Of a stretch of 64,000 nucleotides of DNA, positions 1 through 64,000 are shown piece by piece. The number at the start of each line of letters is the position of its first letter. Positions within the stretch are counted from its first letter, which is position 1. The translations under genes were made by a program, and so were the position numbers. Source of the stretch: Luteibacter jiangsuensis (GTDB taxonomy: Bacteria > Pseudomonadota > Gammaproteobacteria > Xanthomonadales > Rhodanobacteraceae); assembly GCF_011742555.1 (NCBI RefSeq), contig NZ_JAAQQR010000002.1:248001-312000 (forward strand). Reading direction: 5' to 3'. The notes below the pieces were generated by a model. The model worked only from the letters and a program-made list of their open reading frames with translations. It did not search any database and was not told the DNA's origin.

Positions 1-1769
1 GAGCCATTGGCAATCGCCACTGTGACGCGATATGAGCCACCCTCTCGCTGCAGGGACTCGATCCGCAGAGATATGCCGGGGATCTCGCTCACGGGAATCT
101 CGCTCAGAACGCCCTGAGAACAGGACGTCTGGCCGATAACAACTATCGGACCAGTTGCGCCCTTGGGCAAGGACTTCTTGAGTCGCTCGGCGAAGAAGCC
201 CTTCGCTGAATCGAACCGGTACCACGCCTGCCGGCAGGGACCTTCGTCTGCGCGAGGATAGTAGCCAGGCGGAATGTTGCCCGAGTAGCCATTCAACGTC
301 GGCAGCCCCTTCTCCTGCGCCAGGATCACGCCATCGAGCTCAGAATCGTAGGATGCAACGTCCGACTTCAGGGGATTGAAAACGACGGCCCGGACGGGCA
401 TCGGCGAAGGAAGCTCACTGGCAAGCTGCGCAATGCGTCCCCGGGCTCGTTCGATATCCAACTTGATGGTAGTCGTAGCGACTGATTCGCCGATCATCAT
501 TATGACGAGTGCCACACCAAGGACTTTCCATCTACCTCTCGCGGAGCTCACGGCATCCACGCCGATAGCTACCAACAGTGCGACAGGCAGCGTCATCACC
601 ACCACGATGCGCGAGACTGCCCGAACCGATGTAATCCCTGGCAGCCTCGCGATAACCATGTACAGCGAGTGGCCACCCACACTCAACGTGAGTACCGCAA
701 GCAGCAGGATGGAAACCAGTGCCACCCACCGCATGCGAAGCGTCGAGTGGATCAGTGCAACGGCTACCAGTCCCAGAATGCCGACACCGAAAAACATTTG
801 CTGCTCGGGTCGCATCGGTACCGCGGTAACGAATCGGCGACTCAGATCACCCCAAACGGTGGACGCATCCGCCAAGAGGTAGCTCTGCAGTCGCGGAAGC
901 ATCGTCACGATCTCTTCGGGAGCGCGCTGGAATCCGTAAACCTTCGAATAGTGGAGATACGGATGCATCAGCCAGGCCAGGGCAAGCGCAGCGACGACGA
1001 TCATCATCACAGCCCGAATCAGCTGCTGCCGCGTCGCTGGCTCCTTCCACCGGCGCCACTGCCCGAACCAATGCTTTGGCCCGTAACCCTCGACCATCCA
1101 CCCAGCCACTGCCCATGCGCCGATAAGCAGCAGCATGAAGTAGCCAAGATAAATGGCGATGTAAAACTGCGCCGTCGTGGCGAACGCGAGCCAGCCGAGC
1201 CACTGCCACTCGCTAGACTCGCGAAAACGCTGCCACAGCAGCAGACCCGCGGGTATCAGGCAGCGAAACGTCAGCTGCGCGTGCCCATGCGTCGCTATGA
1301 CGGGCAACGAGAAGGTGAAGGCGAATGCACCCAGCGCGCTTGCCAAGGGCGAGAGCCCCAGCTTGCGGAACACAACGTGACATACGATGAAGTTGCTTAG
1401 GTACCCCGACAGATACCAGATATCGAAGGCGTTGTAACGATCCCATCCCAGCGAGCGAATCACCGCATAGAGCCAGGCCGTACCCCAATGGTTATCAGAG
1501 AACGTCAGAGCGCCAGGCATTGGGTAAAAGAACGACGGGCTCATGAGACTGCGATCGCTACCGGTCACCCAGCGATAGAAGTGTTCAAGCACGACGCTAT
1601 TGAAGCGCGCATCACCAAGGTCACCAGGCAGGCAACTCAGATTGCAGGTCTGCGCAAGTGGCACAAACCAGAAGCCAACGAGAAGCACCACGAACGGCAC
1701 CGCCCAACGCCAGACCCGGCCACTCGCCATCGAGCCACGAGCAGAATGAAGCTGAGAGATAGGGTGCAT
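1..1769 (-). CDS. Large polytopic membrane protein, GT-C/GtrC-like, partial (3' end outside window)
   Basis: From an ATG at 1769 there are 589 complete codons with no in-frame stop before the window edge, so the C-terminus is missing. A hydrophobic segment near residues 20-36 is followed by a loop containing SFFYPMPGALTFSDN and then by many further membrane-spanning stretches; the visible end (from about residue 440) is soluble. This layout fits GT-C-fold lipid-linked sugar glycosyltransferases (family knowledge), but I see no diagnostic motif. It is the last gene of a leftward operon after GtrB-, GtrA- and small membrane-protein genes, the place where the serotype-specific GtrC transferase sits in O-antigen modification clusters. 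The role as final transferase is inference. Confidence 0.7.
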   Translation of the reverse strand, partial: MHPISQLHSARGSMASGRVWRWAVPFVVLLVGFWFVPLAQTCNLSCLPGDLGDARFNSVVLEHFYRWVTGSDRSLMSPSFFYPMPGALTFSDNHWGTAWLYAVIRSLGWDRYNAFDIWYLSGYLSNFIVCHVVFRKLGLSPLASALGAFAFTFSLPVIATHGHAQLTFRCLIPAGLLLWQRFRESSEWQWLGWLAFATTAQFYIAIYLGYFMLLLIGAWAVAGWMVEGYGPKHWFGQWRRWKEPATRQQLIRAVMMIVVAALALAWLMHPYLHYSKVYGFQRAPEEIVTMLPRLQSYLLADASTVWGDLSRRFVTAVPMRPEQQMFFGVGILGLVAVALIHSTLRMRWVALVSILLLAVLTLSVGGHSLYMVIARLPGITSVRAVSRIVVVMTLPVALLVAIGVDAVSSARGRWKVLGVALVIMMIGESVATTTIKLDIERARGRIAQLASELPSPMPVRAVVFNPLKSDVASYDSELDGVILAQEKGLPTLNGYSGNIPPGYYPRADEGPCRQAWYRFDSAKGFFAERLKKSLPKGATGPIVVIGQTSCSQGVLSEIPVSEIPGISLRIESLQREGGSYRVTVAIANG

Positions 1770-1786
1770 TTGCGATTCCTTCGCCG

Positions 1787-2386
1787 TCAGTGGCAGCGAT
1801 AGTCCGTTGCCATCACGCTGTTGCGGAAAGGATCGGTCAGCGCATCGGTATATTGACCCATCAACAGACGATGAGTCGGCAAGAGGTTCTTCCGGTAGAA
1901 GCGGCTGAATGTCGCAAGGCGCGCGCCCCACGGCGTCAGCTTCACGCAGCCGTTCTGGATTACGATCGTGCCCGACTGAAGCTGTTCGGTAAGGCGCACC
2001 TCGACCAGATGGTGCTCACGCACATACTCTTCGGTAAAGACTTGTCGGAATGCGTCCTCACGGATGCCGCCGCCACGCTGCTCGAGCTTCTCCAGGATAT
2101 AGAACGAGAGCGAGCGATCGATAACCGTCGGCACCGAAATGGCAAATGCATAGCCGCCGAGCAACCAGATGAGGACGAGCTGCGCAACTTCCAGACCTGT
2201 GAATTCGCGAAACCAACGGAGCGTGGCGAATGCGCCGATAACCAACACCGCTCCAATCACGGCATCCAGGATCGTGGCATAGAACACCACGTTGACACGG
2301 AAGTACCGCATGTGGATGTAGTAGATCGCCAGGAGCGCTACGACATAGACCACCGAGGGAATAAGAGCACGTAGATACTTGTTCAT
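1787..2386 (-). CDS. Small membrane protein of unknown function in gtr-like operon
   Basis: 199 residues. I do not recognise the family. The first 110 residues contain about three hydrophobic segments (near 5-25, 33-55 and 65-90); the rest is a soluble, charged domain with short hydrophobic strands (VEVRLTEQLQSGTIVIQNG) that looks like a small winged or beta domain, followed by a basic tail. The ATG at 2386 overlaps the stop of the gtrA-like gene in an ATGA junction, which fixes the start over an upstream in-frame codon at 2437 and implies translational coupling. It lies 17 bp before the GT-C-like gene. Its position suggests a partner of the glycosyltransferase machinery, but no function can be assigned. 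Confidence 0.75.
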   Translation of the reverse strand: MNKYLRALIPSVVYVVALLAIYYIHMRYFRVNVVFYATILDAVIGAVLVIGAFATLRWFREFTGLEVAQLVLIWLLGGYAFAISVPTVIDRSLSFYILEKLEQRGGGIREDAFRQVFTEEYVREHHLVEVRLTEQLQSGTIVIQNGCVKLTPWGARLATFSRFYRKNLLPTHRLLMGQYTDALTDPFRNSVMATDYRCH

Positions 2387-2781
2387 TTGAATACCAGGAG
2401 CTTGTTCGCGACGAAGCTGAAAGCCATCTGCATGCATGTCGCAAGGACGAACCCGACGCGATAGTCGAAACCGAGGCGATCTGCCCAGACGTACATCACG
2501 GTCGCATGCAGCAATGCGATGACGGCATAGATGCCGAGGAACAGCGAACCCTGCCTCACCAGGCTGCCTTCCTGTCCACGGAAGACAAAGTAGCGGCTAC
2601 CAAGGAACGAGGCGGTTATGCCGAAACATGCTGCGACGGCGTTGGCTTCACCGGCAAGGGGAAAATGCAGCACCTCCATACAGAAGCGCAGCACGCCGAA
2701 ATGGATCGCCGTCGCGAAGAGGCCATTGATAATGTAGCGGACGACCTGCCCACCCAGCGCCGCACTAGCGCTCGCGGGCAT
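2383..2781 (-). CDS. GtrA family membrane protein (polyprenyl-linked sugar flippase)
   Basis: 132 residues with four hydrophobic segments and the GtrA-type pattern GQVVRYIINGLFATAIHFG at the N-terminus and FVANKLLVFK at the C-terminus. GtrA proteins are thought to flip undecaprenyl-phosphate-linked sugars across the inner membrane for O-antigen or surface-glycan modification. I chose the ATG at 2781 because GAGGTG lies just upstream inside the end of the glycosyltransferase gene; a longer frame to 2814 lacks such a site. It overlaps the upstream gtrB-like gene by 17 bp and the downstream membrane-protein gene by 4 bp, so the genes are cotranscribed. Confidence 0.88.
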   Translation of the reverse strand: MPASASAALGGQVVRYIINGLFATAIHFGVLRFCMEVLHFPLAGEANAVAACFGITASFLGSRYFVFRGQEGSLVRQGSLFLGIYAVIALLHATVMYVWADRLGFDYRVGFVLATCMQMAFSFVANKLLVFK

Positions 2782-3718
2782 ACAGCACCTCGGCGACGAA
2801 CTCGCGGTAACCACTGGGGCTCAGAACGCCGCCACCACGCATCATGCCGGACAGCATCAGGATGATCAGCGTGAGTGCCGCAGTCTGCAGGAACACCAAC
2901 AAGAGAATGCCAAATGCCAGCGAAAACCAGCCCGGCGTCGCGAAGCCAAGTGTCTTGAGGACCATCGCAGTGATTCCGCCCACCACCGACAGAGCGGCCA
3001 CGAGCGTACAGGCGATACCCACGCGAACGAGCACGTCTTCCGCGAAGACCATGAGAGCGCGAAATCCGTGGAGCGCGAGACCGACGAAATTCATCTTGCT
3101 CTTTCCCGCGTAACGCGGGCCCCGATCAAGCGAGCAGCTCTGCACACGCAGCTTGGACCCAAGCACGCAGGCGGCTACGTGCGTCCACAGTTCCTGCATC
3201 GACGCCAAGCGGCGCACGGCCGGCATTTTTGCCGCCATGAAGTTGCCGAAGCTGATCTTGCGCCCGCTCAGCAGTGAGAAAAGCGTTTTGTATACGACGT
3301 AGAACACCTTGAACTTGACCGACTCGACGCGGCTCTTACGCGCACCCACAACGACATCGATGTCAGGAGACGACAGGCCCGCCACGAGCTCTGTAATACT
3401 TTCCGGTGTGTCCTCGCCATCGGAATCCATGACGATCACCATCGCGTCGTCGCCGAAGTGCTCAACGACGTAGCTAAGGCCAATGGCGATGGCGCGCTGA
3501 TGCCCTACGTTGCGGCGCAGCCGCACGACAACGCCGTCAAGGCCCGCAGCCGCGATCGCAGCCACGTCGAGGGGCTGGCGAACAGAACCGTCATCAACGG
3601 CGACGATGTACGTATCGGCCCCCTGCGTCCGTGCCAATTCCCGGAAAAGCCGGGTGGATGCCTCGACATCCTCGTACACCGGCATGACCACCAGCTTTCT
3701 TGTCGCCATCGCGCTCAT
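2765..3718 (-). CDS. GT2 family glycosyltransferase, GtrB/DPM1-like, with C-terminal membrane hairpin
   Basis: 317 residues. The N-terminal GT-A domain shows the start pattern LVVMPVYED, the nucleotide-binding VDDGS and the metal-binding [10 protein letters not shown] (DxD-type), typical of dolichol/polyprenyl-phosphate glycosyltransferases. Two long hydrophobic segments near residues 235-260 and 268-292 anchor it in the inner membrane. GtrB enzymes move a sugar from an NDP donor onto undecaprenyl phosphate on the cytoplasmic face; GtrA next door would flip the product. The gene directly upstream makes UDP-xylose, so xylose is a reasonable guess for the sugar, by inference only. ATGA overlaps at the start with the decarboxylase gene. 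Confidence 0.9.
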
Positions 3719-4665
3719 CCCTGCAGGCGGTGTCGGAAGTATGCAATCGTTTCCTTCAAGCCATCTTCGAGGTTGACCTTGGGTTCCCAGCCAAACGTCG
3801 CCTTTGCCAGGCTGATGTCGGGCTGACGCTGCTTCGGGTCGTCCGACGGGAGCGGCCGGTAGACGATGGTCGAGGTGCCACCGACGAGACGGACCACGGT
3901 TTCAGCCAGCTCGAGCATGGTGAATTCGCCCGGGTTGCCGATGTTTACCGGCCCGGTGAAATCCGCCGGGGAATCCATTAGCCTGAGCATGCCTTCGATA
4001 AGATCGTCGACATAGCAGAAGCTGCGGGTCTGCGTGCCATCGCCATAAATGGTAATTGGCTCGCCCTTGAGCGCCTGCACGATGAAGTTACTGACTACGC
4101 GCCCATCGTTGGGATGCATGCGGGGGCCATACGTATTGAAGATACGCATGACCTTGACTTCGAGGTTGTGCTGACGCCAGTAGTCGAAAAACAGGGTTTC
4201 GGCACAACGCTTGCCCTCGTCGTAGCAGCTGCGGATGCCGATCGGATTGACGCGTCCCCAGTAGCCTTCGACCTGCGGGTGAATCTCCGGGTCGCCATAG
4301 ACTTCACTTGTGCTCGCCTGGAGGATGCGGGCGCCGACGCGCTTGGCCAGTCCAAGCATGTTGATCGCCCCGTGTACGCTGGTCTTGGTAGTCTGCACCG
4401 GGTCGTGCTGATAGTGTACCGGTGATGCTGGGCACGCCAGGTTGAAGATGCGATCGACTTCGACGTACAGCGGAAACGTGACGTCGTGGCGCATGAGTTC
4501 GAAGCGCGGGTGCTTCAGCAGCCCGTCCACATTGGCTTTGCTGCCTGTGTAGAAGTTATCGACGCACAGCACGTCGTGACCGGCCTCCACGAGGCGGTCG
4601 CACAGATGGGATCCAAGGAACCCGGCCCCGCCGGTCACCAAAACGCGTTGTTGAAGTTCAGACAT
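3715..4665 (-). CDS. uxs: UDP-glucuronate decarboxylase (UDP-xylose synthase), extended SDR
   Basis: 316 residues. An N-terminal Rossmann motif [10 protein letters not shown] (GxxGxxG), the catalytic pair in YDEGK, and [15 protein letters not shown] and [10 protein letters not shown] are those of UDP-glucuronate decarboxylases, which turn UDP-glucuronate into UDP-xylose through a 4-keto intermediate using bound NAD. The start at 4665 is chosen because GAGGA lies six bases before it; the ATG at 4671 touches the ribosome site and a frame to 4737 has no support. First gene of the leftward five-gene operon, overlapping the GtrB-like gene by 4 bp. No UDP-glucose dehydrogenase is seen in this window, so UDP-glucuronate must come from elsewhere. 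Confidence 0.92.
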
Positions 4666-4932
4666 TTCCATTCCTCGGGATCCACGGTTGCTGTGATTGC
4701 CGCAGAGCGCACGCCCTGGTGCCACCCAGCCCCCCAAATTCCTTCGATTGTATGCGAACTTGTTCGAATCCGCCGCGACGCGCCAAGAACGACCGAATAA
4801 GTCTTGTTATTTCAATGCCTTGAGTCTTCATCACTACTCGGCGCGCCGCAGGCCATACTACGGCCGGCCGCATGATCGCCCTGGGGCATTCGGCCTAATA
4901 GACTCAAGAGCCCAACCAGCAGGAGGATTTGG
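4666..4932. other. Divergent intergenic region between uxs operon and methyltransferase gene
   Basis: 267 bp between two divergently read genes; it must hold both promoters. It is somewhat more AT-rich in its middle (around 4740-4830) than the flanking genes. I see no convincing -35/-10 pair and no open frame with a ribosome site. A strong AGGAGG at 4921-4926 belongs to the rightward methyltransferase gene. Confidence 0.5.
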
Positions 4933-5817
4933 ATGTCGTCAGCCATTGAAAGTCGCTTCCCTGGGATCGTTCAACCACTGCCTCTGCCCCCTGGCCAGGA
5001 CGAGGCATCGCTTCGAACCTGGCTCGAGGGACTCTCCCTTGACGGAGCCCCCCGGGCCGAACTGGCCAACTACCTGGACGAGGATTTCCGGCGATTTGTT
5101 TACACACTGGGGCTGGTGCCCGAAAAGACAGGGCGGCTTCTGGAGATCGGTGCCAATCCCTACTTCACCACCGTCCTCCTCAAGCGCTTTCGCCAGTACG
5201 ACGTCCACTGCAGCAATTATTTCGGCGTCAATGGTGGCGGCGGCCGCCAGAGGGTGGTGCATACCCCGTCTGGCGAGGAGTTCCCCATCGACTACCTGAA
5301 TAACAACGTCGATGTCGAAGACATCCCCTTCCCCGGACCGTTCGATGTCATCCTGTTCTGTGAAGTCATCGAGCACCTCGTGTCCGACCCACTGAACGCC
5401 CTCCGTCGTATCAAGGAACGCCTGGCGCCCGGCGGGACGCTGATACTGACCACCCCTAACGTCAACCGGCTTGAGAACATCGTCAGAATGCTGGCCGGCG
5501 CGAATATTTATGATCCGATCTCGGGGTACGGCGTGTATGGGCGACACAATCGCGAGTACAACAAGCACGAGCTCTTCCTCATGCTCGACCATCTCGGCTT
5601 CGATCTCGAGACGATGTTCTCGTCCGATGTCCACGAGAATCTTTCCGATAATTACTACTCGACTGAGCGGCTCGCGGAACACATATGTTCCACACCCAAC
5701 CGCATCCACGATCTGGGCCAATATATCTTTCTCCGCGCTCGCAACAACCGCCCTGCCAAACCAGGTAAGCCGCGGTGGCTGTACCGGAGCTACGCCGAGA
5801 CCGAACTCTGCGACTGA
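4933..5817 (+). CDS. Class I SAM-dependent methyltransferase, polysaccharide-associated
   Basis: 294 residues. The SAM-binding motif I reads GRLLEIGANPY and is followed by an acidic motif and FDVILFCEVIEHL (motif with Glu-Val-Ile-Glu-His typical of Methyltransf_11/23 families), then LAPGGTLILTTPN. The N-terminal 60 residues are not part of the fold. Substrate is not evident; in this position between surface-glycan genes it could methylate a sugar, a lipid-linked glycan or act on a related small molecule. AGGAGG at 4921-4926 gives a clear start. It is followed 79 bp later by manC on the same strand, which seems to have its own -10 element. Confidence 0.85.
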   Translation: MSSAIESRFPGIVQPLPLPPGQDEASLRTWLEGLSLDGAPRAELANYLDEDFRRFVYTLGLVPEKTGRLLEIGANPYFTTVLLKRFRQYDVHCSNYFGVNGGGGRQRVVHTPSGEEFPIDYLNNNVDVEDIPFPGPFDVILFCEVIEHLVSDPLNALRRIKERLAPGGTLILTTPNVNRLENIVRMLAGANIYDPISGYGVYGRHNREYNKHELFLMLDHLGFDLETMFSSDVHENLSDNYYSTERLAEHICSTPNRIHDLGQYIFLRARNNRPAKPGKPRWLYRSYAETELCD

Positions 5818-5858
5818 ACGGACGCTCTGGAGCCCCCGCCGGAGGGCCTGGCTCCCGC

Positions 5859-5864
5859 TATAAT
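5859..5864 (+). promoter_or_regulatory. Consensus -10 element upstream of manC
   Basis: A perfect TATAAT hexamer 33 bases before the manC ATG. I see no good -35 hexamer at the right spacing (the matching stretch is GC-rich), so the call rests on the -10 alone. It would allow manC to be transcribed apart from the methyltransferase gene. Confidence 0.4.
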
Positions 5865-5896
5865 CGGCCGGTTAACGTACCTTTGGAGCGGAACAC

Positions 5897-7309
5897 ATGA
5901 TTGTCCCAGTCATTCTCAGCGGCGGCAGCGGAACCCGTCTCTGGCCTCTTTCACGGAAGAACCGCCCCAAGCAATTTCTGGCCCTGGTAGGCAACACCAC
6001 GCTCTTCCAGCAGACCGTCGAGCGCACACAGAAGCTGGGCGATGCCCGCTCGCCCATCGTGGTTTGCAGCGAGGATCACCGCTTCACCGTCGCCGAGCAG
6101 CTCCAGGAGCTCGGTCTCGGCGGCTCGTCGATCCTGCTTGAGCCCGCCGCCCGCAATACGGCTCCGGCCATCGCCCTGGCAGCCATGCAGGCCCGTCAGA
6201 ACGACCCGGAGGCCATCCTGCTGGTGCTACCGGCGGACCACCTGATCGGCGACGAAACGAGCTTCGTGGACGCGGTGAAGCGTGCCACGCCTTTGGCGGC
6301 GCAGGACTGGCTCGTGACATTTGGCATTCGCCCCGAGGCCCCTGAAACCGGCTTTGGCTACATCAAGCGCGCCGATGCCGTTTCCGACAGCGGTTTCAAG
6401 GTGGCCAAGTTCGTCGAGAAGCCCAACGCGGAGGCCGCCGCCCAGTACGTCCAGAGCGGCGACTTCGATTGGAACTCCGGAATGTTCCTGTTCAAGGCAT
6501 CGCGCTATCTGGAAGAACTCGAGAAACATTCGCCGGCCATCTATACCGCAACCGCCAGGGTGTTCGCTACCGCGCAACCGGACCTCGACTTCGTCCGCTT
6601 CGACAAGGCCAGCATGATCGAGGTCCCGGATGACTCCATCGACTATGCTGTCATGGAAAAGACCGACCGTGCCGCGGTGGTTCCGGTAAGCTGCCGCTGG
6701 AGCGATATCGGCTCCTGGTCCGCGCTTTGGGAGGCCGCCGACAAGGACGCTGACGGAAACGCAATGCAAGGCGACGTCATTGCACTCGATACCCACAATA
6801 CTTTGGTTCGCACTTACGAAAGGCACATGGTCGCGACCATAGGCCTTGACGACGTCGTGATCGTCGCCACGCCCGATGCGACGCTCGTCGCCGCGCGCGA
6901 CAAGGTCCAGGACGTCAAGAAGATCGTCGACCAGCTCAGCAGCGCAGGACGCAGTGAGCATCAGGCCCATCGCCAGGTCTATCGTCCGTGGGGCAGCTAC
7001 GACTCCATCGATATGGGCGAGCGCTTCCAGGTCAAGCGCATCGTTGTCAAGCCGGGCTCCGTCCTCAGCCTGCAGATGCACCATCACCGCGCCGAACACT
7101 GGATCGTGGTGTCAGGCACGGCCGAGGTGACCTGCGGCGAGAAGGTGTTCCTGCTGACCGAGAACCAGAGCACGTACATTCCGCTAGGCGTAACGCACCG
7201 CCTTCGTAACGTCGGCAAGGTGCCGCTCGAACTAATCGAAGTGCAGTCAGGTAGCTACCTGGGTGAGGATGATATCGTCCGCTTCGAGGACGTTTACGGC
7301 CGCGCTTGA
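5897..7309 (+). CDS. manC: Bifunctional mannose-1-phosphate guanylyltransferase / mannose-6-phosphate isomerase (type II PMI)
   Basis: 470 residues, the usual length for the ManC/AlgA/XanB family. The N-terminal nucleotidyltransferase domain starts with VILSGGSGTRLWPLSR and holds FVEKPN, the substrate-binding signature; the C-terminal cupin domain from about residue 355 has YRPWGSYDS, QMHHHRAEHWIVVSG and the metal-site histidines. It would make mannose 6-phosphate from fructose 6-phosphate and GDP-mannose from mannose 1-phosphate; ManB on the opposite strand supplies the missing mutase step. GGAG at 5885-5888 precedes the ATG. The gene ends in a bidirectional hairpin shared with convergent manB. 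Confidence 0.96.
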   Translation: MIVPVILSGGSGTRLWPLSRKNRPKQFLALVGNTTLFQQTVERTQKLGDARSPIVVCSEDHRFTVAEQLQELGLGGSSILLEPAARNTAPAIALAAMQARQNDPEAILLVLPADHLIGDETSFVDAVKRATPLAAQDWLVTFGIRPEAPETGFGYIKRADAVSDSGFKVAKFVEKPNAEAAAQYVQSGDFDWNSGMFLFKASRYLEELEKHSPAIYTATARVFATAQPDLDFVRFDKASMIEVPDDSIDYAVMEKTDRAAVVPVSCRWSDIGSWSALWEAADKDADGNAMQGDVIALDTHNTLVRTYERHMVATIGLDDVVIVATPDATLVAARDKVQDVKKIVDQLSSAGRSEHQAHRQVYRPWGSYDSIDMGERFQVKRIVVKPGSVLSLQMHHHRAEHWIVVSGTAEVTCGEKVFLLTENQSTYIPLGVTHRLRNVGKVPLELIEVQSGSYLGEDDIVRFEDVYGRA

Positions 7310-7326
7310 TGCCAAAGGCTCAGGGA

Positions 7327-7360
7327 AAAGGCGGACCGATTCAATCGGCCCGCCTTTCTT
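7327..7360. terminator. Bidirectional terminator between manC and manB
   Basis: A 13-bp stem with one mismatch and a short loop (AAGGCGGACCGAT paired with ATCGGCCCGCCTT), with A residues on the left and TTTCTT on the right, sits between the convergent manC and manB ends and reaches into the manB stop codon. It can serve both strands. Confidence 0.8.
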
Positions 7361-8711
7361 ATGCCGGCGTCCCGCCGATCAGGCCTTGCAACTCGGCCGT
7401 CTTATCCTTCATCAGCGACGTATCGCCGCGCGCCTCGACGTTCAGGCGAAGCAACGGCTCGGTATTCGACGAGCGAAGATTGAAACGCCAGGTTCCGAAC
7501 GACATGCTGACACCATCGATATTCTCGACGCTCTCGGCCGCGGCCTTATAGTGCTCGACGATACGCGCAACCGTCGCAGGGGCGTCATCCACACGGAAGT
7601 TGATTTCACCACTGCATGGATAGGCGGCCATGCGCTCCGCCAGCATGTCGGCCAGGGATGTGCCGGTCTTGCCGATCCGCTCTGCGACGAGCAACCACGG
7701 AATCATCCCTGAGTCGCAATAGGCGAAATCACGGAAGTAGTGGTGCGCGCTCATTTCGCCGCCGTAGACAGCATCTTCGGAGCGCATGCGCTCCTTGATG
7801 AAGGCGTGACCCGTCTTGCTCTCGACAGCGATGCCGCCCGCCGCGGCCACCATGTCGACCGTGTTCCAGGTGAGGCGGGGATCGTGGATGATCTTCGAAC
7901 CCGGATGCTTCTCGAGCAGTTGGGCAGCAAGCAGACCCACGATGTAATAGCCTTCGATGAAACCGCCCTGTGCGTCGAACAGGAAGCACCGATCGAAGTC
8001 CCCGTCCCACGCTATGCCCAGATCGGCGCCAGCAGCGATCACGGCCCTCGCCGTCGCATCGCGATTCTCAGGAAGCAGCGGATTGGGAATACCGTTGGGA
8101 AAGGTACCGTCGGGCTCGTGGTTCACGCGAATGAAGGTGAAGGGCAAGTGTGGCTCCAGCAGATCCACGATCGCCCCGGCACCGCCGTTGCCTGCGTTCA
8201 CCACGATCTTCAGCGGGCGCAGGGCGGTCACGTCGATATAGCTCAACAGGTGGGCGATATAGGCCGACTTGTCGTGGTCCGCGCGGACAGCGCCGCGGGC
8301 CGGAACCGGTCCATCAAACGCGTTTTCCTCGACCATACGTTCGATATCGCGAAGACCGGTGTCGCCGCTGATCGGACGCGCGCCTTCGCGCACCAGCTTC
8401 ATGCCGTTGTAGTCGATCGGATTATGACTCGCGGTGACCATGATGCCGCCACCCACCCCGCGATGCGCGGTCTGGAAATACACTTCTTCCGTACCGCACA
8501 GGCCGATGTCGATCACACTGCGGCCTTCGTCGGCAAGTCCACGGGCCACTTCGACAGCGAATGTGGGGCTGTCCAGACGGATGTCGTATCCGACGACCAC
8601 CTCACCCTCGCCTACAGTGCGCGCAAATGCGCGACCAATGCGATAGGCGATATCTGCGTTGAGTTCATCCGGAACCCGGCCACGGATGTCGTAAGCCTTG
8701 AAGCACTTCAT
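7359..8711 (-). CDS. manB: Phosphomannomutase/phosphoglucomutase (alpha-D-phosphohexomutase)
   Basis: 450 residues. The phosphoserine loop TASHNP places the catalytic serine at residue 95, the metal-binding loop reads DGDFDR, and GEMSAHHYF and [12 protein letters not shown] are the sugar- and phosphate-binding loops of the AlgC/XanA family. It interconverts hexose 6- and 1-phosphates; family members often act on both mannose and glucose, so it could feed GDP-mannose and also dTDP-glucose synthesis by the rml genes in this window. Last gene of the leftward run wzm-wzt-fkbM-GT-gmd-rmd-manB, 20 bp after rmd. Confidence 0.95.
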
Positions 8712-8731
8712 ACGAATTCCTGGAGGCGCGC

Positions 8732-10694
<1,963 letters not shown>

Positions 10695-10765
10695 TTAGCT
10701 ACGCCGCCCATTTTCCATGACGGGCCCGATCGACTCAAGTCCGAACGCACTTTTCAGACCATTGC

Positions 10766-13700
10766 CTAGGTAGCGGGAACAATTTCCAGGCACTGGAAAA
10801 GGAGTCTCGCGCCAGCGTCGACCATGATCCGTACCTGTACGTCCGTTGTGTCCTCTTCCAGGACGAGATTGAACACCCCGATAGTTCCGGCTCCAGCAAG
10901 CAGCGGGTACGAGCCGAGCCGCCAGCGTCCGGCCTGGGAGACCACGTCCATCCAGGCGTTTCCGGATTCGCCCACGAAGTCGCCAAGGACCCGGACGGAA
11001 TAATGGCCAGCGGCGAGCTCGAACGCCGGCGTTCCGAAAAGCAGTCCCGGCAAGCGTGTCGTGGCACGGCATTCCCTGGACAGGTGCCCTGTCGTCGCCT
11101 CTGCCCGATAGTCGCTGGCAAGGAACCGACGATCGCCATCCGACCTCCAACTGTCTTGCCAACCATCGTTGACCACGACCTCGACCAACTGGGCGGCGCT
11201 CTGCTCCCATGTCAGCCACGGCATGCGTTGGGATTCCGGCGCCCGCTCCTGTGCATGAAGGTCGACCCAGTGCTGTATGGCGTCGGCCAGTGGCTCCGCA
11301 TCGAAACCGCTGAAATAAAAGGCGTGGTCACCGGCAACCTCCCGGAATACCGGCAAGTCCCGCGCGACGATCGGGAGGCCGTACTGGGCCGCCTCGATCA
11401 GGGGCAGGCCGAAACCTTCACCTTCGGACGCCGCCAGGAGCGCCGAAGCTGCGTGATACATCGCAATCAACTCATTGTCGCTGGCCTTCTCGAGCCAGAA
11501 CAGCCGCTTGCCAAGCTGAGGGCTATGCCGCAACCGGGACGCCAGCTTCTCGACATGCCAACCTTGCTTGCCGACGATGACCAGGTTCACCGGGACGCCA
11601 CGACGCCAGAGTTCCTCGAAAGCCGCCAGCGCCTGACCATGTCCCTTCCGCGGCTCGACGGTACCGACCATCAAGAGGGTCGGCTGAGAATCCAACCCGG
11701 ATGGCAGTGCCGACGGATTGGCGGCCTCCGAAACACCCTTGGCCAGGTCGGCACCCAAGTGGAACCAGCCGAGCTGCAGCGATGCGGCTCGTGCTGGCGC
11801 CACCTGAGGAAGCCAACGCTTGAACTCTTCAGCGACGGTGCGCGAAATAGCCACGATACCGTCGGCCACTTCCGCTATCGTCTCGTACCATGCACGAAAT
11901 GTCGGCAGCCCCGGGGGGTCGAAACAATCGGGTCGGACGAGCGGAAGCATGTCGTACACCACGAACGTTACCTTTACGCCGAGGCTCCGCATCCTTACGA
12001 ACGCGTTCTTGTGATCGGGTACCAGGTGCGCCGCGAGGTCGAGCCCCAGGAAGATGTCCCCCTGTCGAAAATCGACGGGGCTGTCGCCAGGAAGCGTCGT
12101 CGTGTTATGGAACCGTCTGCCTACGTAAGAGCGGGCATAACGAAAGACATCCCCCGCATGAAGATAGACCGGCTCCACCCGAAAGCCTTCCGGCACGGCG
12201 CCGAGCAGTTCCGCCACGATGTGCCTGACAACACGTTGAATGCCCGTACCTGCGTCGGTGACAACGAGTTGCGAAATGTCCACATATAAAGCCCGCTGCG
12301 TGAAACGAGCTGACGCGTTCTCTGCCAGCGCAGCCGCCAGCCTGGCAAGATCGTCCGTTGCGAGCGAGGAAACACCGGGGATCGAAACCAGTTCGTCGAT
12401 ATGCGACGTTGCGGGGTTCGACTCTTTCAAGAGCGACGGTTCTGCGACACGCCAACGTGGCGAGCCAAATCCCAGCAGCGCCATGGGCAAGTCAGTGAGT
12501 CCATCGGCGACCTCTCGGCGATCGAGAGCCGCATACCCCCCCCATCCATAGAGCATTGCCGACAGGAGAGCCGGATTGCCGCGAATCAAGGCCCGCGCAA
12601 CCTGGTCGCAGGTATCGTCGTAAGCCAACAAGGTTGCATCGCAGTCCTTGACTGCATCGAGCAACCATGCGGACGAGGCGTCATTCCATATCGCGACATA
12701 CACCTCGTCAAACATCGACGCGACGAATGAGTGAATCGAATGTTTCTTCCAGGCGGCAGGAAGCCGCGCATTCGCGAATGCCTGCTGACCAAGGTCGCCA
12801 AAGACATCCACGGAACCCGGCAGGTTGGCCACAGCCTCGAGAGAGCCGCCCCGGCTCAACAACGCGACTTTTCGCGATACGGGCTCAATAGAGCCCGGCG
12901 CCTGGGACGGCACGACCTTCCCGGCGGCAAAGCGGCGCTCCATCGCGTCCCATGCGACCCGCGCGGATTCGGACCACGAAAACCGTTTCGCCTGTTCAAG
13001 CCCGTGCTGACGCATTCGGGCACGGAAACTTTCGTCCGTGAGCCCCCGGTGCAACGCCCCTGTTATCGACGGCACATCGTACGGATCGAAGAGGGCCTCA
13101 TCACACCCGATGACCTCGGGCAGACTCGTTGTGTTCGAGCCGATTACAACGGCTCCGCACGACATGGCCTCCAAAGCCGGCAGCCCGAATCCCTCGTGAG
13201 TCGATGGGAATGCGTACAGCGCACAGGCATTGTAGAAACGCACGAGTTCGTCGTCACTGACGAAGCCCGTGAAAACAAGCTCATCGACCGAAAGCCCGTG
13301 CATGTCACGCGCATTCTTGAGGTCTTCGTGTTCGGGATCGCCAATACCCCCGACGAACACAAGCTGATGCGCCTCCCGGTCCGCCTCCGGCAGGGACGCG
13401 TAAGCCTCGATAAGCCGCACGAGGTTCTTTCGCGAGTCGTACCCACCTGCGTACATGACGAAGGGCTTGACGACACCGTACTTGCGACCGACGGCGCTCG
13501 TGCTCGCCGGGCCAGTCAACGGCTCGAAAATGGGATCGACGGCCGCGGAAATGTTCACCACCGACTCGGGCTGCACGCCCAGAAGACTGTATGCTTCCTG
13601 CGTCGTGTACTCCGATATTCCCAGCAGGAGGTCGCAACGGCGAAGATGCTCAAGCTTGCGCATGTACCAGGTGGCAACGCGCGAATTGGCCAAGTACGCA

Positions 13701-14137
13701 TCAGGCAGAACCAGTGGAATCAGATCGAATACGACCGCAACTTGAATAGCGGAAGATCCAGATCGAACCGAAGTGACCACGGAGTCGCCATAGCCATCTA
13801 CCATGCTCATGGTCAGGACGACATCCGCGCGAAAAGTCTCGATGAACTGTTCTCGAAGACATTCAGCGACCAGACCACGCACATGATTGGCCGGATCGAC
13901 AGCCGCGGTAGGAGGCATGCTCTGCCAGCAGACCACCCGGTCCTCCGGCACTACATCGCGGAGGATGTCGCGTAGAAGCGCCGCGGAGGAGACCATCGCT
14001 CCGTTGAGGAGAAACCAGACCTCGTGATCCCTGCGTGCGAGTGCCATGGCCTTGGCAAGAGCAAGGCAGTAACGCCCTACCCCCCGAATGCGGCCGCCAG
14101 GTGACTGGCACGCCTGCAGGTCGATCAGTACACGCAT
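10766..14137 (-). CDS. Two-domain GT4 glycosyltransferase with C-terminal beta domain
   Basis: 1,123 residues, far longer than a single GT4 enzyme (about 370-400). A first GT-B/GT4 domain covers roughly residues 1-410 (start MRVLIDLQACQ, donor-site motif EGFGLPALE at 315-323); a linker region 415-605 has no clear fold; a second GT4 domain covers about 616-985 (ALYVDISQLV, motif EGEGFGLPLIE at 905-915); the last 100 residues look like a beta-sandwich. Tandem GT4 enzymes build repeating mannan or rhamnan O-antigens (WbdA-type knowledge). Next to gmd/rmd and wzm/wzt it is the likely D-rhamnan polymerase, by inference. The ATG at 14137 has GGGGA upstream; a frame to 14191 would overlap fkbM. Confidence 0.9.
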   Translation of the reverse strand: MRVLIDLQACQSPGGRIRGVGRYCLALAKAMALARRDHEVWFLLNGAMVSSAALLRDILRDVVPEDRVVCWQSMPPTAAVDPANHVRGLVAECLREQFIETFRADVVLTMSMVDGYGDSVVTSVRSGSSAIQVAVVFDLIPLVLPDAYLANSRVATWYMRKLEHLRRCDLLLGISEYTTQEAYSLLGVQPESVVNISAAVDPIFEPLTGPASTSAVGRKYGVVKPFVMYAGGYDSRKNLVRLIEAYASLPEADREAHQLVFVGGIGDPEHEDLKNARDMHGLSVDELVFTGFVSDDELVRFYNACALYAFPSTHEGFGLPALEAMSCGAVVIGSNTTSLPEVIGCDEALFDPYDVPSITGALHRGLTDESFRARMRQHGLEQAKRFSWSESARVAWDAMERRFAAGKVVPSQAPGSIEPVSRKVALLSRGGSLEAVANLPGSVDVFGDLGQQAFANARLPAAWKKHSIHSFVASMFDEVYVAIWNDASSAWLLDAVKDCDATLLAYDDTCDQVARALIRGNPALLSAMLYGWGGYAALDRREVADGLTDLPMALLGFGSPRWRVAEPSLLKESNPATSHIDELVSIPGVSSLATDDLARLAAALAENASARFTQRALYVDISQLVVTDAGTGIQRVVRHIVAELLGAVPEGFRVEPVYLHAGDVFRYARSYVGRRFHNTTTLPGDSPVDFRQGDIFLGLDLAAHLVPDHKNAFVRMRSLGVKVTFVVYDMLPLVRPDCFDPPGLPTFRAWYETIAEVADGIVAISRTVAEEFKRWLPQVAPARAASLQLGWFHLGADLAKGVSEAANPSALPSGLDSQPTLLMVGTVEPRKGHGQALAAFEELWRRGVPVNLVIVGKQGWHVEKLASRLRHSPQLGKRLFWLEKASDNELIAMYHAASALLAASEGEGFGLPLIEAAQYGLPIVARDLPVFREVAGDHAFYFSGFDAEPLADAIQHWVDLHAQERAPESQRMPWLTWEQSAAQLVEVVVNDGWQDSWRSDGDRRFLASDYRAEATTGHLSRECRATTRLPGLLFGTPAFELAAGHYSVRVLGDFVGESGNAWMDVVSQAGRWRLGSYPLLAGAGTIGVFNLVLEEDTTDVQVRIMVDAGARLLFQCLEIVPAT

Positions 14138-14168
14138 CAAATTCCCCAATTCCCCAACAGAAGCCAGA

Positions 14169-15518
14169 TCAACGACTCGATTTACGCTCAATGGCAGTAC
14201 GCAACCGCCGCTCCATGGCTTCCGCGCTTTCCGTCATGGCCACAGGCGGGCTATCGCCCACCCCCATTACCACGGGAGGGAAGAGGAAAGCCCGTGCCCG
14301 CCGACCGATCCGGGTCTGCGGGCCGGCCACGGCGCGCACTGCGGCCCGAAGCCCCGGGATACGCAACGCAAGACGCATCAGCGGCTTCGACGCCCTGGCA
14401 GCACGTACGACGGCCGGGCGGCTGACCCCCCAGATCAGGCGCGCGCCCCGCCGGGCCTGCACCTTGAATACCCGGATCGGCGCCGTCATGCGCCACGACG
14501 TGCTGTGCAACATGGCATGAATCATGTCTTCGCGCCGCGAAACTTCCGACTGGAGCAAAGCAACCTGGCGGGTCAGTTCGTGATGTTGCTGAAGCATACG
14601 GGTGTGTTCCCGAATCATGCCCTCATGTACCGCATCGCGCCGGGCCACGGCAGCCGCAACATCCTCTTCAGCACGGGCCCGCAAGCGCGTGTACTCCTCC
14701 GTCGCCAGGCCCAGGCTGCGGGACAGATCGGCCACGATCGATCGCAATGAACCGACCTCGCCATCCAGATGCTGGACGCGCTCCGTGAGGTTATGCGCCT
14801 GAAGATGGAACTCCGCTCGCTGTTCACGCGCCTTCCGGTCACGCGCTCGCTCGAAGTTGTCGAATATGTTTGGCGGCGCATTGAAGGCGGGAAGCAACTC
14901 ATCGTGCTCCTTCGCAACGAAAAAGAGATTCAGCCCGTCGTAGTAGGCCCGGAGGTAACCACGGTCGGTAAGCAGGCTCTCCCACTGCCAGGCGGTACTC
15001 ACTTGACTGTTCGGCGCCGTCGCCTCGACCACGACGATCCACGGGCGCACCTTCTCGAACGAGCAGGACGCAAGCGCGGCGCGCTCGGCACCTTCGCAGT
15101 CCACTTTCAGGAAATGGATCTCGTCGAATGCGTGCTCGTCAAGGATCTCGTCAAGAGGAACGGCACGCACGGTGCGCTCAATGACATCTCGCCCTTCATC
15201 GGCGTATCGGGCCGCGAGCGCCGGGTCGGTCGTCGAAAGACCGGTGCCCTGCACCTCGAAGAAAGAGAGATTGCCACCATCGCCGACCGCAACATTGAGG
15301 TTGACGTCATGAGGCCTGTCTTCTTCGAGCATGTCGAACCAGTGCTTTACCGGCTCGATGTTTATGCCGCGCCACCCCTCCAGCGAAAATGCCTTGGTGA
15401 CGGAGTCGTCAACCGGGTGCTGAGCCCCGATATCGACATAAACACCATGTCGCACGTGCTTGAGCACACGATGCAACATGACGTCTTCGAAATTCTGAGC
15501 GTAAGTAACAAAAGTCAT
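14169..15518 (-). CDS. FkbM family methyltransferase with long coiled coil and basic tail
   Basis: 449 residues. The N-terminal FkbM domain (about 1-205) starts AQNFEDVMLHRVL, carries the SAM site VYVDIGAQHP (26-35) and the FLKVDCEGAE motif (136-145). A heptad-rich coiled coil spans about 225-335, then the motif STSWRMTAPIR (339-349), common in O-antigen cluster proteins, and a strongly basic C-terminal tail. A methyltransferase followed by a coiled coil recalls the E. coli WbdD chain terminator, though WbdD uses a different methyltransferase and a kinase. The ATG at 15518 overlaps the wzt stop in ATGA; in-frame codons further upstream lie inside wzt. 31 bp before the glycosyltransferase gene. 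Confidence 0.9.
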   Translation of the reverse strand: MTFVTYAQNFEDVMLHRVLKHVRHGVYVDIGAQHPVDDSVTKAFSLEGWRGINIEPVKHWFDMLEEDRPHDVNLNVAVGDGGNLSFFEVQGTGLSTTDPALAARYADEGRDVIERTVRAVPLDEILDEHAFDEIHFLKVDCEGAERAALASCSFEKVRPWIVVVEATAPNSQVSTAWQWESLLTDRGYLRAYYDGLNLFFVAKEHDELLPAFNAPPNIFDNFERARDRKAREQRAEFHLQAHNLTERVQHLDGEVGSLRSIVADLSRSLGLATEEYTRLRARAEEDVAAAVARRDAVHEGMIREHTRMLQQHHELTRQVALLQSEVSRREDMIHAMLHSTSWRMTAPIRVFKVQARRGARLIWGVSRPAVVRAARASKPLMRLALRIPGLRAAVRAVAGPQTRIGRRARAFLFPPVVMGVGDSPPVAMTESAEAMERRLRTAIERKSSR

Positions 15519-16741
15519 GGCAGGGACTTGATGTCGATCTGGGGAGGGATCCAGGCGCTGCCAACGAAATGAGCCTGCGAATGGTTGGCTACCGTGAAGA
15601 TCAGAGCCAGGTCCCGCCACTCGTAGTTATCGACCAAGTGAGTATCGGTACTCACCAACGCGGTCGAAATCGAATAGCTACCGGGGCCCAGGTTCATCTT
15701 GAACCGAGCCACGTAGGACAGCGTGCAACCGGCAGCAACGTCGTTGACAACTTGCTTGGTGTGAAAAGTGTTGGTTCCAAAGACCGGCTGCCCGAGCCGA
15801 TCCTTGATCATGTATCCCAACACCAACCGCGGAATGTCGGCTCTCGCTTCGACATCAATCCGCAATTCGACATCCTGCCCGACATCGATGAATTCAATTC
15901 GTTCTCCGTCCATGGAGTGGATCTGGATATCCTTGACGACGGCCTCGAGCGTTCCAGACGTGGTCTGCACCTGCCCCGTCTCCAAACGCTCCACCTTCAT
16001 CGTACTGTTTTCGCGCTCGGCAATGAGAGCGTTATAGGCGTCCATGACTTCAACGGGATCGCCGTCGCGAAAAACACGCCCCCCCTGAAGCAGGATCGCG
16101 CGATCACACATGCTCTGGACGGCACCGCTGTCGTGCGACACGATCAGCAGAGTCGTTCCCTCTTCGCGGAACTCCTTGATACGTTTGAAGCACTTGTGCT
16201 GGAAGTACGCGTCTCCGACAGACAGCGCCTCGTCAACAATGAGGATATCCGGGCGAAAGGCCGTAGCAACGCTGAAGGCAACCCGCATCTGCATGCCGCT
16301 TGAGTACGTGCGCACGTGCTCGTCGAAGTAGTCGCCGATCTCAGCGAAGGACTCGATGTCCGGCATGGCGGCATCGATCTGTTCGCGCGAGAAGCCCATC
16401 AGCCCCGCGGCGTGATACACGTTCTGGCGGCCGGTGAGGTCCGCATTGAAGCCCATACCCAGCTCGAGGATCGCGGCGATGCGTCCGTGCACAGCGACCG
16501 AGCCCTCGGTAGGCATCAGGGTGCGCGTGATCAGTTTGAGAAGGGTGCTCTTGCCGGCACCGTTCTGACCGACGATGCCAACCGCCTCGCCACGCCCGAC
16601 GGAGAAGGAAATATCGCGAAGCACCCAATGTTCGTTACGCGGTGTCACACTCGCCCCGAACCACGTCGCAAAGCGCTTGAACTCGCTTCCGTAGTCTCGA
16701 AACGCCTTGCCCAGCCCTTTTACCTCGAGGACGTTCGACAT
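15515..16741 (-). CDS. wzt: O-antigen ABC exporter ATP-binding protein with C-terminal carbohydrate-binding domain
   Basis: 408 residues. ABC domain with Walker A GQNGAGKST (58-66), signature YSSGMQMR (147-154), Walker B ILIVDE (166-171) and the switch histidine in VSHD (near 202). Residues from about 255 form a separate Wzt_C domain rich in beta strands. In E. coli O8/O9a and similar systems this domain binds the finished, capped O-antigen end before export through Wzm. The start at 16741 overlaps the wzm stop by one base (TGATG); a longer frame to 16978 lies inside wzm. Partner: Wzm, directly upstream. Confidence 0.95.
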   Translation of the reverse strand: MSNVLEVKGLGKAFRDYGSEFKRFATWFGASVTPRNEHWVLRDISFSVGRGEAVGIVGQNGAGKSTLLKLITRTLMPTEGSVAVHGRIAAILELGMGFNADLTGRQNVYHAAGLMGFSREQIDAAMPDIESFAEIGDYFDEHVRTYSSGMQMRVAFSVATAFRPDILIVDEALSVGDAYFQHKCFKRIKEFREEGTTLLIVSHDSGAVQSMCDRAILLQGGRVFRDGDPVEVMDAYNALIAERENSTMKVERLETGQVQTTSGTLEAVVKDIQIHSMDGERIEFIDVGQDVELRIDVEARADIPRLVLGYMIKDRLGQPVFGTNTFHTKQVVNDVAAGCTLSYVARFKMNLGPGSYSISTALVSTDTHLVDNYEWRDLALIFTVANHSQAHFVGSAWIPPQIDIKSLP

Positions 16742-17535
16742 CACAGCACATCCACCATTTCCGGCGCGGCGCGCCTGAACATCAGGAATGCGATCGCCAG
16801 CAGGATCACGCTGCCAGCAGCCGTCCAGGCGAGCGGAGCGAGTGCCGGCGATTGTCCGTAAAGCAATACGTTCTGGAAGGACGAGACAATGTAGTACATC
16901 GGATTTGCCGCGATGATGCGACCGAAGCCGGATGGCAGGATGGTCGGCATGTAGACAATGGGTGTGATCCAGAACCACAACTGCAGAACCACTGCCATCA
17001 CCTGACCGACGTCGCGGACGAAGACGTTGATGACCCCGAGCAGCAACCCCAGACCCAATGAAAACGCCACATTGATTGCCATCAGTAGCGGAAGCCAGAG
17101 GAAAGCCCAGGTCGGCGCATGACCTACGATGGTGAAAATGAGGATCGTTGCTACAAACAGGAAAATATTGCTGACCAGAGCCGATCCCACGGCAATGAAC
17201 GGCAGCGTCGCCCGCGGGAAGTAGATCTTCTTCATCAGGTTGCCGTTGTCGACGAATAGCGTCAGCGACCGGGTCACCACCTCGATGAACAGCGACCAGG
17301 CCAGCATACCTGCCATCAGATAGATGGAATACGCGTACTGATTGGTCGTGCCGGGAAGCTTCGCACCCATCACCCGGGAAAGAACGACCGAGTAGATGGC
17401 AACCTGCGCCAGCGGCTGCAGGATCATCCAGGCAGCACCCAGCCGGCTACGGGCAAAGCGTGCCTTCAGATCGTTCTTGACCGAAGAAAGAATGAAGTGG
17501 CGGTAGCGCCAGACGGCACGTAACAACTCGCTCAT
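16741..17535 (-). CDS. wzm: O-antigen ABC exporter permease
   Basis: 264 residues, the usual size for the ABC-2 type polysaccharide export permease. It starts with a cytoplasmic amphipathic stretch RYRHFILSSVKNDLKARFA and SRLGAAWMILQPL, the family hallmark, followed by six hydrophobic segments (for example near 65-85, 110-135, 145-165, 175-195, 233-252). With Wzt it would move undecaprenyl-linked O-antigen across the inner membrane, so the O-antigen here is made by the ABC-transporter route rather than Wzx/Wzy. 54 bp after the metB-like gene on the same strand; ribosome site weak. Confidence 0.95.
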   Translation of the reverse strand: MSELLRAVWRYRHFILSSVKNDLKARFARSRLGAAWMILQPLAQVAIYSVVLSRVMGAKLPGTTNQYAYSIYLMAGMLAWSLFIEVVTRSLTLFVDNGNLMKKIYFPRATLPFIAVGSALVSNIFLFVATILIFTIVGHAPTWAFLWLPLLMAINVAFSLGLGLLLGVINVFVRDVGQVMAVVLQLWFWITPIVYMPTILPSGFGRIIAANPMYYIVSSFQNVLLYGQSPALAPLAWTAAGSVILLAIAFLMFRRAAPEMVDVL

Positions 17536-17589
17536 GGGGTCATTCTTCTTTCGCGGCGGCGGACGGCTGACAAACCACAGGGGAACGCA

Positions 17590-18759
17590 TCAACGGGCAA
17601 GGGCCCGGCCCAGCTCGGACCGCAGATCTTCCACGTCCTCCACACCCACCGACAGCCGGATCAACCCATCACTGATTCCCAATCGCTTACGGGTAGCGGG
17701 AGGAATCGACGCATGAGTCATGACGCCCGGATGCTCGATCAGACTCTCGACACCGCCGAGCGACTCGGCAAGCGCGAAAATCTCGCAGCGCTCCAGCATC
17801 TTTCGGGCGGCCTTGAGCCCGCCCTTCACTTCGGCGGAGATGATCCCGCCGAAACCGTCCATCTGGCGACGGGCGAGCGGGTGCTGCGGATGCGACTTCA
17901 GCCCGGGATAGATCACCCGTTCGATCGCCGGGTGCTTTTCGAGCCAGCGGGCGATATCCAGAGCGGATTCGCAGTGCGCCTTCATGCGCAGGTGCAGGGT
18001 TTTAAGGCCCCGCATCGCAAGGAAAGAGTCGAACGGCCCGGCCACCGCGCCGACCGAGTTCTGCAGGAAGCCCATGCGCTCGGCCATCTCGTCGCTGGCC
18101 GCGACCACGATGCCGCCCACCATATCGGAGTGACCGTTGAGGTATTTGGTGGCCGAATGCAGCACCAGGTCCGCCCCATATTCGATCGGCCGCTGGAGCA
18201 TGGGCGAGCAGAAGGTGTTGTCCACGACCAGAATCAGGCCGTGCTTCTTCGCGAAAGCCGACAGCCTGGCCAGGTCCACCAGCTTGAGCATGGGATTGGT
18301 GGGCGTTTCCGCCCAGATCATTCGCGTGGTCGGCTTCAGTGCTGCCTTGAGGGCGGCAGGATCGTTCAAGTCGACGAAACTGAAATCCAGGCCGGCGGAG
18401 CGGCGGCGGACGCGCTCGAACAGACGGTAAGTGCCACCATAGAGGTCGTCCATGGCGATGACGTGGTCGCCGGAATCGAGCATGTCCAGCACCGTGGAAG
18501 CACCGCCCAGGCCCGATCCGAAGGCGAATCCGGCGACGCCGCCTTCCAGATCGGCCACGCAACGTTCGTAGGCCATGCGGGTCGGGTTCTGAGTACGGGA
18601 GTACTCGTACCCCTGGTGCTTGCCCGGGCTGGACTGCACGTACGTGGACGTCGCATAGATCGGCGTCATGATGGCACCCGTCGACGGATCGGGATGCTGA
18701 CCCGCGTGAATTGCCCGCGTGCCCAGGCCAAGTGCTTTCGCCGCTTTCTTGGAAGCCAT
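17590..18759 (-). CDS. metB: Cys/Met metabolism PLP enzyme (cystathionine gamma-synthase or gamma-lyase)
   Basis: 389 residues of the cystathionine gamma-synthase/lyase family: GTRAIHAGQHPDPSTGA, YEYSRTQNPTR, and the PLP lysine at 205 in HSATKYLNGHSD. It either makes cystathionine from an O-acylhomoserine and cysteine or splits it to cysteine; the cystathionine beta-synthase gene eight kilobases away would pair with the lyase reaction, so the gene name is uncertain. In Xanthomonas a gene of this type (metB) flanks the LPS locus next to wzm-wzt, the same order as here (published knowledge). The ATG at 18759 has AGG upstream and a TACAAT-like -10 just before it. Confidence 0.88.
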   Translation of the reverse strand: MASKKAAKALGLGTRAIHAGQHPDPSTGAIMTPIYATSTYVQSSPGKHQGYEYSRTQNPTRMAYERCVADLEGGVAGFAFGSGLGGASTVLDMLDSGDHVIAMDDLYGGTYRLFERVRRRSAGLDFSFVDLNDPAALKAALKPTTRMIWAETPTNPMLKLVDLARLSAFAKKHGLILVVDNTFCSPMLQRPIEYGADLVLHSATKYLNGHSDMVGGIVVAASDEMAERMGFLQNSVGAVAGPFDSFLAMRGLKTLHLRMKAHCESALDIARWLEKHPAIERVIYPGLKSHPQHPLARRQMDGFGGIISAEVKGGLKAARKMLERCEIFALAESLGGVESLIEHPGVMTHASIPPATRKRLGISDGLIRLSVGVEDVEDLRSELGRALAR

Positions 18760-18959
18760 TGATCTACCTAAGATAATTGTATCCGAGCGCGCACCGTGCG
18801 CCGCGGTAAAGCGACCCATATTACCGTCTTGGCGATTTCCCGGCTCGGGAGTCTGAAGTCGCGTTCATCTACCGGATGTGCAGGAGACGGAGCCGATGGG
18901 ATCGCCCATAATTGCCGACATCGTCCGCGGGCCCCGCCCGGTTCACGCCAAGGTCGTTC

Positions 18960-20003
18960 ATGTCCACATTCCTGGTTACCGGCGGCGCCGGATTCATCGG
19001 CGGTAACTTCGTCCATCGAGTCGTGGCCGCGGGTCACCGGGTCATAAACCTGGACAAGCTGACTTACGCCGGCAATCTGGCGACGCTCGCGTCCTTGCGC
19101 GATCACCCCGATCACCGTTTCGTGCACGGCGATATCGGCGATTACACGCTCGTTTCAGCGCTGTTGACCCAGCACCGCCCGGACGCCGTGGTGAATTTCG
19201 CGGCGGAGTCGCACGTAGACCGTTCGATCGACCACCCCGCAGCTTTTATCGAGACCAATGTGACTGCGACACTGGCTTTGCTGGAAGCCACTCGAAATCA
19301 TTGGCGAAGCCTTTCCGACGCGGACGGGGCGGCCTTTCGTTTCCTCCATGTATCCACCGACGAGGTCTATGGATCGTTGGGGCCCGAAGGCCGATTCACC
19401 GAGCGTACCCCTTACGCTCCCAATTCACCCTACTCTGCTTCGAAGGCTGCTTCGGACCATCTCGTTCGTGCGTTTCACCACACCTATGGCCTTCCGACGC
19501 TCACGACGAACTGTTCGAACAATTACGGCCCATACCAGTTCCCGGAAAAACTGATCCCTCTGGTAATCCAGAAGGCGCTGGCTGGCGAGGAGTTGCCGGT
19601 GTACGGCGACGGAATGAACGTGCGTGACTGGCTGTTCGTCGAAGACCATTGCGACGCCATCGCCACGGTGCTGGAAAAAGGCACGGCAGGCGAAACGTAC
19701 AACATCGGCGGAAACAGCGAGCAAACCAATATCGCCGTCGTGAGGAGGATCTGCGAATTGCTGGACGAGCGGTTGCCCACCCCATCACCGCGGGAATCGC
19801 TCATCCGCTTCGTTCGCGATCGACCTGGCCACGACCGCCGCTATGCCATTGACGCCGGCAAGATCCAGCGTGAATTGGGCTGGGCACCATGCAACGACTT
19901 CCGCTCCGGCCTGGCACGTACGGTGGACTGGTACCTCGCCAACCAGGCGTGGGTGGCAGGCATTCTCGACGGCAGCTATCGAATGGAACGGCTAGGACAA
20001 TGA
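18960..20003 (+). CDS. rmlB: dTDP-glucose 4,6-dehydratase
   Basis: 347 residues. The NAD site [26 protein letters not shown], the catalytic YSASK and [18 protein letters not shown] are typical of RmlB, which turns dTDP-glucose into dTDP-4-keto-6-deoxyglucose. The ATG at 18960 has AAGG upstream and matches the family N-terminus; a frame beginning at 18912 adds an unconserved leader. First gene of rmlBACD; its stop overlaps the rmlA start (ATGA). About 200 bp separate it from the divergent metB-like gene. Confidence 0.97.
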
Positions 20004-20887
20004 CGAAGCGAAAGGGGATCATTCTCGCGGGAGGGTCGGGCACCCGGCTGTATCCGATCACCCAGGGGGTGAGCAAACAGTTGCTCCCGGTGTACGACAA
20101 ACCGATGATCTATTACCCCCTGGGCACGTTGATGCTCGCGGGCATCCGCGAGATCCTGGTCATCAACACTCCCCACGAACAGGCGATGTTCCAGCGCCTG
20201 CTGGGCGACGGTTCGCAATGGGGCCTGTCCATCAGTTACGCCGTCCAGCCGCGCCCGGAAGGGCTCGCCCAGGCCTTCCTCATCGGTCGCGACTTCCTGG
20301 CTGGCGCACCGAGCTGTCTGGTGCTGGGCGATAACATTTTCTACGGCGAGGGCCTGATCGACCGCATGCGGCGCGCCGACGCGCGCGACGAGGGGGCCAC
20401 GGTCTTCGGATATTGGGTGCGGGACCCCCAACGATACGGCGTGGCCACTATCGGACCCGACGGGAGAGTCCAGGACATCGAAGAGAAGCCTGTCGAACCC
20501 AAATCGAACTACGCGGTGACCGGCCTGTACTTCTACGACGGACATGCCTCCGACTACGCGGCGGAACTCCCGCCTTCCGTGCGTGGCGAACTGGAGATAA
20601 CCGATCTCAATCGTCGCTACCTTCGGCAAGGCCAGCTCCATCTCGAGCAACTGGGCCGTGGGCACGCATGGCTCGACACCGGCACCCACGAATCCTTGAT
20701 GGAAGCCGGCAACTACATTCAGACCATCGAGAACCGGCAGGGGCTGAAGATCTGCTGCCCCGAGGAAATCGCCTTCGTCAACGGCTGGATCGACCGCGCG
20801 CAACTGGTTCGCCTTGCGGAGCCCTTGTCCAAAGTCGGTTATGGCCAGTATCTTCTCCGCCTCGCCGAGCAGGATGGACGCACGTGA
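20000..20887 (+). CDS. rmlA: Glucose-1-phosphate thymidylyltransferase
   Basis: 295 residues, standard for Rml[18 protein letters not shown] is the nucleotide-binding start, followed by [25 protein letters not shown] and VEKP-type substrate loop [21 protein letters not shown] seen in parts. It makes dTDP-glucose from glucose 1-phosphate and dTTP, the first step of the dTDP-L-rhamnose route. The ATG overlaps rmlB by 4 bp (ATGA) and its own TGA overlaps the GTG start of rmlC, so translation is coupled. Confidence 0.97.
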
Positions 20888-21441
20888 AGTGCATTGCCAC
20901 GGAGCTTCCAGGCGTCGTCATCGTTGAGCCGACGGTGCATGGCGACGAACGGGGCTTCTTCTATGAAAGCTTCAACCGGGCGCGCTTCGCCGCCAACGGA
21001 ATCGACGCCACCTTCGTACAGACAAACGTTTCGCAATCGCAGCGCGGCGTCTTGCGCGGACTGCACTACCAGTGGCCCAATCCACAGGGAAAGCTGGTAA
21101 GCGTGCTCGACGGCGAGGTCTACGACGTCGCTGTAGATATTCGCCCTGGTTCGCCGACTTTCGGCAAGTCCGTCGCCGTGATGCTTTCCAGCGAAAACAA
21201 GCGACACCTGTGGATAGCTCCCGGATATGCGCATGGCTTCTGCGTCGTGTCGGAGAAAGCCACGTTCGTCTACCAGTGCACGAGCCTGTACGATCCCGCT
21301 GCCGATGCGGCCATTCGCTGGAACGATGCGCGCTTCGCCCTGGACTGGCCGGTCTCCGACCCACACCTTTCGAAGAAAGATCGAAACGCCCCCTTCTTTG
21401 ACGAGGTGCCGCGCGAGCGCCTCCCCGACTACTTGCCGTGA
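20884..21441 (+). CDS. rmlC: dTDP-4-dehydrorhamnose 3,5-epimerase
   Basis: 185 residues. [30 protein letters not shown] (catalytic His at 61) and [12 protein letters not shown] are the RmlC hallmarks of a cupin-fold epimerase acting on dTDP-4-keto-6-deoxyglucose at C3 and C5. The only start that gives the conserved N-terminus is GTG at 20884, overlapping the rmlA stop as GTGA; a longer open frame reaching back to 20413 lies inside rmlA and is not used. The end again overlaps the rmlD GTG start. Confidence 0.96.
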
Positions 21442-22358
21442 AGATCCTCCTTCTCGGTGCCGACGGGCAATTAGGGGGGTACCTGCGCAGCACGCTCGCC
21501 ACCATCGGTACCGTTCGAGCTTCGTCGCGTGCTGCGAAAGATGATGCGTTGCGCTGCGATCTCTCCGACACGGCGGCGGTCGAAGTCCTCCTGCGCCGGG
21601 AGCGCGCGGACCTCGTGGTGAACGCGGCCGCTTATACGGCGGTCGATCAGGCCGAACGTGAAGAAGGCCAAGCCATGTTGGTGAACGCGACGCTGCCTGG
21701 CGTCATCGGAGCCACGTCATCCGAATGGGGCGGTGCCGTGATTCACTATTCCACCGACTATGTCTTCGACGGAACCGCGAGCCATCCTTACTGCGAAGAC
21801 GACAACCCAAACCCCCTTGGCGTCTACGGACGCAGCAAGTTGGCCGGCGAATACGCCCTTACCGAAGCGGACACAGACCACCTCATACTGCGTACGGCCT
21901 GGGTGCACAGCCTGCATGGACGGAATTTCCTCACGACCATGCTGCGGCTGGGTGTCGAGCGCAGGCAACTTAGCGTCGTGAACGATCAGCGCGGCACGCC
22001 GACGAGTGCCGGATTCCTGGCAACAGCGACCGCCACCGTCGCGGGGAGGTGGATGAACGACATCGAATCGCGCCGGGAGAGGCGCGGCGTCTATCACTTG
22101 ACTGCAGCAGGCGAGACAACCTGGTTCGACTTCGCAAATGCTATCTTCGACGAAGCACTCGCAACGGGAAGACTGCAAGAACGGCCCATCGTCCTGCCGA
22201 TCGCTACCGCTGGCTACCCCACGCCCGCGAAGCGCCCCGCCTGGTCAGTGCTCGATACGACGAAAATCGCCACGTCATTCGGCGTGACACCGCCGGATTG
22301 GCGGAGCGACCTGAGCGTCATGATGAAGGGTGGCTACGAGACTCATCCATCGGTGTGA
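21438..22358 (+). CDS. rmlD: dTDP-4-dehydrorhamnose reductase
   Basis: 306 residues. Starts with [14 protein letters not shown] (NAD(P)H site), then [22 protein letters not shown] and the Tyr-Lys pair in YGRSKLAGE, all as in RmlD, which yields dTDP-L-rhamnose. The start is GTG at 21438, overlapping rmlC by 4 bp. The end runs 16 bp into the convergent acetyltransferase gene, so no terminator fits between them. Confidence 0.96.
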
Positions 22359-22816
22359 CCGATGATCCTTGCCGGGGAACCCACGACAACCGCCCGAGGC
22401 GGCACGTCGCGCGTCACGACCGCTCCCGCCCCCACCATCGCACGCTCGCCGATATCCACACCCGGCAGGATCGTCGCTCCACCGCCGATGGATGCACCGC
22501 GGCGGACGCGAGTCTGGGGAAACGCTTCCGGGCGCTCCCGCGAACGCGGGAACCGATCATTGGTGAATGTCACGTTCGGCCCAACGAAAACATCTTCTTC
22601 CAGCCGCACGCCATCCCACAGCTGCACCCCGCTCTTCACCGTCACCCGATCGCCCACCACCACGTCATTCTCGACAAAGCAGTGCGAGCAGATGTTGCAG
22701 TCCTCGCCAATGGTGGCCCCCGGAAGGATCACCACGAACTGCCACACCCGCGTGCGGGCACCGATGCGCAGGCTTTGCACATCGGCGAGGGCATGAACGA
22801 GCGGCTCGTCGCTCAC
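22343..22816 (-). CDS. Left-handed beta-helix acyltransferase (sugar N/O-acetyltransferase-like)
   Basis: 157 residues with hexapeptide repeats (for example [49 protein letters not shown] in parts), the coil of LbH transferases such as the FdtC/WbbJ/VioB group that acetylate amino sugars on nucleotide carriers. Acceptor unknown; the location at the end of glmS and by rml genes points to surface-sugar modification. The start is GTG at 22816, overlapping the glmS stop (GTGA); longer frames in glmS are not coding. Its 3' end overlaps the rmlD 3' end by 16 bp tail to tail. Confidence 0.85.
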
Positions 22817-24642
22817 TCGACCGTGACCGACTTCGCCAGGTTGCGCGGTTGGTCGACATCCGTGCCACGCTGCACAGCCACGTGGTAGGCCAGCAGCTGC
22901 ATCGGCACGGTGAACACGGCCGGCGCGATCAGGTCGCCGCCGCCGTCCACGCGAACCATGGCGATGTGCTCGGTGCCGTCTTCCATTTCCGCCCGCTCGT
23001 CGGCGAACACGATCAGCTCGCCGCCGCGCGCGCGCACTTCCTGCAGGTTGGACTTCAGCTTGTCCAGCAGCGGGCCGTTCGGCGCGACCGCCACGATGGG
23101 CATGTTCTCGTCCACGAGCGCCAGGGGGCCATGCTTCAACTCGCCTGCCGGGTAGGCTTCGGCGTGGATGTAGGAGATCTCCTTGAGCTTCAGCGAGCCT
23201 TCCAAGGCCACCGGGAACTGCGCGCCGCGCCCGAGGAACAGGGCGTGCTGCTTGTTGATGAAGTGATCGGCGATCGCGAGGATGGCCGGCTCCGTCTGCA
23301 GCGCGTTCTCGATATACCGCGGCAACGACTGCAATTCCTTGCAGTGTTCTAGGTAAACCGCATCGTCCAGACCGCGCCGGCGACCGAGGTCGAGCGCCAG
23401 CAATGCGAACGCCGCCAACTGGGTGGTGAAGGCCTTCGTCGAGGCCACGCCGATTTCCGGGCCGGCCCGGGTCATCAGGCGCAGATCGGACTCGCGCACG
23501 ACAGAGGACTCGGGCACGTTGCAGATGGCGAACGTGGCGAGATAGCCGCGGCGTCGCGATTCGCGCATGGCCGCAAGCGTGTCGGCGGTTTCGCCAGACT
23601 GCGACACCGCCACGAACAGGGTGTCCTCGGGAACCACGACGTCGCGGTAGCGGTATTCGCTGGCTACCTCGACCACCACCGGGATGCGTGCCAGGTGCTC
23701 GATCCAGTACTTCGCCACCATGCCGGCGTGATAGCTGGTGCCGCACGCGACGATATGGATGCCGCGGGTCTTGTCGAGGATGGGGTCTGCATCGATGCCG
23801 AAGATGTTCGGCAGCACGCCGTGCGGGCCGATGCGGCCTTCGAGCGTGTCGGCCACCGCACGCGGCTGCTCGAAGATCTCCTTTTGCATGTAGTGCCGGT
23901 ATTCGCCGCGCTCGACCGAGTCGGCGCTGATTTCACTTTCGTGGGCCGTGCGATCGACCGGACTGCCGTCGAGCCCGAAGACGGCGACGCTGTCGCGGGT
24001 GATCTCGACGACGTCGTCCTCTTCCAGGTACATCATGCGGTTGGTGACCTTGATGAGCGCCTGCGCGTCGGAACCGAGGAAGTGTTCCCCGATGCCGATG
24101 CCCACCAGGAGAGGGCATCCCCGCCGGGCCCCGACGATGCGCTCGGGCTCGTCCAGGCTCATCACAGCGATGGCATAAGCCCCTTCCAGCTCGCGCACCG
24201 CAGCCGTCACCGCCTGGCGCAGGGACTTGCCGGCCTGCACGTGCTCGTCGATGACGGCGCCCATGACCTCGGTATCGGTCTCGGAAAGAAAGCTGCGCCC
24301 CTTCGCCTTGAGCGACTCGCGCAAGGAGGCATGGTTTTCGATGATGCCGTTGTGCACGATGGCGATGCGCCCCTGCACATGCGGATGCGCGTTCTTTTCG
24401 CTAGGGACGCCGTGCGTGGCCCAGCGGGTATGCGCGATGCCGGTGCCGCCGGGCACTGGGTCCGCGTCGTAGAGGGCTTCCATCTCGCGAACCTTGCCCT
24501 TGGCGCGCACACGGCGGATTTCGCCGCCATCGGCGATGGCCATACCCGCGGAATCGTATCCGCGGTACTCGAGGGCTTTCAGGCCGGCGATGAGGATGGG
24601 CGCGATATCACGCTGCGCGACAGCGGCGACGATTCCACACAT
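22813..24642 (-). CDS. glmS: Glutamine--fructose-6-phosphate aminotransferase (isomerizing)
   Basis: 609 residues, the standard length. The mature N-terminus MCGIVAAV exposes catalytic Cys1; [20 protein letters not shown] and HNGIIEN belong to the class II amidotransferase domain (about 1-240); two SIS domains follow with [19 protein letters not shown] and the C-terminal [13 protein letters not shown]. It makes glucosamine 6-phosphate, the entry to UDP-GlcNAc for peptidoglycan and LPS. 16 bp downstream of the cystathionine beta-synthase gene and overlapping the acetyltransferase gene, so the three are probably one operon. I see no glmS ribozyme, which is expected for this phylum. Confidence 0.97.
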
Positions 24643-24658
24643 GATGCTTCCCCGTTCC

Positions 24659-26029
24659 TTAATTCACTTTGCGACGCAGGTAATTCAAAAGATCGATGCG
24701 CGTGATCAACCCGAGGAACTGCTCCCCGTCGACCACGATCGCGACGTGGCCCTTCTCGAATACGGGCAACAACGCCTCAATGGGTGCCGTGACCTGAAGC
24801 ATTTCCGGGGACGCGATCATGGCGGTGGACACCGGATCGCGGAACTTCGCGCTGTCGGCATGCACGTGCAACAACACGTCCGACTCGTCGAGGATGCCGA
24901 CGAGCCGGTCGTCCTCCATCACCGGCAGCTGCGACACGTCGTACAGCTTCATGCGGTTGTAGGCGGTGATCAGCAGATCCTGCGGTTTGACCACGACCGT
25001 GTCGCGCTGCGCATAAGGCCGCAGGATGAGATCGCGCAGGTCGCCGTGCTGTTCGCGTTCGAGGAAGCCGTTGTCCAGCATCCAATAGTCGTTGTACATC
25101 TTCGACAGGTATTTGTTGCCGGTATCGCAGACGAGGGTGACGACGCGCTTCGGCGTGGTCTGCTCGCGGCAATACTTCAGCGCCGCGGCCAGCAACGTGC
25201 CGGTGGAGGAGCCGCCGAGCACGCCCTCCTTGGCCAGGAGTTCGCGGGCCGCGAGGAAGCTCTCCTTGTCGCTGATGGCGTAGGCCTTCTTCACCATCGA
25301 GAAGTCGCTGATCGAGGGGAGGAAATCCTCGCCGATGCCTTCGACCATCCAGCTGCCTGACTTCTCCGACAGGGTGCCCTCGTTGATGTATTGCGCGAGG
25401 ATCGAACCGACGGGGTCGGCCAGGACGATTTCCGTGTTCGGCGAATGCTCGCGAAGATAGGCCGTCAGCCCGCTCATGGTGCCCGACGAGCCGCAGCCGA
25501 CGACGATGGCATCCACCTTGCCGTCGAGCTGCTCGAGGATTTCAGGGCCGGTGGTCTGGACATGTGCCAGAGGGTTGTCGGGATTCCCGAACTGGTTGAT
25601 GAAATACGCGCCGGGGGTTTCGCGCGCGATGCGCTCGGCCATGTCCTGGTAGTACTCCGGATGCCCCTTGGCCACGTCGGAGCGCGTCAGCACGACCTCC
25701 GCGCCCATGGCCTTCAGGTTGAAGATCTTCTCCCGGCTCATCTTGTCCGGCACCACGAGAACGAGGCGATACCCCTTCTGCTGGGCGACCAGGGCGAGGC
25801 CGAGGCCCGTGTTGCCCGCCGTGCCCTCGACCAGGGTGTCGCCCGGCTTGATCTTGCCTGCGCGCTCGGCGCCTTCGATCATCGAACGGCCGATCCGGTC
25901 CTTCACCGAACCGCCGGGATTGGCGCTTTCCAGCTTCAGGAACAGTTCGCAACAGCCTGCATCCAGATGTTGGGCGCGCACCATCGGGGTGCGACCGATC
26001 AATTCGAGGATGCTGTCGTGAACACTCAT
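24659..26029 (-). CDS. Cystathionine beta-synthase with C-terminal CBS pair
   Basis: 456 residues. Fold-type II PLP domain with the lysine at 43 in NPGGSVKDRIG, EGTAGNTGLGLA (phosphate loop) and GGSSTGT; from about residue 330 a tandem CBS module (for example YDVSQLPVMEDDRLVGILDES). It would condense serine and homocysteine to cystathionine, the first step of reverse transsulfuration; the metB-like gene could act second. Cysteine synthase is the alternative, but the CBS pair and length favour CBS. The ATG at 26029 has GGAG upstream; a longer frame to 26287 passes through the ydcH terminator and is rejected. Confidence 0.9.
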   Translation of the reverse strand: MSVHDSILELIGRTPMVRAQHLDAGCCELFLKLESANPGGSVKDRIGRSMIEGAERAGKIKPGDTLVEGTAGNTGLGLALVAQQKGYRLVLVVPDKMSREKIFNLKAMGAEVVLTRSDVAKGHPEYYQDMAERIARETPGAYFINQFGNPDNPLAHVQTTGPEILEQLDGKVDAIVVGCGSSGTMSGLTAYLREHSPNTEIVLADPVGSILAQYINEGTLSEKSGSWMVEGIGEDFLPSISDFSMVKKAYAISDKESFLAARELLAKEGVLGGSSTGTLLAAALKYCREQTTPKRVVTLVCDTGNKYLSKMYNDYWMLDNGFLEREQHGDLRDLILRPYAQRDTVVVKPQDLLITAYNRMKLYDVSQLPVMEDDRLVGILDESDVLLHVHADSAKFRDPVSTAMIASPEMLQVTAPIEALLPVFEKGHVAIVVDGEQFLGLITRIDLLNYLRRKVN

Positions 26030-26205
26030 TGGAACTCCGTGGTTGATCCGGCGCGATCCGGTGACCGCGCCTGTTGGCCCACATGATAATGGGTGCGCCA
26101 CTGAACCGACGCCCGGCTTCTCGGCCGAGCCAAAACGGTGTATGGACCCGCCGGCGGGAAGCGTCGGTTCCTTGCGCCGGGCCCCGGCCGTGACCGGCCC
26201 AATAA

Positions 26206-26232
26206 AAAACGGGCGCCGTGAGCGCCCGTTTT
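26206..26232 (-). terminator. Intrinsic terminator after ydcH-like gene
   Basis: An 11-bp perfect stem (AAAACGGGCGC with GCGCCCGTTTT, 5-nt loop). On the minus strand it is followed by further T residues (the A run at 26204-26209 on the plus strand), a classic Rho-independent layout 24 bp after the stop at 26257. It separates this gene from the leftward CBS operon. Confidence 0.85.
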
Positions 26233-26256
26233 CCTCATGTTCGGCCCGGCTGGGCG

Positions 26257-26484
26257 TCAGTGCGGCGACTGTCGCCACCGGTCCCACATTCGCTCCAGTT
26301 GGACCTTGGCCTGCAGCTTCTCCCGCTTCATCTGGGTGAGGGCCTCGTCGCCCAGCGCCAGGCAGCCCCTGCCGGCGTCTTCGAGCTTGGAATCGAGTTC
26401 CTTGTGGCGGAAGTAGAGACGGCGAGTCTCGGCATCGGCATGGATGAACTTCTCGACGTCGTCACGCTGCTGGTTTTCGAACAT
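26257..26484 (-). CDS. YdcH family protein (DUF465)
   Basis: 75 residues, mostly helical: DVEKFIHADAETRRLYFRHKELDSKLED and KREKLQAKVQLERMW fit the short alpha-hairpin DUF465/YdcH family seen across proteobacteria. No enzymatic motif; function unknown. GAGGAG six to ten bases before the ATG at 26484 fixes the start; a frame reaching 26610 would add an unconserved leader. Stands alone with its own terminator downstream. Confidence 0.85.
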   Translation of the reverse strand: MFENQQRDDVEKFIHADAETRRLYFRHKELDSKLEDAGRGCLALGDEALTQMKREKLQAKVQLERMWDRWRQSPH

Positions 26485-26888
26485 ATCGATCTCCTCGCGG
26501 TGGGATCGGCCCGTAGCGGGGCCGGTCGTGAGGGGAGCCATGCGGGCACGATCCGCGCATCGACGGTCGGGGAAAACAGCGATGCTATGTGCCTGGGTAG
26601 ACGTACGCATGCTCCGGCAGGGCCGCCACGTGTTTTTTCCGTGACGGGGGATCGAAGCTACTCCCCTCCCCGGAACCCTGCAAGAGAGATTTTGCTCAAA
26701 AATCGCTAAAAAATAGTTGCTGGCGCAACGGTTTACGCGGCAGGTGCCGCAGCGTGGCGCGGTGACATGCTGTAGGAGCGCGCCTTGCGCGCGACATGTT
26801 TTCGCGGCTGCGCCCTAGCTGGCTCGCCAGCTCCGGGGCCTGGCCTCAAAACATGTCGCGCGCAGGGCGCGCTCCTACGGAGGCGGCC
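26485..26888. other. 404-bp intergenic region with large inverted repeat
   Basis: No coding frame with support. The part next to ydcH (26485-26640) should hold its promoter; 26660-26740 is locally AT-rich (AAAAATCGCTAAAAAATAG), and a 108-bp inverted repeat follows at 26771-26878 just downstream of the DUF4398 gene on the other side. I see no RNA gene that I can name. Confidence 0.5.
26771..26878. repeat. Large inverted repeat, REP-like (GTAGGAGCGCGCC type)
   Basis: Two 31-base arms (26772-26802 and 26848-26878), almost perfectly complementary, starting GTAGGAGCGCGCC and ending in GCGACATGTTTT, flank a centre with its own hairpin (AGCTGGC TC GCCAGCT near 26818-26833). It lies right after the stop of the leftward DUF4398 gene and so could also end transcription. 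The sequence differs from the GTGGGAGCCGC repeats further right. Such elements are usually spread through intergenic DNA. Confidence 0.8.
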
Positions 26889-27551
26889 TTACTGGCCGCC
26901 CTTCTTCGACTTCTTGGGCGAGGTCGTGGCCGGCGTCGACGCCGGGGCCCCGCCGTCGGACGAATTCATGTCACGCATCGCGCGAGCGGCGGCTTCGGCA
27001 AGGGCGGCCTGCTTCTTCGCGGCGTTGGCCACGCGGGCCTGGGCGGCGGCGACCTGCCGGGCCTTTTCCCCCTCGGCCTTGGCCTGCTCCAGCGCCTGGG
27101 AGTACTCCACGCCCTGCTGCTGCAGGCGGGCGGCCTCTTCCTGGATCATCTGGTTCTGCAAGCGCTGCTGTTCGAGCTGGCGGCGCGCCATCTCGGCATC
27201 GAGCCGGCTGGCCTCGAGCAGGATGGCGTCGTGCTCCCGGTCCAGCTGGGCGCTCTTCGCCTGGGCGTCCTGGTACTGGGCCATGGCCTTGGCGATGTCC
27301 ACCCGCCGCTCGGCGATGTAGAGGTAGTGCCCGTGCAGCTTGTCCTTGGGCTTGTACTGCGCCATCTGGCCGATTGCCTCGCGCGCGCGCGCCTGCTCGG
27401 CCTGTGCATACCCGCCCAGGGCCGGATCGGCGGAGAGCTGGTCGAGGCTGGAGTTCAGCCGCCGGACGTCGAGGTCTTCGGTAGCGGCCAGGGCCGTTCC
27501 CGCGGAAACGGCAAGAACCAGGGCCGAAAGGAGAGTGGTGGAGCGCTTCAT
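26889..27551 (-). CDS. DUF4398-type periplasmic coiled-coil protein
   Basis: 220 residues with a signal peptide (KRSTTLLSALVLAVSAGTALA, cut near residue 23), a DUF4398-like helical region and a long Gln/Glu/Ala-rich coiled coil (about 90-190), ending in a basic Lys-rich tail. It would lie in the periplasm. Function is unknown; in other bacteria DUF4398 proteins travel with an OmpA-family partner, which I do not see here. The ATG at 27551 shares one base with the stop of the upstream lipoprotein gene (TGATG) and has GGGAGG at good spacing, so a GTG one codon earlier is less likely. Confidence 0.8.
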   Translation of the reverse strand: MKRSTTLLSALVLAVSAGTALAATEDLDVRRLNSSLDQLSADPALGGYAQAEQARAREAIGQMAQYKPKDKLHGHYLYIAERRVDIAKAMAQYQDAQAKSAQLDREHDAILLEASRLDAEMARRQLEQQRLQNQMIQEEAARLQQQGVEYSQALEQAKAEGEKARQVAAAQARVANAAKKQAALAEAAARAMRDMNSSDGGAPASTPATTSPKKSKKGGQ

Positions 27552-28075
27552 CACTGGCCTCCCTGGTTGTTCAGCGGCAGGGTTTCGCCGCCGGCCGGCG
27601 GCGGGGTGTTGTCGACAGGTTCGGGCAGGACGGTTTCCGATTCCTGCACGTTGTTGGGAATGGGCACGGTGTCATTGGCGTGGTTGTCGATCATGTCCAC
27701 GCGCATTTTGGAATTTTCCTTGCTCTTGGCCGTGTTCTGGGCCCGGGCCGCACCCAGGCGAGCCTTGGCGCGTGCCAGTTCGCTGTCGGCGCGGGACTCG
27801 TCGGCGAGCAGCGCGGCCTCTTCGTACTTGCGACTGGCCATGGCGGCCTGCGCCTGGCGGAACTTGGCCTGGGCATAGTCCAGGTCCACCGGTGCATAAT
27901 CGGCGGCGCCCGCATCCCGAGCGGCCTGCAGCTGGGCCAGCGCCTGGTTCATGGCGCCGTCCGGCGGCGGCACGCTGGCACAGCCAGCGAGGGTTGCGAT
28001 AGCCAGGGCCAGGGAAGCCAGCCCGAGGAGCCGGCGACCCCTGGACAGGGCCTTCGGCGGCAAGATGTGCACCAT
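27551..28075 (-). CDS. DUF4398 domain lipoprotein
   Basis: 174 residues. Signal sequence with lipobox LAGC (cysteine near residue 33), so it is a predicted lipoprotein; next residues ASVPPP carry no Asp at +2, which fits outer-membrane sorting. A helical DUF4398 repeat follows (YAQAKFRQAQAAMASRKYEEA), then a Pro/Asn-rich C-terminal tail. It is translationally coupled to the second DUF4398 gene downstream. Function unknown; a structural or envelope-tethering role would be a guess. ATG at 28075 is preceded by AGGA; a GTG one codon earlier is an alternative. Confidence 0.82.
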   Translation of the reverse strand: MVHILPPKALSRGRRLLGLASLALAIATLAGCASVPPPDGAMNQALAQLQAARDAGAADYAPVDLDYAQAKFRQAQAAMASRKYEEAALLADESRADSELARAKARLGAARAQNTAKSKENSKMRVDMIDNHANDTVPIPNNVQESETVLPEPVDNTPPPAGGETLPLNNQGGQ

Positions 28076-28168
28076 CACTCGTTCCTCGTACAGATTTGCG
28101 AGATATTGTCGATATACAGGTCAGTGAGACCGTCTTCTCGATTGTAATGCGAACGCCCGGGGGTTTAG

Positions 28169-29278
28169 GTGGATATCGGTTATTTCCTGAAACTTATGGT
28201 GGACAAGGGCGCGTCGGACATGTTCCTGACGACCGGCGCCCCTGTGAACATCAAGGTGGAGGGCAAGCTTTACCCGCTCGGTAACACCGGCCTGCCCAGC
28301 GGCATGGTCAAGAAAATCGCCTATTCGCTCATGGACGAGGGCCAGGTGCCCCAGTTCGAGCGCGACCTCGAACTGAACATGGCGCTGGCGGTGAAAGAGG
28401 CCGGGCGCTTCCGTATCAACGTGTTCAAGCAGCGCGGTGAGATCGGCATGGTCATCCGTGCCATCAAGAGCGAGATCCCCTCGCTCGAAGAGCTGCGTCT
28501 GCCGGCCATCTTCCGCGACCTGATCATGGAGCCCCGCGGCCTCATCCTCGTGGTGGGCGCCACCGGCTCGGGCAAGTCCACAACGCTCGCGGCCATGCTC
28601 GATCACCGCAACAACAACAGCTCGGGACACATCCTCACCATCGAGGACCCGATCGAGTACCTGCACCGGCACAAGCGGTCCATCGTGAACCAGCGCGAAG
28701 TGGGTCTCGACACCCATAGCTACCACGAGGCCCTCAAGAACGCGATGCGCGAGGCGCCGGACGTCATCATGATCGGCGAGATCCGTGATACCGACACCAT
28801 GGAGGCCGCCATCTCGTTCTCGGAAACCGGCCATCTCTGCCTGGCCACCCTGCACTCGAACAACGCCGACCAGACGCTGGAGCGCATCCTCAACTTCTTC
28901 CCGGAGTCGGCACACAAGAACGTGCTGATGAACCTGGCCCTCAACCTGCGCGCGGTAATCAGCCAGCGCCTGGTCATCGGCAAGGACGGGCGCCGCATGC
29001 CGGCCACGGAAGTCCTGCTCAACACCCCGCTGATCCGCGACATGATCCGCCGCGGCCAGATCCACGAGGTGAAGGACGCCATGGATCGCAGCCTCCAGGA
29101 AGGCATGCAGACGTTCGACCAGTCCCTGTATCGACTCTACAAGGAAGGCCAGATCACCCTCGAGGAGTGTCTGAACAAGGCGGACTCGCGCGACGGCCTG
29201 GCGCTCAAGATCCGCCTTTCGGAAGGCGCTTCGGGAAGCGAGTTCGCTTCGAGCGATCCGTACGGCATCGGGGTCTGA
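28169..29278 (+). CDS. pilU: Type IV pilus retraction ATPase, PilT/PilU family (PilU-like)
   Basis: 369 residues. Walker A GATGSGKS at 130-137, Asp box TIEDPIEYLH, Walker B VIMIGEIRD and the His box LHSNNADQTLERI identify a secretion-superfamily hexameric ATPase of the PilT group. The N-terminus MDIGYFLKLMVDKGASDMFL and the length (PilT is nearer 345) favour PilU, an accessory retraction motor for twitching. The start is GTG at 28169 with GGGGG upstream. No pilT or other pil gene is in view; it is monocistronic and ends beside a REP-like repeat. Confidence 0.92.
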   Translation: MDIGYFLKLMVDKGASDMFLTTGAPVNIKVEGKLYPLGNTGLPSGMVKKIAYSLMDEGQVPQFERDLELNMALAVKEAGRFRINVFKQRGEIGMVIRAIKSEIPSLEELRLPAIFRDLIMEPRGLILVVGATGSGKSTTLAAMLDHRNNNSSGHILTIEDPIEYLHRHKRSIVNQREVGLDTHSYHEALKNAMREAPDVIMIGEIRDTDTMEAAISFSETGHLCLATLHSNNADQTLERILNFFPESAHKNVLMNLALNLRAVISQRLVIGKDGRRMPATEVLLNTPLIRDMIRRGQIHEVKDAMDRSLQEGMQTFDQSLYRLYKEGQITLEECLNKADSRDGLALKIRLSEGASGSEFASSDPYGIGV

Positions 29279-29301
29279 CGGCGACCTTTAAGGGCCCGAC
29301 A

Positions 29302-29410
29302 GACTGTGGGAGCCTGAAAGACTTGTGGGAGCCTGAAAGACTTGTGGGAGCCGCTTCAGCGGCGATCCCGCGGCAGCGGGCCAGATCGCCGCTGAAGCGG
29401 CTCCCACAAG
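29302..29410. repeat. REP-like inverted repeat R1 with two truncated tandem units
   Basis: From 29343 a near-perfect inverted repeat (TTGTGGGAGCCGCTTCAGCG and its complement ending at 29409) lies between pilU and convergent maiA. Just before it are two short direct copies of the outer arm (GTGGGAGCCTGAAAGACTT, 18-19 bp period), as if the end had been duplicated. May act as a terminator for both genes. Confidence 0.85.
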
Positions 29411-29415
29411 GTCCG

Positions 29416-30063
29416 CTATGGCGCGTCGGGCTGGGCCTCCGGGGCTGCCTTCCGGAATGCCTCCAGCGCCTGGCAAGCCTCTACCACGCGCCGAATGGTC
29501 GGATAAGGCGCCAGGTCCACGCCCCAACGCAAGGCGTTGTAGTGCTGCGGCACGAGGCAGGCGTCCGCCAGGCCCGGCGCGTCCCCAAAGCTGAAGCGCC
29601 CGGCCGTGCCGTCGGCCAGCAGCGCTTCGAGCCCATCGAACCCGTGCCGAATCCAGCGCCTCGACCAGGCCTCCTTCGCCGCCTGGTCGGCCCCGAACTC
29701 GCTCTCGAGCGCCTTCAGCACGCGCAGGTTGCCCAGGGGATGGATGTCCGTGCCCACCGCCTGCATGAGCTCTCGAACTTTCGCCCTGCCCCTGGCGTCG
29801 CGAGGCATCAACGCCGGCTCCGGATGCGTCTCTTCGAGGTACTCCATGATCGCCATCGACTGCCGGACCACCGTGTCGCCGTCGACGAGAGTGGGAAGCT
29901 GCGCCTGCGGCGACACGCGACGGTACTCGTCTTTCAGATGCTGTCCGCCGTCGTTGACCAGGTGTACCGGCCGCGCTTCGTATGCAAGCCCCTTGAGGTT
30001 CAGCACGATACGAACGCGGTAGGCGGCGCTGGAGCGCCAATAGGTGTACAGGGCGAGGGACAT
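29416..30063 (-). CDS. maiA: Maleylacetoacetate isomerase (zeta-class GST)
   Basis: 215 residues. YTYWRSSAAYRVRIVLNLKG is the zeta-class start with the Ser-Ser-Ala-Tyr glutathione-activating motif, followed by SPQAQLPTLVDG, QSMAIMEYLEE and a C-terminal helical domain ending with PTIRRVVEACQAL. It isomerises maleylacetoacetate to fumarylacetoacetate with glutathione, linking HmgA and the fumarylacetoacetase found 14 kb to the right. The ATG at 30063 is preferred because AGGA sits at good spacing; the ATG at 30072 touches that site. Convergent with pilU. Confidence 0.9.
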   Translation of the reverse strand: MSLALYTYWRSSAAYRVRIVLNLKGLAYEARPVHLVNDGGQHLKDEYRRVSPQAQLPTLVDGDTVVRQSMAIMEYLEETHPEPALMPRDARGRAKVRELMQAVGTDIHPLGNLRVLKALESEFGADQAAKEAWSRRWIRHGFDGLEALLADGTAGRFSFGDAPGLADACLVPQHYNALRWGVDLAPYPTIRRVVEACQALEAFRKAAPEAQPDAP

Positions 30064-30206
30064 GCGGGGCATTCCTGAAGAGCGACGGGAAATTCTAGCG
30101 GCGCGTGCGTGGAAAGCCTTGCCGCGCTGCCGCGCGAGACCGATTTGCGCCCGTCCGGTCCCGCCACGGACAATAGCGGCCTTCCGTCCATGAGCTGGAG
30201 CCCAAC

Positions 30207-31388
30207 GTGTCCGTCATCCGCATGCAAGACCTCGACCTGCGCGGCAAGCGCGTGCTGATCCGCGAAGACCTGAACGTTCCCGTCGAGGACGGAAAGATCA
30301 CCTCCACCCAGCGACTGGACGCCTCCCTGCCCACGATCGTGGCGGCCCGCGACGCCGGTGCAAAGGTCATGGTCATCTCGCACCTCGGCCGCCCGAAGGA
30401 AGGCCAGTTCGACGAAGCGTCTTCGTTGAAGCCGGTGGCCGAATGGTTGGGCGACAGGCTCGGCAAGCCCGTGCGCCTCGTGCGCGATTACCTCGACGGC
30501 GTGGACGTCGCCGATGGCGAGGTGGTGGTGCTGGAAAACTGCCGCATGAACGTCGGCGAAGGCAAGGACGACGAAGGCCTGTCGAAGAAGTATGCGGCGC
30601 TCTGCGACGTTTTCGTCATGGACGCCTTCGGCACCGCCCATCGCGCTCAGGCGTCCACGCATGGCGTGATCCGCTTCGCGCCCATCGCGGCGGCCGGCCC
30701 CCTGCTCGCGAAAGAACTGGACGCCCTGGGCAAGGCGCTGGAAAACCCCGACCATCCGCTGCTCGCCATCGTCGCCGGCTCCAAGGTCTCGACCAAGCTC
30801 GAACTGCTGCAGAACCTCGTCGACCGCGTCGACCAGCTCATCGTGGGCGGCGGCATCGCCAATACCTTCATCCTCGCGGCAGGCCACAAGGTCGGCAAGT
30901 CGCTGGTGGAAGCCGACCTGCTCGATACGGCGAAGAAAATCATGGCCGATGCCAAGGCGCGCGGCGCCGACGTCCCTGTGCCGACCGACGTCGTAGTGGC
31001 CACGGAATTCGCCGCCACCGCGAAGGCCACGGTGAAGCCGGTCGACCAGGTCGGCGACGACGAAATGATCCTCGACATCGGTCCGGACACGGCGAAGCGC
31101 TATGCCGAGCTGATCGCGAAGGCGGGCACGGTGGTATGGAACGGCCCCGTGGGCGTGTTCGAGTTCGACGCCTTCGGCAAGGGCACGGAAACGTTGGCGC
31201 GCGCCATCGCGTCGTCCAAGGCATTCTCCATCGCCGGCGGCGGCGACACCCTGGCCGCGGTGGACAAGTACGGTATCGAGGACGGTGTCTCCTACATCTC
31301 CACCGGTGGCGGTGCGTTCCTCGAATTCCTCGAAGGCAAGGAACTGCCGGCCGTTGCCGCGCTGAAAGCGCGGGCGGAAGCGAAGTAA
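30207..31388 (+). CDS. pgk: Phosphoglycerate kinase
   Basis: 393 residues. [52 protein letters not shown] and GGGDTLAA are the PGK substrate and nucleotide motifs. It transfers phosphate from 1,3-bisphosphoglycerate to ADP in glycolysis. The start is GTG at 30207 with GGAG six bases upstream; an internal ATG at 30222 is possible but would shorten the N-terminus. Its TAA overlaps the ATG of the HAD phosphatase gene by one base (TAATG). Glycolytic neighbours tkt, fba, pyk and gap follow within 12 kb. Confidence 0.97.
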
Positions 31389-32038
31389 TGCTCATCCTGT
31401 TCGATCTCGATGGCACCCTGATCGATTCGGAAATTGGCATCCTCGCCGGCGTGCGCCATTCGCTGGCGAGCGTCGGCGCGGAAGCGCCCGACGACAGCGT
31501 GCTGCGCTCGTGGATAGGCCCGCCCCTGCGGGTGAGCTTCGGCGCCGTCCTTGACGGTGACAGCGATCGCGTGGAAGCCGCGGTAGAAGCTTACTCGCAG
31601 CGTTTCCGAGAGACAGGCTGGTCCGAGCACACCGTTTACGAAGGCGTCGGCGACATGGTCGCCGCGCTCGCGGAGGCTGGACATCGCCTTGCGGTCGTCA
31701 CCAGCAAGACACGCTCGCACGCCGAACCGATCGTTGCCCACCTGCCCTTCGGTCACCTCTTCGAACGCATCTACGCGCCGCCGCCGAGCACGGCGCACAG
31801 CGAGAAAGCGGAAATGATCGCCGCCGCCCTGGCAGACTTCGCCCATCCCGCCGAAGACACGCTGATGGTCGGCGACCGGCTCTTCGACATGGAAGGGGCC
31901 GTCGCCAACGACGTGCGCGGTCTCGGCGTGCTCTGGGGCTTCGGCGACCGGGAGGAACTGGAAGGCGCCGGTGCATGGAAGGTAGTGCAGACGCCGGCGG
32001 AGATCGTGCTGCTGGCGGGGGAAGTGATCGCGGGGTAG
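31388..32038 (+). CDS. HAD superfamily phosphatase (phosphoglycolate phosphatase-like)
   Basis: 216 residues. HAD motif I is FDLDGTLIDS with nucleophile Asp6 and acid/base Asp8; a helical cap domain follows (about 15-80), motif II is VVTSKTR and motif IV is MVGDRLFDMEGA. The Gph/PGMB-type pattern suggests a small phosphoester such as 2-phosphoglycolate, but the exact substrate cannot be read. It starts inside the pgk stop codon (TAATG) and is therefore coupled to it; the open frame that continues upstream of the ATG is a shadow of pgk. Confidence 0.87.
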   Translation: MLILFDLDGTLIDSEIGILAGVRHSLASVGAEAPDDSVLRSWIGPPLRVSFGAVLDGDSDRVEAAVEAYSQRFRETGWSEHTVYEGVGDMVAALAEAGHRLAVVTSKTRSHAEPIVAHLPFGHLFERIYAPPPSTAHSEKAEMIAAALADFAHPAEDTLMVGDRLFDMEGAVANDVRGLGVLWGFGDREELEGAGAWKVVQTPAEIVLLAGEVIAG

Positions 32039-32187
32039 TGCTCGTCCTGTGCGATTGCCGTCGGTACTGCACGGCTGACCTACGCGCTCGATCGGCGCTG
32101 ACTGATGTCCCGGCCGCGCAACGTCGCCTAACTTCGTTGACTGCGCGTCAGCGCCGCTCAGTGAAACGTCATACGACAGGAGAACGC

Positions 32188-32556
32188 ATGGCCCCGCTTC
32201 CCACTTCGACAACAGCCCTGAGATCCCTTCTTGGCGCCCTCTTTGTGGTGATTTCTCTCAATGCCACTGGAACGACAAGCGAGGACTCGCATCCGAGGTG
32301 GGAATCCCCTCTCGCTCGCGATGTTTCCAAGGTTGACCGCGAACGTCACGCCACCAATTCGCCATCGCCCATCGCTCCGATTGCACAGCAGCCAGGCCGC
32401 CTTGCACAGACACTGACCAACGTGGCGATATTCGCGCTGAGCGCCACGGGCAGGGTTTCAGGGGCTGGGCGCGATACAACGGGCGATATTGGAAAGCTTC
32501 CGCTAGGCACACGCAATGATCCTTTCTCCAGCGGGATACAGGGGTCAATCAAGTAG
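32188..32556 (+). CDS. Small predicted secreted protein, unknown
   Basis: 122 residues. An N-terminal hydrophobic stretch (SLLGALFVVISLNATG, residues 13-28) looks like a signal peptide; the rest is polar, rich in Ser, Thr, Pro and Arg, with no recognisable motif. AGGAGA at 32178-32183 gives it a good ribosome site. It lies between the HAD gene and the lectin gene in a stretch whose base and codon use are less GC-biased than the neighbours. Could be a real accessory gene or a non-conserved frame; an immunity or helper role for the lectin is only a thought. Confidence 0.45.
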   Translation: MAPLPTSTTALRSLLGALFVVISLNATGTTSEDSHPRWESPLARDVSKVDRERHATNSPSPIAPIAQQPGRLAQTLTNVAIFALSATGRVSGAGRDTTGDIGKLPLGTRNDPFSSGIQGSIK

Positions 32557-32701
32557 TGATGCTGCCTGCCGCAGGAATTCGAAGAAACCATTCCAAGCAG
32601 CGATCGCTCGGGTCTAGACGACAAGGAAAAGTCGGAAAGAGAGTCTGACGACCCGAATTACGGCCGAGACCTACTTCCTCGATTTGTTGAAGCACATATC
32701 T

Positions 32702-32734
32702 TCGTGGCGCGCCGCAACTCGCAGCGCGCCACGA
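32702..32734 (+). promoter_or_regulatory. Perfect 11-bp inverted repeat in lectin gene leader
   Basis: TCGTGGCGCGC at 32702-32712 pairs with GCGCGCCACGA at 32724-32734 around an 11-nt loop, ending seven bases before the ribosome site of the lectin gene. It could be an operator, an mRNA hairpin protecting or controlling the leader, or the end of the upstream transcript; no T run follows, so a plain terminator is less likely. Confidence 0.45.
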
Positions 32735-32750
32735 ACTCCAGGGAGGAGAT

Positions 32751-33557
32751 ATGACGATGGTGCAATCGATGAAAGCCATGGCAGCCCTTGCGCTCGGTAC
32801 AAGCGCTCTTCTTTTCGCAGACGCCACTTGGTCGAGAGTCCTCAATCCCGGCGAAAGCATTCTGGTCGGTCAGACGTTGCCGTCGGACGATGGCCGCTAC
32901 TATGCGACCTTGCAAGCAGATGGCAACTTCGTGGTCTACCAGAACTATGGTCATCGGCGCGCGGTGTGGTCGACACGCACAGCTAACAAGGGAGCCGTGA
33001 GGGCCACCATGGAGCACCACGGTGATTTTGCTCTGTTCGATGCTTCAAACAATGTTGTGTGGCGAACGAAAACCAACGGCCCTTACAGGAAGTTCGCGGT
33101 CACGGAGCATGGCCAAGCCATGGTACTGACCGTGCGGGACTGGTGGACTAGCGGCACATCCAATCGTAACTTTCGCCAGGAACATGCCCTCATCTTTCCA
33201 TATGGATTCGTTTTCGAAAAAGGAAAGACTTATTCAGAGGGTATGTACAGCTTCAGCTTTCAGATCGACGGTAATGTCGTCGTTCGGCGGCACGGTGTTC
33301 CGATCTGGGCCACTTATACAAATGGCGCAACCCACGCCTCGGTCGATCTTGGTCTCGTCGTAACCGGCGCAACGGGCGAGATGTATAGCACCCGATCAAA
33401 AGCTCAGGCATTCCATCCCGCAAATCATGGTGACGTTCCGGGAACACGACTTTTTACAACGCTCGGCTCGTTCGCTGTCTTTCCCGATGGAAACGTCGTG
33501 GCCTACCGCGCCGCGCCCGTTTGGTTCTCGCACCAGGATTGGCACGAAGGGCGGTAA
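32751..33557 (+). CDS. Secreted tandem B-lectin (MMBL) protein, candidate LlpA-type lectin-like bacteriocin
   Basis: 268 residues. A signal peptide (KAMAALALGTSALLFADATW, cut near 26) precedes two beta-prism B-lectin modules (about 28-140 and 150-255). The first holds a complete mannose-binding motif QADGNFVVY (55-63); a worn copy is near 87-96 (MEHHGDFALF); the second module has QIDGNVVVR (171-179) and FPDGNVVAY (244-252). Two B-lectin domains in about 270 residues is the layout of LlpA/putidacin L1 bacteriocins of Pseudomonas and Xanthomonas, which kill relatives after binding D-rhamnose-containing O-antigen (literature knowledge). Killing activity is inference. GGGAGGAG precedes the ATG. 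Confidence 0.8.
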   Translation: MTMVQSMKAMAALALGTSALLFADATWSRVLNPGESILVGQTLPSDDGRYYATLQADGNFVVYQNYGHRRAVWSTRTANKGAVRATMEHHGDFALFDASNNVVWRTKTNGPYRKFAVTEHGQAMVLTVRDWWTSGTSNRNFRQEHALIFPYGFVFEKGKTYSEGMYSFSFQIDGNVVVRRHGVPIWATYTNGATHASVDLGLVVTGATGEMYSTRSKAQAFHPANHGDVPGTRLFTTLGSFAVFPDGNVVAYRAAPVWFSHQDWHEGR

Positions 33558-33585
33558 TTGCGTCGGCAGGTGAGACATCAGTGGG

Positions 33586-33615
33586 CAAAAGGAGGGGCCC
33601 CCTACGGGGCCCCTC
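33586..33615. terminator. Terminator between lectin gene and transketolase
   Basis: A perfect 10-bp stem GAGGGGCCCC / GGGGCCCCTC with loop CTAC at 33592-33615. On the minus strand it is followed by CCTTTTG, so it should end tkt transcription 19 bp after its stop; on the plus strand it can also block read-through from the lectin gene. Confidence 0.85.
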
Positions 33616-33633
33616 TATCACTCGCGGACTGCC

Positions 33634-35646
33634 TTACTTGATCACACTCTTCACCGCATCCACCACAGCCGTGGTCGTGATGCCGAAGTGCTCGTAAAGC
33701 TTGTCGATCGGTGCGGACGCACCGAAGGTGGTCATGCCCACGGCCTTGCCGTCCAGGCCGATGTACTTTGCCCAGAAGTCCTCGCTGGCCGCTTCCACGG
33801 CCACGCGTGCGCGGCACCAGGAGGGAAGCACGCCTTCGCGATACTCCACCGGCTGCGCATCGAATTCCTCGGTGCAGGGCATGGACACCACGCGGACGGG
33901 AACGCCCTGGTCGCCCAGTGCGTGCGCGGCTTCCACGGCGATGCCCACTTCCGAGCCCGTGGCAATGATGATCGCCTTGAACTTCTCGCTCGGCTCGAAG
34001 AGTACGTAGCCGCCCTTTTCGATGTCCGCCACCTGCTGCTCGGTGCGCGGGTTGTGCTTCAGGTTCTGGCGGGAGAACACGAGGCAGGACGGGTTACCGG
34101 CGCGCTCGATGGCCTTCTTCCACGACACCGCGGATTCCACGGCATCAGCGGGGCGCCAGACGCGGTTGTTCGGGATGAGGCGCAGCGAACCCAGGTGTTC
34201 GACGGGCTGATGGGTGGGGCCGTCTTCGCCAAGGCCGATCGAATCGTGCGTGTACACGTGGATGGCGTGCGCAGGAATGAGCGCCGACATGCGCACGGCA
34301 TTGCGGGCATAGTCCGAGAACACCAGGAACGTGGCGTCGTACGGAATGAATCCGCCGTGCAGGGCAAGGCCGTTGGAGATGGCGCTCATGCCGAACTCGC
34401 GCACACCGTAGTGAATGTAGTTACCTTCGGCGCCCGCGGTAGCGACGTTCTTCGAGCCCTTCCAGATGGTGAGGTTCGACGGCGCAAGGTCGGCGGAACC
34501 GCCGATCAGCTCGGGCAGCAGCGGGCCAAACGCGTCGAGCGCCATCTGCGAGGCCTTGCGCGAAGCGACTACCGGGCCTTCGGCCTGCATCTTCTTGATG
34601 TAGGCATCGGCACCGTCCTTCCAGTTTGCCGGCAGTTCGCCGCTGAGGCGGCGCTTGAGTTCGGCGGCAAGCTCGGGGTGCGCCTTCGCATAGGCATCGA
34701 ACTTGTCGTTCCATGCCTTTTCCGCCTTCGCACCGCTTTCCTTGGCACTCCAGGAGTCGTACATCTCCTGCGGAATCTCGAACGGGCCGTACTTCCAGCC
34801 CAGCTTCTCGCGCGCGGCCTTCACTTCGTCGGCGCCGAGCGGCGCGCCGTGCGAGGACTCCTTGCCTTCCTTGTTGGGCGCACCGAAGCCGATCACCGTC
34901 TTGCAGATCACCAGCGAAGGCTTTTCGCTCTGCGACGTGGCCGCCGCGATCGCCTTCTTGATGGCGTCCGCGTCGTGACCGTCGACCGGCTTGCCGTCGT
35001 CGCCCAGCACCACGTTCCAGCCGTAGGCGCGGAAGCGCGCCGGCGTATCGTCGGTGAACCAGTCGTGCACTTCGCCGTCGATCGAGATGCCGTTGTCGTC
35101 GTAGATGGCGACGAGCTTGCCGAGCTTGAGCGTGCCGGCCAGCGAGGCCACTTCGTGCGAGATGCCTTCCATCAGGCAACCGTCGCCCACGAACACATAG
35201 GTGTGGTGGTCAATAATGTCGTGCCCCGGACGGTTGAAGCGCGCCGCAAGCACCTGCTCGGCGAGTGCGAAGCCCACGGCGTTCGCGAGACCCTGGCCTA
35301 GCGGACCGGTGGTAGTCTCCACGCCGGGCGTGTGGTGGTACTCGGGATGGCCCGCCGTGCGATAGCCGAGCTGACGGAAATGCTTGAGGTCTTCGATACC
35401 GAGGTCGTAGCCGGTGAGGTGCAGCAGGGCGTACTGCAGCATCGAGCCATGGCCGTTCGAGAGAACGAAGCGGTCGCGGTTCGGCCAATGCGGATTCGAG
35501 GGGTTGTGATGCAGGAAGTCGCCCCAGAGAACCTCGGCGATGTCGGCCATGCCCATCGGCATGCCCGGATGGCCTGATTTGGCGGCTTCCACACCATCCA
35601 TGGCCAGGGCGCGGATCGCATTGGCGCGTTCGCGGCGTGTCGTCAT
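33634..35646 (-). CDS. tkt: Transketolase
   Basis: 670 residues. The thiamine-diphosphate motif begins GDGCLMEG and ends at the YDDN loop; [25 protein letters not shown] and the pyrimidine-domain [13 protein letters not shown] match transketolases. It swaps two-carbon ketol units between pentose- and hexose-phosphates, joining the pentose pathway to glycolysis genes around it. The ATG at 35646 has GGAG seven bases upstream and gives the normal N-terminus; a frame to 35694 has no site. Reads leftward and is separated from the divergent porin-like gene by 226 bp. Confidence 0.97.
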
Positions 35647-35769
35647 CGGCGTTCTCCAATAAGGGGCGGCGGAAAAAACGCGATTGTCGCGCATTGTCTG
35701 CCTGCTTGTCGTGGACGAACCGACCGCGGCCTTGAAGTTAACCCCGCCTTAATCTTTTGACCCCGTTTT

Positions 35770-35800
35770 TTGAATTTCTTCAGGTTGCGGGGGCTCTAAT
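35770..35800 (+). promoter_or_regulatory. Possible sigma-70 promoter of first beta-barrel gene
   Basis: TTGAAT at 35770-35775 and TCTAAT at 35795-35800 with a 19-bp spacer, 73 bp before the ATG. A similar pair precedes the second beta-barrel gene. The spacer is slightly long, so the call is tentative. Confidence 0.4.
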
Positions 35801-35872
35801 CGACCACGGCCACCGACTTCCCCCTCCCCTTCAACGGTAGGTGGCCGCCCCGACAAAAAGAGGAATATTCCC

Positions 35873-36604
35873 ATGAAAAAGGCAATTCTTGCCCTTGCAG
35901 TTTCTTGCGTCTCGTTTTCGGCCATTCCGGCTTTCGCACAGGACAGCAACCCCGCCGTGAGCGGCAATTATCAGCCCAGCCAGGCTGTCGGTAGCGGCAA
36001 CTGGTTCATCGGCGCCAACGTCGGCCGCACCAACGGCAGCGACACCGGCGGCTTCGGCAGCAACACCGATGGATTCAACTTCCTGCACGGCGAGAAGGGC
36101 CGCCGTACGGGTTACGGCCTGCTCGGCGGCTATCGCTGGAAGGTCGGTCCCGACCTCGGCCTCGGTGTCGAGGCCGGCTATGCGGACCTCGGCAATTACC
36201 GTGTGAAGAACGTTTTCGAGTCCGACCAGGACGTGAACCAGAAGTCCACGCGCAACGCGTTGCGCGGCTGGATGGTTGGCGTGAACGGCAAGATCAACCT
36301 CGTGCCGCAGTGGTACATCAGCGCACACGGCGGTTACTTCCGTGCCAACGACAACAACCAGAACTACAACAACAGCGTGGGCCAGGATCTCGGCTTCTCC
36401 AGCGGCGGCCGCGCGGATCGCGGTAGCTGGTACGCCGGCCTCGGCACCGGTTGGGACGTGAACGAGCACTTCGGCGTGGGCGTGTCGTACGACTACTTCC
36501 ATGCGGATGCCGGCAAGGTGCGCAACAACGCCACCGGCGAGGTCTCGCGCGGCCTGAAGCGCTCCACGGGCATCGTCTCGCTGGCAGGCGAATACCGCTT
36601 CTGA
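35873..36604 (+). CDS. Outer-membrane beta-barrel protein (OmpA-like barrel), copy 1
   Basis: 243 residues. Signal peptide MKKAILALAVSCVSFSAIPA with cleavage after AFAQ; then alternating polar/aromatic strands typical of an eight-strand barrel (GNWFIGANVGRTNG, GYRWKVGPDLGLGVEAGYAD, WYISAHGGYFRAND) and a C-terminal phenylalanine (LAGEYRF), the BAM-recognition end. No OmpA peptidoglycan domain follows. Function could be structural or adhesive; not known. GAGGAA upstream of the ATG. It is a diverged copy of the next gene, so the pair looks like a tandem duplication. A hairpin terminator follows. Confidence 0.88.
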   Translation: MKKAILALAVSCVSFSAIPAFAQDSNPAVSGNYQPSQAVGSGNWFIGANVGRTNGSDTGGFGSNTDGFNFLHGEKGRRTGYGLLGGYRWKVGPDLGLGVEAGYADLGNYRVKNVFESDQDVNQKSTRNALRGWMVGVNGKINLVPQWYISAHGGYFRANDNNQNYNNSVGQDLGFSSGGRADRGSWYAGLGTGWDVNEHFGVGVSYDYFHADAGKVRNNATGEVSRGLKRSTGIVSLAGEYRF

Positions 36605-36624
36605 GTAGTTAAACAAAACGGTTG

Positions 36625-36656
36625 AGCCACGGCACGACGCGTGCCGTGGCTTAATC
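36625..36656 (+). terminator. Hairpin after first beta-barrel gene
   Basis: A perfect 12-bp stem AGCCACGGCACG / CGTGCCGTGGCT with a 3-nt loop, 20 bp after the stop codon, followed by a loose T-rich stretch (TAATCGTTTC). It separates the two beta-barrel genes. Confidence 0.7.
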
Positions 36657-36682
36657 GTTTCTTAATACTGAACTAATCGGTA

Positions 36683-36712
36683 TTGAATCTTCGCGGCCCC
36701 GCCCAATCTATG
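36683..36712 (+). promoter_or_regulatory. Possible sigma-70 promoter of second beta-barrel gene
   Basis: TTGAAT at 36683-36688 and TCTATG at 36707-36712, 18-bp spacer, about 97 bp before the ATG. The same -35 hexamer and similar -10 precede the first barrel gene, which supports both as real. Confidence 0.35.
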
Positions 36713-36808
36713 TGTCACGCACGGCACCCCCGCTCGTGCGCCAGCGTGTACCGGCATCCCCCCATGGCCGGACACGCCGCGAAGAACAATAAGCAGGAGA
36801 GATCCACC

Positions 36809-37393
36809 ATGAAGAAGACCCTTATCGCCCTCGCCCTTGTCGCTGCCGGCGCCGTTGCCGCGCCCGCTTTCGCGCAGGATGCCAATGGCGCGGGTGGCTG
36901 GTTCGTCAACGGTAACGTCGGTCGCACCTCGATCGACAAGGGCCGCTACGACGGACACGACACGGGATACGCCCTCAACGGCGGCTATCGCTGGACGGTC
37001 AGCCCGTGGGCCGCGCTCGGCGTGGAAGCCGGTTACAACGATCTGGGCAACATCCACGCCAAGAACTTCTTCAACGGCGACCGCGTGGTCGACCGCAGGA
37101 AGTCGGAACTGCACGGCTGGACCGCCGGTGTGAACGGCCACTTCAACATCGATCCGCAGTGGTACATCAGCGGCCGCGCCGGCATTTACGGCTGGAAGGG
37201 CCACGGCACCAGCAACAACGACATCGATCGCCACGATCTCGACAAGACCAGCTGGTACGCCGGTGCGGGAGTGGGCTACGACTTCAGCAACAACTGGAGC
37301 CTGGGCATCAACTACGACCACTACGACGCGAAGAAGAACGGCCTCGACCTGTCGACCAACATGACGTCGGTCTCGGCGGAATACCGCTTCTAA
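36809..37393 (+). CDS. Outer-membrane beta-barrel protein (OmpA-like barrel), copy 2
   Basis: 194 residues. Signal peptide MKKTLIALALVAAGAVAAPA ending AFAQ, then barrel strands GGWFVNGNVGRTS, GYRWTVSPWAALGVEAGYND, WYISGRAGIYGWKG and a terminal EYRF. It shares the strand pattern of the gene 200 bp upstream but lacks about 50 residues of loop. AGGAGA before the ATG at 36809 decides the start; an open frame from 36683 is the leader. It ends in a bidirectional terminator shared with the aldolase gene. Confidence 0.88.
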   Translation: MKKTLIALALVAAGAVAAPAFAQDANGAGGWFVNGNVGRTSIDKGRYDGHDTGYALNGGYRWTVSPWAALGVEAGYNDLGNIHAKNFFNGDRVVDRRKSELHGWTAGVNGHFNIDPQWYISGRAGIYGWKGHGTSNNDIDRHDLDKTSWYAGAGVGYDFSNNWSLGINYDHYDAKKNGLDLSTNMTSVSAEYRF

Positions 37394-37413
37394 GCTTCAT
37401 CGGCCCCAAGAAG

Positions 37414-37441
37414 AAACGCCGGCTTTCGCCGGCGTTTTTTT
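37414..37441. terminator. Bidirectional terminator between second barrel gene and fba
   Basis: Stem ACGCCGGC / GCCGGCGT with loop TTTC, extended by A-T pairs, followed by seven T residues on the plus strand and by TTTCTTC on the minus strand. It touches the stop codon of the leftward aldolase gene. Confidence 0.9.
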
Positions 37442-37442
37442 A

Positions 37443-38465
37443 TCAACGCTTCTTCCACTGGCCCAGCGCCGCGGCGCCGTTTTCCTGTGCGCGGGCGTAT
37501 ACCGCTTTCTGCGCTTCGGCCCAGTTCTTCTGCTGATCCTTCGACCAGATCTTCAGCGCCTCGGCCACCAGGGCGCGACCGTACGAGAAGCTGACCGGCC
37601 ACGGATGCGGGCCCATCTGGTTGATGAGGTTCAGGTGCTCGGTAGCCTGTTCGTCGCTCTGGCCGCCGGAGAGGAACACGATGCCCGGCAGCGTGGCGGG
37701 CACGCACGACTTCAGCACGCGCACCGTGGCCTCGGCGACGTCTTCGGGACCGACCTGAGCATCTTTCGGAGCGTACTTGCCCGGGATCACCATGCTCACC
37801 TTCAGGATGGTGCCTTCGAGCATCACGTTCTGTTCGTAGAGCGCGTTGAACAGACTGCGCAGCACTGCTTCGTGTACTTCGTAGCTCACGTCGATGTCGT
37901 GCTTGCTCTCGGCATCGTCCATGAGGACTTCCGGCTCCACCATCGGAACCAGGCCGGCTTCCTGGCACAGCGCCGCGTAGCGCGCCAGGGCATGCATGTT
38001 GGCCTCGATGGCCGTCGAGCTGGGGTTGTCTTCGGTGATCTTGATCACCGCGCGCCACTTGGCGAACTGGGCGCCGAGCTGGGCATATTCCTTCAGACGG
38101 TCGCGCAGGCCGTCGAGGCCTTCGGTGACCACGTCGCCCGGAAAGCCGGCAAGCGGTACCGGGCCCTTGTCCACCTTGATGCCCGGGATGATGCCGGCCT
38201 TCTTCATGGCCTCGACCAGCGGCACGCCGTCCTTGGTCTTCTGGCGGATCGTCTCGTCGAACAGGATGGCGCCCGAGATGTGCTCACCAAGGTTCGGGGT
38301 GGTGAGCAGCAGTTCGCGATAGGCGCGACGGTTTTCCTCGGTGTTCTCGACGCCGGCGGCTTCGAAGCGCTTCTTGATCGTGCCGGTCGATTCGTCGACG
38401 GCGATGATGCCCTTGCCCGTGGCCACCATCGCCTGCGCGATCTGTTCGAGGTTTTCGATGCTCAT
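37443..38465 (-). CDS. fba: Fructose-bisphosphate aldolase, class I
   Basis: 340 residues. GKGIIAVDESTGTIKKRFE is the class I start; KWRAVIKI, the Schiff-base lysine region EGTILKVSMVIPG and FLSGGQSDEQATEHLNLIN are class I hallmarks, so no metal site is expected. It splits fructose 1,6-bisphosphate to triose phosphates. Class I enzymes of this animal-like kind are usual in Xanthomonadaceae relatives (background knowledge) but not in most gammaproteobacteria. ATG at 38465 with GGAG upstream; a frame to 38504 is not needed. Confidence 0.95.
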   Translation of the reverse strand: MSIENLEQIAQAMVATGKGIIAVDESTGTIKKRFEAAGVENTEENRRAYRELLLTTPNLGEHISGAILFDETIRQKTKDGVPLVEAMKKAGIIPGIKVDKGPVPLAGFPGDVVTEGLDGLRDRLKEYAQLGAQFAKWRAVIKITEDNPSSTAIEANMHALARYAALCQEAGLVPMVEPEVLMDDAESKHDIDVSYEVHEAVLRSLFNALYEQNVMLEGTILKVSMVIPGKYAPKDAQVGPEDVAEATVRVLKSCVPATLPGIVFLSGGQSDEQATEHLNLINQMGPHPWPVSFSYGRALVAEALKIWSKDQQKNWAEAQKAVYARAQENGAAALGQWKKR

Positions 38466-38518
38466 GACAACTCCGTGGAAGTAGTGGTATGCCCCATAAG
38501 GCAACGTGGTGCGAATGC

Positions 38519-38550
38519 AAAAACCGGCGGAGTATAGGGGAATACTCCGC
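38519..38550 (-). terminator. Terminator after TonB-C-like gene
   Basis: Perfect 9-bp stem GCGGAGTAT / ATACTCCGC with a 6-nt loop; on the minus strand CGGTTTTT follows. It ends the TonB-like gene 22 bp after its stop and isolates the aldolase gene downstream. Confidence 0.85.
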
Positions 38551-38571
38551 GAAACCCGTTGTGCGGCGCGA

Positions 38572-39012
38572 TCAAGTGGTCTTGTAACCGGGCAGTTCGC
38601 ACTGCTTCATGATGGCGGCCTTGCGCGCTGGATCTTCCGGCAGATTGAACCCCACTACGTAGTAGGTGTTCACGGGCTCACCGGCGCGGTTGACGCCCGA
38701 AGGGGCGTAACGGAAGTCCTTCACCGCACTGACGCCCACCTGGGCGAGATCGCCTTCGGGCACCGTCTTCGCCGCCACGACGTTCTGCGGCAGGCCGTTC
38801 GAGCCGATCATGTAGGTGACGGCGACACAGCCGGGCTGGTTGAGGTTCTTCCCCGTATTGGGAACGTCGGCGCTGACAGAGGTATTGGTCAGGGTCCAGT
38901 AGTTCGGCAGGCGGGCCGGGTCGACACGGCGGACATTCTGGGCCGCGGCACTGCCGGCGGCGAGCAGGAGGATGGCGGCAACGGCGCCGGAGCGGAGGCT
39001 GATGCGGATCAT
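38572..39012 (-). CDS. Secreted TonB C-terminal-domain-like protein
   Basis: 146 residues. A signal peptide (SLRSGAVAAILLLAAGSAAA, cut near 26) is followed by a single domain of about 110 residues with GCVAVTYMIGSNGLPQNVV and AVKDFRYAP, the pattern of TonB_C domains (strand, IxxxG, aromatic-R-[FY]-x-P). It lacks the membrane anchor and Pro-rich linker of true TonB, so it is a free periplasmic protein of unknown function. GAGG precedes the ATG at 39012. Single-gene unit with its own terminator. Confidence 0.75.
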   Translation of the reverse strand: MIRISLRSGAVAAILLLAAGSAAAQNVRRVDPARLPNYWTLTNTSVSADVPNTGKNLNQPGCVAVTYMIGSNGLPQNVVAAKTVPEGDLAQVGVSAVKDFRYAPSGVNRAGEPVNTYYVVGFNLPEDPARKAAIMKQCELPGYKTT

Positions 39013-39088
39013 GACGCCCTCAGGGATGGTTGAGGGCATCGAGTTTACTCCGCCAGGGGGATGCGGCGCGTGTGAAATCCTGCGGTGG

Positions 39089-39172
39089 CTGTGGGAGCCG
39101 CTTCAGCGGCGATGGGCACTCGCGGCAGCCTGCCCGCTGCCGCGGGATCGCCGGCGCAGCCGGCTCCCACAG
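39089..39172. repeat. REP-like inverted repeat R2
   Basis: CTGTGGGAGCCGCTTCAGCG at the left and a diverged complement ending GGCTCCCACAG at the right, with CCGCTGCCGCGG in the middle. It lies between the TonB-like gene and pyk, just after the pyk stop. Confidence 0.85.
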
Positions 39173-39189
39173 GGCATCGGTTCCGCGCC

Positions 39190-40659
39190 TCAAAGATCCC
39201 GCAAGCTCTCGGCGATGCCGTCCTCGCCGATCATCAGCAGCTTGAGCGTATTGGTGCCGCCGCCCCGGCCGATGTGATCGCCGTGCGTGAGGATCACGCG
39301 GTCGCCCTTGGTGAGCTTGCCCAGCGCGAACAGGTGCTGGAGCGCGGCGCGGGCCGTATGCGCGGGGTCGAGGTTGCTCTGCTCGAAATCCACGGGCTGC
39401 ACGTCGCGCAGTACGAGCATGCGGCGGCGGGCCATGCCCGACGGCGACATCGCGTAGATGGGCACTGCGAAGCGATAGCGGGAAAGCCACTGCGCCGTGG
39501 CGCCGGATTCGGTCAGCGCGACGATGGCGCGGACGCCCACCTGGGCCGCGAGCAGCATGGCGGCCAGGGCGATCGCCTGGTCCGAGCGGTCGAGCGAATG
39601 CGTGTTGGGACGAAGGTCGTCGCGCGGCTCGAACTGGCGCTCCGCACCCAGGCAGATGCGGCGCATGGCTGCCACCGCCTTGTCGGGGTGCGCGCCCGCC
39701 GCGGTTTCCTGGGAGAGCATCACCGCGTCGGTGCCGTCGATCACGGCGTTCGCCACGTCCAGCACTTCGGCTCGGGTGGGAATCGGCGCGGACACCATGG
39801 ACTGGAGCATCTGCGTGGCCGTGATCACCGAGCGGTTGCGCATGACCGACTCGCGGATGATCTTCTTCTGCAGGCCCGGCAGCTCGGCATCGCCGATTTC
39901 CACGCCCAGGTCGCCACGGGCGACCATCACGACGTCCGAGGCGTCGATGATCTCGCCAAGCACGGGGATCGCGTCGGCGCGCTCGATCTTGGAGACGATG
40001 GCGGCGTCGCCGCCGGCCTCGCGCAGCAGGCGCCGTGCTTCATTGAGGTCTGCGGCCGACCGCACGAACGATACGGCCAGGAAGTCGGCGCCCATCTCGG
40101 CGGCCAGCTTGATGTCGTTCCGATCCTTGTCGGAGAGCGCGGACACGCTCAGGCCGCCACCCTGGCGATTGAGGCCCTTGCGGTCGGAAAGGCGGCCGCC
40201 GATGGCGACGCGACAGCGGATCTCGCTGCCCACCACTTCCACCACGGACAGTGCCACCAGGCCGTCGTCGAGGAGAAGGATGTCGCCCGCCGACACGTCC
40301 TTGGGCAGGTCGTAATAGCTCACGCCCACGCGCGTCTGGTTGCCCGGAGGTGCATCGGGGCGGCAGTCGAGCACGAAGCTGTCGCCGGTCATCAGGTCGA
40401 CCGGACCGCCTGCGAATTTCTCGATGCGGATCTTCGGGCCCTGCAGATCGGCCAGGATGCCCACCTCGCGGCCGACGGCGTCGGCGGCCGCTCGCACCGC
40501 GGCGGCGCGGGCACGGTGATCGTCGGGCTGACCGTGCGAAAGGTTCAGGCGAACGATGTCCACCCCCTCTTCGAGGATCTTCTCGAGCATGCCCGGCGCG
40601 TCGGTGGCGGGCCCGAGGGTGGCGACGATCTTGGTGCGGCGTACCTGGATATCGGTCAT
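39190..40659 (-). CDS. pyk: Pyruvate kinase
   Basis: 489 residues. RRTKIVATLGPAT, RLNLSHG, ADLQGPKIR, the active site IVSKIERADA, MVARGDLGVE and ATQMLQSM are pyruvate kinase motifs; the C-terminal allosteric domain covers about 350-489. It makes pyruvate and ATP from phosphoenolpyruvate, feeding the PDH complex encoded 10 kb away. ATG at 40659. Downstream of the S1/P1 nuclease gene by 32 bp, on the same strand, perhaps cotranscribed. Confidence 0.96.
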   Translation of the reverse strand: MTDIQVRRTKIVATLGPATDAPGMLEKILEEGVDIVRLNLSHGQPDDHRARAAAVRAAADAVGREVGILADLQGPKIRIEKFAGGPVDLMTGDSFVLDCRPDAPPGNQTRVGVSYYDLPKDVSAGDILLLDDGLVALSVVEVVGSEIRCRVAIGGRLSDRKGLNRQGGGLSVSALSDKDRNDIKLAAEMGADFLAVSFVRSAADLNEARRLLREAGGDAAIVSKIERADAIPVLGEIIDASDVVMVARGDLGVEIGDAELPGLQKKIIRESVMRNRSVITATQMLQSMVSAPIPTRAEVLDVANAVIDGTDAVMLSQETAAGAHPDKAVAAMRRICLGAERQFEPRDDLRPNTHSLDRSDQAIALAAMLLAAQVGVRAIVALTESGATAQWLSRYRFAVPIYAMSPSGMARRRMLVLRDVQPVDFEQSNLDPAHTARAALQHLFALGKLTKGDRVILTHGDHIGRGGGTNTLKLLMIGEDGIAESLRDL

Positions 40660-40691
40660 CGATGTCTACCTTGTATGGAATGCGGCGCGGA

Positions 40692-41516
40692 TCAGTCCAG
40701 CGTGGAATTGAGCAGGTCGGCGAGGCGCTTGCCAGCCTCCCGCAGGCGCGTTTCCGCGACGGGGAGGTTCTTCGCCACATAGGCATCGTCGATGCGGTGC
40801 CCGTCCGGATAGAACCCACGGCCGGCCACGATCTTGCAGGATTCCTCGGCCCACTGCGCGTACGGGTTGTCGAACGGGGCGATGGGGCGCGGCAGTGTCA
40901 CCTTCCCCTCTGCGGCCAGACGGTCGGCGTAGGCCGGCCATTTCAGGTCGCGGGTGTAGAGCATCTGCGAGTCCCACACGCGATGAAGGTTGGTGCCCTT
41001 GCCGTCGAACTGGACCTGGTATTCGTTGCCGCCCTTGTCGTCGCGATTCCCGGCGTGCAGCGGCTGGTGCACGTCGCCCACGAAATGCACCACGAACTTC
41101 AGTGCCTCGGCGCGTTCCGCGTCGGACTTGTGCCGGTCACGGAGGATGGCCACGTATTTCTCCAGGCCACCGACGACGCAGCGGCCATCAGCGCAGTCAC
41201 GCGGCGGCACGTAGTGGCATTTGTCATCGCGGATATTGACGTAATGCAGCGGCCCGGTGGCCTTGCCCAGGGCCTCCTTGCCCGGCATGTCGCGCAGGCG
41301 GTCGGGCCAGCTCGCGATGTCGGGAAGGGAGTCGGAACCGTCTACCCGAAGCAATCGCGTCACCTCGGCCTTCGCCGCCGGATCGAGTTGCCGCCAGGCC
41401 AGATCGGCCACGATCCGGTGGCCGATATCGCCCCAAGCCTGGACGGTGCTGGCGAGTGCGGGAATGGCCAGGGCCAGCAGGGCCGCGATGCTGCGGCGCT
41501 TCAAAACGGATTTCAT
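40692..41516 (-). CDS. Secreted S1/P1 family zinc nuclease
   Basis: 274 residues. Signal peptide KRRSIAALLALAIPALASTV with cleavage after AQA gives a mature N-terminal tryptophan (residue 28, WGDIGHR), which in this family is itself a zinc ligand. The other ligands are visible: His in GHR, Asp in LPDIASWPD, His in PLHYVN, His/Asp/His in HFVGDVHQPLH and His/Asp in NLHRVWD. So an intact trinuclear zinc site acting on single-stranded nucleic acid (and 3'-nucleotides) outside the cytoplasm. Start at 41516 has only a weak ribosome site. Confidence 0.92.
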   Translation of the reverse strand: MKSVLKRRSIAALLALAIPALASTVQAWGDIGHRIVADLAWRQLDPAAKAEVTRLLRVDGSDSLPDIASWPDRLRDMPGKEALGKATGPLHYVNIRDDKCHYVPPRDCADGRCVVGGLEKYVAILRDRHKSDAERAEALKFVVHFVGDVHQPLHAGNRDDKGGNEYQVQFDGKGTNLHRVWDSQMLYTRDLKWPAYADRLAAEGKVTLPRPIAPFDNPYAQWAEESCKIVAGRGFYPDGHRIDDAYVAKNLPVAETRLREAGKRLADLLNSTLD

Positions 41517-41688
41517 GGGACAGTAAACGTTTCCGGGCGGTGGAACGCTCAAGTGTGCCACAGCCGGGCTGAGACACGGATGACACGTCGCCGCGGCGCA
41601 GCAAGCCGGGCCCCGGGAGCTTCGGCTACCATGGACGTTTGAGACACCCGTCCCCATTTCGTCAGCACATCCCTTCCGGAGGCTTTCC

Positions 41689-42705
41689 ATGACCATCAAG
41701 GTCGCCATCAACGGTTACGGTCGTATCGGTCGCAACATCCTGCGCTCGCTCTACGAAGCGAAGAAGAACGGGCAGGACATCCAGATCGTCGCGGTGAACG
41801 ACCTCGGCAACGCCGAGACGAATGCCCACCTCACCCAGTACGACACCGCTCATGGCCGGTTCCCGGGCGAAGTGTCGGTTGACGGCGGCGACCTGATCGT
41901 CAACGGCGACCGCATCAAGGTGTTCGCCGAGCGCGATCCGTCGAAGCTCCCCTGGGGCGACCACGGCGTGGACGTGGTGATGGAATCCACCGGCTTCTTC
42001 ACCTCGAAGGCGAAGGCCAGTGCGCACATCGCCGGCGGCGCCAAGAAGGTCATCATCTCGGCCCCGGGCGACAAGGACGTGGACGGCACCTTCGTCATGG
42101 GCGTGAACCACGACAAGCTGACCTCGTCGCACCAGGTGATCTCGAACGCCTCGTGCACCACGAACTGCCTCGCGCCGCTCGCCAAGGTGCTGCACGAAAA
42201 GATCGGCATCGTGCACGGCCTGATGACCACCATCCACGCCTACACCAACGACCAGGTGCTCACCGACGTCTACCACTCGGACCTGCGCCGCGCCCGTAGC
42301 GCCACGCACAGCCAGATTCCGACGAAGACGGGTGCCGCCGCCGCTGTGGGCCTCGTGCTGCCGGAACTCAACGGCAAGCTCGACGGCTTCGCCATGCGCG
42401 TGCCGACGATCAACGTGTCCGTGGTCGACCTCACCTTCACGGCGGCGCGCGCCACCACGAAGGAAGAGATCGACGCCGCCATCAACGAAGCCGCGAACGG
42501 CGCGCTCAAGGGCATCCTGTCGGTCAACACGCAGCCGCTGGTGTCCATCGACTTCAACCACAACCCGCATTCGTCCATCTACGACGCCACGCAGACGCGC
42601 GTCATGGAAGGCACGCTGGTGAAGGTGCTGTCCTGGTACGACAACGAATGGGGCTTCTCCAACCGCATGCTCGACATGGCCAAGGCGCTCATGACGGCGA
42701 AGTAA
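41689..42705 (+). CDS. gap: Glyceraldehyde-3-phosphate dehydrogenase, type I
   Basis: 338 residues. [13 protein letters not shown] is the NAD site; catalytic Cys156 lies in SNASCTTNC, with [10 protein letters not shown], the sulfate-site [13 protein letters not shown] and [14 protein letters not shown]-type end. It oxidises glyceraldehyde 3-phosphate. Erythrose-4-phosphate dehydrogenase is a close relative, but the Ala/Thr pattern around the active site and context with pgk, fba and pyk favour GAPDH. CGGAGG six bases before the ATG; strong terminator follows. Confidence 0.95.
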
Positions 42706-42738
42706 GCCGTCGCGACAACCGAATAGGCACGGCCACCG

Positions 42739-42769
42739 GGGGGCCCGCAGCGATGCGGGCCCCCTTTTT
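42739..42769 (+). terminator. Terminator after gap
   Basis: Stem GGGGGCCCGC / GCGGGCCCCC (10 bp) with a 6-nt loop followed by TTTTTG, 33 bp after the gap stop codon: a textbook Rho-independent terminator. Confidence 0.92.
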
Positions 42770-42787
42770 GCTTCCTGGAGGAGGCAC

Positions 42788-43333
42788 ATGCTTCGTCGAA
42801 CCATCCTCGTCGCCTGCACGGTCTGGCCGGTGGCCATCTCGGCGGCGGCCCATTGCACGACATCCGGCGTGACGCAGGGCGATCTCGTCCAGCAGGGACT
42901 GCTGAATCCATCCGTACCTATCGAACAGCGGCAGAGGCTTGCCGACACGCTGCTCTGCACGGCGCTCGCGGGACACGCGGCGAGCCAGGAACTCGCCGGC
43001 ACGCTTTACTCGCAGGGGCGCTCGCGCCAGGGCAATGTGCTGCCGCGCGACATTCCCCGGGCGCGGCGCCTCCTGACGGCGGCTGCGGACAGCGGACGGC
43101 GCCAGGCCATGCGTGCGCTGGCGGCGTTGGAACTGGCGGACGGGCACGCGCGGGAGGCCGCCCTCTGGTCCCGAGTGGAGGAGGACTTGTTCGGGGGTGT
43201 CCGGGTGGCCTCGTCGGACGCGCATCCAGGCACTGGCATGACCGGCCGGGACATGCAGTTCGAGGCGGAAGTGAACCTCAAGGTTCAAGCCATTTGCGCG
43301 CGGTTGGGCCCGGACTCGCCGGCCGGGCACTGA
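42788..43333 (+). CDS. Secreted protein with Sel1-like helical repeats
   Basis: 181 residues. Signal peptide (RRTILVACTVWPVAISAAAH, cut near 21); the body is alpha-helical with Sel1/TPR-like units (ELAGTLYSQG, IPRARRLLTAAADSGRRQAM, AALELADGHAREAALWSRV), usually protein-interaction surfaces. No known function. GGAGG with good spacing precedes the ATG. Sits alone after the gap terminator and runs tail to tail into the fumarylacetoacetase gene with a 16-bp gap. Confidence 0.7.
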   Translation: MLRRTILVACTVWPVAISAAAHCTTSGVTQGDLVQQGLLNPSVPIEQRQRLADTLLCTALAGHAASQELAGTLYSQGRSRQGNVLPRDIPRARRLLTAAADSGRRQAMRALAALELADGHAREAALWSRVEEDLFGGVRVASSDAHPGTGMTGRDMQFEAEVNLKVQAICARLGPDSPAGH

Positions 43334-43349
43334 GTGCCCGGCGAATCGA

Positions 43350-44330
43350 TCAGGCCTTCGCGATCGTCTGTTCGATGGCGCCGAAGATCGATCGGCCGTG
43401 CGCATCGGTGACGTCGATGCGCACGATGTCGCCGAACGACAGGAACGGCGTGGACGGCTTACCGTCGCGCAGCGTTTCCACCGTGCGCTGCTCGGCCAGG
43501 CACGAGGCGCCCTTCCCCGTGTCTTCGTTGGCGATGGTGCCGGAACCCACCAGGGTGCCGGCCGTAAGCGGACGGGTCTTCGCCACATGGGCCACCAGCT
43601 GCGCGAAGTCGAACTGCATGTCGACCCCGCACTCCGCTTCGCCGAACCAAGCCCCGTTGATCCATGTGCGCATGGGCAGGTGCAGTTTCTCGTCGCGCCA
43701 TGCATCGCCCAGTTCGTCGGGGGTGACAAACACCGGCGACAAGGCGGAACGGGGCTTGGACTGGAGGAAGCCAAACCCCTTGGCCAGCTCGGCCGGGATC
43801 AGGCCACGCAGGGAAACGTCGTTGACCAGACCCACGAGCTGAATGTGGCCGGCCGCCTGTGTGGGCGTGACACCCATCGGCACGTCGTCGGTCACCACCA
43901 GCACCTCGGCCTCGAGATCGATGCCGAATTCCTCGCTGGGCACCACCACGGGATCGCGCGGCCCGAGGAAGCCGGCGCTGGTGGCCTGGTACATCAGCGG
44001 GTCGGTGTAGAACGACGCCGGCACTTCGGCTCCACGCGCCCGGCGCACCCGCTCCACATGGGGAAGGTAGGCGCTGCCGTCGACGAACTCGTAGGCGCGC
44101 GGCAGCGGCGCCGCGAGCTTCGCCACGTCGAGATCGAACGCGTTGTCCGCGCTGCCGCCGTTCAACGCTTCCGACAATGCATTGAGGCGCGGCGCCACCG
44201 CATGCCAGTCGTCGAGCGCGGCCTGCAGCGTCGGAGCGATGCCGGTTGCCTTCACGGCGCGGGCGAGATCGCGGCTGACGACGACGAGCGTGCCGTCGCG
44301 GCCGCCTTCCTTGAGTGACGCGAGTTTCAT
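43350..44330 (-). CDS. Fumarylacetoacetate hydrolase family protein (fumarylacetoacetase)
   Basis: 326 residues, FAH fold. GIDLEAEVLVVTDDVPMG and GSGTIANEDTGKGASCLAE are the metal- and substrate-site motifs (Glu/Glu/Asp). In this operon (hppD-hmgA-this gene) it should cleave fumarylacetoacetate to fumarate and acetoacetate, the last step of tyrosine breakdown. It is shorter than the classic FahA (over 400 residues), so the FAH family assignment is firm and the specific role rests on context. 16 bp after hmgA. Confidence 0.88.
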   Translation of the reverse strand: MKLASLKEGGRDGTLVVVSRDLARAVKATGIAPTLQAALDDWHAVAPRLNALSEALNGGSADNAFDLDVAKLAAPLPRAYEFVDGSAYLPHVERVRRARGAEVPASFYTDPLMYQATSAGFLGPRDPVVVPSEEFGIDLEAEVLVVTDDVPMGVTPTQAAGHIQLVGLVNDVSLRGLIPAELAKGFGFLQSKPRSALSPVFVTPDELGDAWRDEKLHLPMRTWINGAWFGEAECGVDMQFDFAQLVAHVAKTRPLTAGTLVGSGTIANEDTGKGASCLAEQRTVETLRDGKPSTPFLSFGDIVRIDVTDAHGRSIFGAIEQTIAKA

Positions 44331-44346
44331 GCGGTTCCTTGGTCTT

Positions 44347-45657
44347 TCAGTGGGCCGACGGATCGAAGTGCTTTTTCAATCCGCGCCAGCATTCGTAGTA
44401 GTCGCCTTGCAGCGCCTTCGACTCGAGGGCCTGCCGGCTGGGCCGGATGACCTTGCGGGTTTCGAACATGAAGGCCATGGTGCCGACAATATGGTCCGGA
44501 CGCGAGGTGTCGGCGCCCGACGCCTTCTCGAAGCTGGCCGCATCGGGCCCGTGGCCGCTCATGCAATTGTGCAAGCTGGAACCGCCCGGCACGAACCCGC
44601 CCTCCTTGGCATCGTAGGCCCCGTCGATCAGCCCCATGAATTCGCTGGCCACGTTGCGATGAAAATAAGGCGGCCGGAACGTATGTTCGGCCACCAGCCA
44701 GCGCGGCGGGAAGATCACGAAGTCCATGTTCGCCACCCCCGGCGTGTCGCTGGCCGAGGTGAGCACGGTGAAGATCGACGGATCGGGGTGATCGACCGCG
44801 ATCGAACCGATGGTGTTGAATCGGCGCAGGTCGTACTTGTACGGCGCGTAGTTGCCGTGCCAGGCCACGACGTCGAGCGGCGAGTGATCGGTGCGCGCGC
44901 TCCAGAGCGCGCCCTGGAACTTGGCCACGAGGGCGAAGTCGCCATCGACATCCTCATAGGCCGCCACCGGCGTGAGGAAGTCGCGGGGATGCGCCAGCCC
45001 GTTCGCACCGATCGGACCAAGATCCGGCAGGTGCAGCGGCGCGCCGAAGTTCTCGGCGACGTAACCGCGTGCCTCGCCATCGGGCAGTTCCACCAGGAAG
45101 CGAATGCCCCGCGGCACCACCGCGATTTCCAGCGGAGCCACGTCCAGCACGCCCAGTTCGGTGCGGATGCGCAACCGGCCCTGCTGCGGAACGATCAGCA
45201 GTTCGCCGTCGGCGTCGTAGAAGTAGCGCCCCTCCATCGAACGGTTCGCCACATACAGGTGGATGCCTACGCCGGCCTGCTCGGCCGCGCCGCCGTTACC
45301 ACCCATGGTGAGCAGTCCGTCGAGGAAGTCGCACGGTTCGGAGGGTATGGGCAGCGGATTCCAGCGAAGCTGGTTCGGCGTGGCCGGCGCCTCGTCGAAG
45401 CGGTTATGGAACGTGGCATGGTCCATGGCCGCGAAGGGCGAATGCTGCGCGGCCGGGCGAATGCGGTACAGCCAGCTGCGCCGGTTGCGATGGCGCGGCG
45501 CGGTGAACGCGCTGCCCGACAGTTGCTCGGCATAAAGACCCCTCGCCACGCGCTGCGGCGAGTTCTGCCCGACGGGCAGCACGCCTTCCACGGCTTCGGT
45601 AGCGAACTCGTTGCCGAAGCCGGTCTGGTACCCGCGGGTATCGTCGGTGTGGCTCAT
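44347..45657 (-). CDS. hmgA: Homogentisate 1,2-dioxygenase
   Basis: 436 residues. [30 protein letters not shown] and [10 protein letters not shown] are conserved; the iron ligands lie in [12 protein letters not shown] (His, Glu) and SGHGPD (His). It opens homogentisate to maleylacetoacetate with O2 and Fe(II). Middle gene of the leftward tyrosine operon, 15 bp after hppD and 16 bp before the FAH gene, so probably cotranscribed from the hppD promoter. Confidence 0.96.
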
Positions 45658-45672
45658 CGTGGCGGCCCGCTA

Positions 45673-46761
45673 TCAGAGGACGCCGCGGCGCATCTGGTCG
45701 CGCTCGATCGACTCGAACAACGCCTTGAAGTTGCCGTTGCCGAAGCCCTCGTTGCCCTTGCGCTGGATGATCTCGAAGAAGATCGGGCCGATGTTGTTCT
45801 GCGTGAAGATCTGCAACAGCAGCTTCTTCTTGGTTTCGTCGTCGGCGTCGATGAGGATCTTGCTGGCCTGCAGGCGCGGCACGTCTTCCCCATGGTCGGG
45901 CACGCGCGCGTCGATCACTTCGTAATAGGTGTCCGGCGTGTCGAGGAAGGCGACGTCCCGCGCACGCATGGCTTCCACCGATTCGTAGATGTTGTCGGTG
46001 AACAGCGCGATGTGCTGGATGCCCTCGCCGTTGTACTCGCGCAGGTATTCGTTGATCTGCGATTTCTCGTCGGACGACTCGTTGAGCGGAATGCGCACCA
46101 GGCCGTCCGGCGCGGTCATGGCTTTGGACACCAGACCCGTCTTCGCGCCCTTGATGTCGAAGTAGCGGATCTCTCGGAAGTTGAACAGGCGCTCGTAGTA
46201 ATCCGACCACTTCTCCATGTTGCCGAAGTGCAGGTTATGGGTCAGGTGGTCGATGAAGGTGAGGCCGAAACCCTTCGGATGGCGATTGACGCCCGGCAGC
46301 CATTCGAACTCGGCATCGTAGACGTCGCCCTTGGCGCCGTAGGTGTCGATCAGGTAAAGCGCCGCGCCACCGATACCTTCGATGGTCGGAACGTCGAGCG
46401 CGAGCGTCTCGGGCCGGAAGGCGACCTTCTGCGCACCATTCGACAGCGCGGTGGCCTGCACCTCGGCAGCCGGACGGTTGAAGCGGATGGCAAAGCCGCA
46501 GGCGCACGGGCCGTGCTTGGCGACGAAGTCGGCCGCGAACGAATCCGGCTCCTCGTTCACAAGGAAATTGCAGTCGCCCTGGCGGTAGAGCGTGATCTTC
46601 TTCGTTTTGTGCTTCGCCACCGCCGTGAAGCCCAACTTCGGAAACAGCGTGTGGAGCATCGCCGGATCGGGCGCGGCGAACTCCACGAACTCGAAACCGT
46701 CGACTCCCTGGGGATTTTCGAAGGTGGTGACCTGCATACCGATATTGGGCTGGGCGCTCAT
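45673..46761 (-). CDS. hppD: 4-Hydroxyphenylpyruvate dioxygenase
   Basis: 362 residues. Two VOC-type halves; iron ligands are visible as His in FIDHLTHNL, His in GIQHIALFT and Glu in FFEIIQRKG, followed by GFGNGNFKALFESIE, the C-terminal helix that gates the site. It converts 4-hydroxyphenylpyruvate to homogentisate. The ATG at 46761 has AGGAG upstream. First gene of the operon; a consensus-like promoter with an embedded dyad lies directly upstream, facing the divergent marR gene. Confidence 0.96.
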   Translation of the reverse strand: MSAQPNIGMQVTTFENPQGVDGFEFVEFAAPDPAMLHTLFPKLGFTAVAKHKTKKITLYRQGDCNFLVNEEPDSFAADFVAKHGPCACGFAIRFNRPAAEVQATALSNGAQKVAFRPETLALDVPTIEGIGGAALYLIDTYGAKGDVYDAEFEWLPGVNRHPKGFGLTFIDHLTHNLHFGNMEKWSDYYERLFNFREIRYFDIKGAKTGLVSKAMTAPDGLVRIPLNESSDEKSQINEYLREYNGEGIQHIALFTDNIYESVEAMRARDVAFLDTPDTYYEVIDARVPDHGEDVPRLQASKILIDADDETKKKLLLQIFTQNNIGPIFFEIIQRKGNEGFGNGNFKALFESIERDQMRRGVL

Positions 46762-46789
46762 GGGCGATACTCCTGGCGACGGGGGCGGC

Positions 46790-46817
46790 TTCACGCCGTA
46801 TAGTCCCGATTTATAGT
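46790..46817 (+). promoter_or_regulatory. Possible promoter of marR
   Basis: TTCACG at 46790-46795 and TATAGT at 46812-46817, 16-bp spacer, about 35 bp before the marR ATG. It overlaps the dyad at 46814-46831, which would let the regulator control itself. Less certain than the hppD promoter. Confidence 0.4.
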
Positions 46818-46838
46818 TTCACCTGTAACCATTTGCAA
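46810..46838 (-). promoter_or_regulatory. Sigma-70 promoter of the hppD-hmgA operon
   Basis: Read on the minus strand: TTGCAA (46838-46833), exactly 17 bp, then TATAAA (46815-46810), about 48 bp upstream of the hppD ATG. Both hexamers are near consensus with ideal spacing. Confidence 0.75.
46814..46831. promoter_or_regulatory. Palindromic operator candidate for the MarR-type regulator
   Basis: An 18-bp imperfect dyad, TAGTTTCACCTGTAACCA, with 12 of 18 positions symmetric (core GTTnCAnnTGnAAC). It fills the spacer of the hppD promoter and overlaps both -10 regions, so a bound dimer would block hppD and marR. Size and symmetry fit MarR-family sites. Confidence 0.6.
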
Positions 46839-46851
46839 GGACCAGTGCAGC

Positions 46852-47301
46852 ATGACCTCCGACGCCGTCCCCGCCCATGCCCCCCTGGAGCTGGAAAACT
46901 TCCTGCCCTACCGGCTCTCGATCCTGTCGAATACGGTAAGCCAGTCGATCGCGGAGGAATACACCGGCCGCTTCGAGCTCAGCATGACGGAATGGCGTGT
47001 CATGGCGGTGCTGGCCCGTTTCGCCGATCTTTCGGCCCGCGAAGTGGCCGAGCGTACCCGCATGGACAAGGTAGCGGTGAGCCGGGCCCTTGCCCGGCTG
47101 GTGGAGGCAGGTCGGGTGGACCGCAGCATCCACGACGGCGACAAGCGCCGGTCGGTGCTCAAGCTGTCCGAGGCCGGCTGGGCCATCCACGACGAAGTGG
47201 CGCCGTTGGCCCGCGAACACGAGCGCGAACTTCTGGCACGCCTGGACGTGGCAGAGCGGGAGCAGCTGAACCGTATTCTGGATAAGCTGCTGGCCCCTTA
47301 A
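46852..47301 (+). CDS. MarR family transcriptional regulator (likely of tyrosine catabolism)
   Basis: 149 residues. Winged-helix core with ELSMTEWRVMAVLARFADLS, the recognition helix region TRMDKVAVSRALARLVEAG and the wing RSIHDGDKRRSVLKLS, flanked by dimer helices. It is read away from hppD with 90 bp between the two start codons and an operator-like dyad between, so it likely represses the hppD-hmgA-FAH operon and itself, released by a tyrosine-pathway metabolite. The ligand is unknown. Ends next to a REP-like repeat. Confidence 0.88.
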   Translation: MTSDAVPAHAPLELENFLPYRLSILSNTVSQSIAEEYTGRFELSMTEWRVMAVLARFADLSAREVAERTRMDKVAVSRALARLVEAGRVDRSIHDGDKRRSVLKLSEAGWAIHDEVAPLAREHERELLARLDVAEREQLNRILDKLLAP

Positions 47302-47320
47302 AACCGCTGCGGAGAGCCAC

Positions 47321-47402
47321 TGTGGGAGCCGCTTCAGCGGCGATCCCGCGGCAGCGGGCAACCTTGCCGCGAGCACCCATCGCCGCTGAAGCGGCTCCCA
47401 CA
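47321..47402. repeat. REP-like inverted repeat R3
   Basis: TGTGGGAGCCGCTTCAGCGG and its exact complement about 60 bp later, with CCCGCGGCAGCGGG inside. Lies between the convergent marR and peptide-transporter genes and may end both transcripts. Confidence 0.88.
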
Positions 47403-47428
47403 CAAGGCCGGCGTCTGGACTGAAGGTC

Positions 47429-48934
47429 CTACTTCACCCCGTGCATCAGCCGGTTGATCAGCGGAGCGATCAGGAACAGCAGGATGCCCGCACCCACCAG
47501 CAGTTCGAAGCTGAAGGTGAATCCAGAAAGCGCCGAGCCAACCGTCATGCCGGTCTCGCCGCTGATGTGGCCTGCAAGCAGACCCGACAGGTTGTTGCCG
47601 ATGGCGGTGGAAAGGAACCAGCCGCCCATGGCCAGGCCCACCACGCGGATGGGCGCCAGCTTGGTAACCATCGACAGGCCGATGGGCGACAGGCACAGCT
47701 CGCCGATGGTCTGCAGCACGTAGCACGCCGCCAGCGGCCAGAACGGAATCAGCCCCTGCCCGTCCACGAGGCTCTTCAGCGCATACATCAGCACGAGGAA
47801 GCCCAGCGCGTTGAAGATGAGGCCGAGACCGAACTTGCGCGGAATCGAGGGTTCCTTGCGGAATTTCGCGGACCAGCCCCATGCGAGCGCCACCACCGGC
47901 GCGAAGACGAGGATCGCCGCCGAGTTCACCGACTGGAACCAGCCGGTGGGGAATTCCCAACCGAACATCTGCCGATCGACGATGTTCTGCGCCAGGAAGT
48001 TGAACGAACTGCCGGCCTGTTCGAAGAACATCCAGAACAGCACATTGAACGCGAAAAGCACCAGCATGGCGATAACGCGATGGATCTGGATGCGGTCGTG
48101 CCGCACGGCTTCGACGACCAGCATCACCGCCACGCCGATGAACAGCACACCCAGCAGCCATGCGATGAATACCGCGCCGGCCTGCGCCATCAGCAGGTAC
48201 ACGAGTGGAATGGCCACGAGGACACCGACGATCACCGCGATGAGGTTCTTGCCCTCGTGTCGCTCCGGCGGCGGCACGCCCACGCCGAGCAACTGCTTCT
48301 TGCCCAGCAGGAACCAGATGAAGCAGATGGCCATGCCGATGCCGGTCGCGGCGAAAACCACCTTGTAGTTCTGCTGCAGCGGCGTATCGGTGATCACCGA
48401 GGCAAGCCAGCCGGTCACCAGCGGCGCGAGGAATCCGCCCAGATTGATGCCCATGTAGAAGATGGTGAAACCGCGGTCGCGGCGGTCGTCACCCACGGGG
48501 TAGATCTGTCCCACCAGGGACGAGATGTTCGGCTTGAAGAGACCGTTGCCCACGATGACAGTGGCGAGGCCGGCGAGGAACACCTGCTGGTTGGGCACCA
48601 TCACCATGAACAACCCGCTGCCCATGACCAGCGCGCCGAGCAGGATGGAACGCTGGTAACCGAGGATGCGGTCGGCCACCCAGCCGCCGAAGATCGCCGA
48701 GGCATAGACCAGCGCGAGATAGGCGCCGTAGGTACGGCTGGCGTAACCCTGGCCCGATGCGTCGCCCTGGAAGAACTCGGCGACGATGTACAGCGTGAGG
48801 GCCCAGCGCATGCCGTAAAAGGCAAAGCGCTCCCAGAATTCGGTCATGAACAGCATCCAGAGCGGACGCGGGTGACCCATGGTTTGCGGGTAGTCGGGCA
48901 CGGGCCGGGCGGCGGCTGGGGCGGTCGGTGTCAT
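47429..48934 (-). CDS. Proton-dependent oligopeptide transporter (POT/PTR2 family, MFS)
   Basis: 501 residues, 12-14 membrane segments. The proton/peptide-coupling motif ExxER is in TEFWERFAFYGMR on helix 1, with GGWVADRILG after helix 2 and FTIFYMGINLGGFLAPL and ELCLSPIGLSMVTKLAP (the PTR2 signatures) later. It would import di- and tripeptides across the inner membrane with protons. Upstream kynA and downstream marR are separated by REP-like repeats, so it is probably a single-gene unit; no specific regulation seen. Confidence 0.93.
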   Translation of the reverse strand: MTPTAPAAARPVPDYPQTMGHPRPLWMLFMTEFWERFAFYGMRWALTLYIVAEFFQGDASGQGYASRTYGAYLALVYASAIFGGWVADRILGYQRSILLGALVMGSGLFMVMVPNQQVFLAGLATVIVGNGLFKPNISSLVGQIYPVGDDRRDRGFTIFYMGINLGGFLAPLVTGWLASVITDTPLQQNYKVVFAATGIGMAICFIWFLLGKKQLLGVGVPPPERHEGKNLIAVIVGVLVAIPLVYLLMAQAGAVFIAWLLGVLFIGVAVMLVVEAVRHDRIQIHRVIAMLVLFAFNVLFWMFFEQAGSSFNFLAQNIVDRQMFGWEFPTGWFQSVNSAAILVFAPVVALAWGWSAKFRKEPSIPRKFGLGLIFNALGFLVLMYALKSLVDGQGLIPFWPLAACYVLQTIGELCLSPIGLSMVTKLAPIRVVGLAMGGWFLSTAIGNNLSGLLAGHISGETGMTVGSALSGFTFSFELLVGAGILLFLIAPLINRLMHGVK

Positions 48935-48994
48935 GGCTTCCCTTGGGAACGGTTCGTGCAGGTTGTTTAGCCGGACCGAGCCGATGCGTCAAAT

Positions 48995-49078
48995 TGTGGG
49001 AGCCGCTTCAGCGGCGATGGGGAGCTTGCGGCAAGGCTGCCCGCTGCCGCGGGATCGCCGGCAAAGCCGGCTCCCACA
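48995..49078. repeat. REP-like inverted repeat R4
   Basis: TGTGGGAGCCGCTTCAGCGG on the left, diverged complement (GCCGGCAAAGCCGGCTCCCA) on the right. Directly after the kynA stop codon and before the transporter gene, both leftward. Confidence 0.85.
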
Positions 49079-49086
49079 GGGATACG

Positions 49087-49935
49087 TCACGTCCCCAAGA
49101 TCGTCCGCACTTCGATCAACTCGGGAAAGAAACTCTGCTCCAGCGCCTTGCGCAGGAAGGCCACGCCGGACGATCCGCCGGTGCCCTGGCGGAAGCCGAT
49201 GATGCGCTCCACCGTCTTCATGTGACGAAAGCGCCAGAGCTGGAAGGCTTCCTCGATATCCACGAGTTCCTCGCTCAGGTGGTATTCCGGCCAGTATTGC
49301 GTGGTGTCTTCGTAGATCCGCTTGAACACAGGCAGCAAGGCGGCCTGGCTGACCCAGGGCTGCGTCACGTCCCGCTCCATCAGGTCCGCCGGCACGGGAT
49401 GGCCGCGCCGGGCCAGGTAACGCAGGAATTCGTCGTACAGCCCCGGCGCCTCGAACGTGGCCCGCAGGCGATCGTGGGCCACGGGGTCGTGCTCGAACAC
49501 GCGGAGCATGTCGGCGTGCTTGTTGCCGAGGATGAACTCCACCATCCGGTATTGCAGCGACTGGAATCCCGACGATGGCCCCAGCACGTCGCGGAATTGC
49601 AGGTACTCGGCCGGCGTCAGCGTTTCCAGCACGCCCCACTGTTCGTAAAGCTGGCGCTGCACTTGCTTGACGCGGGCAAGGATCTTCAGCGTGCCGTTCA
49701 CGTCGTCGGCCCGCAGGCGGACCAGCGCGGCCTCCAGCTCGTGGATCATCAGCTTCAGCCACAGCTCGGAGGTCTGGTGCTGGATGATGAACAGCATCTC
49801 GTCGTGGTGCGCGGGTTCGCTGCGCGGATGTTGCGCCGAGAGCACCTGGTCGAGCTTCAGGTACTCCCCATAGGTGAGGCGCCCGTCGAGGTCGGTGCGG
49901 ATGCCGGATTCGAGGTCGCGCTGCGGATTGGCCAT
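49087..49935 (-). CDS. kynA: Tryptophan 2,3-dioxygenase
   Basis: 282 residues. [33 protein letters not shown] (distal His), [16 protein letters not shown], and the heme-ligand region [14 protein letters not shown] with [13 protein letters not shown] near the end are all TDO hallmarks. It opens the indole ring of tryptophan to N-formylkynurenine. No kynB or kynU is in view. Single leftward gene; its promoter shares the 230-bp divergent region with pdhA. Confidence 0.95.
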
Positions 49936-50165
49936 GGGACGCTTTCACATTGAGAGGGGTTGACAAGGCCGGAAAACCGCGCCGCAGAGCCGTTGGCGCG
50001 GCAATGGAGGCCGCAATCATGCTGCGCCGTACCTTGCCGGGTGATAATACCCCTGATATCTAGTCCGGCTCGCAAGAACACAAAGCCGTGTCGCGCCCCG
50101 CTGGATGGGCCTGGCCGCTTCCCCCGTCGTGCGTGTCGTTTCTAACCATCCCCTGGGAGCGAGTC

Positions 50166-51242
50166 GTGTCCATCGCCGCCAAGTTCGAAATCGAATACCT
50201 GCAATACCTTGACCAGGACGGCAAGGAAACCGGTAAGGAACTCCCCGAATTCGCCAAGGACCTCGACCACATGGTCGAGCTCTACAAGCTCATGGTGTCC
50301 ACCCGCGTGTTCGACGCCAAGTCGATCGCGCTGCAGCGCACCGGCAAGCTGGGCACCTACGCCTCCTGCCTGGGCCACGAAGCCGCGCACGTCGGCATCG
50401 GCAGCGCCATGCGCCGCGAGGACTCCCTGGCCGTCTCCTATCGCGAATACGGCGCGCAGCTGTATCGCGGCGTGAAGCCGCGCGAGGTGTACACCTACTG
50501 GGGCGGCGACGAGCGCGGCAACGACTTCGCCGACGCGCCCGCGCACGACTTCGCCTGGTGCGTGCCCATCGGCACGCAGTGCCTGCACGCCGCCGGTTCG
50601 GCGCTCGCGTTCAAGATCCGCAACGAGCCGCGCGTGGCGGTCTGCACGATCGGCGACGGCGGTTCGTCCAAGGGCGACTTCTACGGCGCCATCAACGTGG
50701 CCGGTGCGCAGCAGCTGCCGCTGGTGGCCGTGATCGTGAACAACCAGTGGGCCATTTCGGTGCCGCGCCGCATCCAGAGCGGTTCCGGCACGCTGGCCCA
50801 GAAGGGCATCGCCGCCGGCCTGTACTGCATCCAGGTGGACGGCAACGACATCATCGCCGTGCGCAAGGCGATGGAAGACGCGCTGGAGCGCGCCCGCTCC
50901 GGCAACGGCGGCAGCGTGATCGAGGCCGTCACCTACCGCCTCGGCGACCACACCACCGCCGACGATGCCCGCCGCTACCGCGGTGAGCAGGAAGTGAAAG
51001 ATGCCTGGGAGCGCGACCCGGTGCCGCGCCTGCGCAAGTGGCTCGAAGCCAAGGGCAAGTGGGACGACGCGAAGGAAGAGGCCTGGAAGGCCGAATGCGA
51101 CGACTGGATGGACAACGAGGTCAACGCGTACCTGGAAACGAAGAACCAGCCGGCGACGGCCATGTTCGATTACCTGTACGCCGAACTCCCCGCCGACCTC
51201 GAAAAGCAGCGTGAACTCGTTGCTTCCCTCGATCGCAAGTAA
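50166..51242 (+). CDS. pdhA: Pyruvate dehydrogenase E1 component, alpha subunit
   Basis: 358 residues, heterotetrameric-type E1 alpha. The thiamine-diphosphate motif runs from GDGGSSKGDFYGA to VIVNNQWAIS; SYREYGAQLYRG and the phosphorylation-loop-like YRLGDHTTADDA are conserved. It decarboxylates a 2-oxo acid with PdhB and hands the acyl group to PdhC. Branched-chain substrates are possible for this family, so pyruvate is probable, not certain. The start is GTG at 50166 with GGGAG six bases upstream. 12 bp before pdhB. Confidence 0.92.
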   Translation: MSIAAKFEIEYLQYLDQDGKETGKELPEFAKDLDHMVELYKLMVSTRVFDAKSIALQRTGKLGTYASCLGHEAAHVGIGSAMRREDSLAVSYREYGAQLYRGVKPREVYTYWGGDERGNDFADAPAHDFAWCVPIGTQCLHAAGSALAFKIRNEPRVAVCTIGDGGSSKGDFYGAINVAGAQQLPLVAVIVNNQWAISVPRRIQSGSGTLAQKGIAAGLYCIQVDGNDIIAVRKAMEDALERARSGNGGSVIEAVTYRLGDHTTADDARRYRGEQEVKDAWERDPVPRLRKWLEAKGKWDDAKEEAWKAECDDWMDNEVNAYLETKNQPATAMFDYLYAELPADLEKQRELVASLDRK

Positions 51243-51254
51243 GGATTCCTTCCC

Positions 51255-52235
51255 ATGGCACAAATCACTCTCATCGAAGCGGTGACCCAGGCCCTCGCCT
51301 ACGAGATGCGCAACGACGACAGCGTCGTGGTGCTCGGCGAAGATGTCGGCGTGAACGGCGGCGTGTTCCGCGCCACGCAGGGCTTGCAGGAACAGTTCGG
51401 CGAAATGCGCGTCATCGACACGCCGCTGGACGAAGGCACCATCGCCGGCCTCACCGTCGGCCTCGCCGCGCAGGGCATGAAGCCCGTCGCGGAAGCGCAG
51501 TTCGAAGGCTTCATCTATCCGATGATGGAGCACATCGCCTGCCACGCCGCGCGCATGCGCAACCGCACCCGCGGCCGCATCACCGTGCCGGCCGTGTGGC
51601 GCGCCCCGTGGGGCGGCGGCATCCGTGCTCCCGAGCACCACTCGGAAGCGAACGAGCACCTGTTCACCAACATCCCCGGCCTGCGCGTGGTGATGCCGTC
51701 GTCGCCCGCCCGTGCCTACGGCCTGCTGCTCGCCGCCATCCGCGATCCGGATCCGGTGATCTTCTTCGAGCCGAAGCGCATCTACCGCCAGTACAAGGAA
51801 GAAGTGCCCGACGACGGTGAGGCCCTGCCGCTCGACGTCTGTTTCGTTCTGCGCGACGGCACCGACGTGACCCTGGTGACCTGGGGCGCACAGGTGAAGG
51901 AATGCCTCGAGGCCGCCGACGAACTGGCCGAGAAGGGCATCAGCGCCGAAGTGATCGACGTGGCCACGCTCACGCCGCTCGACTTCGACACCATCGCCGA
52001 GTCGGTGACCAAGACCGGTCGCTGCGTCATCGTGCACGAAGCCCCGAAAACCGCCGGCTTCGGTGCCGAGATCGCCGCCCGCCTGTCCGAGGAGTGCCTC
52101 TACAGCCTGCTCGCGCCGGTGGAACGCGTCACCGGTTTCGATACGCACATTCCGCTGTTCCGCCTGGAAATGAAGTACCTCCCCAGCGTCGAACGCATCG
52201 TCGAAGCCGCCGAGCGCACGCTCGCCGCCTCCTGA
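51255..52235 (+). CDS. pdhB: Pyruvate dehydrogenase E1 component, beta subunit
   Basis: 326 residues. VVVLGEDVGVNGGVFRATQG, DTPLDEGTIAGLTVGLA and the C-terminal transketolase-like domain with VTWGAQVKECLEAADEL are those of the E1 beta subunit that completes the cofactor site. Forms an alpha2beta2 tetramer with PdhA. ATG at 51255, AAGGA upstream; the E2 gene follows after 14 bp, so pdhABC is one operon. No E3 (lipoamide dehydrogenase) gene lies in this window. Confidence 0.95.
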   Translation: MAQITLIEAVTQALAYEMRNDDSVVVLGEDVGVNGGVFRATQGLQEQFGEMRVIDTPLDEGTIAGLTVGLAAQGMKPVAEAQFEGFIYPMMEHIACHAARMRNRTRGRITVPAVWRAPWGGGIRAPEHHSEANEHLFTNIPGLRVVMPSSPARAYGLLLAAIRDPDPVIFFEPKRIYRQYKEEVPDDGEALPLDVCFVLRDGTDVTLVTWGAQVKECLEAADELAEKGISAEVIDVATLTPLDFDTIAESVTKTGRCVIVHEAPKTAGFGAEIAARLSEECLYSLLAPVERVTGFDTHIPLFRLEMKYLPSVERIVEAAERTLAAS

Positions 52236-52249
52236 GGAAACCTTAAGAC

Positions 52250-53632
52250 ATGGCCGACATCAAGACCTTTTACCTGCCGGACCTCGGCGAGGGCCTGCCC
52301 GACGCGACCGTCGTCGAGTGGCACGTGAAGGAAGGCGACACCATCAAGCTCGACGCCCCGCTGGTGTCGATGGAAACCGCGAAGGCCGTCGTCGATGTGC
52401 CGTCGCCCTACTCCGGCACCGTGAAGAAGCTGCACGGCGCCACCGGCGACATCATCGAAACCGGCGCCGCGCTGGCCGACTTCGAGATCGACCCGAACGC
52501 ACGCCAGCGTGCCGAGGCCGAATCCACCGGCCATCACCATGGCCCGAAGAAGGGCGTGGGCAGCCAGGCGCCCGACGATGCCAGCAAGGTCATCGCCTCG
52601 GACGACGGCGGCGAGATCGAGTCCGGCAATGGCGGCGATCGCGAAGACGAAGGCACCGTGGTCGGCGCCATGATCAGCGGCAACGCGGTGCACACCGAAC
52701 AGGTGAGCAGCGCCGGTGGTGTGAAGGCCGTGCCGGCCGTGCGCGCGGCCGCCAAGAAGCTGAAGGTCGACCTCACCCGTGTGCAGCCCACCGGTGCCGG
52801 CGGCGTGATCACCATGGCCGACGTGAAGAACGCCGCCGCGAACGGCAGCGCCGCCCTCGGCGCCGCTCCGTCCCGCCCGGCCTCGGCCCAGCACCTCGCC
52901 CCCACCCTGCCCGAACCGGGTCCGGCACCGCAGCGCACCGCCGTGTCGCAGGCCGGCAAGGCCGTTCGCACCGCGCCCCCGGGCAAGGACGCGATGGGTC
53001 AGCCGGAGCAGCTCAAGGGCGTCCGTCGCAACATGGCCCGCGTGATGGCCGAGGCACACGCCAATGTCGTGCCGACCACCATCGTCGACGACGCCGACCT
53101 GCATGCATGGATCGGCAAGCAGGACATCACGGCCCGCCTGATCCGCGCCATCGTCGTGGCCTGCAAGGCCGTGCCCGCGCTCAATGCCTGGTTCGACGGC
53201 AAGAACCTGAGCCGCACGCTGCATCCGCACGTGGACATCGGCATTGCCGTGGACACCGAAGACGGCCTGTTCGTGCCGGCCCTGCGCAACGCCGACGTAC
53301 TCGACGGCGCCGGCATCCGCGCCGCGATCAAGCGCCTGCGCAGCTCGGTGGAAGACCGCAGCATTCCGGCATCGGAACTCTCCGGCTACACCATCAGCCT
53401 GTCGAACTTCGGCATGTTCGCCGGCCGCTACGCCACCCCGGTGGTCGTTCCGCCGACCGTCGCCATCATTGGCGCCGGCAAGCTCAGCCACGACGTCGTG
53501 GCGGTGATGGGCGGCATCGAGGTGCACCGCCGCATGCCGCTGTCGCTCACCTTCGACCACCGCGCCGCCACGGGCGGGGAAGCCGCGCGCTTCCTGAAGG
53601 CGATGATCGACGACCTGGGTCTGCCGAACTAA
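52250..53632 (+). CDS. pdhC: Dihydrolipoamide acyltransferase (E2) of the pyruvate dehydrogenase complex
   Basis: 460 residues. One lipoyl domain (1-80; lipoyl lysine 45 in METAKAVVDV), a long Gly/Asp-rich linker with GHHHGPKK, the E1/E3-binding domain (about 158-195, VPAVRAAAKKLKVDL) and the catalytic CAT domain (about 235-460). The catalytic His437 is present, but the usual HRxxDG reads HRAATG, with Thr at the Asp position; this variant occurs in some E2 subfamilies, so the enzyme is probably active. Ends 4 bp before a REP-like repeat. Confidence 0.93.
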   Translation: MADIKTFYLPDLGEGLPDATVVEWHVKEGDTIKLDAPLVSMETAKAVVDVPSPYSGTVKKLHGATGDIIETGAALADFEIDPNARQRAEAESTGHHHGPKKGVGSQAPDDASKVIASDDGGEIESGNGGDREDEGTVVGAMISGNAVHTEQVSSAGGVKAVPAVRAAAKKLKVDLTRVQPTGAGGVITMADVKNAAANGSAALGAAPSRPASAQHLAPTLPEPGPAPQRTAVSQAGKAVRTAPPGKDAMGQPEQLKGVRRNMARVMAEAHANVVPTTIVDDADLHAWIGKQDITARLIRAIVVACKAVPALNAWFDGKNLSRTLHPHVDIGIAVDTEDGLFVPALRNADVLDGAGIRAAIKRLRSSVEDRSIPASELSGYTISLSNFGMFAGRYATPVVVPPTVAIIGAGKLSHDVVAVMGGIEVHRRMPLSLTFDHRAATGGEAARFLKAMIDDLGLPN

Positions 53633-53636
53633 AAGC

Positions 53637-53704
53637 ATCGCCGATAAATCGGCTCCCACACAGAGCGCCACTCGCTTTGTGTGGGAGCCGCTTCAGCGGC
53701 GATG
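53637..53704. repeat. REP-like repeat R5 (outward arrangement)
   Basis: A short unit GCCGATAAATCGGCTCCCAC followed 27 bp later by TGTGGGAGCCGCTTCAGCGG, that is two units back to back rather than face to face as in the other copies. Directly after pdhC. Confidence 0.75.
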
Positions 53705-53767
53705 GGTGCTCGCGTGTCGCCTGCCACGGCGCCCGACTCCCGCGAAACTCGCGGTATCCTTCCCGCC

Positions 53768-54232
53768 ATGCTCAACAACGACACCCTCCGCAGCATCCGC
53801 TACATGCTCGACCTCGGCGAGGTCCACGTCGTCGAGATCATGAAGCTCGCCGGCTTTCCCGCCACGCGCGAACAGGTGGAACCGTGGCTTCGCAAGGAAG
53901 ACGAGCCGGGCTTCGTCGAGATGCCAGACGCCGCCATGGCGCACTTCCTCGACGGCCTCATCGTGCATCGTCGCGGCCGCGACGAAAGCCAGCCGCCCCG
54001 CCCCGTGGAAACCCGCGTCAACAACAACGTGGTGCTGAAGAAGCTCCGCGTAGCCTTCGAACTCAAGGAAGACGACATCCTGGCCATCATGGCCGAGGCC
54101 GGCTTCCGCGTGTCCCGCGGCGAGATAAACGCGCTCTTTCGCCAACCCAAGCACAGTAACTTCCGCCTGTGCGGCGACCAGTTCCTGCGCAACTTCCTGA
54201 AGGGGCTCACGCAGCGGCTGCGCGGGGCGTGA
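53768..54232 (+). CDS. DUF1456 family protein (YehS-like)
   Basis: 154 residues. Two similar halves of about 70 residues each, beginning LNNDTLRSIRYMLDL and VLKKLRVAFELKEDDIL and each ending with a GF-[PR]-[AV]-[TS]-R-[EG]-E motif, the duplicated DUF1456 domain of YehS. Function unknown. The ATG at 53768 matches the family N-terminus; the frame reaching 53681 crosses the repeat. Stands alone. Confidence 0.88.
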   Translation: MLNNDTLRSIRYMLDLGEVHVVEIMKLAGFPATREQVEPWLRKEDEPGFVEMPDAAMAHFLDGLIVHRRGRDESQPPRPVETRVNNNVVLKKLRVAFELKEDDILAIMAEAGFRVSRGEINALFRQPKHSNFRLCGDQFLRNFLKGLTQRLRGA

Positions 54233-54541
54233 ACTCCGTCGCCCCTGCGAAGGCAGGGGCCCAGTGACTCCACGCCCGATCGTGCCGCAAGGCGCTGGAT
54301 TCCCGCTTTCGCGGGAATGACGAGCGGTGTGGGAATAATGAGAGGAAGATCGTCGTCCCTGCGAAAGCAGGGACCCAGGGACGCTACGCCCGATCGTGCC
54401 GTGAGGCGCTAGATTCCCGCTTTCGCGGGAATGACGAGCGGTGCGAAAAGACGGAAGTACCTAACCGACCTGCACGGAGCCCTCACGCGGGCGCCCCGCG
54501 GTCGGAGCTAGCATGCGCCGACCTTCAAGGGAGGCCCCGCC
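54233..54541. other. Intergenic region with tandem 92-bp repeats
   Basis: 309 bp between the DUF1456 and VOC genes. It is nearly filled by two direct copies of a 92-bp hairpin-rich repeat (see the repeat entry); the last 98 bp contain the leader of the VOC gene with GGGAGG at 54530-54535. No coding frame is supported. Confidence 0.55.
54238..54443. repeat. Two direct 92-bp repeats, each with two hairpins
   Basis: Copy 1 is 54238-54329 and copy 2 is 54352-54443, separated by 22 bp. Each starts with a hairpin of the CCCTGCGAAAGCAGGG kind, then GCCCGATCGTGCCG, and ends with TTCCCGCTTTCGCGGGAATG and ACGAGCGGTG. Copies differ at a few sites. The GTCATTCCCGCGAAAGCGGG-type core is common in proteobacterial intergenic repeats. 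Confidence 0.85.
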
Positions 54542-54922
54542 ATGCATCACAGCAGACTGTGCGCACTCGTTCTCGACTGCCAGGACGGCGACCTTGCCAG
54601 CGCCGCCGAGTTCTGGAGCCAGGCGCTGGGCAAGCCCATCAAGAGCACGGACGAGGAAGGCGACGGCAAGTACGCCACGCTGGAGACCGCGCAGGACGAA
54701 CTGCAGATCCTCCTTCAACGCGTGGACCACCCAAGCCGGGTGCACCTGGACATCGAGGCCGACGATCAGGACGCCGAGGCCGACCGGCTCGAGAAGCTCG
54801 GGGCGAAGCGCATCGGCTTCGTCAAACGATGGTGGGTCATGGAGGCACCGACCGGCCATCGCTTCTGCATCGTGCGCAAGCAGGCGGAGGAGTTCGGGCC
54901 GCACCTCAACCGGTGGGATTGA
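54542..54922 (+). CDS. VOC superfamily (glyoxalase/dioxygenase-like) protein
   Basis: 126 residues, a single VOC half-pair: LCALVLDCQDGDLASAAEFW at the start, then DELQILLQRVDHPSRVHLDIEA and APTGHRFCIVRKQ at the end. The His in the first strand, common as a metal ligand, is replaced (LVLDC), so metal binding is doubtful. Substrate unknown. GGGAGG six bases before the ATG. Convergent with the small membrane-protein gene, with a REP-like repeat between. Confidence 0.8.
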   Translation: MHHSRLCALVLDCQDGDLASAAEFWSQALGKPIKSTDEEGDGKYATLETAQDELQILLQRVDHPSRVHLDIEADDQDAEADRLEKLGAKRIGFVKRWWVMEAPTGHRFCIVRKQAEEFGPHLNRWD

Positions 54923-54936
54923 TGCCTGCGGGCTTG

Positions 54937-55019
54937 TGTGGGAGCCGCTTATGCGGCGATGGGCGTTCGCCGTCCGGCTTGCCCGCTGCCGCGGGATCGC
55001 CGCTGAAGCGGCTCCCACA
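54937..55019. repeat. REP-like inverted repeat R6
   Basis: TGTGGGAGCCGCTTATGCGG on the left and ATCGCCGCTGAAGCGGCTCC followed by CACA on the right, with CCGCTGCCGCGG inside. Between convergent genes. Confidence 0.85.
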
Positions 55020-55035
55020 ATGGGTTCGCAACGAT

Positions 55036-55362
55036 TTACAGTGCGCGCTTTTTCCAGACCATCTGGCGAACGATGAGCGCCAGCACGAGCACGGCGACAA
55101 ACGCCCCGTAGCCGTAAAGCGCCGGCACCACCTGTTGCCAGATCGCGCCGCTCTTGGGGCCGAACTGGTCGGCGGCCGGCAGTTCGACGCCATCGTACGC
55201 CAGCAAGGCTGCCTGGAACGCGGCGACGGTCGCCGCGAGCAGGGCAAGCACGTCGAAACCACGACGCGTCGCGTTCTTCGGCAGCGACTTCGGATAAGCC
55301 CAATACGCCCAGCCCAATACGATCAGCCAGGGGGCGAGCAGCAGGATCGCGAGATAGCGCAT
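55036..55362 (-). CDS. Small three- or four-helix membrane protein downstream of trpS
   Basis: 108 residues with hydrophobic segments near 3-25, 40-60 and 82-102, no recognised family and no catalytic motif. The ATG at 55362 lies one base after the trpS stop codon, with AGAGG in the trpS end as ribosome site, so it is coupled to trpS. A much longer open frame reaching 55848 is a shadow of trpS. Function unknown. Confidence 0.72.
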   Translation of the reverse strand: MRYLAILLLAPWLIVLGWAYWAYPKSLPKNATRRGFDVLALLAATVAAFQAALLAYDGVELPAADQFGPKSGAIWQQVVPALYGYGAFVAVLVLALIVRQMVWKKRAL

Positions 55363-55363
55363 G

Positions 55364-56779
55364 TCAGGGCCTCTGCCCCGAGGCCTGCGCGGCCTTCGCG
55401 GCAGCCTCCTCGGCGGTGGCGGAAGCGAGCGCGTCGAGCGCCGCACGCAGGCGCTCCGAAGCCCCGGTGCGAGCGGCAGCGTCCGGGTACGAGTCACCGG
55501 TGGCCACCACTTTCCCATCCACCAGCCATGCGAGGCGGTCGCCTTCCGATGCGATGTTCGCCTGCGCACCACCCAGCGTCGACAACGTCTGGCGCAAGGC
55601 ACCGGCGGCCTTCGGATCGGTGAACGGCACCGACAGCAGCAGCTCCTCGCCATCCGCGCCGAACAGGCGGAAGCGGAAGGTGCCGTCGCTGTCGCGGAAG
55701 CTGGCGAGGCGCGGCGGCTTCGCCTTCGGCGCCTCCGGCGTGGCGCTTGCCTGATGCGCGACCGGCTTGTGACGCGCGCTGCGCAGCCCCACGGCCTCGC
55801 GAAGCGTTTCCACCAGCGGCCCGGCGATGGCACGCGCCTTGGCGGCACCGGCGAGCAGGATGTCTTCCATCTGCCCGGGGCTGGCCATCAGCGCGTCGTA
55901 GCGCTCGCGCATCGGTGCCACCTCGGCGTCCACACGCTCGAAAAGCACCTGCTTGGCTTCGCCCCAGCCCAGGCCACCATGCAGCGCCTCGGCGAACGCC
56001 GCGGTTTCCGCTGGCGACGCGAAGGCCTTGTAGATGGTGAACAGCGCGGAATCCTCGGTGTCTTTCGGCTCGCCGGGGGCGCGCGAGTCGGTGACGATCT
56101 TCATGATCGCCTCGCGCAGCGCCTTCGGACCACCTTCGAACAGCGGGATGGTGTTGTCGTAGCTCTTGGACATCTTGCGCCCGTCGAGACCAGGCAGGGT
56201 GGCCACCTGTTCCTCGATCAGCGCCTCGGGCATCACGAAGAACTCGCGGCCGTAGGTATGGTTGAATCGCTGCGCGATGTCGCGCGCCATCTCGATGTGC
56301 TGGATCTGGTCGCGCCCCACCGGCACCTTGTTCGCGTTGAACGCGAGAATGTCGGCCGCCATCAGCACGGGATACATGTAGAGGCCGGCGGTGACACCCG
56401 CATCGGCGTCTTCCTGGTTCTCGATGTTGCGATCCACGGCCGCCTTGTAGGCATGGGCGCGATTCAGCAGGCCCTTCGACGTGACACAGGTGAGCAGCCA
56501 CATCAGCTCGGGCACTTCCGGCACGTCGGACTGACGGTAGAAGGTGGTGCGTTCCGGATCGAGCCCCGCGGCGAGCCAGCTGGCCGTGATCATGAGGCGG
56601 GAGGCTTCCACGCGGTCGGCATCGTCGCTCTTGATCAGGGCGTGGTAGTCGGCCATGAAGTAGAACGCGTCGACGTTCGGGTCCCGGCTGGCCTGGATGG
56701 CCGGCCGGATGGCGCCGACGTAGTTGCCGAGGTGCGGCGTGCCGGTGGTGGTGATGCCGGTGAGGACGCGGGTGTGCAT
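55364..56779 (-). CDS. trpS: Tryptophanyl-tRNA synthetase with C-terminal extension
   Basis: 471 residues against about 330-340 for the usual bacterial enzyme. HIGH-type motif GTPHLGNY (13-20), KMSKS at 202-206, and [11 protein letters not shown] for Trp binding show an intact class I core (1-335). After a Pro/Ala/Lys-rich linker (336-356) an extra domain (about 357-450) has [19 protein letters not shown], resembling the YegP/DUF1508 beta-rich unit; its job is unknown. The ATG at 56779 fits the family N-terminus; the frame to 56974 runs through a repeat. Confidence 0.93.
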
Positions 56780-56890
56780 AGGGAAGCCTGATACTCGAAC
56801 GGGCGGAAACCGGTCGAGTGTAGCCCGCGTGGCCGCCGGGCGGCGACCCTGCCGCGTGGCAGGTTGCCGCGCCCCGCAGGCAGGCGTCTT

Positions 56891-56973
56891 TGTGGGAGCT
56901 GCTTCAGCGGCGATGGGCGCTCGCCGCAAGGATGCCCGCTGCCGCGGGATCGCCGGCATAGCCGGCTCCCACA
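56891..56973. repeat. REP-like inverted repeat R7
   Basis: TGTGGGAGCTGCTTCAGCGG on the left and GCCGGCATAGCCGGCTCCCA on the right, just after the arginase stop codon and upstream of trpS. Confidence 0.85.
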
Positions 56974-56978
56974 AGGCC

Positions 56979-57899
56979 TCAGCGCATCAGGGTGGACTTG
57001 CCGAACAGCGATTCCACGAGATCCACCGCCAGCTTCGCCGTCTGGTTGCGCTTGTCGAAGGCGGGGTTCAACTCCACGATGTCCAGCGAGCCTACGCGGC
57101 CGGTGTCCGCGATCATTTCCATGCAAAGCTGGGCTTCGCGATAGCTGGGACCGCCGCGCACGGTGGTACCCACGCCAGGGGCGATCGACGGATCGAGGAA
57201 ATCGACATCGAAGCTGATGTGCAGGTGGGTGTCTTCATCGACCCCGGCGAGTGCCTCTTCCATCGCGGCTTTCATGCCGATCTCGTCGATGTAGCGCATG
57301 TCGTAGATATCGAGCCCCACCTCGTGCACGAAGCGCTTTTCGCCCTCGTCCACGGAGCGAATGCCTATCTGGCGGAACACGTCGGGGGTGGTGGCGGGCA
57401 CCGTGCCGCCGATATGCGTGAGTGCATCGGGCCCGTAGCCGCAAAGACAGGCCACGGGCATGCCGTGGATGTTGCCCGACGGCGTGATCTGGCTGGTGTT
57501 GAAGTCCGCATGGGCGTCGAGCCAGAGCACGCGGAGCTTCTTCCCCGTTTCCCGGCAATGGCGGGCCACGGCGGAAATGGACCCGATGGCGAGGCAATGG
57601 TCGCCACCCAGCATCACCGGCAGGTGGCCCTCCGCCAGCGCGGCGTGGATCGCCTCGTGCACGGCGGTGTTCCATGCCACGACGGCGTCCAGGTGGCGAT
57701 AGCCGTCCGTCGGCGGCTGCCACGGGTTCAGCGGTCCGGAGAGGTTGCCGCGATCCACGACATGCATGCCGCGCTTCGCCAGGCGTTCCGCCAGGCGGGC
57801 CACGCGAAGGGCTTCGGGCCCCATGGAACTGCCGCGGTGGCCGGCACCGATATCAGTGGGGACGCCGACGAGGGCGACCGAACGGGTGATAGGACTCAT
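56979..57899 (-). CDS. rocF: Arginase
   Basis: 306 residues. The Mn-site motifs of the ureohydrolase family are complete: [19 protein letters not shown] and [17 protein letters not shown]; the N-terminus [20 protein letters not shown] and the loop SGNIHGMP favour true arginase over agmatinase. It splits arginine to ornithine and urea. 12 bp after the rhodanese gene and probably cotranscribed with it. Confidence 0.93.
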
Positions 57900-57911
57900 A
57901 AACGGGACGAC

Positions 57912-58304
57912 TCAGAGAGATGGATGTTCCTGGACCAGCGGGCGGGCTTCGGCACGCCAAGCGTCGGCACTGCCCTCGAGCAGCCGTACGTTGCTGTATC
58001 CCAGCGACTGCAACGTGTCGCGGGCGCGCGACGCGCGCTTGCCCGACTTGCAATAGACCACGACTTCCCGATCGTGCGGAATGCCAAGCACGCCATGGCG
58101 CGCCGCCACGTCGTCCACGGGAATGTTCAGGGCGCCCGCGAGGTGGCCATCGCCGTATTCCTTCGGTGTGCGCACGTCGAGGAGCAACGGAGCGGCGTGC
58201 GACGCCATGAGGCGGGCCAGCGCCTCCCGGGAAACGTCCTGCGCCCACGCGGCAGGACAAAGCAGCAGGGTGGCGAAGAGAAGAGGTGCGCGAAAGCCAG
58301 TCAT
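57912..58304 (-). CDS. Periplasmic single-domain rhodanese
   Basis: 130 residues. Signal peptide RAPLLFATLLLCPAAWA cut before QDVS; rhodanese fold with LLLDVRTPKEYGDGHLAGA and the active-site loop CKSGKR (Cys85, Arg90), six residues long, as in sulfurtransferases rather than Cdc25 phosphatases. It would move sulfane sulfur or act on thiols in the periplasm; partner unknown. Divergent from the LysR gene. Confidence 0.87.
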   Translation of the reverse strand: MTGFRAPLLFATLLLCPAAWAQDVSREALARLMASHAAPLLLDVRTPKEYGDGHLAGALNIPVDDVAARHGVLGIPHDREVVVYCKSGKRASRARDTLQSLGYSNVRLLEGSADAWRAEARPLVQEHPSL

Positions 58305-58441
58305 TCCCGAAGTCTACACCGGGGCATGCAACGGGCTGGTTGCAGTGCAGCAGCCTGGCCGTCGGCGCAAGCACCGGGTCCGGCTTCCCGCCACCCGTCT
58401 CCAGCAGGCACTATGGCTGCCCCGACAGCAAGCACCGTTCG

Positions 58442-59338
58442 ATGATCCGACTGGACGACGTAGCCGCCTTCGTACAAACGGTTGACGCCGGCAGCTTCTC
58501 CGCGGCGGCCCGCCTGGCCGGCGGTACCCCGGCCATGGTGAGCAACGCCGTCCAGCGCCTGGAACGCGAACTCGGCGTACGGCTGTTCGTACGCTCCACC
58601 CGGAGCATGCGCCTGTCCGACGATGGCGAGCGCTACCTGCCGCACGCTCGCGCCATGCTGGACTCCCTGGCCAGCGGATCGCGCGTGCTGGCGGAAGGCC
58701 GTGGGGAGATCTCCGGCCCCCTGCGCCTCGCGGTGCCGTCCGACCTCGGACGGAATGTGCTCCTGCCGTGGCTCGATGCGTTCCAGGCAGAGCATCCCGA
58801 CGTGACATTGCAGCTGCGGATCAGCGATCGCACCACCGATCTCCATCGCCATCCGATCGACGCCGCCGTGCGCTACGGTGTGCTGCGCGACTCCACCCTG
58901 GTGGCGCAGCCGTTGCTGCCCGACAACCGCCGCGTGGTCTGCGCTTCCCCCGACTACGTGGCCAGGCACGGTGCTCCTGCCCATCCGGACGAACTGCGGG
59001 AACACAACTGCCTTTGCTTCGTCTGGGGCGATCAGGTGCACGACCGCTGGCTGTTCGACCTTCCGCGCGGGCTGCACACGGTGAAGGTTTCCGGCAACCG
59101 CATCAGTGACGACGGCGAGGTGACGCATCGCTGGGGCCTTGCCGGCCACGGCATCATCTACAAGTCGCGAGCCGACATCGAGGCCGATCTGCGCTCGGGG
59201 CGTTTGATCGACCTCCTGCCAAGCCTTGGCGAGCATGCCCCGCTCAATCTGGTGACCGCGCATCGCTCGCAATTGACGCCTGCCGTACAACGGCTCAGGG
59301 ACTTCCTGCGGGAAGGGTTCGCCCGCGTCGTCGCATAG
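58442..59338 (+). CDS. LysR family transcriptional regulator
   Basis: 298 residues. N-terminal HTH (1-60: DDVAAFVQTVDAGSFSAAAR and AVQRLERELGVRLFVRST) and a substrate-binding domain of the CrgA/PtxR-like group (SGPLRLAVPSDLGRNVLLPWL). The ATG at 58442 starts the conserved N-terminus; the frame to 58286 adds an unconserved leader. LysR proteins commonly act on the divergent neighbour, here the rhodanese-arginase pair, but no clear T-N11-A site was picked out. Ends 6 bp from the convergent amylase gene. Confidence 0.9.
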   Translation: MIRLDDVAAFVQTVDAGSFSAAARLAGGTPAMVSNAVQRLERELGVRLFVRSTRSMRLSDDGERYLPHARAMLDSLASGSRVLAEGRGEISGPLRLAVPSDLGRNVLLPWLDAFQAEHPDVTLQLRISDRTTDLHRHPIDAAVRYGVLRDSTLVAQPLLPDNRRVVCASPDYVARHGAPAHPDELREHNCLCFVWGDQVHDRWLFDLPRGLHTVKVSGNRISDDGEVTHRWGLAGHGIIYKSRADIEADLRSGRLIDLLPSLGEHAPLNLVTAHRSQLTPAVQRLRDFLREGFARVVA

Positions 59339-59344
59339 CCGTCT

Positions 59345-60988
59345 TCAGAACGAACCCTCAGTGTTTGCCCCCGCGGCCGGCGTCACTTCATTGTTGTCGC
59401 CAGGCTCCCAGGCCGCCGTCGCCTTCAGGGCATCCGGCGTGCCCGTTTCGTCGCGAATCACGCATTTCCATGCGGTCGCGAAGGCAGGCGCCATGGAGAT
59501 GGTGCCCTTCCACGTGGGATAAGTCGCGGGTTCGAGTTTTACGGCGTCCTCCAGTTTCCAAAGACCCAGCTCCTTGCTGCCACCGACGACATAGACACTT
59601 CGGCCCTTGGTCGTTTCGCCCTTGTCGCAGCGAAAATTCACATCCACCGGCGTCACCGTGCCGCTTTCCCATACCCGCACCTTTCCGCCGTCGTCTTCCA
59701 GCGCAGGCACGAACGATTGGTCGCTGATGACCCGAGGCTCGGTAAGCCGCGAGTCGAGAGCCACGACAATCGTCTGACGTGTACCGGTCACCCGGGCCAC
59801 GAGCCCGCCTTGGTCGGTGTTGAAGGACACGTCAGAACCGGCGCGCACGCCGGCATCGCGCCGGATCGTTATCAGACGGCGCAGATAATCGTGCAGCGGC
59901 GTCGGCGTCGCGCCCTCGTACATGTCCGGCCAGTAGACCGTCGGCGTACCGGGCGTGGTGAGGATGAAGGCATAAGCCATGCGAAGGCGATCCGGACGCA
60001 ACGCCCAGTGGTGCTGACCGCCATAGGGACCCGGCGAATACCCCGTGTCGTGATTGTCCACGAACGTGGTCGCCACCTCTCGCCAGCTTCGTTGCGGATT
60101 CCCATTCAGCCCATATCGCCAGTCGGGCACCGACCCGTTCTGCATCCGTTCCTTCAGCGCGAAATCGAACACCGTGCATTTCGCCTCGTCGGACCACGCC
60201 ATGAGCAGGTCCTGCCACGACTTCGACCGGTTGGGATCGCCCTCGGGAAATTCGCTTGGACCCTTCCAGAATTCGCCCACGCAGAACCCACCATCGTCAC
60301 TGCTCTTCATCAGGTCGTCGACATGGCGTGCGGCGTAACCCCGAACGAAGTCGAAGCGGAAGCCGCCCGCGCCGTAAGTGTCGTGCAGCGATTTCAGTTC
60401 CGCCGCAAACATCGCTTCGTTCTCGGCGTTGGCAAGATTGAGATCGGAAGACCCATCCATGAAAGGATCGCCGTCGTCGCACGGACGACCGTCGCAGTTA
60501 TCGGTGCGCAAGCGTCCCTTTCCCGCGGGAATACTCAACGTCGAACCTTCAGCCTTTGCGTCGCGATGGTTCAGCACGATGTCGAACACGGGTTTCACGT
60601 GCGCACCGTTGAGCGCCGCCACCGCCGCGCGGAGGTCCGCGTCGGTGCCATACCCGCTGTTCTTGTCGAAGTCCTTCCAGAAGTAACCCTCACCACCACC
60701 GCTGGTGCCTTTCGCGTCGTCCTTCCAGCTCGACGTGTCGCGCCACGGCGGAGGCATCCACACCGAGGTGAACCCATCGGCGGCGATCTGCGCCGCGCGG
60801 CTCTTCAATTCCGCATACCACCCACCGGGCTTCACACGCGTCGAGTTCCAATGGAAGCCTTGCAGGAGGATCTCGTCGCCACCGTGGTAGCGAACACCAC
60901 CGGCCGTCTTCACGGCATCGTCGGCGTGTGCGGCAGCCGCGCCCGCCAGCATGGCGACGACGATGAGTACCCTATGTCTGATCTTCAT
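59345..60988 (-). CDS. Secreted alpha-amylase with CBM20, maltotetraose-forming type
   Basis: 547 residues; signal peptide to about residue 22. GH13 residues: Asp213 (nucleophile, GGFRFDFVRG), Glu239 (acid, CVGEFWKGP) and Asp314 (FVDNHDTGYSPG). From about 446 a CBM20 starch-binding domain (PVDVNFRCDKGETTKG, YPTWKGTI). The sequence follows, block by block, what I recall of the Pseudomonas stutzeri G4 amylase, including VRYHGGDEI, GGGEGYFW and GGQHHWAL, so the product is probably maltotetraose; the exact product is inference. GGAGG before the ATG at 60988; a frame to 61249 is leader. Confidence 0.92.
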   Translation of the reverse strand: MKIRHRVLIVVAMLAGAAAAHADDAVKTAGGVRYHGGDEILLQGFHWNSTRVKPGGWYAELKSRAAQIAADGFTSVWMPPPWRDTSSWKDDAKGTSGGGEGYFWKDFDKNSGYGTDADLRAAVAALNGAHVKPVFDIVLNHRDAKAEGSTLSIPAGKGRLRTDNCDGRPCDDGDPFMDGSSDLNLANAENEAMFAAELKSLHDTYGAGGFRFDFVRGYAARHVDDLMKSSDDGGFCVGEFWKGPSEFPEGDPNRSKSWQDLLMAWSDEAKCTVFDFALKERMQNGSVPDWRYGLNGNPQRSWREVATTFVDNHDTGYSPGPYGGQHHWALRPDRLRMAYAFILTTPGTPTVYWPDMYEGATPTPLHDYLRRLITIRRDAGVRAGSDVSFNTDQGGLVARVTGTRQTIVVALDSRLTEPRVISDQSFVPALEDDGGKVRVWESGTVTPVDVNFRCDKGETTKGRSVYVVGGSKELGLWKLEDAVKLEPATYPTWKGTISMAPAFATAWKCVIRDETGTPDALKATAAWEPGDNNEVTPAAGANTEGSF

Positions 60989-61269
60989 GACCGCCTCCGT
61001 TCCATGGAGAGGAGCGCCCGCGCCGGACGCGACGATGGCATCGTGGGCCGATTCGGGGGGCGCGGCTACAGGCTGCTCATGAAAATGCCACGCGAAACCG
61101 GCACGCGATTCCGAAAGCCCTGAAATGGCGTGGAATGGTGCCGATGCGAGGAGGGAGCGAGATGAGTGGTGCCGACACTCGGCACCGTCTGATGCCCCAA
61201 CACGCTGGCACACAATGAGTGCCCTCGATATAGTCGAGCGTATCCACATCCGTACCCACCATTACGAGT
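60989..61269. other. Intergenic region upstream of amylase
   Basis: 281 bp holding the amylase promoter and the end of the next leftward gene. I see no clear hexamer pair, no repeat and no gene. It marks the change from ordinary chromosome to the AT-richer right end. Confidence 0.45.
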
Positions 61270-61923
61270 CTATGGTCGTGGCAGCTTTGACCTCAGCACG
61301 ATGGCGCAACCGTGAACTGCATCTTCGATCTCTTGGCTCAGCGAGCTGTTGTGCCTTCCCGATGACGGATTTCGAGGTTCAGGAGTGCCCGACGCGGACA
61401 CATTTTCCCGCATCTCCCTGCCGAAGTCGCGGTCCGCTCTGAAGTCCTCCCCACCACTGCGGGCATTCGCGATCACTGCATCGATGGAGGAAGTCAGCAC
61501 GACATAGGTTCTCAGGACGCGCTGCACAGCTTTTCCAGCTTCTGCGCCCCAAAGGCCCTCCACCTCCGTTTGAATAGTCTCTAGGTTCACCGCAGCAGCG
61601 CGCAGGGGTTCGAGCCTGCGACCGTAGGCGCGAGCCAAAGCCTTTGCCTTGGTTTCATGGTCGTCGTCGCCTGGGCTCACTATAAGCTCCGCTACCCACA
61701 ACACGGGCGATCGAGCGCGCGCAAACTCGAGTTTGTAGGTAAACAGGGCTTTTAGGGCGCGACGAGCGAGGTCAAAGTCGGCCTTCCCTTGGTCCTCGGC
61801 TCTCCACCTGGAAAATCCCCTTGCGGCAACCACGGCTGTCACACCTGCGGCGATCGCCACGACAACATCCTTGAATACCGAGATCGCGCCAGGCCAGTCA
61901 ACGCGACAGATCCACACTTCCAT
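61270..61923 (-). CDS. Hypothetical membrane-anchored protein in decayed island
   Basis: 217 residues, family not recognised. One N-terminal hydrophobic helix (about residues 12-35, ISVFKDVVVAIAAGVTAVVA) followed by a charged helical cytoplasmic or periplasmic region with FDLARRALKALFTYKLEFARARS and a polar, unconserved-looking C-terminus. GGGGA precedes the ATG at 61923. Base composition is lower in GC than the amylase gene. Such one-helix proteins are frequent in integrated elements; no function can be given. Confidence 0.6.
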   Translation of the reverse strand: MEVWICRVDWPGAISVFKDVVVAIAAGVTAVVAARGFSRWRAEDQGKADFDLARRALKALFTYKLEFARARSPVLWVAELIVSPGDDDHETKAKALARAYGRRLEPLRAAAVNLETIQTEVEGLWGAEAGKAVQRVLRTYVVLTSSIDAVIANARSGGEDFRADRDFGREMRENVSASGTPEPRNPSSGRHNSSLSQEIEDAVHGCAIVLRSKLPRP

Positions 61924-62578
61924 CGATTCCCCTTTGATTTAGCTAATTAACTTCTAACCCGGGCCATTTCTAAATTACGGCCTACGAAGCTTCTCTCCCA
62001 AGGGTTTTAGATCAACGGGCAGGGTTAATCAAACAGGGGAAATTTTCTACGCGTGCGGGAACGGTCGGTTTCCGTGCACGACGCGCGCAGACTTTTCCGC
62101 CAGCCACCCCCCATAGAGCATCTGCGCGCAAACCCCTGGGTACGTGGCCCGCCCCTCGGCGATGGCCGGTCGCGCAGATTCGTCCCGCCAATTGTGGATG
62201 CGCGCATTTATGGAAACGTTCGGTCTAGGAACGGGCAACATCGTCGGCTCGCGAATCGTTCTGCAAGGGCCTTCGCCACCCATTCCTCGACGGGCATCCC
62301 TTACTTCGTGCGAGCGACAAAACAGTGCATAAGAGCCGTATCGAAGAGCTCGGATCGCCATATGCGATCGATGGTGTCGATGTCGCCGGCCTCATGTGCC
62401 ACCAACATGGACTCCATCGTATCGATATCCTGGTGCCGATGCTCGGGCTCGTTGGTTATTCAGGACTGTTTACCTTAATCCACGCACCTTCGTTGCGTCC
62501 TTCGAGGAAACCACGGCGACGGACCAAGGTGTCTCGCCCTCGCTGGCCGGCCTAGCCGTGGTACCTAGTGATATTCGA
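61924..62578. other. 655-bp region with gene remnants, no confident gene
   Basis: AT-rich at the left (61924-62040). On the minus strand a 38-codon frame (ATG at 62417 to stop at 62301) reads MESMLVAHEAGDIDTIDRIW at its start; directly after its stop the same frame continues with MPVEEWVAKALAERFASRRC, and a second frame further left (to 62047) ends in GVCAQMLYGGWLAEKSARVV. These look like pieces of broken small genes rather than an intact one. No tRNA or attachment repeat was recognised. Confidence 0.45.
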
Positions 62579-63403
62579 TCAAGGCTCTGCCGATTCGAAC
62601 TTAAGTCCCATTAGCCCTGTACCGAAACCGGACAATTTCGTCTCGCACACCTTGGCTGCGGCCGAGAGCATTTCGTCGCGTTCCTTCACGACATGCTTAA
62701 CGAATCCCGGTGGGGCCGGACACTCAATTTCACCCGCGTGCTGGCGAACATAGGCCTTGGCCTTGGCTGACAAGATGGAGCGATTTTCCTCCGGATAGTC
62801 CGCGGCGATTCGGTCGATTGAAGCCATGGATCGTGCGAATGAGTCAGGCCACTCGGGGGGATCGGCCGGAGCATCACGAAGATAAGGCATCATCCAGTAA
62901 TAGGTGAATGCATTTTCGGATGAAAAGGCTATAGACATTCCGACCTGCTGGATGAACTGCTGCCATTGGAGACGGAGAATGTTCTCTTTGGCGCTGGCAA
63001 TGACCTTTCCGTAGCGCTCGTTCTGCTCGCGTAGGCGTGCCGCCTTCGTTGCTTCGCGCCCGCGGTCGATGATTGCTTGATTGGCCCTCGTTTGCGCCTC
63101 TTTGGCTGCATCCAAACTTGATCGAAGTCGAGCATCCGCGGTCTCCTGCAAGCCCCTTAGCTCCAGAAGTTCCGAGGTGGCTTTCTCCTGATCCAACTGC
63201 AGACGCGCCATCTCTTCTTCGAGCCTCTCTTTCTGGAAGACCGGTAGAACGGTATGCACATAGCCGTACCAAGCGAGAACTACCGCTGCGAGCTGTGCAA
63301 CATAGGAGAGACCTTCGAGCCAAGGTTTTGTAGCACCCCAAAGCGATGGCCTTCTCCCGCCGAACTTCGACGATGGCGTCCATGTCGCGTTTCTACGTTT
63401 CAT
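62579..63403 (-). CDS. Hypothetical coiled-coil membrane protein next to integrase remnant
   Basis: 274 residues. A hydrophobic helix (about 34-55, YVAQLAAVVLAWYGYVHTVL) precedes a long coiled coil (about 58-145, rich in Glu, Leu, Arg and Ala), then a helical C-terminal domain with WPDSFARSMASIDRIAADYP and two cysteines (near 228 and 252). No known family. The ATG at 63403 overlaps the integrase end by 11 bp. The gene is intact, unlike the integrase, and may be cargo of the integrated element. Confidence 0.6.
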   Translation of the reverse strand: MKRRNATWTPSSKFGGRRPSLWGATKPWLEGLSYVAQLAAVVLAWYGYVHTVLPVFQKERLEEEMARLQLDQEKATSELLELRGLQETADARLRSSLDAAKEAQTRANQAIIDRGREATKAARLREQNERYGKVIASAKENILRLQWQQFIQQVGMSIAFSSENAFTYYWMMPYLRDAPADPPEWPDSFARSMASIDRIAADYPEENRSILSAKAKAYVRQHAGEIECPAPPGFVKHVVKERDEMLSAAAKVCETKLSGFGTGLMGLKFESAEP

Positions 63404-63883
63404 GCCGCAGCTTCTCCAAGTAGTCTGCCCATGCCTGCATCGTCTTCCGTCGATCGGTCAAGTACGATGCGCGATTGTAGGCGGTGCGCACGCGACTGCG
63501 CTCGACATGCGACAGTTGACGCTCGATGACGTCAGGCCCCCAGCCGAACTCGTTGAGCCCGGTGCTCGTCAGCGCGCGGAATCCGTGGTCGGTCATTTCG
63601 TCTTTCGCGTGGCCGAGATTGCGCGGTGCCGAATTGACCGTGTTCTCGCTTATGAACGCGGACGCGCCCCGGATGCTCGGGAAGCGGTATTGCCCAGGCC
63701 GCATGTCGGAAAAGCGATGATCTGGCTGAGCTCGGCCAGCACGGCGACCGTTTCGCGAAAAAGCGGCACGATGTGCGCGGTCTTCATCTCGGCGGCGGGT
63801 AGCCGCCCAACCCAACGCGCTGGCCGCGCGTCGAGGTCGTCAACGGGAAGCGCGATGCATCCCGGTAGAGACGGTGGCGCCAA
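63393..63883 (-). pseudogene. P4-type phage/island integrase, C-terminal part, frameshifted
   Basis: Two minus-strand frames carry consecutive pieces of a tyrosine recombinase. The first (63883 leftward) has AEMKTAHIVPLFRETVAVL; the second, to the stop at 63393, has RFPSIRGASAFISENTVN, EMTDHGFRALTSTGLNEFGW (the HxxR region), LSHVERSRVRTAYNRASYL (with the catalytic Tyr) and MQAWADYLEKLR. The switch of frame lies near 63700-63725. The N-terminal part is outside or lost: the 120 bp to the window edge hold stops in the expected frame. So it is inactive as drawn. Confidence 0.82.
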
Positions 63884-64000
63884 TGGCCGTCGAAGGCGAG
63901 ATCGCAGTGAATGGCGGTAGACTTCAGGGCCAGATAATCCCGGAACCAGTCTCCGTTCGTGTTTCGCGATACTAAGCAGCTAGCGCTTCGATGTCGCGCT
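63884..64000. other. Window edge, probable upstream part of the integrase remnant
   Basis: 117 bp with no supported frame; if the integrase continues to the right, its middle part should lie here, but stops interrupt the frame. No tRNA or direct repeat that could mark an attachment site is visible. Confidence 0.35.

Follow-up and report, generated by a model that had tools for sequence, protein, structure and literature searches.

Does a gene for a tandem lectin in a soil bacterium of the genus Luteibacter encode a weapon against relatives and, if so, how would its producer avoid being killed by it? The question arises from the gene at 32751-33557 of the window, by which we mean the whole 64,000-nucleotide stretch of DNA that was analyzed, taken from the genome of the strain here called G000 (G000:C13:248001-312000).

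The lectin gene and its protein

The open reading frame has an ATG start and a well-formed ribosome-binding site, and its product is the sole lectin of its kind in the G000 genome. Its features are:

32740-32747, plus strand: ribosome-binding site AGGGAGGA of the lectin gene
32751-33557, plus strand: tandem B-lectin protein, LlpA-like, 268 residues
32751-32825, plus strand: probable Sec signal peptide, residues 1-25, assigned by inspection (the N-terminus of the structural model is low-confidence and unfolded)
32832-33146, plus strand: N-terminal B-lectin domain, residues ~28-132 (profile match, model and structural comparison)
32913-32939, plus strand: QADGNFVVY (N1), the sole intact QxDxNxVxY motif
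33186-33536, plus strand: C-terminal B-lectin domain, degenerate, residues ~146-262 (sequence match, model and structural comparison)
33261-33287, plus strand: QIDGNVVVR, equivalent of the C1 motif, with Y changed to R
33480-33506, plus strand: FPDGNVVAY, third motif, in the C-domain, with Q changed to F

A sequence-only reading of this DNA had described a 268-residue frame with two B-lectin modules and quoted these three motif strings, all of which are present. It had also proposed a signal peptide, and residues 1-25 do look Sec-like by eye (K8, a hydrophobic stretch, and ADA followed by T at residues 23-26); the protein is apparently secreted.

Homology of the predicted product to the B-lectins is far above chance. 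The profile searches that the earlier reading had recommended matched both the Pfam B_lectin family (E 7e-5, 23.7 bits, gathering score 32.4) and the NCBIfam family LLB_putidacin (NF033557; E 7.6e-27, 94.4 bits, cut-off 275, in a model that covers the putidacin L1 family only), though each match fell below its curated cut-off. The top relatives of known structure are pyocins L1 and L2, which are LlpA bacteriocins of Pseudomonas aeruginosa (phmmer E 1e-18 to 5e-17; L2 1.3e-18, L1 2.4e-17). An AlphaFold2 model, built from a nine-row alignment that included prophage-borne Pseudomonas-type LlpAs and an L. anthropi relative, contains two beta-prism domains (mean pLDDT 75.6, pTM 0.69), as the sequence-only reading had anticipated. 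Its best structural match is pyocin L1 with bound D-rhamnose (Foldseek E 1.6e-14; Z 16.9, rmsd 4.1, 213 residues, with the entire length covered and about 27% of the structurally aligned residues identical), and in the fold comparison non-lectin folds came nowhere near it. The plant tandem MMBL protein SCAfet, which has the same fold but is not a bacteriocin, scored below pyocin L1 (Z 13.4).

Is the protein then an LlpA? It has two B-lectin (MMBL) domains in one chain of the ~250-290 residues typical of that class, and its patchy distribution, low GC and mobile or cargo location are likewise LlpA traits. With pyocins L1 and L2 it shares the tandem arrangement, a similar length, a colinear alignment and an intact N1 motif; it differs from them in having a signal peptide, an altered C1, no C2 and no C-terminal extension. 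That extension, of ~30 residues in LlpA, is absent in that the alignment with pyocin L1 stops at chain residue 226, corresponding to model residue 262 of 268, and the lectin chain terminates ten residues past W258. By description, the protein resembles LlpAXcm761 of Xanthomonas, which also has a Sec signal peptide (as do the Burkholderia LlpAs), a mature length of 248 residues versus ~243 here, and no more than part of the C-terminal motif set, one motif being missing. The LlpBs of Pseudomonas, which consist of a single B-lectin domain with a C-terminal tail, differ from this tandem protein. Because the extension is absent, C2 is lost and the NF033557 score is 94 versus 275, we regard the product of 32751-33557 as an LlpA-like variant and claim no strict LlpA membership for it. 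The LlpA-like layout proposed by the sequence-only reading, with its two domains, is supported.

The lectins of Luteibacter relatives have a Cys-containing C-terminal tail. We considered whether such a tail was recently lost in G000, since TGCGTCGGC right after the stop codon resembles the CVG of the relatives, but the stretch is too short to argue from. Beyond the genus, a class-wide scan with NF033557 gave almost no matches (one genome was sampled per species in this and in the order-wide scan), and a search of plasmids and sequenced phages gave distant matches only.

Which domain would bind a glycan?

In pyocin L1, D-rhamnose is bound at the C1 and C2 motifs of the C-domain, with C2 the major determinant (PMC3916391). 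Aligned to pyocin L1, our lectin has the altered C1 and no counterpart of C2, and its FPDGNVVAY deviates from QxDxNxVxY in the Q alone. The case for D-rhamnose is weak because C1 is altered, C2 is lost and the intact motif lies in the N-domain, and binding of this sugar by the lectin is not supported. The sequence-only reading had further proposed that the producer itself carries a D-rhamnose O-antigen. This is plausible because the window contains manC (GMP_PMI), phosphomannomutase and gmd, along with genes for an RMD-like reductase and Wzm/Wzt-like transporters; gmd exceeds its equivalog cut-off, and the adjoining reductase has hits to GDP-6-deoxy-D-mannose reductases with solved structures (E 7e-37 and 5e-34). 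The GDP-D-rhamnose route is thus a plausible one, but the genes lie ~22 kb from the lectin gene and any link to the lectin would be conjectural.

Using profiles built from seven prophage LlpAs, we found that in all five tandem lectins of Luteibacter the first domain scores higher with the LlpA C-domain profile than with the N-domain profile, as do all the single-domain lectins of the genus, whereas the LlpBs of Pseudomonas reportedly cluster with LlpA N-domains. Among seven tandem lectins (five from Luteibacter, two from a sister genus) mean identity is 47% for the first domain and 33% for the second, although in this small sample the closest pair, G000 and G005, goes against the trend (53% and 57%). 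In Pseudomonas LlpAs it is the C-domain that is more conserved (PMC6240691), a pattern that is reversed in these seven protein sequences. The first domain is most likely the better candidate for binding a glycan, should one be bound, because it has the intact N1 motif, resembles the LlpA C-domain and is more conserved.

A lectin hot spot between gph and tkt

The surroundings of the gene are as follows:

31388-32038, plus strand: gph-like gene for a HAD phosphatase, bounding the hot spot on the left
32188-32556, plus strand: small gene for a secreted protein, from a family specific to this locus (copy in G015 and at other gph-tkt loci)
32701-32735, no strand assigned: 15-nt inverted repeat just 5' of the lectin ribosome-binding site
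33592-33615, no strand assigned: GC-rich, terminator-like inverted repeat where the lectin gene and tkt converge
33634-35694, minus strand: transketolase gene tkt, convergent with the lectin gene and bounding the hot spot on the right

In all 23 Luteibacter species gph and tkt flank a gap, which varies from 434 bp to more than 10 kb and in the window has a GC content of 57.5% versus 62-67% in its flanks, in keeping with the accessory insert that had been suspected from the sequence. Luteibacter has 19 stand-alone lectin genes in all, and this gap houses 17 of them, distributed over 12 of the 23 species (a count that takes in the G007 copy, which has two stops, and leaves out a fragment in G003). 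The lectins at the site are tandem in G000, G002 (C-domain disrupted), G004 and G005 and single-domain in the rest; up to three copies occur at one site, and decay is evident in G003 and G007. The gph-tkt intergenic region is a lectin hot spot of the genus, which is a new finding here. A non-toxic lectin found in every strain would have spoken against the earlier reading; the gene is instead patchy.

A close comparison is with the sister species G015. Its borders are 92-94% identical to those of the window at the DNA level (tkt 94%), and its BamA is 99.7% (POTRA) and 99.4% (barrel) identical, yet its gph-tkt gap contains an acyltransferase gene and a single-domain lectin that shares just 52% identity across the lectin domain. 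Given near-identical flanks and BamA but such divergent lectins, we conclude that lectin alleles were swapped between G000 and G015.

Could these genes encode harmless lectins? A secreted protein acting on glycans of the producer itself or of a plant or fungal host, in adhesion, biofilm matrix or coating, with the acyltransferase tuning the same glycan, has in its favor that B-lectins have many non-toxic uses, that the genus also has hydrolases with B-lectin domains and that the tandem lectin of G331 adjoins exopolysaccharide genes. We nevertheless think it rather unlikely in view of the replacement of alleles between sisters, the copy-number variation (up to three at a site), the decay in G003 and G007, the linkage of one relative to bamA (below) and the fact that the closest matches are bactericidal pyocins. 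Still less likely, to the point of being a remote prospect, is a decoy that covers a surface glycan and hides phage receptors. Variable sites of this kind often respond to phage pressure, and the hot spot does hold surface-modifying genes, but the pyocin-like tandem structure and the bamA-linked relative fit killing better.

Low GC and the vicinity of integrases are LlpA hallmarks (PMC6240691). The tandem lectin of G013 (L078:3509-6100) adjoins what by eye are integrase and AlpA-like fragments, as in prophage or island cargo. The gap of more than 10 kb in G007 (L071) contains, besides its decayed lectin, methyltransferase, GtrA-like, epimerase, split transketolase-like and UDP-glucose-dehydrogenase-like genes (all named by eye). 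Separately, several species encode hydrolases of 550-600 residues that look GDSL-like and have a B-lectin domain at the C-terminus (L015, L016, L017, L022, L027), a family apart from the stand-alone lectins.

The small gene at 32188-32556, to which the sequence-only reading had drawn attention, has a copy 83% identical at the protein level in the same place in G015. Its product matched nothing in Pfam, NCBIfam or PHROG. As far as we have seen, the family is confined to gph-tkt (L069, L070, L080, L086 and others), with the C-terminal pattern ATGxISG..RDDTxDIGK...GxIK/R. Because in G011 the small gene accompanies an acyltransferase where no lectin is present, we regard it as a marker of the locus and not a dedicated partner of the lectin. 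Most LlpA genes of Pseudomonas other than aeruginosa have a Com-like zinc-finger gene upstream, which is absent here; the small gene was ruled out as such a regulator, having zero cysteines and no family match. By eye, the inverted repeat at 32701-32735 is not found upstream of the relatives' lectins. A 21-bp palindrome, TATCCACA-n5-TGTGGATA, recurs near lectin and small genes at the gph-tkt loci of G001, G003, G008, G018 and G022 (L065, L067, L072, L083, L087, respectively) and is absent from that of the window.

Acyltransferases at the same site

Alongside lectins, the hot spot harbors OafA-like AT3-SGNH acyltransferases (PF01757 plus PF19040) in 15 species, and 17 of the 22 matches to them genus-wide (E 1e-30) are located there. 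Nine of the 23 species have both genes at the site, three the lectin only, six the acyltransferase only and five neither. This co-occurrence is not significant by itself and, therefore, the argument from the acyltransferase depends on the common site. In most of the nine species with both, the two genes are divergent, start facing start. These enzymes probably alter the cell-surface sugars that such lectins bind. Most gph-tkt lectins of the sister species are LlpB-like, with a single domain, a C-terminal tail and the link to an OafA-like acyltransferase, and among 34 mutants resistant to LlpB, 24 carried lesions in an OafA-like gene (PMC6465234). In G000 a genome-wide search at E 1e-30 found no AT3-SGNH relative. 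We also looked for an acyltransferase remnant in the window, in the interval from the small gene to the lectin gene, and found none, the similarity to G015 ending within the small gene.

Do the two genes form a self/non-self module, in which the lectin attacks cells in one O-acylation state and the linked acyltransferase sets the state of the producer? This is a refinement of the bacteriocin reading, so that our confidence in the two overlaps, and we hold it to be possible but doubtful. The common hot spot and the requirement of the OafA-like gene for LlpB killing (PMC6465234) speak for it, as does G000, where the one weak match (9.5e-11) has an incomplete layout and protection would come through absence of the enzyme. 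Against it, several species have the acyltransferase without the lectin and three the reverse, and the substrate of the enzyme is only putative.

BamA and a bamA-linked relative

LlpAs selectively kill relatives and have no immunity gene of their own; they target BamA, whose loop 6 is polymorphic. Across the 23 species, mean pairwise identity of BamA drops to 49% in the segments flanking the VRGF motif, by which we located what we take to be loop 6, from 95% in the POTRA domains and 91% in the remainder of the barrel. No other part of BamA varies as much across the genus. Similar variability has been reported for Pseudomonas (PMC6240691). Since loop 6 varies in many BamA proteins, lectins need not be the driver.

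In the sister genus, tandem lectins occur in 2 of 16 genomes, and one of them is of special interest because of where it lies:

L169:3716-8079 (G392): bamA-lpxD region with tandem lectin and duplicated lpxD 3' fragment

The lectin gene is 129 bp downstream of bamA and before lpxD, with the lpxD end duplicated; in readable relatives of G392, lpxD directly follows bamA. With five separate lectin locations known, chance would rarely place an insertion beside the one gene known to encode the LlpA target, although it is a single case that was noticed post hoc. Loop 6 of the G392 BamA was also considered as a possible odd allele, but at 76% identity to that of its nearest relative it is unexceptional.

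Conclusions

Judging from homology and genomic pattern, we think it probable, with appreciable room for doubt, that 32751-33557 encodes a secreted LlpA-like tandem-lectin bacteriocin. We favor this reading because pyocins L1 and L2 are the best sequence matches of known structure and pyocin L1 is the best match to the model; because the site is an allelic hot spot with replacement between G000 and G015; because loop 6 is polymorphic and one relative is bamA-linked; because OafA-like genes share the site and are hit in LlpB-resistant mutants; and because low GC and the integrase fragments of G013 are LlpA hallmarks. The absent extension, the lost C2 and the scores below curated cut-offs count against it.

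As to how it would work, we infer secretion to the outside, glycan docking, BamA contact, killing and self-protection. The lectin would be exported by Sec and then released; one domain, most likely the N-terminal one with its intact motif, would dock on a surface glycan of relatives, and the other, faster-diverging domain would probably help to select the target, most plausibly BamA loop 6, contact with which would block outer-membrane protein assembly. The producer would be spared by a difference in its own receptor (BamA loop 6 or an O-acylated glycan), not by an immunity protein. More tentatively, and without much confidence, we suggest that gph-tkt might be a dedicated cassette pairing a lectin bacteriocin with an enzyme that sets the producer's receptor state (receptor-modification immunity), that the bamA-linked lectin might follow the same logic with a protein receptor, and that domain order might be reversed relative to Pseudomonas, conserved glycan binding coming first and diverging selectivity second.

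The novel parts of this work are the hot spot common to lectins and O-acyltransferases and the bamA-linked relative. They bear on whether LPS and BamA are receptors of lectin bacteriocins outside Pseudomonas, and on how producers that lack an immunity protein survive their own lectin. The genus provides natural allele pairs, near-identical sisters that have different lectins with or without a linked O-acyltransferase, and these pairs, together with the bamA-linked relative, make self-protection by receptor change genetically testable.
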